From the IMG/VR virus record IMGVR_UViG_3300030107_002341, positions 1-26,018 of that record: DNA of 26,018 nt; one strand, given 5' to 3'. Below are positions 1 to 26,018 of the stretch, piece by piece (the stretch's first letter is position 1; each line of letters starts with the position of its first letter). Made by a program: the position numbers and the translations under genes. Source of the DNA: a virus. Under the pieces are notes generated by a model. The model was given only the letters and a program-made list of their open reading frames with translations. It searched no databases and was not told the DNA's origin.

Positions 1-237
1 GTGCAGAAAGGTATTGAGGTTGGAAGGGAGTATAAAGCGGAACTGTCCGAATATGACAAGGCAACAGAAGAAATCCTGTTTACTAATGGAGACCTTGGTA
101 TAGAAAAATTTATAAAGTACCTTGAACTAGAAGATATTGAAGAGTATATAATTAAAAGGTTTAATAAGTTTTACTCCTTCAATAAAGATAATATGATAGA
201 ACAAGATATAGAGTATTTAAATATATATAATATATAA
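1..237 (+). CDS. Hypothetical acidic protein, possibly 5'-truncated
   Basis: The reading frame is open from the first base of the window, where a GTG could be a start or an internal valine; the upstream context is missing, so the 5' end is undecided. The visible 78 residues are rich in Glu, Ile, Tyr and Lys, with no Cys pairs, no membrane segment and no motif I recognise. The C-terminal residues fall in a TA-rich tract (219-249). It lies upstream of the candidate promoter for the exonuclease gene, so it may belong to a separate transcript. Function unknown. Confidence 0.55.
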   Translation: MQKGIEVGREYKAELSEYDKATEEILFTNGDLGIEKFIKYLELEDIEEYIIKRFNKFYSFNKDNMIEQDIEYLNIYNI

Positions 238-249
238 TATATATATATA
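219..249. repeat. TA-rich low-complexity tract
   Basis: This is a nearly pure alternating A/T tract with only small interruptions. It covers the last codons of the first gene and the start of the intergenic space. Such tracts melt easily and occur at promoters and replication origins, but there is no set of iterons or DnaA-box-like repeats beside it, so no function is assigned. Confidence 0.6.
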
Positions 250-295
250 CGACCAACCAGAACAGGTATTAACAATATAAGCCTTAAATAGCCAC

Positions 296-362
296 TTGTC
301 AAGGAAAAAAATAAAAATAATATAAATTATTGCTTGTTATGTTTATGGGTGGTTTATATTAT
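296..362 (+). promoter_or_regulatory. Candidate sigma70-type promoter(s) for the rightward operon
   Basis: Two overlapping promoter-like arrangements lie in the 157-base space before the exonuclease gene. One has TTGTCA (296-301) and TATAAA (321-326) with a 19-base spacer. The other has TTGTTA (334-339) and TATTAT (357-362) with a 17-base spacer, which is the better geometry. Transcription would start near 369, leaving a short leader before the ATG at 395. In such AT-rich DNA, chance matches are common, so support comes mainly from position: this is the first large space upstream of a long run of rightward genes. Confidence 0.4.
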
Positions 363-394
363 CTATGTACTAAAATAAAACAGAAAGAAGGATT

Positions 395-1291
395 ATGCCA
401 GCAGTAGGATTTAAATACCCAGATGGCGAAAGGATAACATTTAAAGACATTTTTGAGGAAAACAAATTAGACCTCAGAAGAATGGGTATTGTGATGCCAA
501 TGTTAAGAGAATTGGCTAAGCAGCGAGACCCTAATCGGAAACCATCGGTTACTGAATGCCTCATAGGAACTTGTGAGGCTTATTTAAAAAGAACAGAAGA
601 TTATTTTATTGACCCACAAGAGCACGCATTTGCTTTAGCAGGTACATTGCACCACGCCAGACTTGAACAAAACGCAGATGAGGAATCAGCAGAAATATCA
701 ATGGAAGGAATGGACATTACAGGGATAGTTGATTTATATGACGAGGAGAGTAAGTCGCTTATAGATTATAAAAACGCAGGTTCATATAAAGTCGCACAGG
801 TGCTTGGTGTAGACTTTTATTTAGAAGATGACCCATCAGGTGCAGTGTACTTGCGTAAGGGAAAGTGGGGAGAAAAAGGACAACCTAAGAAAGTTAAAAG
901 ATATTGGAACAATCCAGAAAAAGCAGACCTTGGTGATTGGGAATGGCAGATAAATTGTTACAGATATATGTTAGAGAAAGAAGGTAAAGAGATTGAAAGT
1001 ATGTATGTGCAAGTAACAGTAAGAGATGGTGGTATACAAGCAGCTAGAGATAGGGGTGTAGAGCATAAGATATACCTCATAGAAGTTCCATATATACATA
1101 ATGACCACATAGAGGAAAGATTTAAAGGTAAGAGGGATCAGTTAAACGAAGCATTGGAACTCAAGAAACTACCAGAAATGTGTAGCGAAGAAGAAACTTG
1201 GGGTGGAAAAAAGTGCGAGAGTTATTGCGATGCTAGAGATGTATGTCCATACATTACACAACCATTTAATTACCAAAAAGATATAATTTGA
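395..1291 (+). CDS. Cas4/RecB-like PD-(D/E)XK exonuclease
   Basis: Probable DNA end-resecting exonuclease. The 298 residues show the RecB/Cas4 nuclease order: a His pair in GTLHHARLE (H86/H87), Asp113 in GIVDLYD, the D-x-K core DYK (124-126), and the QxxxY element QINCYRY (185-191). C-terminal cysteines 263, 274, 278 and 284, with N-terminal Cys55 or Cys60, match the four-Cys iron-sulfur cluster of Cas4/AddB-type nucleases. An AGAAGGA site precedes the ATG. It is followed by a Rad52-like annealing protein and an SSB-like protein, the standard phage exonuclease plus annealase arrangement. No adjacent CRISPR or other cas gene exists, so a CRISPR adaptation role is unlikely. The family call is firm; exonuclease polarity is not visible. 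Confidence 0.82.
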   Translation: MPAVGFKYPDGERITFKDIFEENKLDLRRMGIVMPMLRELAKQRDPNRKPSVTECLIGTCEAYLKRTEDYFIDPQEHAFALAGTLHHARLEQNADEESAEISMEGMDITGIVDLYDEESKSLIDYKNAGSYKVAQVLGVDFYLEDDPSGAVYLRKGKWGEKGQPKKVKRYWNNPEKADLGDWEWQINCYRYMLEKEGKEIESMYVQVTVRDGGIQAARDRGVEHKIYLIEVPYIHNDHIEERFKGKRDQLNEALELKKLPEMCSEEETWGGKKCESYCDARDVCPYITQPFNYQKDII

Positions 1292-1292
1292 A

Positions 1293-1377
1293 TTGCAGTG
1301 TAGTCGAATAGGACAAGGGTTAGTAACCCTCTGTAGGTCAACGAAGTCTGGGTACAACTTCATACTGAAATGTACCC
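1293..1377 (+). ncRNA. Candidate structured RNA leader with two alternative folds
   Basis: This 121-base space has no credible gene but strong inverted repeats. GGGTT/AACCC (1317-1321 with 1325-1329) forms one hairpin. GGGTACA/TGTACCC (1350-1356 with 1371-1377) forms a perfect 7-bp stem. The second competes with another fold: GAAGT/ACTTC (1343-1347 with 1357-1361) plus CAGTGT/ATACTG (1296-1301 with 1362-1367), which gives a cloverleaf-like outline. No T-run follows, so it is not a simple terminator. It may be a cis-acting leader of the downstream annealase gene; the role is inferred only from position. Confidence 0.35.
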
Positions 1378-1412
1378 AAAATGTTAAAGATGTACTTTAA
1401 GGAGAATATAAT

Positions 1413-2054
1413 TTGGCTAATAAAAAAAATGAATTAGTTAAAGTTTCAGATGAGATGATTGAAGAATCTCTTATTAAGAAGCATAAAGATATTTCGCAGA
1501 GAACTACGCCTAAGGCATACATAAAGACAAGACCTGATGGTTTTGACTATGTTGACGAAGCCTATATGCGTAACGAACTCACGAAAGAATACCCTGCTTG
1601 GTCTTGGTCGCCTGCAGGAGATAATCCAGTCCAGTTCCTTGGAGCTGAATGGGTTATTGTTACAGGTGTATTAAGGGTAAATGACAATGGGGTAATGAGG
1701 GAATTCTTTTCCCCAGGCTCTGCTCGAGTTCAGTTCAAACGTGGTAAGCCACACACAGCTGAGAATGTTGTTGATATAGACAAGAATTTAGCTAGTGCTA
1801 ATACGAATGGATTCAAAAGAGCAGTAAATAGACTTGGTAATATAGCCGACGATGTTTACAGAAAACAAGACCTTACCTTATCGGATACCGATATAGAGGA
1901 ATTGGAAAAGAAGATGGCTGGTCTTTCTGAAGAATGGAAAGATAAGATAATGCAGAGCATACTCAATGGTGAGGTAATTAAACCCGACTTGAAAAAAGTC
2001 ATTAACAGAATAGATCAATTAATTAATGAAGAACAGGAGAAAAAAGATGGCTGA
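1413..2054 (+). CDS. Rad52-like single-strand annealing protein
   Basis: Probable single-strand annealing recombinase of the Rad52/Sak type. The 213 residues contain the expected pattern: a beta-sheet core from about 45 to 110 with WVIVTGVLRV (80-89), then a polar linker and the helix ASANTNGFKRAVNRLG (127-142). That helix resembles the conserved helix of Rad52-type proteins in which a lysine/arginine follows a phenylalanine. The C-terminus (150-213) is charged and probably helical. It starts at TTG with a strong TAAGGAG site eight bases upstream; no nearby ATG is as well placed. It lies between the exonuclease and the SSB-like gene, which supports a strand-annealing role. The DdrB and RecT families fit less well. 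The call rests on motif recognition, not on alignment. Confidence 0.65.
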   Translation: MANKKNELVKVSDEMIEESLIKKHKDISQRTTPKAYIKTRPDGFDYVDEAYMRNELTKEYPAWSWSPAGDNPVQFLGAEWVIVTGVLRVNDNGVMREFFSPGSARVQFKRGKPHTAENVVDIDKNLASANTNGFKRAVNRLGNIADDVYRKQDLTLSDTDIEELEKKMAGLSEEWKDKIMQSILNGEVIKPDLKKVINRIDQLINEEQEKKDG

Positions 2055-2625
2055 TGTCGGAACAATACTTGAAAGCAGCGATAGTCAAGACTCTTGGTAT
2101 GACCCAGCACAAGACTTTTCTGGGCCAATGCCAGAGGGCGACTATAAAGCTCACGTTAAATCATTAAGTATTAAGAGGAACGTAGTTGTTAAAAACAAGT
2201 TTCTTTCAGATATTTATGAAGTTACGTTTACAGTTGCTGACGAGAATAAGGATATGGAATATCAAAATGATAAAGGAGAATCAATAAGTGGTTCTACGTT
2301 TGTCGGAAGAGATTTCCGTTCCAAAGGCTTTTTTAGATTTAAGAAGCCTAACAAAAGCGAATACCCAAATTTAAGCGAAAATATGGGTTCTAATAGGTCA
2401 TATATGGAACTTGTAAATAGTTTTGGTTTAAATATGGAAGAAAAAGACGGCAAGTTTTACTTGCCAGAATTAGATGAAAGTGATATAGCAGGCACACCAG
2501 TAGTCGCTAAGCTCTATCACGAAACCTGGCTTGATAATGAAGGCGAGGAAAGGGTTACACCTAAAGCATCTATGATATTCGCTTGGGAAGATGGCGAGAA
2601 AAAAGAAGAAGAACTGCCGTTCTAA
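2047..2625 (+). CDS. SSB-like single-stranded DNA-binding protein
   Basis: Probable single-stranded DNA-binding protein. The 192 residues have a beta-rich middle compatible with an OB fold (GDYKAHVKSLS, IYEVTFTVADEN, a later VVAKLYHETW strand). They end in an acidic run and EEELPF, which mimics the SSB C-terminal tail (DDIPF in E. coli) that recruits partner proteins. The ATG at 2047 is chosen over an in-frame ATG at 2026 because AGGAG (2035-2039) is correctly spaced from it. The ATG overlaps the end of the annealase gene by eight bases, implying translational coupling. OB-fold assignment from sequence alone is tentative; the tail and operon position are the best evidence. Confidence 0.6.
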   Translation: MADVGTILESSDSQDSWYDPAQDFSGPMPEGDYKAHVKSLSIKRNVVVKNKFLSDIYEVTFTVADENKDMEYQNDKGESISGSTFVGRDFRSKGFFRFKKPNKSEYPNLSENMGSNRSYMELVNSFGLNMEEKDGKFYLPELDESDIAGTPVVAKLYHETWLDNEGEERVTPKASMIFAWEDGEKKEEELPF

Positions 2626-2642
2626 ATCGTCATAATTACAAT

Positions 2643-2714
2643 GGGGCTCAGTTGTTCCACATAAGTGATAAAGAGCTAGTGGACAGCGAATTAACGTCTA
2701 TGCTGAGTCCCTTT
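2643..2714 (+). ncRNA. Candidate three-way-junction RNA or leader element
   Basis: An outer stem pairs GGGGCTCAG (2643-2651) with CTGAGTCCC (2703-2711), nine base pairs including one G-U. Inside, TCCAC (2656-2660) can pair with GTGGA (2679-2683). AGCG (2685-2688) can pair with TGCT (2701-2704) if the outer stem is shortened to seven pairs. Only TTT follows the outer stem, so it is a poor terminator. There is no open frame of note. It could be a leader of the zinc-ribbon gene at 2740, a processing site, or a small RNA. Confidence 0.4.
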
Positions 2715-2739
2715 AGATAGAAGGTAAAAAGGTGAAGTG

Positions 2740-2898
2740 ATGGAAGATAAGAGAGAAACTAAAATAGAATATTGTAACGATTGTAAACGAGATTCTGTAT
2801 TTGATATTAATGAAGACCAAGATGCTAAATACGAATATGGAAAAAGGCTGAGGGAATGTATAAAATGTGGTAGGTATGAAAGTAGGGTGGAATTATGA
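2740..2898 (+). CDS. Zinc-ribbon microprotein (52 aa)
   Basis: A 52-residue protein carries two Cys pairs, C12-x2-C15 and C40-x2-C43, separated by an acidic linker, as in a minimal zinc ribbon. The start ATG is preceded by AAGGTGA. The stop codon overlaps the ATG of the next gene (ATGA), implying translational coupling. Such phage microproteins often bind nucleic acid or host polymerase, but nothing in the sequence identifies a partner. Confidence 0.7.
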   Translation: MEDKRETKIEYCNDCKRDSVFDINEDQDAKYEYGKRLRECIKCGRYESRVEL

Positions 2899-3077
2899 GT
2901 AATTTAAAGTTTAAAAACATAGAAGAAGCAGAGTCTATGCTTAAAAAAATAAGAATAGAAAAATCAGAAGATATGACGGAAAAAGATGTGGAAGATTTCT
3001 GTGCTTGGATTTGTGGAAAAGCAGAAAGACTTGGCTTTACCGTGAGACATATAGATGAAGATAAAGGAATGGATTAA
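2895..3077 (+). CDS. Hypothetical small protein (60 aa)
   Basis: A 60-residue charged protein, probably two helices. The segment VEDFCAWICGKAERLG contains two cysteines four residues apart, which is not a standard zinc pair. It starts by ATGA overlap with the zinc-ribbon gene. I do not recognise the family. Continuity of the tightly overlapped gene string is the main support for its being real. Confidence 0.6.
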   Translation: MSNLKFKNIEEAESMLKKIRIEKSEDMTEKDVEDFCAWICGKAERLGFTVRHIDEDKGMD

Positions 3078-3090
3078 GATAGAGGAATTT

Positions 3091-3255
3091 ATGACAGATC
3101 TTATGGGCTGGAAGCAAGGTATAGACGCAATGTGCCAGGCACATAGAGATGTAGCTCCTAAGAAACCTATATATGAATTAACCGAAAGAGAAGATAATAA
3201 AATTAAATATAGAATAAGAAAGATATATTTGAAACACAAAGAGGATAACAGATAA
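3091..3255 (+). CDS. Hypothetical basic small protein (54 aa)
   Basis: The ATG at 3091 is preferred because AGAGGA (3081-3086) sits just upstream. An in-frame ATG at 3055 would lie inside the preceding gene without a clear site. The 54 residues begin MTDLMGWKQGIDAM and end in a Lys/Arg-rich helix. There are no membrane segments or Cys pairs. It is the last gene before an intergenic hairpin resembling a terminator. Function unknown. Confidence 0.6.
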   Translation: MTDLMGWKQGIDAMCQAHRDVAPKKPIYELTEREDNKIKYRIRKIYLKHKEDNR

Positions 3256-3301
3256 TTAAACCTATAACACTAAGATATGAAAGGTCTTTTTGGTGTGTGA
3301 G

Positions 3302-3418
3302 GTGGCAATTGAATTATTGTTAATTACTGGTTGGCAAATTATCCTCTCTGTCTGGTTGGCTGGGGCAATGGTATCTTATACTATCCCCAGCCTTTTTATT
3401 GGAGAAATAAATGGCTAA
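3302..3418 (+). CDS. Possible 38-aa single-span membrane peptide
   Basis: A GTG-started frame of 38 codons encodes a strongly hydrophobic peptide (MAIELLLITGWQIIL, then a second apolar stretch ending SLFIGEING). Its stop overlaps the start region of the next gene by eight bases, as other genes here do. Against it: no good ribosome binding site is seen, and its 3' half coincides with the hairpin at 3358-3400, so the frame may be fortuitous. It resembles in kind, not in sequence, the 26-residue membrane peptide at 3823. Confidence 0.3.
   Translation: MAIELLLITGWQIILSVWLAGAMVSYTIPSLFIGEING
3358..3400 (+). terminator. Probable intrinsic (or attenuating) terminator in the rightward operon
   Basis: GGCTGGGG (3358-3365) pairs perfectly with CCCCAGCC (3385-3392), followed at once by TTTTTATT. 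Stem of eight GC-rich pairs, loop of 19 bases. The next gene's GGAG site begins right after the T-run (3401). No convincing promoter follows, so complete termination would silence the downstream early genes. Partial termination, antitermination or a translation-control role is more likely. Confidence 0.7.
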
Positions 3419-3635
3419 AAGAATAAAGAAGAAAAGAACTTACAAGGAGCTAATAGCTCAAATAGAAATGCTATCCCACGTAGTAGAGTATTATAGGGAT
3501 AGACTTGAGACACTTGGAATCCTGATCGAAAACTATATACATATGAATGGCGATGAGGAAAAAGTGGTTAAATACATAGAAAAAAGAAGTAAAGAGGTTA
3601 AGAAGAAGTGGAATGAAAACAAAGAAAATAAATGA
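3411..3635 (+). CDS. Hypothetical basic helical protein (74 aa)
   Basis: 74 residues with Lys/Arg-rich ends (MAKRIKKKRTYKELIAQIE and a lysine-rich C-terminus) around a predicted helix with heptad-like Leu/Ile spacing at about 14-45. A short coiled coil or nucleic-acid-binding helix is plausible. GGAG at 3401-3404 is well placed before the ATG, and the site lies immediately after the terminator-like hairpin, so translation may depend on that structure. Not recognised. Confidence 0.65.
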   Translation: MAKRIKKKRTYKELIAQIEMLSHVVEYYRDRLETLGILIENYIHMNGDEEKVVKYIEKRSKEVKKKWNENKENK

Positions 3636-3801
3636 ACATTGTTCTCTCTGCGGAAAGAAAAAAGATAAGTTCACAGCTGTCCTTACAGACACTAATAATT
3701 ATATCTTATGTCTGACTTGTTATCCATCATACGACAAACTAGATAATATGGGTAAGAAGTGGATGGAGAGTGAATTTATGAAAGGAACGCTTGAGGAATA
3801 A
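3613..3801 (+). CDS. Zinc-ribbon protein (62 aa)
   Basis: Two Cys pairs, C10-x2-C13 (CSLCGKKK) and C33-x2-C36 (CLTC), each in a knuckle context, indicate a zinc ribbon. The C-terminal part is an acidic helix. It overlaps the preceding gene by 23 bases, and the next gene has its own site. Specific function unknown; the fold assignment is more secure than any role. Confidence 0.7.
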   Translation: MKTKKINEHCSLCGKKKDKFTAVLTDTNNYILCLTCYPSYDKLDNMGKKWMESEFMKGTLEE

Positions 3802-3822
3802 AAACACAGAAAGGAGTATCTA

Positions 3823-3903
3823 ATGGCTGAATTCTTTTTAGGAATGATAATAGGGAGTATCCTAACATTAGCTGCACTTTATTGGTATACAGAGCGAAGA
3901 TGA
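3823..3903 (+). CDS. 26-aa single-span membrane peptide
   Basis: A perfect AAGGAG (3811-3816) stands seven bases before the ATG, strong support for such a short gene. The peptide MAEFFLGMIIGSILTLAALY plus six more residues (WYTERR) is one membrane helix with a positive C-terminus. The stop overlaps the next start (ATGA). It could modify the host membrane early in infection, for example in superinfection exclusion, but that is conjecture. Confidence 0.65.
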   Translation: MAEFFLGMIIGSILTLAALYWYTERR

Positions 3904-4037
3904 GAAAACTTAAAAAACAAGTAATGCTTTGTGGACATAAAGAATACTATATTAAGAGTGATAAACCAGATGATATATGCTTGAAATGCGAAAAGACTCT
4001 TAAAAGAAAAGTAAGGAGGTATTACTATGCCAAGTAA
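3900..4037 (+). CDS. Zinc-finger-like basic microprotein (45 aa)
   Basis: The 45 residues have C11-x-H13 and C27-x2-C30, a possible CHCC zinc site, in a Lys/Arg-rich protein. It starts within an ATGA overlap with the membrane peptide and ends 11 bases into the following nuclease gene. Its last codons contain the near-perfect ribosome binding site of that gene (4012-4020). Confidence 0.6.
   Translation: MRKLKKQVMLCGHKEYYIKSDKPDDICLKCEKTLKRKVRRYYYAK
4012..4020 (+). promoter_or_regulatory. Near-consensus Shine-Dalgarno of the small nuclease gene
   Basis: TAAGGAGGT is a nine-base match to the complement of the 16S rRNA 3' end, six bases before the ATG at 4027. It is the strongest ribosome binding site seen in the window. 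It indicates that the host uses SD-led initiation, at least for phage messages. Confidence 0.8.
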
Positions 4038-4338
4038 AAGCAAGGCAAAAGGCAACCGATTTGAGAGATTGTGTGTAGACATAGCTAAATCACACGGACT
4101 TAAAGCTCAAAGAGCTTGGGGTTCTGATGGTAGGTCTATAGGCGAGCATCAAGAAGTTGATATTAAAATAGAAGACTATAAAATACAATGTAAAACTAGA
4201 AAGAGGATAGCAAAATGGTTAAAACCGAGCAAGGAAGTGGATATACAGGTCGTAAAAGAGGACGGCGGGGAGGTTTTCGTGATCCAGCCATTAGAGAAAT
4301 GGTTAGAAATAGTGAAATATCTCCAAGCTCAGAACTAA
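4027..4338 (+). CDS. Small PD-(D/E)XK endonuclease, possibly a Holliday-junction resolvase
   Basis: The 103 residues begin KGNRFERLCVDIAKSHG, giving the helix-1 glutamate (E13) seen in Hjc-like resolvases and VSR-like nucleases. Then HQEVDI (D45) and IQCKTRK (Q54, K56) supply the D and QxK parts of the PD-(D/E)XK active site. Length and motif order fit small phage resolvase-like endonucleases that trim branched replication intermediates. That would suit the recombination genes upstream. A restriction-like or repair nuclease is an alternative. The gene has an excellent ribosome binding site. Confidence 0.75.
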   Translation: MPSKSKAKGNRFERLCVDIAKSHGLKAQRAWGSDGRSIGEHQEVDIKIEDYKIQCKTRKRIAKWLKPSKEVDIQVVKEDGGEVFVIQPLEKWLEIVKYLQAQN

Positions 4339-4670
4339 CTCCAGCAAGTTCAAAAAGATATAGGACAGGTAGCGATGATGATGGTCGAGCGGAGTATCAA
4401 AGATTATATTACGCTCAAATGGAGACGCTTATATTCTACTTTAATGAAGAATGGTTTGACTTCGACACTATTATAAGCAAAGAAACTCAAAGTGGAGATA
4501 TAGGTAAAAAGAACAGTGTGTTTAGATGCGAGTTTTGTTTGAAGCCCTGGTCTATAGGTGAAAGGCATTCCGATGTAGAATACTACAGCAGGAATACGTT
4601 TAAGAATATACCAATGGAGAATAAAACATGCCAGGAGTGCGTAAGTGTCCTACCTGCGGACATAGAATAA
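4299..4670 (+). CDS. Zinc-ribbon protein with uncertain start
   Basis: The C-terminal half is clearly coding: FRCEFC and KTCQEC provide two Cys pairs about 30 residues apart, with GERHSDVEYYS between, as in a treble-clef/HNH-like or zinc-ribbon fold. No catalytic HNH pattern is evident. The start is unclear. The ATG at 4299 gives a 40-base overlap with the preceding gene. An ATG at 4215 has a good AGAGGA site but would overlap by 124 bases and add a basic low-complexity N-terminus. The ATG at 4419 lacks a site. A second frame (4339-4473), in frame with the previous gene after its stop, also reads plausibly. Function unknown. Confidence 0.6.
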   Translation: MVRNSEISPSSELTPASSKRYRTGSDDDGRAEYQRLYYAQMETLIFYFNEEWFDFDTIISKETQSGDIGKKNSVFRCEFCLKPWSIGERHSDVEYYSRNTFKNIPMENKTCQECVSVLPADIE

Positions 4671-4999
4671 AGAAAGAAGATTATACCAAGAGAATAGAAA
4701 AGAAAAGGCTTTCGAGAGATAAGCTCACGCTTGAGTTAATTGACGAAGCAACTGACTCTATAAAAAAGAATCTTCCTCTTGATGACTTAGATATCTTTGC
4801 TTTCTTTTCTGAGATAAGCGAAATACAGGATATCGTTGTTAGAAAAATGTGTAGACGCTATTTATTAGAAAGCTTTCATAAGAGAGGTTTTGGATTAAAG
4901 TATTTAACTGGTATGATAAAGAACGAGAACTCAGCTTACGGACTGAAAAAAGAACACGAAAGGAAATCACTTGACAGAATCCCACCAAAAATCGATTAG
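4628..4999 (+). CDS. Hypothetical protein with N-terminal zinc knuckle (123 aa)
   Basis: N-terminal KCPTCGHRIKK (C7, C10, H12) is half of a zinc ribbon; no clear second pair follows. Residues 25-110 are helical and charged. GGAGA (4616-4620) is eight bases before the ATG. The gene overlaps its upstream neighbour by 43 bases and the downstream methyltransferase by 29. Without a second Cys pair, zinc binding might need dimerisation. Function not recognised; its position between a Cys-pair protein and DNA enzymes suggests DNA or RNA contact. Confidence 0.7.
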   Translation: MPGVRKCPTCGHRIKKEDYTKRIEKKRLSRDKLTLELIDEATDSIKKNLPLDDLDIFAFFSEISEIQDIVVRKMCRRYLLESFHKRGFGLKYLTGMIKNENSAYGLKKEHERKSLDRIPPKID

Positions 5000-5660
5000 T
5001 ATATACAATGAGAATTGTATGGATACTATGGGGAAGATGGAAGATAAATCCATTGACCTTATAATAACAGATCCACCTTATGGTATGAGTTTTAGAAGTA
5101 ATCATAGAGCAAAAAAATATGACGAGATATATTGGGATGACAATTTAGATTGGGTTGATGACTGGTCTTCCGAGTGCTACAGGGTTTTAAAAGATAATAC
5201 TAATATATATGTATTTTGCTCCTATCATAACGTAGATATATTTAAACAATCTCTTCAACGAGATTTTGCGATTAAGAATATATTGATATGGGAAAAGAAC
5301 AATACAAGTATGGGCGATTTAAAGGGCGATTATGCCCCTAAATATGAAATGATATTGTTTGCTTGTAAAGGAAGAAGAATACTAAATGGTGGACGAGACC
5401 CTAATATATTTACATTTGCAAGAACAGGTAACAAGTTGCACCCAACCCAAAAACCAGTTGAGCTTATATCGTATCTTATTGGTAAAAGTTCAAATGAGGG
5501 CGATGTAGTGTATGACCCTTTTATGGGTTCTGGAACTACGGCTGAAGCAGCTTATATTGATAACAGAAAATGCGTAGGTTCGGAAATAAATGATGCTTAT
5601 TATGAGGTATCGCTTACAAGGATTGAGCGCGTAGAAAGGCAGGGTAAAATATTTGTATAG
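4971..5660 (+). CDS. Orphan beta-class DNA (adenine-N6) methyltransferase
   Basis: S-adenosylmethionine-dependent DNA methyltransferase of the N6/N4 family (PF01555 type). Catalytic motif IV is DPPY (34-37). LHPTQKPVELISYLI (157-171) is motif X, and the SAM-binding motif I follows as DPFMGSGTT (182-190). Motif IV before motif I defines the beta class. DPPY favours adenine-N6 over cytosine-N4, which usually has SPPY. The start is TTG with AGGA seven bases upstream. No restriction endonuclease is nearby, so it is an orphan enzyme, plausibly protecting phage DNA from host restriction or timing replication or packaging. At 229 residues the target-recognition region between the motifs is short. 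Confidence 0.93.
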   Translation: MTESHQKSISIYNENCMDTMGKMEDKSIDLIITDPPYGMSFRSNHRAKKYDEIYWDDNLDWVDDWSSECYRVLKDNTNIYVFCSYHNVDIFKQSLQRDFAIKNILIWEKNNTSMGDLKGDYAPKYEMILFACKGRRILNGGRDPNIFTFARTGNKLHPTQKPVELISYLIGKSSNEGDVVYDPFMGSGTTAEAAYIDNRKCVGSEINDAYYEVSLTRIERVERQGKIFV

Positions 5661-6996
5661 TGAATCAACAGAAAAAGCTTTACTTGGTTCAATAATGATA
5701 AGACCAGAAACTTTAGAGTTGGCTCAAAAGTGGATAGAGGAACCAAATGTTTTTTATAGTGATTTTCATAAAAATATATGGAACACCATACTATCTCTTA
5801 ACGATCGTGGAGAACATATAGATATGGTAACTGTTGCTCATAACTATCCACAGAAAAATAGCATTAAAAAAGATATTGCTTACGAAATAACAACAATAGG
5901 TACTGGCGAAGCTACACCGTCGAAAGCTGAATATTACGCTAAGATGCTTCACGGATATTGGCTTAGGCGAGAGCTTGGCGATTACTCTAAGAAACTAGGT
6001 ATGCTAACAGAAGACAACTCAAATGATATAAGCGACCTTCTTAATGAATCGCATACTCTTATAGGTAATCTTATAAAGCTACAACCATCTAAAGAGTTTG
6101 ATATGGCTGAGCTACTATTAGAAACACAAGAATCTATATTCAGTAGAAAAACCAATATAAAAACAGGTATACCTAAATTTGATAAGGTAATATCTGGGAT
6201 GACAAGAGGTGAGATAACTATTGTAGCTGGAAGACCTGCTAATGGCAAGACAACTGTAGCTGCAAACATAGCAAGAAACCTGGTTATGAGTGGACACAAA
6301 GTGGTTATGTTTAATCGTGAGATGCCTAATACTGAGATGATGAAAAAGTTTATTGCGATGGAAGGAGATACTATTTCATATAGAAACTTAAGGCACGGAA
6401 TACCATCAAGTAAAACAAAAGTACACGAAGCGATGGATTTTATACACAAAAACTACACAGATAAGCTATTTATGTTTGATGATATAAGAACATTGTCGGA
6501 CACGTTTCACGAGATAAAGAATGTTAAGCCAGACGTTGTGATAGATGACCATATAGGATTAATAGAGTACTCACCTAACGACAGAAGAGATTTAAGACAT
6601 AAGATTGGGGAAACAACCAAGCAATACAAATGGCTTGCAAAATCAGAAGATATGTGCGTTATGCTTGTATCACAATTAAATAGAAATATTGAATACCGAA
6701 TAGACGCTGTGCCAAGATTGTCGGACTTAGCTGAGTCTGGTAACTTAGAACAAGATGCCGAGATAGTAGCGTTTACACACTATCCTTATATATCAAGATA
6801 CGGAGAAGAAGATTCAAATGGTAGGATATGGACTGAGAATGAATTACAATTAGTGGTATGTAAAAACAGGTACGGAACTACTGGATCAGTTGAAATAGGA
6901 TATTCTGGTGATAGCTGTAAGTTATTTGATGACCTTGGCTCAGCTATGAATCACGAAACAGAAAAGAAACAACTAGAAATGGAGGAGTTAGGATGA
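5653..6996 (+). CDS. DnaB-like replicative DNA helicase
   Basis: Hexameric 5'-3' replicative helicase. Residues 1-110 match the DnaB N-terminal helical domain (STEKALLGSIM near the start). The RecA-like domain has Walker A GRPANGKT (193-200), the catalytic glutamate in FNREMPN (E223), Walker B VVIDDH (295-300) and the sensor-like LVSQLNR. The later PRLSDLAESGNLEQDAE stretch is the family's conserved loop region. 447 residues is normal. Start is TTG, overlapping the methyltransferase end by eight bases. No primase or loader gene is seen in the window, so the phage either uses the host's or encodes them elsewhere. Confidence 0.95.
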   Translation: MYSESTEKALLGSIMIRPETLELAQKWIEEPNVFYSDFHKNIWNTILSLNDRGEHIDMVTVAHNYPQKNSIKKDIAYEITTIGTGEATPSKAEYYAKMLHGYWLRRELGDYSKKLGMLTEDNSNDISDLLNESHTLIGNLIKLQPSKEFDMAELLLETQESIFSRKTNIKTGIPKFDKVISGMTRGEITIVAGRPANGKTTVAANIARNLVMSGHKVVMFNREMPNTEMMKKFIAMEGDTISYRNLRHGIPSSKTKVHEAMDFIHKNYTDKLFMFDDIRTLSDTFHEIKNVKPDVVIDDHIGLIEYSPNDRRDLRHKIGETTKQYKWLAKSEDMCVMLVSQLNRNIEYRIDAVPRLSDLAESGNLEQDAEIVAFTHYPYISRYGEEDSNGRIWTENELQLVVCKNRYGTTGSVEIGYSGDSCKLFDDLGSAMNHETEKKQLEMEELG

Positions 6997-7199
6997 GCAT
7001 ATCCTGGTTTGAATTTTTATGCGCTCTTGCGCTTGTAATATTAGTTAAAGATTACAATGGAACATTGGAAGAATCTTTAAATAGATTTGAGGAAAAGATT
7101 GGAATCAGAACTGAGTTGCCGCCAGATACAATTGATACTACTCCGCCGTATTACATTCCACCAATAGAAAAAGAGAAAGATGAAAACAATGCACATTAG
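6993..7199 (+). CDS. Small membrane-anchored protein (68 aa)
   Basis: Residues 4-19 form a short hydrophobic helix (WFEFLCALALVILV). A charged segment and a proline-rich C-terminus (LPPDTIDTTPPYYIPPIEK) follow. A strong GGAGG site and an ATGA overlap tie it to the helicase. It may tether replication to the membrane or be an early host-takeover factor; this is not shown by the sequence. Confidence 0.6.
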   Translation: MSISWFEFLCALALVILVKDYNGTLEESLNRFEEKIGIRTELPPDTIDTTPPYYIPPIEKEKDENNAH

Positions 7200-7389
7200 A
7201 AACGTCAAGAAACCTTTATGTGATTATAAAGATTGCGATAACGTAGCTCTTTATGAGTTTACTGATATTGTTAAAGTAGACCCAAAGTCTTTTCCTACTA
7301 AAACTATAAGCCTAGGAACTTCCTGTGAGAAACATTTAGATAAATTAAGAAAAAAATTCGATACCGACAAGAAAGATTTAAATGCATAG
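7180..7389 (+). CDS. Putative zinc-binding protein (69 aa)
   Basis: C14-x4-C19 with a later C49-x2-H52 (TSCEKH) makes a plausible CCCH zinc site in a compact, mostly beta domain of about 55 residues, followed by a basic tail. It overlaps both neighbours by 20 and 8 bases. A second in-frame ATG at 7189 is possible. Similar Cys/His knuckles occur in many small phage proteins without known role. Confidence 0.6.
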   Translation: MKTMHIRNVKKPLCDYKDCDNVALYEFTDIVKVDPKSFPTKTISLGTSCEKHLDKLRKKFDTDKKDLNA

Positions 7390-7648
7390 AGATCACCCCT
7401 ATCTAAGAGCACATGAAAGATGGAAAAGCTATACTCGGTGGTGGTTTTCTTATTGTAAACCTCGGTTAAAGCCATCTCCCTACAGTCAAGAGGGTGCTTA
7501 TATTACGTTATCCACAGATATTGCGCCAAGCAGTAGTAGGGTTAGGCAGACTAAAAGACCCAACCTTGATTGGTACGATAAATTCTATGACGGATATGGG
7601 AGTTACGATAAAATAAAAAACATGATTGACCATATGGAGACTATATGA
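7382..7648 (+). CDS. Hypothetical aromatic-rich protein (88 aa)
   Basis: 88 residues with many Trp, Tyr, Arg and His (HERWKSYTRWWFSYCKPRLK near the N-terminus; NLDWYDKFYDGYGSYDK near the C-terminus). No known motif. It has no clear ribosome binding site and probably depends on translation of the overlapped upstream gene; its stop overlaps the bS21 start by four bases. Confidence 0.6.
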   Translation: MHRDHPYLRAHERWKSYTRWWFSYCKPRLKPSPYSQEGAYITLSTDIAPSSSRVRQTKRPNLDWYDKFYDGYGSYDKIKNMIDHMETI

Positions 7649-7875
7649 AATTAGAAACTTTTCAAGCGAAGCCTATAGAAGTATCGAAAAAGAAAAATGA
7701 AAGCGTACAACGGCTAATTTCGCGCTTTAAAAAGGCATTTAGTAATAGTGGGATTATTGAAGAATTAAAGGAAAGAAGATTTTACGAAAAGAAATCTGAA
7801 AGAAAGAGGCGGGAAAAGAAGAAAACCCGCCTCCGTATGAAGAGACAGCTGAGAGAAGATAGAAAATCTTTTTAA
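7645..7875 (+). CDS. rpsU: Phage-encoded ribosomal protein bS21 homologue
   Basis: A 76-residue homologue of small-subunit protein bS21, the last gene of the rightward unit. The diagnostic core is present: KKNESVQRLISRFKKAF (16-32), SGIIEELKERRFYEKKSERK (35-54), matching the family's N-E-x2-x3-L-x-RFK and RRxFYEKPSxRKR pattern. A Lys/Arg tail of about 20 residues follows. bS21 sits near the 16S rRNA 3' end and affects initiation, so the protein may enter host ribosomes and favour phage messages. GGAG lies upstream of the ATG. Its 3' part also encodes, antisense, the likely late terminator. Phage bS21 genes are known from aquatic phages. Confidence 0.87.
   Translation: MKLETFQAKPIEVSKKKNESVQRLISRFKKAFSNSGIIEELKERRFYEKKSERKRREKKKTRLRMKRQLREDRKSF
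7798..7833 (-). terminator. Likely intrinsic terminator of the leftward late operon, inside the bS21 gene
   Basis: On the minus strand GAGGCGGG and CCCGCCTC form a perfect 8-bp GC-rich stem (7826-7833 with 7806-7813) around a 12-base pyrimidine loop, followed by TTTCTTTC. It lies about 40 bases beyond the last late stop codon. On the plus strand the same hairpin has no T-run, so it should act mainly on leftward transcripts. Confidence 0.65.
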
Positions 7876-8607
7876 TTATCTTGTAATGTTTTCTGGTAAT
7901 TTATATAAATCTTCCTCTCTTTGTTTCATAGCTTGACGTAATAAATTCTCAACCCAATTATATTGTAAAATCTCTTTTTCTGGTTTATCAAACTTTTTTT
8001 GATGAGTATCTAATTTTCCCATCTGTTCAAGCGTTGACCCTGGCTTTGCTCCAGCGTGAATGCTTTCATGGATTAACGATCTTAAGGGCAATCTTTTCTC
8101 CATAGAAGATTTATTTCCAAATATAGCTATTGTATCTGGTGTTGCACCCGTTTCACTTTTTTCATAATAACCTGACATTGCTCCAGTTTTTGAGCCTGGA
8201 TACCCCTCCTCTGTTCTGTAAGCTACTAAACCTCCAGGCTTATCCATAAGATTGTACTTGTCTAGTATTCTCTCTATAAGGAATTTACCTTCTCTGCGTC
8301 TATTAAAGTCAGCTGTCATCCCAAGTAGTTCTCCTAAAGATTGCTCTGCAAGTTTCTTTTGAGGGCCAAGAACTCCACTTCTCGAAGAAGTAAGAATCTC
8401 CGTCATAGCATCTCTCAACTTTAACATATCCATAGGAATTCCCTTGGATACAGTTTTACCAACCCTAATATCAACTGGGTCTCCATATCTTTCAGACATT
8501 GGAATTAAAAAATCTGCTATAGATTTTGCTGATGGACTTGTCTTAGTAGAGACTGCTTTCGCAGACTGAGTTCTTGGTTTAAATTTATATTTATTCTTCG
8601 GTGGCAT
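7876..8607 (-). CDS. Putative HExxH zinc metalloprotease, late gene
   Basis: Last gene of the leftward unit, 243 residues. LRSLIHESIHAG contains HESIH (180-184), the zincin metallopeptidase signature: two zinc-binding His and the catalytic Glu, preceded by hydrophobic residues as expected. A third ligand could be one of the glutamates around 209-220 (KPEKEILQYNWVE). The N-terminal 30 residues are basic and Ser/Thr-rich, starting MPPKNK, very like the start of the gene upstream (MPPKSK). The location after internal virion proteins suggests it may be packaged and ejected. A prohead or lysis protease is an alternative. Fold assignment depends on a short motif. Confidence 0.6.
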   Translation of the reverse strand: MPPKNKYKFKPRTQSAKAVSTKTSPSAKSIADFLIPMSERYGDPVDIRVGKTVSKGIPMDMLKLRDAMTEILTSSRSGVLGPQKKLAEQSLGELLGMTADFNRRREGKFLIERILDKYNLMDKPGGLVAYRTEEGYPGSKTGAMSGYYEKSETGATPDTIAIFGNKSSMEKRLPLRSLIHESIHAGAKPGSTLEQMGKLDTHQKKFDKPEKEILQYNWVENLLRQAMKQREEDLYKLPENITR

Positions 8608-8609
8608 AA

Positions 8610-9695
8610 TTACATTCTATTGTATTGTACTGCTTCGTCAAAATCACCTGATTTAATAAAATCAGTTACTTCATCAAGACTGTTCCCTAAAAAGCCAACA
8701 TCATCGGCATAAAAATCTCCCCGCTCTTTGTATACAGTATACTTCTTTCCATCGATTACGGCTTCATATTCATTGTTACTGCCAGAAAGTTTTTTAAACT
8801 TAGTATCTGATCCACCAGATCTTGTAAACTTTATATTCTTTAATGCTTTTGATTTTTGCTTCGGGTCTAATACGTCTAACAATCCTCTAACTGTATTTTC
8901 ACTTCCAGGCTCTACCATAATTGGTATTTTTTTCTTAGTTGATTTTTTTATTAAAGACAATAAAGACTCGTCATTAATTCTTGACGGCAATCCTCTTAAT
9001 TTAATTGCTTTTATATGACCAGTTGGTATTCCAACTTTATTGTAAACTCTTTCTTCTGCTTCAAACTTTGGCTGACCTTTACGAAAAGCACTTTTTCTAG
9101 AAGATTGGCCATGAGCGTAAGGGGAAATTGTAGTTCCTCTCATCTTGGATATACCTTTTTTATCTAATACTAACTGAATATCTAAGTCTGAAGAACCTAA
9201 TCCTGGAACTAGTGAATATTCTGGATCTCTTGTTACCGATACGCTATGTCCTCTTTTATCTTTGTATACCCATTCTCCTGGATTTTCTGCTCCTATACGA
9301 TTTTTTTTAAGGATACCAGCTGCGTTGTCAATTGTTGTATTATGATAAACTGGACTATCTACTTTAATATCAAACTTCTTTAAAAGAGCGGGTGTATTTC
9401 TAGTCTTTATATTTTTATAAGCTCCTGGCGCTAATACCCCAGCTAACATTACAACTAATGGATTAACATTATCCATACTGCCTAAAGCAGTTAACCCTGT
9501 TTCAGCAGCTAAATCAATTGGGCCTATAGGAGTTAAGCTTTGAACCGCTCCACTTTGAGGCATAGACTCTAATCGTCTTTGCGCTTGCATTGCTTCTACA
9601 ATACTAGAGCCTTCACCAGAGGATTTGCCAGCATATAGCCTATCAAGCTCAAGCTGATTATAAATATCTTGTATAGTTTTGCTCTTCGGTGGCAC
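8610..9695 (-). CDS. Putative ADP-ribosyltransferase-fold protein, probable virion effector
   Basis: 361 residues; start is GTG with AGG four bases away. Residues 115-235 follow the ADP-ribosyltransferase-like pattern seen in phage and toxin proteins: VYHNT (H118), then HSVSVTRD (S153 and R155 on the NAD-pocket strand), the LDIQLVLDKKGISKM strand-helix, and FEAEERVYN (E212-E215), followed by IPTGHIKAIKL. This gives a His-Ser/Thr-Glu triad. The N-terminus (1-100) has a hydrophobic stretch near 78-92; a C-terminal extension (240-361) is not recognised. It is co-transcribed with internal virion proteins, which recalls phage T4 Alt, an ADP-ribosyltransferase injected with DNA. Target unknown; activity not proven. 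Confidence 0.58.
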   Translation of the reverse strand: MPPKSKTIQDIYNQLELDRLYAGKSSGEGSSIVEAMQAQRRLESMPQSGAVQSLTPIGPIDLAAETGLTALGSMDNVNPLVVMLAGVLAPGAYKNIKTRNTPALLKKFDIKVDSPVYHNTTIDNAAGILKKNRIGAENPGEWVYKDKRGHSVSVTRDPEYSLVPGLGSSDLDIQLVLDKKGISKMRGTTISPYAHGQSSRKSAFRKGQPKFEAEERVYNKVGIPTGHIKAIKLRGLPSRINDESLLSLIKKSTKKKIPIMVEPGSENTVRGLLDVLDPKQKSKALKNIKFTRSGGSDTKFKKLSGSNNEYEAVIDGKKYTVYKERGDFYADDVGFLGNSLDEVTDFIKSGDFDEAVQYNRM

Positions 9696-9792
9696 TTTTC
9701 CTAGCTTTCTTCATTTCTCTTTTAATTCTTTTATTCTGTACAGCAAGTTTACGTCTAAGTCGCTTGCGTTCTTTCGCAGCTCGATTAGGCAT
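9658..9792 (-). CDS. Very basic 44-aa peptide
   Basis: MPNRAAKERKRLRRKLAVQN opens a peptide that is almost half Lys/Arg and probably a single helix. Its ATG overlaps the upstream stop codon (TAATG), and its end overlaps the ADP-ribosyltransferase-like gene by 38 bases. Candidate roles: DNA condensation in the capsid or nucleic-acid binding. It vaguely resembles the basic ends of small ribosomal proteins, not enough to name it. Confidence 0.55.
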   Translation of the reverse strand: MPNRAAKERKRLRRKLAVQNKRIKREMKKARKSATEEQNYTRYL

Positions 9793-10340
9793 TATCTTCT
9801 AAACATTTTAGAAAGAGATACTTTTAGTAAGTCAGCAAGGCTTGGAGCTTGAGCGCTTTCAGTTTCTACATTAGGCATGCGAGCTTCTTGCATTCTGTAG
9901 TTAGGATTCATTGGGTTTGTCAATTCATCTTGGTACAGCCTTTCGTGAAATCTGTCATCTTGAATTAATTCATCTCGCTCTATTAATGTATTTGCTCTAT
10001 TTCTAAGAAGTTCGACAGTTTCTCTGCTTATTGGCCTTGCCCTATTTTCATCTCCTTTTCTCATCCAACTTTTTATATGACCCGCCATTTCCTCTTCTTC
10101 AGGAGTGCCTTGTATTCTAGATATATAATAGTCTATTCTAGCATCATCATCGTCTTTAATTCTTTTCCCCTGCCCTCTTGCTTCCTTGAGATAGTCTTCA
10201 TAAATAAAAGGTCTGTCTTCAAATTCTGAAACATAACCCCTTGGTCTTCTGATTTGCAAGCTATCAGATAAAAGCTCTGCGAGATCACTAGCATTTATTA
10301 TATCATCTATCGATTTTCTGTTTCTGTTTTGTCCATTCAT
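9792..10340 (-). CDS. Hypothetical late protein (182 aa)
   Basis: A polar, charged, probably helical protein with an Asn/Arg-rich start (MNGQNRNRKSIDDIIN) and no membrane segment. AAGGA lies eight bases before the ATG. The C-terminus LADLLKVSLSKMFRR could be an amphipathic helix. Between the giant internal protein and the enzyme-like genes it may be another virion-associated or packaged protein. Not recognised. Confidence 0.7.
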   Translation of the reverse strand: MNGQNRNRKSIDDIINASDLAELLSDSLQIRRPRGYVSEFEDRPFIYEDYLKEARGQGKRIKDDDDARIDYYISRIQGTPEEEEMAGHIKSWMRKGDENRARPISRETVELLRNRANTLIERDELIQDDRFHERLYQDELTNPMNPNYRMQEARMPNVETESAQAPSLADLLKVSLSKMFRR

Positions 10341-10370
10341 AATACTATCCTTATTTTTTATAAATTTTTA

Positions 10371-13300
10371 TTATGGATTTGCCTCTTCCTTTAGCTTCCT
10401 TATTTTCCATACCATATATGAAGCAAAGTTTACATCTTCAAATAGTAATGGATTGCTTGGTCTTTTGCTATTCCATTCGTTGAATAGGCTAGATGCTTGA
10501 GAGTATTTCTTATCCTCGTAATGTTTAAAAATCTTACTTCTTATTTTTCCTTTATCTACCGATATCCCTTTTTCTTTTTGACCAGGAGTTTCAACTCTTT
10601 TAGCTGCTTGTCCTACAAAACCACCAAAGATAGAGGCGTAACCTTTTATACTTCTTTGATACGTATCCCAATCTCCAGCTCCATATTTCTCAATGTTGCT
10701 TGATAGTGCTTGTGTACCAGCGTATGCCTTTTCAAGATCGGATAAAACTACAGGCGTTAAAAAGAATTTAACAGAAGATAATTTATCTTCGGCTTCAAGT
10801 ATATCAGAAAAGAAACCCATAGAACCAACAACGCCAAATGCCTCAATAAGCTTATCCCAGCCTTCTTTATCTTCTCGAACTACATCTTCACCACTTAAAA
10901 ACTTAACAAGCTTGTCTTTAGCCCACATTACAAAGCTAGCACCGAACATTCCTCCAGCTGCCATTCTTAATGGAGCAAATACATTACCAGATGATATTTC
11001 TCTTTTTAGTGTATCTTTAGCGTACTTAGCCTGTCTATAACCAAATCTTTTAAAGATAAAAAATGGTCTCAATTTTGGGTTGTTAAACGCTAGAGGGTCT
11101 TTAAGAATATCTTTTTGTAGTTGACTTTCTTTAGCAAACCTATACATAGCATTTTCTATTTTAGTATTACCTAAAGAAGCTTTACTAAAATCAGATACAC
11201 CTAATCTAGTTAAATTTCTTGTTGCCCAGTTATACCGACTTGATCCTTTTTTAGATGTTTTTGTAGTCTTGTATAAATCTTTAACATAGACTTCAGCTGT
11301 AGATGCAGCAAGCATTTGGTTCATCAAATTTATTAATTTAAATCCAGTAAGCGTGGTAAGTAAATTAGCAGTATTGGCGAGCCTAGTTCCTTTTTCAGTA
11401 GCTATTTTTTTAATACCTTCTTTTATACTTCTAGGATTTGACAATCCCATGTCAGTACCAAGAACCATATCCATTACATTATGATGTCTAGCTCCAGATT
11501 GCCTTATCCTTTTCCTTACATCTTTATCAAAAAGTCTAAACGCACCTCTAAGCGTTCTCCAATAACCAGCTTCAACAGCTGTAGATATTAAAGTTTGTGT
11601 GATGTTTGGAATAGTTGCAAAACCAAGACCTATTTTAGTTCCATACTCAAATGACATAATACCCTCGGCAAGCTTTCTAGCCGTTGGAGACATTTGTTTC
11701 GCTGGGTCTACACTAGATAATCCTGTAAAGTTACCATATAATTCTTTTAATACTTTATATTCAGCTGGGTCTTTAATCCTTAGCATATCAAGTAATACTT
11801 TTGCTTTCTCACCTTTTTTCCCAAAGACCTCTGCCGTTGCCATTCTTTTTCCAAACTTATCAAAATACCTTGCAATAATTTCCGTTGCATTTCTTTCATA
11901 AAATTCAGTTGGAAGTTTTAATTTTCTTTTCTTTTCTAAGTTTCCAAACGGAGAATACATTTCGCCAAAGACTTCTTCTCTTAATGACTCCATCGCATCC
12001 TTATAACTAAGCTTACCCTCTTTTACAAGTTTATTAAGAGCTTTATTTGTTGTATTAGAAAAGTCTCCAGCGGATATTGCTCTTTCTACAATCCTATTAA
12101 GTAATTCTAAATCTCTTTTGCTGTATACTTTCTTTTCAAGAAACGCTTTATTTTTATCCATAAACGGCATCAAGTCGTCAAAGATAATTTTTTGAATATC
12201 TTTTCTCATCATACGAGGAAAGTATCCTTCTATATAACCAGCGATATCTATGCCAGCTTTTTCAGCCATTTTATATGCTGCGTCAAGCTGTATTTTAATC
12301 TTATCAGCTATCACCTTAGCTTCTCTGCTTACGCCTTTCTTTCCTTCAAGCGCATCAGCAACTTCTTTTGGATTTTTAAATTTGAAAAGACCGCTTTCTC
12401 TAATAGCTTTTTCTACGAATGTTCCAGTAATTTCTTTTGCTTTTGCATCAGCCTTTGGAATCCATTCAAGACCAAGTGTTTGCGACTCTCTTTGCTTAAG
12501 CCTTGCTTCAGCCGAAAGCATTGGTTGTACCCATTTTTCTGGAAATATTTTTTCAACTAAAGTTTTACCTGGTTGTATCTCTAGAAGCTTTGGCCCAATT
12601 TGCTTTTTTAAATCAACCAAATCTCTTTCATATTGAAGGGACTTTCTATATTTAAAAAGCTCTAAAGGAGTCATATCCTTAGTACTTTTATCTTTTTTGC
12701 CAGTAATATTCTTTTTTGTTTCCGATAAAAACTTATTATTAAACCCATACTGTTCAGTGGTAAGCTTCTTACTTAAACCCGCTACTTCCTGAACTCTTTT
12801 CTTCTTAAGGGCTTCTGGTGACATTCCTTCTTTATATAGATCAAATTCTTTGAAGAACTCTGCTTTGCCAAGTGATATGGTTTTCTTTTTCTTAGTGTCA
12901 ACGCTTCTTACTCTAAAAACATTTAACCCTTTACCAGTCTCACCCTCACCAACTATTTCAGCTTTTTCAAATCCTTTTCTTTCAGATGTCCATACCTGTC
13001 CTTCGCGCTCACCTTTTTCACGAAGCTTTAATTCTCTCTCAGCGTACTCTTTTATAAATTCTGGAGATGCTTCTTTCGCTTGAACTTGAGGTTGTATTAT
13101 TGGCTCACCTCTTTTAATTCTTCCAGGAACTTTAAGTGCCATATTTGCACCACGAATACCAAGAATCATTCCACCAGCGTGAACAAAGTCTTGTGGTGTT
13201 GGAACCCTAAGGTCAAGTGCTGGTTCTAATGTACCAAAAGCTGCTATTTCTTGCGCCACTCTAACTGCTTCACTCGAACCTTTAAAAGCTGCTCTACCTC

Positions 13301-13952
13301 CTATACCACCAGTAACACCACCTAATATAGCTCCTTTACCCGCAGCTTCAATTACTTGTCCAAAATCTATATTATTATCATTTATTTCTTGAGACATCGC
13401 ATCTGCTATACCGCTATAAGCTCCAAGTGCTACAGCCCCTGTTCCAGCAGATACACCAGCTCTACCAGCAAGAGTTTTCATTCCTTTTTCTAGGGTTTCT
13501 TCAGCAAAATCTTTTTTAACGCCAGATCGTATCATCTGTCTTAATGCTAATTTACCAGCTTTTTTTGCAGCTACACCGCCTACACCAGCGCCACCAGCAA
13601 ATACAGCAATATCAGCGGGCATAAAAAAGCTTATTACACCAGCACCTATATCACCAAGGACACTTGGGTCGTAATCTTCTAAATCGAATGGAGCTTCACC
13701 AGTAGCTATTTGCTGAGCCATTCCTGTTATAGATTCGTTATAACCCTTTTTAATGAAATCTGGTATATAATCCCATAAAGCAGAACCACTGGCTTTTTGC
13801 CTTTGTTCATAATCAACAAAAATATTATAAAAACCTTCTTCCGCAGATGAATAATAAGCCCCAGTATCCTGGTCTTGACCAAACGTTCTAAGAGATGCTA
13901 TTTCATCTTCGCTAGTATCTGAAAAAATATTATAAAATTTTTCATCAGGCAT
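10371..13952 (-). CDS. Giant internal virion / ejection protein (1193 aa)
   Basis: Largest gene in the window. The N-terminus repeats a short motif (FYNIFSD at 7-13, FYNIFVD at 41-47). Gly/Ala-rich hydrophobic segments lie at 100-130, 168-185 and 205-222, a pattern typical of phage ejection proteins that enter the host envelope. The middle (about 280-800) is charged and helical and includes GYIEGYFPRMM near 572-582, a phrase I associate with large phage internal/polyvalent proteins. The C-terminal third has more apolar segments (IGLGFATIPNITQTLISTAV; PLRMAAGGMFGASFVMWAK). Likely role: forming or lining the DNA ejection channel. No lytic transglycosylase catalytic motif was recognised. Assignment is by context and composition. 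Confidence 0.65.
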   Translation of the reverse strand: MPDEKFYNIFSDTSEDEIASLRTFGQDQDTGAYYSSAEEGFYNIFVDYEQRQKASGSALWDYIPDFIKKGYNESITGMAQQIATGEAPFDLEDYDPSVLGDIGAGVISFFMPADIAVFAGGAGVGGVAAKKAGKLALRQMIRSGVKKDFAEETLEKGMKTLAGRAGVSAGTGAVALGAYSGIADAMSQEINDNNIDFGQVIEAAGKGAILGGVTGGIGGRAAFKGSSEAVRVAQEIAAFGTLEPALDLRVPTPQDFVHAGGMILGIRGANMALKVPGRIKRGEPIIQPQVQAKEASPEFIKEYAERELKLREKGEREGQVWTSERKGFEKAEIVGEGETGKGLNVFRVRSVDTKKKKTISLGKAEFFKEFDLYKEGMSPEALKKKRVQEVAGLSKKLTTEQYGFNNKFLSETKKNITGKKDKSTKDMTPLELFKYRKSLQYERDLVDLKKQIGPKLLEIQPGKTLVEKIFPEKWVQPMLSAEARLKQRESQTLGLEWIPKADAKAKEITGTFVEKAIRESGLFKFKNPKEVADALEGKKGVSREAKVIADKIKIQLDAAYKMAEKAGIDIAGYIEGYFPRMMRKDIQKIIFDDLMPFMDKNKAFLEKKVYSKRDLELLNRIVERAISAGDFSNTTNKALNKLVKEGKLSYKDAMESLREEVFGEMYSPFGNLEKKRKLKLPTEFYERNATEIIARYFDKFGKRMATAEVFGKKGEKAKVLLDMLRIKDPAEYKVLKELYGNFTGLSSVDPAKQMSPTARKLAEGIMSFEYGTKIGLGFATIPNITQTLISTAVEAGYWRTLRGAFRLFDKDVRKRIRQSGARHHNVMDMVLGTDMGLSNPRSIKEGIKKIATEKGTRLANTANLLTTLTGFKLINLMNQMLAASTAEVYVKDLYKTTKTSKKGSSRYNWATRNLTRLGVSDFSKASLGNTKIENAMYRFAKESQLQKDILKDPLAFNNPKLRPFFIFKRFGYRQAKYAKDTLKREISSGNVFAPLRMAAGGMFGASFVMWAKDKLVKFLSGEDVVREDKEGWDKLIEAFGVVGSMGFFSDILEAEDKLSSVKFFLTPVVLSDLEKAYAGTQALSSNIEKYGAGDWDTYQRSIKGYASIFGGFVGQAAKRVETPGQKEKGISVDKGKIRSKIFKHYEDKKYSQASSLFNEWNSKRPSNPLLFEDVNFASYMVWKIRKLKEEANP

Positions 13953-15761
13953 TTATTCTTTTTCTCCTGGTGTTCTAATAATATCATATATATCTTTTGC
14001 GAGAAGAACACTGCCACCTATTGCTAATCCACCTTGTACATACGGATTTGGCACTTTAGTTGCAGGGGTTGCAATATATTGTGCTACTCTTTTTGAAGCT
14101 GCTGTGCCTATTGCTTTATTCAGTCTAGCTGTAAACTTTTTAGGATTGCGTTTATAAGCCTTAACAACCTTTGACCAAGCCATTTTTTGCACTTTAGGAG
14201 CACCTTTAGTCACGGCAACTCCTGTAGCTAGTCCAGCAGTTGGATCGCCAAGAGCTTCACCCATTTTCATACTAGCGCTAAATATTCCCCATTTAGCAGC
14301 ACCTTTCTTAAGTCCTGGGTATTTTCTTTTCATTGTGGCAATTGATTTTGCAAATCTATATTTACCAGGATTCTTTAAAAGTTTTATTAAGTCTTCTCTT
14401 TTAAGGCTTTCACTTACTACTCCTCGTTTGTATAAGCCATCAGCTACAGTATTTACTTGTTTGTCGAGAGCTTTTACTGCATTTTTATATCTTTTAGATC
14501 TTGGCTTATCTGCGGATGCTTCTACGTTATCAATAAACCTTTGAATCTTAGGCATTGATTTTCCTATAGAGCCAACTTGTTCGCTGTGCGCAGATTGTAC
14601 GAATTTAATTACATCGCCAGCTGGCATTTTTACTGTTTTAGAAATATTTGTAGCAGCTGTAACAGCTTTATCGGTTAAATAAGTGGCAGCTTTCTTTGTT
14701 CCTTCTGCTGTTGCCCCCTTATAAAGCCCAACCCCTGTTAATGCTAAACCAGTAGGCCCAAGAAAATCTATACTTTTTTCTACTGCACCTGGCCCAGTTT
14801 CTTGCTTTTTAAAGACTTCTTTTTCTTTTGTTACAATTTCATTAATAAGAGCATCGGATGCTTTTTTTCTCTCTTCATCAGAATATTTATCGCCATCCAT
14901 AGCATATTCATCTAAAAATACTTTTATTTGTGGCCCGTATTTTACTTGCAGATTTTCCTTACCTATTTTATCAACATCTAAACCAGATTTTTCAAAAGCA
15001 CTAAAGAAATTAGTTTGGAATTTGTTTCTATATGTTGCAGGGCTCCACGGCCTATCTTTATCATAAAGAGCTGCTAACTGACCTTTTAAATCAACTTTTC
15101 GATTTTCTAATTCAGACCTTCTTGTCTTAGCTTCTTCTGTATTTAAACCAGCCCATTTAGTCAATTCGGTATTAACAGCTTTTAAATCATTGGTAATGGT
15201 TAGAGCTTGTGTTTTAATCCAGGGTGTTGAATACTTATTTTGTATTATCTTATCCGATATTTGATGAGCTCCCTCCACACTACCTAAAGCATATTGATTT
15301 CTTATTCTATTAAGTTCAAATTCGCTAAAACCTAAGTCGTCAAATGCTTTCATCTTGGTGTTAATTTGACCAATATCAGTATCAAGGCTAGCTTTACTTG
15401 AAGAAGCCATATCAGCTATATCCGCGTGTAGCGTTGTATCATCTAAGGCATCAAGCGCAGCTTTTCTTTTTATTAAGTTTGGCACTTTTAATGCGTGTTC
15501 AAGCTTATCTTTACTTCTACTGTAAAGTTCTTCCTCCTCTTCTTCTTTAAGCTTGGCATTATATCGACTTGTTTGCTGATTATAATTTGCATCCCATCTT
15601 CGCTTTTCTTCTATTCTATCAGCTTCTCTTTCTTCAGCAAGTTCTTCCCTATACACTTCTCTATCTTGACGAGTTCTTTCCTCGTTTATCATAGTAGGTA
15701 TAGTGTAGTTTAAAAGCCTATCAAGAGGGCTTTCATAATTGAATCTTTGACCGTTAGCCAT
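13953..15761 (-). CDS. Internal virion-type protein with N-terminal coiled coil (602 aa)
   Basis: Residues 20-110 are a long charged helix rich in Glu/Arg (EERTRQDREVYREELAEERE), probably coiled coil. Residues 320-365 (GPTGLALTGVGLYKGAT) and the C-terminus 565-595 (VQGGLAIGGSVLLAKDIYDI) are Gly/Ala-rich and apolar. It abuts the 1193-residue gene directly. Length, helix content and order are compatible with the second large ejection protein of a short-tailed phage. No enzyme motif is seen. Confidence 0.65.
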   Translation of the reverse strand: MANGQRFNYESPLDRLLNYTIPTMINEERTRQDREVYREELAEEREADRIEEKRRWDANYNQQTSRYNAKLKEEEEEELYSRSKDKLEHALKVPNLIKRKAALDALDDTTLHADIADMASSSKASLDTDIGQINTKMKAFDDLGFSEFELNRIRNQYALGSVEGAHQISDKIIQNKYSTPWIKTQALTITNDLKAVNTELTKWAGLNTEEAKTRRSELENRKVDLKGQLAALYDKDRPWSPATYRNKFQTNFFSAFEKSGLDVDKIGKENLQVKYGPQIKVFLDEYAMDGDKYSDEERKKASDALINEIVTKEKEVFKKQETGPGAVEKSIDFLGPTGLALTGVGLYKGATAEGTKKAATYLTDKAVTAATNISKTVKMPAGDVIKFVQSAHSEQVGSIGKSMPKIQRFIDNVEASADKPRSKRYKNAVKALDKQVNTVADGLYKRGVVSESLKREDLIKLLKNPGKYRFAKSIATMKRKYPGLKKGAAKWGIFSASMKMGEALGDPTAGLATGVAVTKGAPKVQKMAWSKVVKAYKRNPKKFTARLNKAIGTAASKRVAQYIATPATKVPNPYVQGGLAIGGSVLLAKDIYDIIRTPGEKE

Positions 15762-15763
15762 TA

Positions 15764-16552
15764 TTACCCCTTCGTTCCTGACATACCAGGTGGAATATAG
15801 CCTCCATCTCCAGGATTACTTGTGTCTCCTGCTCCTCCTTGAAGCATCCATTCGCCAAGCGTATCATTCCAAACATAAGTTTGTCCACCATGGGTATATG
15901 TTTGACCACTACCTGGATTTGACGGCGGATTCCATCCAGAAAAAGAAGGATCTTCTTCACCAGGGTCAAGTCCGTAAATATTTTCTGCTCTACCCATTAA
16001 TCGATTAATATAGTCTTGTAATCCAGCAAAAATAACACCTCTTGCTGAACCATAGTCTTTTTCTGCGCTAAGTAGACCTTCGCTATGCTGTCTTTGATAA
16101 GCACCTTTTCTAAATGAAATTTTATCTAAAAGGTCGCTAAAAGTTTCTTCTCCTTGCTTTCTCATTCTAGATCTTTCTCTTCCAGCAGCTCCAAACCCGC
16201 CAAATCCAGATTTACCCATCATTTGTTGAATACCTCTTGTTGCTTGAATTCCTTTTTCCTGTATTCCACGCGCTCCAGTTTGAAATTGAGTTCCAAGATT
16301 TTTTAAATTTTCCGTAAGCTTTGTTCCAAGCATTGACCTTTGCTCTCCAAGTCTTCCCGATGCTTCACTTTGAGCTTTTAAGAATTTTTGAGGATCAAAT
16401 GCTTGAAAAAATTGTTGAAATTGATCTTTTTGCGCTTGCCCTTTAAATCCAAGTTTTGACATAATGTCATCCATAGACCCAGTAAAATATGTAGACATAT
16501 CTCCTAAGCCAGCATCTCTTATAAGTTGTAATAATCTTTGTTCGTCGTTCAT
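15764..16552 (-). CDS. Virion-associated protein with Gly/Pro-rich C-terminus (262 aa)
   Basis: N-terminal helices (1-100) with many Gln and Phe (QKDQFQQFFQAFDPQKFLKA), a glycine-rich middle (SGFGGFGAAGRERSRMRKQG), then a disordered Gly/Pro/Asn/Thr tail containing QTYTHGGQTYVWNDTLGEWM. Gln/Gly-rich proteins of this kind are common in the internal-protein block of podovirus-like genomes. It overlaps the upstream gene by four bases (ATGA). Confidence 0.6.
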   Translation of the reverse strand: MNDEQRLLQLIRDAGLGDMSTYFTGSMDDIMSKLGFKGQAQKDQFQQFFQAFDPQKFLKAQSEASGRLGEQRSMLGTKLTENLKNLGTQFQTGARGIQEKGIQATRGIQQMMGKSGFGGFGAAGRERSRMRKQGEETFSDLLDKISFRKGAYQRQHSEGLLSAEKDYGSARGVIFAGLQDYINRLMGRAENIYGLDPGEEDPSFSGWNPPSNPGSGQTYTHGGQTYVWNDTLGEWMLQGGAGDTSNPGDGGYIPPGMSGTKG

Positions 16553-17169
16553 ACCATTCTCTCCACTTCTTCCACATTATCCCATAAATCTGGAAGAATT
16601 TGACCTTTGCCCCTTCCAAAATCCCATAAACTTTTTCCTGCTTTAGGCAAATTGGCAATTTTGTAAGCCGACCATGCATCTGTAAGTGCATCGGCATACT
16701 GAGCCTGATCAAATGTTCTATTTGCTTCCGATATCATTCTATTTATATCGCGTTGCTGAATACCAGCTTTTCCTCTAGTTCCTTTAAAAAACATTCCAGT
16801 TGGAATATTTGCTTTGCTTTGCGCTAATCTCCATCCACCAGGTTGGGTAGCCATAGAATATTTAGAACCAGCTAAACTTCCCGCGCCAGCACCTCCTGCA
16901 AGCAAAAGCGGTGTTATTGTCCCTCCAGTAAGAAGTGTGGCAAGAGCAGCACCTCCCGCTCCAAGAAGCCCACCTTTAAGTCTAAAGCCAGATTTTCTTC
17001 TTTTTCGTGATATATCTTTAGCACCAGCTGCAGATTCCGTTTCTTTAAATTGGTTAAAAAGATCTTCCAATGCAAAACGCTCTGCAGAAGATTCTTTTTT
17101 AAGCTTAGCTCCTGTTTCGCTCCACCCAGCATCACCACTTCTGATTAAAGATAATAATTCTTCTAACAT
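16549..17169 (-). CDS. Small internal/ejection-type protein with glycine-rich hydrophobic segment (206 aa)
   Basis: A charged N-terminal helix and an Arg/Lys patch (SRKRRKSGFRLK, 54-65) precede a Gly/Ala/Leu-rich hydrophobic segment at about 66-101, long enough for one or two membrane passes. A polar helical C-terminus follows. The same layout recurs in larger neighbours, suggesting related membrane-entry roles during ejection. AAGGAG is perfectly placed before the ATG. Confidence 0.6.
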   Translation of the reverse strand: MLEELLSLIRSGDAGWSETGAKLKKESSAERFALEDLFNQFKETESAAGAKDISRKRRKSGFRLKGGLLGAGGAALATLLTGGTITPLLLAGGAGAGSLAGSKYSMATQPGGWRLAQSKANIPTGMFFKGTRGKAGIQQRDINRMISEANRTFDQAQYADALTDAWSAYKIANLPKAGKSLWDFGRGKGQILPDLWDNVEEVERMV

Positions 17170-17187
17170 GTTAACTCCTTATAAATT

Positions 17188-18225
17188 TTATCGCGCTACT
17201 ACAAGAGCATCTACTTTATCTGCTCCAGTTATACTAGTTGTTGTACCACTTGATGTGGTATATGTAATACTTGTTAAAGCCCCAGCTATACTACCCGTAG
17301 TTCCATCCTCTGAGGACGTATTATTTAATATTAAATTAATTCTTATTGGATTTGTACCATCACTACTTGGAGCGGAACTATAAGAAAAAGATTTTGTTAT
17401 AGTATTTGTTCCATTACTTTCCCTTGTAGTATCCCAAGAACTTACTAAATATGCTGCATTATTTTGAAAAGCATTAGAATCTTTATTTCCAACTCTTACA
17501 TATCCTGTTGCTGTTAATAAACCCTCTCCACCTTTATTTACTACTGATGAAAATGTAATTGTAAATGTTACAGAAATTGCTACAACATTGTCTATATCTA
17601 AATCATGTAAAGAATCACCTTCGTTTCCACCAGAACTAGTGGTATCTATAGCAATACCATAAGCTGGCGAAGAGCCTAGCGCACTACTTCTTTGACTTGA
17701 ATTTTCGTCACTAAAACTTGATGTTACATCAGTTGTACTTAATACACTTCCAATAAACAAATTTGCTGTTGGAGTAAATCCTGTTGCGCTTTTATTTTCA
17801 GCTGATAACTGTAAATTTTGATCTCCACCTTCCGACGCGTCATAAGTTTGTAAATTCTTTATTGTAAATATTACATCGTATTGGTCATTGTCATAATCAA
17901 GAAATCCATTATCTGTAAAATCAAACGCAGTTCCAAGATTAACTAAGGAAGCTGGTATAAATTGCATTTGTTTGGCATAATTAAAGCTAGTTCCACCGCC
18001 ATCTCTTGTAAATCTCAATGAATCTGAAGACAATGTACTATATTTGGTTGCAGAACTACTAACTTTAATACTAGAATCAGCGCTTGAAATTTCAACGCCT
18101 CTTGTTTTTAATCCAGATGGAGTAGTTTCCCATCCACCAACACGGCTTTGAACTCTATTATATAAAGAGTTTTTATTTTCTTTTCGCTTTTTAGCAGCTA
18201 CAAGATTTGTATTTCCTCTTGCCAT
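17188..18225 (-). CDS. Ser/Thr-rich beta-structured virion protein (345 aa)
   Basis: After a basic N-terminus (NTNLVAAKKRKENKNS) the protein is rich in Ser, Thr, Asn and Gly with alternating beta-strand patterns (VVAISVTFTITFSSVV) and no helices or Cys. Composition suggests a tail, needle or decoration protein. It follows the 849-residue tail protein at once and precedes the internal proteins. Not recognised as a named family. Confidence 0.6.
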   Translation of the reverse strand: MARGNTNLVAAKKRKENKNSLYNRVQSRVGGWETTPSGLKTRGVEISSADSSIKVSSSATKYSTLSSDSLRFTRDGGGTSFNYAKQMQFIPASLVNLGTAFDFTDNGFLDYDNDQYDVIFTIKNLQTYDASEGGDQNLQLSAENKSATGFTPTANLFIGSVLSTTDVTSSFSDENSSQRSSALGSSPAYGIAIDTTSSGGNEGDSLHDLDIDNVVAISVTFTITFSSVVNKGGEGLLTATGYVRVGNKDSNAFQNNAAYLVSSWDTTRESNGTNTITKSFSYSSAPSSDGTNPIRINLILNNTSSEDGTTGSIAGALTSITYTTSSGTTTSITGADKVDALVVAR

Positions 18226-18226
18226 A

Positions 18227-20776
18227 TTAAGTACTCACCGCTGTTGTTGGTGGTCTCATTCTTGTTCTATATATAACAGTAATATCATTAATTTTATAAC
18301 ATCCTGTTGCAGAAAATTTAAGTCTTAAAGTACTTACAGTTCCTATATCCGATGCATCTATATTTATTATACCATTTTGAGCAGCCGTTGGCCAAGTGGA
18401 AGATAAAGTACCAGTAGCATCAGTATCTCCATCTTTAAAATATGTTGTTGTTACAGCAACCCCCGCTGTCGCTTTTGACCATGTACCTCCGCTAGAATAA
18501 GATGTATACCCACTAGTGTCTACGCCACTTAATTGAAATGTGTTAGTAGCTACATTAGCTGTAGTAAATAAAGTATCGTTTACTTGTGTCATTCCACCTA
18601 CATCATCAATTCTAACAACTTGTCCATTAGATAATCCATGGTCAGCAGAAGTCACTACACCTGGATTAGCACCAGTTAATCCAGTAATAACTCCAGTATC
18701 AGATGAAACACTATCGAGGCCGATGCCCGTTGAATAACTTACTATAATCTTTTGTATTTTTTTTGTTACAGCTGGATTTCCAAAATCAAAATCTTTAGTA
18801 GTAAATGAAAAAGCTATATTTGTAGTACCTTGGGTTGGTAAATACTTTTTAACTGTTTCATTGTCCGTAGCTCCTTCCAACCATATACATGCATCGACAT
18901 TATTTTGCATATTTGTGACTTTCTCTGCTGTATAAGATGTAAGTTTTGTAAAGGATTTAGTAATAAAATCATATACCAACATATCAGACGCTTTTGTACA
19001 ATCTTGTACTATTAATAACTGAGATTTTGGTGGAAAAAATCCAACAACAGGATCAACAATTCCGCTTAAAGGAGCAAAATCTTTATCAAGCTTAACAGAT
19101 AAGTTTGTTATTCCTTGATTTGGAGACCACATATATACTCCATTAGTATTGGCCCAGCAAATTCCAATTTCAGTTCTTACTATAGCTGTTGGTTTATCAA
19201 CGCCAAGTCCTTTATGGGTAGATTCCAAAAACCATTCTAAATCATTGGAAGATGTTACATCAATAATATATAATGTACTTTGTTTAAATGCTAATAATTT
19301 AGTTCCGAATGATTCCAATGCCGTAAAATCTTCTCCATCATTAATACCTATGTCAATAAATTGATTAGGTGGAAATGTATCATATTTTCCAATAGGAGTA
19401 TATAATATTCTATCTGGCATCAACTTTGTTTCAGCTCCTCCGATAGGAGTATAATAATTAACATGAGCAACAAATGCTCGTTGATTACAAATAGTAACAT
19501 CTTTGTAAAATAGCCCCGCAGCTTCCCCAAAAGACAAATGACCAATATCAGGACTGTACCCATTATTAGATTCATATGTATCAATACTAGGCCCTTTTAT
19601 TTCTATTCCACCATTATTTTTCCAATTATCACTTGAAGGATTATGCCATGCAGTAAAAGTATCTCCCATGTCTTTTCTTACTCCACGTTCCAAGTCAATA
19701 TCAAGAAATAAAGTCCATAAATCAGTGCTATCCTTTTTTCTTATATAAATTCTACCACCCTTTATTCTCGGGCTAAATGGAGTGATAACACCAACTAAAA
19801 CATTAGTAAAATAATTATTGGTAGATAATGTTACAGATTCAGAATATAAAGTTAATAATGATTCCTGATTACCTTCATAAATAAATGATTGAGCAAATTC
19901 ATATGTAGTAGCTTCCCACAATCCATCATCATCTGTAGTTTCTACAGTTACATCAACATCAAATCCAAGACCTAACGCGGCATATTGGGCTGAGCCAGTA
20001 GTTGTTAAATTTGTTGCTGAGGGAGCAGCTAAATTATTTGTAGCAGTTACCCATGTATTTACGGCTCCACCAAAAGTTAAAGTTTGTCCAGTTTTACTAC
20101 CTCCAGTTGTACTAGCAGATAATTCAAAATGAGTAGAATCTGTAATCGATGCGACATAGGCTCCAGCTGGAATACCGCTTCCAGAAACTAAAGCTCCAAC
20201 ATATATATCATCTGAAGATGTATGGGTTATTGTAGGGTCATCATTATAAGCACCACCTCCTACTTGAAAAGAAGTAGCTCCACCAGTCGCTCTATCAACA
20301 TGACCATACCAATAAGCAGTATTTCCTGTTTGACCTGTTTCAGCGTCACATACTCTTAATGCCCCATCTACATAGTAATAAACCTGCTCTCCTCCAGCGT
20401 GATTTGTACCTAAATCAAATGCATAATTAGTACCCGCATTACCAGTAATATCTCTGGCTGAAATTGTATTAAATGGGTCTTCTATAATATCAACACGTCC
20501 AGTAGCGACATCTGATAGTGCTAATAATTCTATTGATTTAGATGCGTTTGATAAATCATTATCAGATTTAAATAAGAATAATCCTTTTCCTGAAGTTATA
20601 GAACCCGAAGCTCTTGATGTTACGGTTTCTGAAGCTCTTGAAGAATATATCTGACCTGATTTATATACTTGAACACTACTTGCATCAGTAAGCTCATTGT
20701 CTTCAATATCACGGGCATCAAATCTAGTATTTAAACCTCCTGAAAAATCTGATATTCTTAAGTACTGTCTAGGCAT
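18227..20776 (-). CDS. Large tail structural protein (stabilisation / tail tube-like) with FCCH-type insert
   Basis: The N-terminus LRISDFSGGLNTRFDARDIE is a phrase typical of tail/stabilisation proteins of marine short-tailed phages, in which the chain begins along the head-tail connector. The middle is beta-rich with Trp and Asp repeats, possibly a propeller. Near residues 700-770 GVVTSADHGLSNGQVVRIDD to YTSYSSGGTW matches the small beta domain called E1_FCCH, frequent in phage tail proteins. A second similar beta unit lies at about 178-230. Its ATG overlaps the endolysin stop (TAATG). Structural role is likely; the exact position in the virion is inferred. Confidence 0.72.
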   Translation of the reverse strand: MPRQYLRISDFSGGLNTRFDARDIEDNELTDASSVQVYKSGQIYSSRASETVTSRASGSITSGKGLFLFKSDNDLSNASKSIELLALSDVATGRVDIIEDPFNTISARDITGNAGTNYAFDLGTNHAGGEQVYYYVDGALRVCDAETGQTGNTAYWYGHVDRATGGATSFQVGGGAYNDDPTITHTSSDDIYVGALVSGSGIPAGAYVASITDSTHFELSASTTGGSKTGQTLTFGGAVNTWVTATNNLAAPSATNLTTTGSAQYAALGLGFDVDVTVETTDDDGLWEATTYEFAQSFIYEGNQESLLTLYSESVTLSTNNYFTNVLVGVITPFSPRIKGGRIYIRKKDSTDLWTLFLDIDLERGVRKDMGDTFTAWHNPSSDNWKNNGGIEIKGPSIDTYESNNGYSPDIGHLSFGEAAGLFYKDVTICNQRAFVAHVNYYTPIGGAETKLMPDRILYTPIGKYDTFPPNQFIDIGINDGEDFTALESFGTKLLAFKQSTLYIIDVTSSNDLEWFLESTHKGLGVDKPTAIVRTEIGICWANTNGVYMWSPNQGITNLSVKLDKDFAPLSGIVDPVVGFFPPKSQLLIVQDCTKASDMLVYDFITKSFTKLTSYTAEKVTNMQNNVDACIWLEGATDNETVKKYLPTQGTTNIAFSFTTKDFDFGNPAVTKKIQKIIVSYSTGIGLDSVSSDTGVITGLTGANPGVVTSADHGLSNGQVVRIDDVGGMTQVNDTLFTTANVATNTFQLSGVDTSGYTSYSSGGTWSKATAGVAVTTTYFKDGDTDATGTLSSTWPTAAQNGIINIDASDIGTVSTLRLKFSATGCYKINDITVIYRTRMRPPTTAVST

Positions 20777-21171
20777 TATTCTTTAATCTCAAAATGTACT
20801 AAATCGTCAAATTTATTATCTTTAGTATGAGTATCCTGGTTCCAGTCTCCGCCCCAACGAATATTTAAACCCATTTGCGACGCAATGCCGAGAACAAACC
20901 CGCTAAAGTAGTGAAACCTATCACGATCATTCCAATCAATGGGATAGGGAGCCACATCAACAGCAATGCTAGGAGTTTTATTGTGTTTACCATTAGGAAA
21001 TTTAAGTTTGCTATTCCCTTTTTTATACGCCTCATTCTGCTTTTCTTTACCACGATGCCCCTCCAAAACCATACAATCAAAATGCTTAACTACTTCATTA
21101 AATAGGTCGATAAGTCTTTCGTCACAACTATGAAGTTTAGATTTACTTTTTGTACTAAACCTAGGCATCAT
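20776..21171 (-). CDS. M15-family peptidoglycan endopeptidase (endolysin)
   Basis: Cell-wall hydrolase of the M15 (L-alanyl-D-glutamate peptidase / VanY-like) family. EGHRGKEKQNEAYKKG (37-52) is the typical entry motif. Zinc ligands are H63 in GKHN, D72 in IAVDVAP and H126 in LVHFEIKE. Length (131 residues) is standard for a single-domain enzyme without wall-binding module. No signal peptide is present, so release needs a holin, and several candidate membrane proteins lie directly upstream in the operon. A second ATG three bases on is equally possible as start. Confidence 0.87.
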   Translation of the reverse strand: MMPRFSTKSKSKLHSCDERLIDLFNEVVKHFDCMVLEGHRGKEKQNEAYKKGNSKLKFPNGKHNKTPSIAVDVAPYPIDWNDRDRFHYFSGFVLGIASQMGLNIRWGGDWNQDTHTKDNKFDDLVHFEIKE

Positions 21172-21400
21172 CTACTTTCTTTTTAAATTCAGCAAACCAG
21201 ACATCATCTAATTTGTTTTTACTAGATTTAACAAGTTTTTCAACTATTTGAATAGCGATTTTCTTTACAACTTTTTCGCTAACCATTGTTTTAAACCCAG
21301 TTAAAACTAATCCTCTTACAAATGGTATATACATACCTCCGCCAATTACAGCGACAGTACCTACAATACTCATCCAATTACTTTGAATCCATTCAATCAT
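21161..21400 (-). CDS. Single-span membrane protein next to endolysin, holin candidate (79 aa)
   Basis: The ATG at 21400 is chosen because GAGG is eight bases upstream and it overlaps the preceding stop (ATGA); longer in-frame extensions have no support. A membrane helix spans about 10-35 (MSIVGTVAVIGGGMYIPFV). The rest is a basic amphipathic helix. It overlaps the endolysin start. It may serve as a holin or as an accessory to one, but no family signature was recognised. Confidence 0.6.
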   Translation of the reverse strand: MIEWIQSNWMSIVGTVAVIGGGMYIPFVRGLVLTGFKTMVSEKVVKKIAIQIVEKLVKSSKNKLDDVWFAEFKKKVDDA

Positions 21401-21627
21401 GGTATTAACCTCATTATTAATGTTACTACAATAGGAACAATAAACAGCGCAGCAGAACCCCATGTCTTAAACATAATGATCGCGTCACTATTCTTACCTG
21501 TTTGTCCATTTAATTTTTCTAAATGCTTTTCAATTCTTTGCAAAGTTTTAAAAATACTTATTTGTCTCTCGTCTAGCTTAACAAGCTTTGCCGTAGTTTC
21601 GTTTCTATAGTCACTCACATTCATCAT
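21397..21627 (-). CDS. XhlA-like membrane protein with C-terminal anchor (76 aa)
   Basis: A soluble helical part (1-50; LVKLDERQISIFKTLQRIEK suggests a coiled coil) is followed by a C-terminal membrane helix at 56-73 (GSAALFIVPIVVTLIM). This order (coiled coil then anchor) and length resemble XhlA-type lysis accessory proteins. ATGA overlaps on both sides. Role in lysis is inferred from shape and location next to the endolysin. Confidence 0.6.
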   Translation of the reverse strand: MMNVSDYRNETTAKLVKLDERQISIFKTLQRIEKHLEKLNGQTGKNSDAIIMFKTWGSAALFIVPIVVTLIMRLIP

Positions 21628-21926
21628 GCCTTGCCGTTAATCCTGCCTTTTAAATAGGCTAAGTCATCCGTTACGTCATTTAATTCGCGAACTATGTCTT
21701 CTCTATGTCTTTGACTAATGTCATCAGATTTATTCCATCTGTCTAACATCTTTAAAACAATAGATTCAACATTAGCCATTTTTGTTTCAGACTTTGCAAT
21801 TGCTTGTCTAATAAGATCTAAATCTTCATTTTGCAATTTTTGACTCTTTATTAAATTCATTATCATTATAATAAATAAAGAGACGATAACACCAATAGCG
21901 CCATACTCGGCATATGTTTCAATCAT
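21624..21926 (-). CDS. Holin-like protein, N-terminal membrane helix plus coiled coil (100 aa)
   Basis: Residues 8-26 form a membrane helix (YGAIGVIVSLFIIMIMNLI). The remaining 70 residues are a charged helix with coiled-coil character, ending DLAYLKGRINGKA. The orientation is the mirror of the protein after it in the operon (anchor first rather than last), so the two could pair across the membrane. Confidence 0.6.
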   Translation of the reverse strand: MIETYAEYGAIGVIVSLFIIMIMNLIKSQKLQNEDLDLIRQAIAKSETKMANVESIVLKMLDRWNKSDDISQRHREDIVRELNDVTDDLAYLKGRINGKA

Positions 21927-22062
21927 TTAATACTTTCTTAGTAGCTTTTAGCCCAATTATAACCAGAGCTCCAAGAGCTACTGGAAAATACATATCTTCT
22001 CTAATGCTAAAAGCAATAATAATAGATTCAACAAACATAGCCGAGGCTATAGCGCTATCCAT
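21919..22062 (-). CDS. Small membrane protein, holin candidate (47 aa)
   Basis: The 47 residues comprise two apolar stretches: one at about 3-19 (SAIASAMFVESIIIAFS) and one at about 26-38 (FPVALGALVIIGL), with a charged REDM turn between and a Lys-rich end. Two closely spaced helices in so short a protein fits a small holin. Its stop overlaps the next gene's start by eight bases. No strong ribosome binding site was noticed. Confidence 0.55.
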   Translation of the reverse strand: MDSAIASAMFVESIIIAFSIREDMYFPVALGALVIIGLKATKKVLND

Positions 22063-22069
22063 TATTTTA

Positions 22070-22297
22070 TTAGTCTTTGTTTTCTTCACTTTCGTTTTCT
22101 AAAGATGCCTTTAAAGCATCAACAAATGCCTGTCTACCAAATCTTAACTGCACTAGATTAAACTCAGCTGACTGAATCTTTCTGTCTAAATCCACTACAT
22201 GGTTGACCATTGCTTTTTGTTCATTTGATAAAGACTCTAAATCATAATCTTTATCATCTATTTTCATCATTGACTTTTCTTTTTCTTTTTTAGCCAT
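22070..22297 (-). CDS. Conserved small phage protein, DUF6447-like (75 aa)
   Basis: A basic N-terminus (MAKKEKEKSMMKID) leads into DDKDYDLESLSNEQKAMVNH and a helical remainder ending in FVDALKASLENESEE. The -x-YDLxSLSxExK- opening followed by a helix ending -A(F/Y)xxALK- is one I associate with DUF6447-type proteins of marine phages; their role is unknown. AAGGAG lies ahead of the ATG. It is the only soluble member among the ten small genes of this cluster. Confidence 0.55.
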   Translation of the reverse strand: MAKKEKEKSMMKIDDKDYDLESLSNEQKAMVNHVVDLDRKIQSAEFNLVQLRFGRQAFVDALKASLENESEENKD

Positions 22298-22307
22298 TTT
22301 ATTCTCC

Positions 22308-22571
22308 TTATTTTCTTTTTAACCCCAATCTTTGCATTAGGGTTCTGTTTTCTTCTTCTAATTGCTCTATATCTTTTTTCTCCATACCTTCTACTTGAGC
22401 AGTTAAAACTACAACTTTATCTTCTAAATCCTCTATTCTTCTTTTTTGTTCTGCAAATTGCATTTGCGCTTGGTACCAACTGCCAACCACAATCGCAACA
22501 GCAACCATTGCTTTGATAAGAAAAGCAATCGAGATATGGATTTGAGCATCTTCGCTAATTCCTTTTGCCAT
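22308..22571 (-). CDS. Membrane/coiled-coil protein, paralogue of its neighbour (87 aa)
   Basis: A membrane helix at 13-33 (ISIAFLIKAMVAVAIVVGSW) is followed by a coiled coil with regular Leu/Val heptads (RRIEDLEDKVVVLTAQVEG) and a basic end. Layout and several positions match the upstream protein (22555-22824), suggesting gene duplication. It overlaps that gene by 17 bases. Confidence 0.6.
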   Translation of the reverse strand: MAKGISEDAQIHISIAFLIKAMVAVAIVVGSWYQAQMQFAEQKRRIEDLEDKVVVLTAQVEGMEKKDIEQLEEENRTLMQRLGLKRK

Positions 22572-22824
22572 CTCTTAGCCTAATAATTTCTTCTTCTATT
22601 CTACGAATCTTTTCATCCTGCCTAACATCACTCGGTATAGGTAGATCCTGCATAGCTTTTATTTCTTCAATAGAGCTTTCGTTCCCCTGCGCTTGATGTT
22701 CAAGAAAACTTATTCTTGTATTAAGTTGTCCATAACCCCAAACCATAGCACTAATAAAACCAACCGCTTGCAAAAGCATTGGAAGTGATATATTTAAACT
22801 TGAATCTTGACCTATAGGTTTCAT
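22555..22824 (-). CDS. Membrane/coiled-coil protein (89 aa)
   Basis: After a short polar start ending SSLNIS, a membrane helix spans 12-32 (ISLPMLLQAVGFISAMVWGY), then a charged coiled coil to the end, interrupted by DLPIPSD. The ordered similarity with the downstream protein (polar start, S-x-x-x-L, helix, Trp, Gln-rich turn, coil) supports duplication. It starts with ATGA overlap to a 28-residue membrane peptide. Confidence 0.6.
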   Translation of the reverse strand: MKPIGQDSSLNISLPMLLQAVGFISAMVWGYGQLNTRISFLEHQAQGNESSIEEIKAMQDLPIPSDVRQDEKIRRIEEEIIRLRDGKRN

Positions 22825-22907
22825 TTTGTTTTATTTATCGTATATACAAATATTCCAAAAATTAATATAGCAATAATTAATCCGTAAATCTGATGGTCAA
22901 TGTCCAT
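22821..22907 (-). CDS. 28-aa single-span membrane peptide
   Basis: MDIDHQIYGLIIAILIFGIF plus eight residues (VYTINKTK): short acidic N-terminus, one membrane helix, basic C-terminus, so probably oriented with the N-terminus outside. The start overlaps the upstream gene by 11 bases, and the stop overlaps the next start (ATGA). This fills what would otherwise be a hole in an overlapped gene string. Confidence 0.55.
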   Translation of the reverse strand: MDIDHQIYGLIIAILIFGIFVYTINKTK

Positions 22908-23151
22908 TATTAATACGTTGAGCATCAATATAAATTTTATTAAAATCCATAGCGGTACTGTCAAGTTGCATATGTATTGTTTTAATTAAAGAATCTACTT
23001 CAAACATTTCTCTTGCAATTTCTGCTTTTGTTTTTCCAATACTTATATCTTCGCAAGAAACTATTGTAAATGTTCCTATTAAAATAATCAAAAATGCAGT
23101 AAACATTCCTTTTAAAAAAGATGGAACAATACTTATTTTAATATCTTCCAT
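22897..23151 (-). CDS. Putative small lipoprotein, outer spanin candidate (84 aa)
   Basis: The ATG giving MEDIKIS is preferred over a GTG four codons earlier because AGGTGA precedes it at correct distance. A hydrophobic segment at 15-32 ends in IVSC-E-D, where Cys33 could be lipidated; the lipobox is imperfect (Val at -2, Ser at -1). About 50 mostly helical residues follow. Size and position near the lysis genes suit an outer-membrane spanin lipoprotein. Otherwise it is a plain single-span membrane protein. Confidence 0.5.
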   Translation of the reverse strand: MEDIKISIVPSFLKGMFTAFLIILIGTFTIVSCEDISIGKTKAEIAREMFEVDSLIKTIHMQLDSTAMDFNKIYIDAQRINNGH

Positions 23152-23497
23152 AATCTTTATCACCTACTTTTCCTTTAGAAAATTTTCTTTTTTTATTATA
23201 TTTATTTTGAGTATACCCAACGTAATAAGAAACTACAGCAACTCCGCCTACTATTATCCATTTTCTAACACTTGTTCTTTTTTCTTTTCGTTGCTGTACT
23301 TTATCAGCAATATAAATTTCCCTATTAATAGGTCGAGAATAACCCCTGTAATAAAGAGTATCTCTATACGCACTAATAGAATCTGCTCTTCTATCTCTTT
23401 GCTCTTGCTTAGTAATTTCTTTATCAGTATCAGTTAACTGAGCGAATAAAGGTGTTAATAAGACTAAGATTGTCGTATATAATATATTTCTTACCAA
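23138..23497 (-). CDS. Secreted/membrane protein with signal peptide and C-terminal anchor (119 aa)
   Basis: Residues 1-20 are a classic signal peptide ending LTPLFAQ. A charged, Arg-rich domain of about 55 residues follows, then a second membrane helix at 80-95 (WIIVGGVAVVSYYVGY) and a Lys-rich cytoplasmic-type tail. This would place a small domain in the periplasm tethered to the inner membrane. It could be the inner partner of the lipoprotein-like product next to it. No family recognised. Confidence 0.6.
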   Translation of the reverse strand: MVRNILYTTILVLLTPLFAQLTDTDKEITKQEQRDRRADSISAYRDTLYYRGYSRPINREIYIADKVQQRKEKRTSVRKWIIVGGVAVVSYYVGYTQNKYNKKRKFSKGKVGDKDYGRY

Positions 23498-23829
23498 GGT
23501 TTTCCTTTTCCTGTAGTTGGATTCTCTTGAGCATCTATTTGGCTTGCAATTCCATTTTCTATTGATTTTACTTTATCATCTCCAAGTTTCGCTTTTACCC
23601 ATCCAACAACTGTATCTTCATCAAGCTTATTGTATTCCACAAAGTTTGATAAATCCGATGTATCTAATCCAATAGAATTATAATTGCTACCAGCATATAT
23701 AACCTTTTTACCATCTTTAGTTACTTCTTTTGCATCACTAGCAGTCCAATGAACAGATGTAACTACGTTTGATTTACCGTCTTTTGAAATCTCGTAATCT
23801 AATTGATTTATTGACCATTTAATTGCCAT
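23491..23829 (-). CDS. Conserved phage protein, DUF7936-like (112 aa)
   Basis: IKWSINQLDYEISKDGKSNV opens a compact protein with the pattern VxSVHWxASDxK, then a C-terminal VGWVKAKLGDDKVKSIENGI and a last NPTTGKGKPW. I associate this arrangement (W-x-I-x-QL at the start, V-x-WVKAxLG, IExxIAxQI, PTTGxGxPW end) with a protein often found beside tail-fibre genes in marine phages. It follows the appendage gene here too, so a fibre-assembly or accessory structural role is possible but unproven. AGGA lies eight bases before the ATG. Confidence 0.6.
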   Translation of the reverse strand: MAIKWSINQLDYEISKDGKSNVVTSVHWTASDAKEVTKDGKKVIYAGSNYNSIGLDTSDLSNFVEYNKLDEDTVVGWVKAKLGDDKVKSIENGIASQIDAQENPTTGKGKPW

Positions 23830-23859
23830 TTTTTAATTCCTATTTAAATTTTTACGCAT

Positions 23860-25935
23860 TTACTTTACTAACCACATTTCAATATTATTTCCTTCATCTC
23901 TCATCTTTATCCAAGTTGAAGCAACTGGTTGACCTTTACGCAATCTTAGTTTTCCCATCAACCCAACAGCAGACCATTCTTGTCTAGCTTCCCTCATAGT
24001 ATAAGATTGTGATGGGTCGTATTCGTCTGAATACTGACCTTCTAAGCGAGTAATATATTCAGCGTTATCTGGTATTTCTAAATCTTCTGGTAAATCAGAT
24101 ACTTTCCAATTTTTTTCTTTTTTAACAACTTCTGCACCTTCTTCTGATTGAAAGTCATATTCCCAGCGTACCCATTCAACTTCTTTAGGTATTTTTCTGC
24201 CCCATTTATCTTTTTTCCAAGTACCATGCCAACCCATTGGATTATCTCCAACTACTGCTGGAGTGCCTGAAATAATACCAATAGGAGTTTCTCCTTCGGT
24301 AGCCTTTCTAATTTTATCACCATCAAGAACAACTGAATAACCAACTCTATCTTCATTATCAGGATTTCCATCAGTCCATTCAAAGTATTCTGCATAGTCA
24401 TAACCTGTTATTGAAGTTGAGCCGTCTGAGTGTAAATCACCCTCTGTATCAACTATGAAAATAGTTTGCATACTGCCACCTTTTTGACACCTAACAGAAA
24501 ATATAGATTCATCAGAACCTACATTGGTAATTCCAGTACCACTAACTTCATAAGCCATATTCTGTATTGCACACTTGTCTACACCTGTACCTCCTGATGG
24601 GGCTGCATAATAATTACCAAATGCTTGTAGAGCCACTGGTCTTTCGTGAGTTGTCACACCACCTATTATAAGGCCTCCTTGAGTAGCACTATATTTTTTC
24701 ATAAAACCATAAGTGTCTGTTTCTGCATAACTTGTAACGCCATGAGTAATATCACTTGATTTAAGTGCTAAAATTTGGTCATCATTTGCACCTTGATTTA
24801 TTGTAAGACCTAGGGTAACGTCTGCATTTGCACTATCGTTAATAAATACATTTCCATCAGCTGCAATACGCATTCTTTCACCTAAAGCACTACCAGTATG
24901 AGTTCTAAATGATAAAGCTGTGGCTGCTCCTGTTGATGTTGCGATAGCTTCAATACCAGCAACTTCTGTTCCAGAGTGATGTGGTGCAAACTTTATTTTA
25001 CAAGATGTTCCTATTGCTGTTGATGAGCCAGGATCATTTGTAAGTTGCAATACTGGCCCAAGACCACCATTATTTACTTTGCTAACATCAAACATTTCTA
25101 ATGGTGCAGTAGTTCCTATACCAACTGCTCCAGTTGATTTTATAGTCATGTGGGTTGATGAGTAACCTGCAGTTGCACCACCTGCTCTAACTCCAAACTC
25201 CAATGAATCTCTTGAATCAGAAAATCTCATAGCACCACTTACTATGTCATCATCATCGTTTGCCCAAGCAGAACCAGTATAGTATTCATTAAAAGCTACA
25301 GTACCATTTTCAATGCCTGTTCTACTGTATATTCTATAATCAGCAAAATCTCCACCAATGTGCAATTTTTCAGAAGGTGAGCTTTCTCCTATACCAACAT
25401 TTCCATCATGGTCTATTCTAACTGCTTCATCTAAGGTTTCATCATCCTGACTTACCTTAAAAGCTATTCCAGTTGAACTGTCTGTATCATCACCACTTTC
25501 TCTTGTTGCTACAATAGCAGAGCCCTTTTTAGATGTGGTAGTTTCATAAGCAGTTTTAAATAATATTCCTACATTATCACCTGCTCCTAAATCTGCGCCA
25601 CTTGCTTCTGTGCCGACTATATTTAATAAAAAGTTATCACCACTTGAAGCTGATATTGCTTTTGTAATTGTCCCAGTTCCCGTCAAAGAAAAAGCTGGGC
25701 TAGATGTATTAACTGTAAATACAGCAGTACCATCTGCTTGCGATACTTCAAACGCATTTGCATCATTAGACCCAGGTATTATTTCTATTTTATTTGTTGC
25801 CACCTTCATACCAATAGCCGTACTTGAATCACCATCGGTAATAGCGACTAAATTATTTCCGTTCAATCCACCGCTAGGTAAGGCTAACAGCCTATCGTAC
25901 GTTGAAGCAATCGTTGAACCTGATAAATCTGCCAT
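23860..25935 (-). CDS. Tail appendage/spike with Peptidase_G2-type self-cleaving C-terminus (691 aa)
   Basis: Host-contact structural protein. The first 500 residues contain beta-rich repeat phrases common in phage fibres and spikes (GNVGIGESSPSEKLHI, GAVGIGTTAPLEMFDV, a weaker GNVFIND). Residues from about 510 match the Peptidase_G2 (phi29 gp12-like) autoproteolytic module: DYAEYFEW with D513 and E516, TDGNPDNEDRVGY, VLDGDKIRKA and IGIISGTPAVVG. In phi29 gp12 cleavage occurs just before the Asp of this motif after trimer folding. By analogy about 179 residues would be removed here. GAGGA lies ahead of the ATG. The residue before D513 is Tyr rather than the Ser of phi29. Confidence 0.82.
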   Translation of the reverse strand: MADLSGSTIASTYDRLLALPSGGLNGNNLVAITDGDSSTAIGMKVATNKIEIIPGSNDANAFEVSQADGTAVFTVNTSSPAFSLTGTGTITKAISASSGDNFLLNIVGTEASGADLGAGDNVGILFKTAYETTTSKKGSAIVATRESGDDTDSSTGIAFKVSQDDETLDEAVRIDHDGNVGIGESSPSEKLHIGGDFADYRIYSRTGIENGTVAFNEYYTGSAWANDDDDIVSGAMRFSDSRDSLEFGVRAGGATAGYSSTHMTIKSTGAVGIGTTAPLEMFDVSKVNNGGLGPVLQLTNDPGSSTAIGTSCKIKFAPHHSGTEVAGIEAIATSTGAATALSFRTHTGSALGERMRIAADGNVFINDSANADVTLGLTINQGANDDQILALKSSDITHGVTSYAETDTYGFMKKYSATQGGLIIGGVTTHERPVALQAFGNYYAAPSGGTGVDKCAIQNMAYEVSGTGITNVGSDESIFSVRCQKGGSMQTIFIVDTEGDLHSDGSTSITGYDYAEYFEWTDGNPDNEDRVGYSVVLDGDKIRKATEGETPIGIISGTPAVVGDNPMGWHGTWKKDKWGRKIPKEVEWVRWEYDFQSEEGAEVVKKEKNWKVSDLPEDLEIPDNAEYITRLEGQYSDEYDPSQSYTMREARQEWSAVGLMGKLRLRKGQPVASTWIKMRDEGNNIEMWLVK

Positions 25936-25960
25936 TATATTTTCCTCGTATTAAAATTTT

Positions 25961-26017
25961 TCATATTATATCATCCCACTTACGTTGCTCATTTTCCCAT
26001 ATATCATTAAGATTTGT
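25961..26017 (-). CDS. 3' end of an upstream late gene (partial)
   Basis: The minus strand is open from the right edge to a TGA at 25961-25963 and encodes TNLNDIWENEQRKWDDII, a charged, aromatic C-terminus. The spacing of 25 bases to the appendage gene fits operon continuity. The start and identity lie outside the window. Confidence 0.5.
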   Translation of the reverse strand, partial: TNLNDIWENEQRKWDDII

Positions 26018-26018
26018 A

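Follow-up and report, generated by a model that had tools for sequence, protein, structure and literature searches.

The presence of a ribosomal protein gene at the end of a phage replication operon raises the question of what such a protein does in the infected cell. The DNA analysed here (the window, 26,018 nt) is a 26-kb IMG/VR fragment, classed as linear, from a virus of bacteria. A preliminary description of it recognized a bS21 gene and suggested that the viral protein replaces host bS21 to change initiation preference, which would be striking if the host hides its anti-Shine-Dalgarno (anti-SD) sequence. Of the ribosomal proteins that viruses carry, bS21 is the commonest, and both its replacement of the host protein and an altered initiation preference are published hypotheses (Mizuno 2019, PMC6375957; Chen et al. 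2022, PMC9723584). Phage bS21 is already known from aquatic phages; the present gene is a further case, from another group of phages and with other neighbouring genes.

The product of the 76-codon open reading frame matches the PF01165 profile with E=3.8e-12 and 46.2 bits (cut-off 27) over profile positions 2–54 of 55, and it holds the core sequence quoted in the preliminary description. It also matches PHROG 21469, ‘ribosomal protein S21’, and PDB bS21 chains in sequence searches. Structure prediction bears out the assignment. The AlphaFold model (pLDDT 82) shows the bS21 helices, at residues 21–35, 37–45 and 50–75, and all six PDB matches found with it by Foldseek are bS21 chains or ribosome entries. 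Probabilities for the top three are 0.97–0.99; the E-values are weak, 0.04 at best, as one would expect of a fold this small. The modelled protein is basic and mostly helical with a long C-terminal helix, as is typical of the family. By profile and predicted fold, this is a genuine bS21; neither finding that the preliminary description named as refuting it, a missing S21 profile match or a fold lacking the two basic helices, was obtained. The protein had also been credited with a longer basic tail, which is not the case: from YEK to the end the tail has 30 residues, compared with 34 in Escherichia coli, 31 in a Poribacteria bS21 and 20 in Bacillus subtilis. The added length is N-terminal and consists of 10 residues ahead of the core; this extension is kept in all six close family members. 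The gene is under purifying selection, with dN/dS values of 0.10–0.25. These are higher than those of DnaB, partly because dS is low in bS21. Coordinates of the features discussed are listed in Table 1.

Table 1. Features of the bS21 locus and its surroundings (window positions)
Feature	Position	Strand	Remarks
Strong SD TAAGGAGGT	4012..4020	+	6 nt before ATG 4027
DnaB-like replicative helicase	5653..6996	+	bS21 within ~1 kb downstream throughout the clade
Small ORF 5′ of bS21	7382..7648	+	overlaps bS21 by 4 nt; related gene in G004 only
bS21 gene	7645..7875	+	76 aa, pI 10.9; PF01165, PHROG 21469 and PDB matches
N-terminal extension MKLET[FL]QAKP	7645..7674	+	codons 1–10; very low synonymous change
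T-rich tail TTTCTTTC	7798..7805	-	directly after the hairpin on the minus strand
Hairpin antisense in bS21 codons: GAGGCGGG / 12-nt loop / CCCGCCTC	7806..7833	-	fold, conservation
Leu codon 63, aligned with F. johnsoniae Tyr54	7831..7833	+	alignment A11
Late-operon last gene	7876..8607	-	stop at the base adjoining the bS21 end
Large internal virion protein gene	10371..13952	-	late operon; weak T7-type PHROG matches

Replication genes occupy the plus strand, encoding a PD-(D/E)XK exonuclease, a methyltransferase and DnaB, and structural genes on the minus strand converge on bS21. The gene had been placed at the end of the early operon. It is indeed the last plus-strand gene and meets the structural operon head-on; the word ‘early’ is a reading of gene content and orientation, which suggest early expression of the bS21 operon. 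The start of bS21 and the stop of the gene before it share 4 nt (ATGA), an arrangement that suggests translational coupling of the two genes. Gene order is kept in five close relatives, whose bS21 proteins are 77–85% identical, as well as in L021. The 46.7-kb relative, G001, additionally carries terminase, portal and capsid genes. In the same genome (L122:794-3827) a predicted amidoligase (PHROG 2443) adjoins an ORF beginning MCGLFGFAKREG, which by eye resembles a class II glutamine amidotransferase. The minus strand of the window encodes a long tail-fibre-like protein at 23860-25935, the C-terminal part of which matches PHROG 4775 (pre-neck appendage).

The distribution of the gene was followed in 80 DnaB relatives from IMG/VR, with bS21 sought downstream of DnaB by profile search. 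It is found next to DnaB in 26 of the 28 evaluable loci where DnaB is at least 58% identical to that of the window, and in none of the 46 evaluable loci below 58%; some loci are near-copies, so that these counts are not independent events, and in L259 and L276 the sequence breaks off at DnaB. The profile search found no bS21 downstream of DnaB in L265 and L266 (DnaB 62%). There are two changes of bS21 state on the DnaB tree, most parsimoniously a single gain and a single loss. A tree constrained to unite the carriers in a clade that leaves out L265 and L266 is rejected, as is predicted by loss in these two loci. bS21 is thus probably a clade-level trait, gained once and kept, of one uncultivated and probably podovirus-like phage group. 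Two forms of the protein occur, the long form of the window and a short form of 58 aa (YTKPSQLRRERE). An 80-kb contig (IMGVR_UViG_3300030708_000851) has two different DnaB-bS21 loci, L269 and L277, about 45 kb apart; it represents either two joined phages or an assembly artefact.

A tblastn search with the window bS21 against 50,697 phage records gave no match at E<=0.01. The Pelagibacter phage HTVC008M resembles the present phages in having a bS21 of similar size and in being an aquatic lytic phage, but it is a 147-kb myovirus (PMC6375957). Freshwater phages infecting Bacteroidetes also have a conserved bS21 in a conserved gene neighbourhood; however, their gene lies among late structural genes and the protein has an aromatic residue at the position of Tyr54 (Chen et al. 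2022, PMC9723584). In the window family bS21 is not located with structural genes but closes the replication operon after DnaB, the residue is Leu, and SDs are used. The window adds a group of phages whose bS21 gene belongs to the replication operon instead of lying among late genes.

The preliminary description pointed to strong SD sites, and the example it gave, TAAGGAGGT, is exactly where it was placed; SD sites exceed chance in the window and in the family. A strong SD was defined as anti-SD pairing at -6 kcal/mol or better, and one mechanical ORF caller was used for all genomes. In seven family contigs strong SDs precede 31% of the starts of early genes and 39% of those of late genes, compared with 8% of internal ATGs; the values for the window alone are 28% and 8%. 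Among reference phages, T7 has 64%, HTVC008M 20%, and Flavobacterium phages 11b and 6H 0%. Sister phages without bS21 downstream of DnaB reach 34%, and the carriers 26% (long form) and 21% (short form). Genes upstream of bS21 within its own operon already carry SDs. SD use in this phage lineage is independent of bS21, because early genes and bS21-free sister phages use SDs too, and both observations speak against a bS21-induced shift towards SD reading. Sister phages with and without the gene thus provide a natural comparison, which indicates that SD use is not driven by viral bS21.

A bS21 tree had been proposed as a means of identifying the host lineage. The tree obtained (71 columns) is compatible with Poribacteria, and the family falls within no bacterial phylum. 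AU tests reject neither grouping with Poribacteria (p=0.48) nor with Bacteroidota (0.32) or Patescibacteria (0.15). A first genome scan with the close-family bS21 gave no match; a broader alignment then found bacterial bS21s. The closest bacterial sequence found, with 52% identity over 57 residues, is from the marine Poribacteria MAG L098 and is without the N-terminal extension; it may point to a Poribacteria host, a link with which the tree is compatible without being decisive. The bS21 of one Bacteroidota subclade is nearly as close, and the subclade itself is without SD use. Of the bacteria whose bS21s are similar, the sample of the Poribacteria phylum uses SDs (47% vs 14%) and the sampled Bacteroidota do not, where the phylum labels derive from the L098 title for Poribacteria and from bS21 sequences for Bacteroidota (one of which, G011, is titled Saccharospirillaceae). 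The Poribacteria genomes searched hold no close phage DNA, only short DNA matches mostly in the methyltransferase region, and the phage TerL finds at most 34% identity there. A search with DnaB of 395 Bacteroidota genomes gave no match at E<=1e-60. An SD-using host is favoured and Bacteroidota are disfavoured. The MAG titled Saccharospirillaceae (L105 / G011) has a Bacteroidota-type bS21 and a phylum sample that is Bacteroidota-like, and is probably misnamed or contaminated.

The reading that we consider the most probable, although far from assured, is that this bona fide phage bS21, the last gene of the replication operon, enters the host 30S subunit and supports or retunes initiation in an SD-reading host. 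The protein would be expressed with the replication genes and would replace or add to host bS21; 30S subunits containing it would then act on the mRNA of the phage, in a host with ribosomes that would already read SD sequences. Incorporation, the effect on initiation and the SD-using host are what we infer. There are good grounds for thinking that a viral bS21 can enter the host 30S subunit, and a direct precedent: the bS21 of pelagiphage HTVC008M enters E. coli 70S ribosomes (PMC6375957). E. coli ribosomes with viral bS21 have only about 5% activity in vitro (PMC6375957), and therefore inhibition instead of support is possible. Taken further, this finding would mean that the viral protein chiefly shuts down translation in the host, or poisons initiation of the host type, instead of supporting that of the phage; the position of the gene in the replication operon, the place for genes of host take-over, is in keeping with this. 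However, the activity was measured with ribosomes of a foreign host, a lytic phage depends on host ribosomes all through infection, and the bS21 core is conserved; we consider such a role quite improbable. It is rather unlikely, too, that a host-like bS21 serves for dosage only, topping up or repairing 30S subunits with mRNA selection unchanged. Among ribosomal proteins bS21 is one that exchanges readily (PMC6375957), its core and predicted fold show nothing unusual here, and SD use by the phages is independent of it, but the conserved, family-specific N-terminal extension belongs to that half of the molecule which comes closest to the mRNA, and suggests something beyond a mere duplicate of the host protein.

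More tempting is a host of Bacteroidota type that occludes its anti-SD, in which a bS21 without Tyr54 would make SD-reading ribosomes and SD-bearing phage mRNAs would win. In Bacteroidia, Tyr54 of bS21 stacks on A1534 and redirects the 16S tail, and F. johnsoniae ribosomes with the Y54A or deltaC change gain SD reading (PMC9976891). The phage uses SDs and has Leu, not an aromatic residue, at position 63; the Bacteroidota subclade with a near-closest bS21 does not use SDs, and the AU test leaves a grouping with Bacteroidota standing. Nevertheless, this scenario appears very improbable. All seven long-form phages in alignment A11 have Leu63, and Tyr or His occurs in only 2 of 45 aligned phage and bacterial bS21s; a non-aromatic residue is ordinary outside Bacteroidia. 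The family thus shows neither the aromatic residue of anti-SD-sequestering Bacteroidia bS21s nor their disregard of SDs, with strong SDs at 31–39% of starts. SDs are already on early genes, their use is at least as high in bS21-free sister phages, known Flavobacterium phages are without strong SDs, and the known Bacteroidetes phage bS21 retains the aromatic residue (PMC9723584). The F. johnsoniae bS21 (PDB 7jil; PMC9976891), which has the sequestering Tyr54, belongs to the same family and has the same helical plan, but of all matched PDB bS21s it is the poorest match to the phage profile (17.4 bits). The prospect of a host that hides its anti-SD, raised in the preliminary description, is undercut by this poor match, by the 0% of phages 11b and 6H and by the lack of SD use in the Bacteroidota with the nearest bS21. 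The evidence is against the idea that bS21 lets the phage unlock SD-ignoring host ribosomes. This sets an appealing story right and provides a means of probing the real role of phage bS21.

A hairpin embedded in the gene shows that phage bS21 genes may be constrained at more than the protein level. Read on the minus strand, the second half of the gene contains a stem of -17.3 kcal/mol (z -4.2), located 43–70 nt beyond the late-operon stop. The stem is kept in six of seven long-form sequences, and four of its pairs have changes on both sides, exceeding both shuffles and slid controls. At one pair in G004 and G005, a G.U arises only in the minus-strand RNA. A G+C-rich stem followed by a T-rich tail shortly past the last gene is the arrangement of an intrinsic terminator, and the hairpin is probably the terminator of the convergent late operon.

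Synonymous change is also reduced. Codon differences at conserved residues reach 44–47% of saturation in bS21, the lowest of the genes compared, and ~80% in DnaB. In the long form the lowest values are in codons 1–32, with a lesser dip in codons 49–68, which hold the hairpin. In the window itself the first 32 codons (7645-7740) have synonymous change far below that of DnaB windows. No convincing overlapping ORF was found behind the synonymous conservation in bS21, and an Rfam search of the window gave no match. A candidate start-codon helix in the 5′ third of the gene was rejected, as it shows no covariation and two pairs are broken in G002.

The short form has a different near-invariant stretch, 60 nt in bS21 codons 31–52, with almost no synonymous change. 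It contains invariant CCCTCC and AGGAGGGAG blocks, and its tail is often not T-rich. Since the middle of the short-form gene is near synonymous saturation, recent exchange of the whole gene is an unlikely cause of the low dS there; such exchange is possible in the long form. A conserved nucleic-acid element in the second-half bS21 codons, at the junction of the early and late operons, is well supported. That it couples bS21 expression to late transcription, or acts as an autoregulatory mimic, is a speculative and unlikely proposal. The short-form stretch is present in L268-L282 and L317 (e.g. L278:5776-5834) and reads GAGCTGGAAGAGCG ... CCCTCCCARCTYAGGAGGGAGAGAG.
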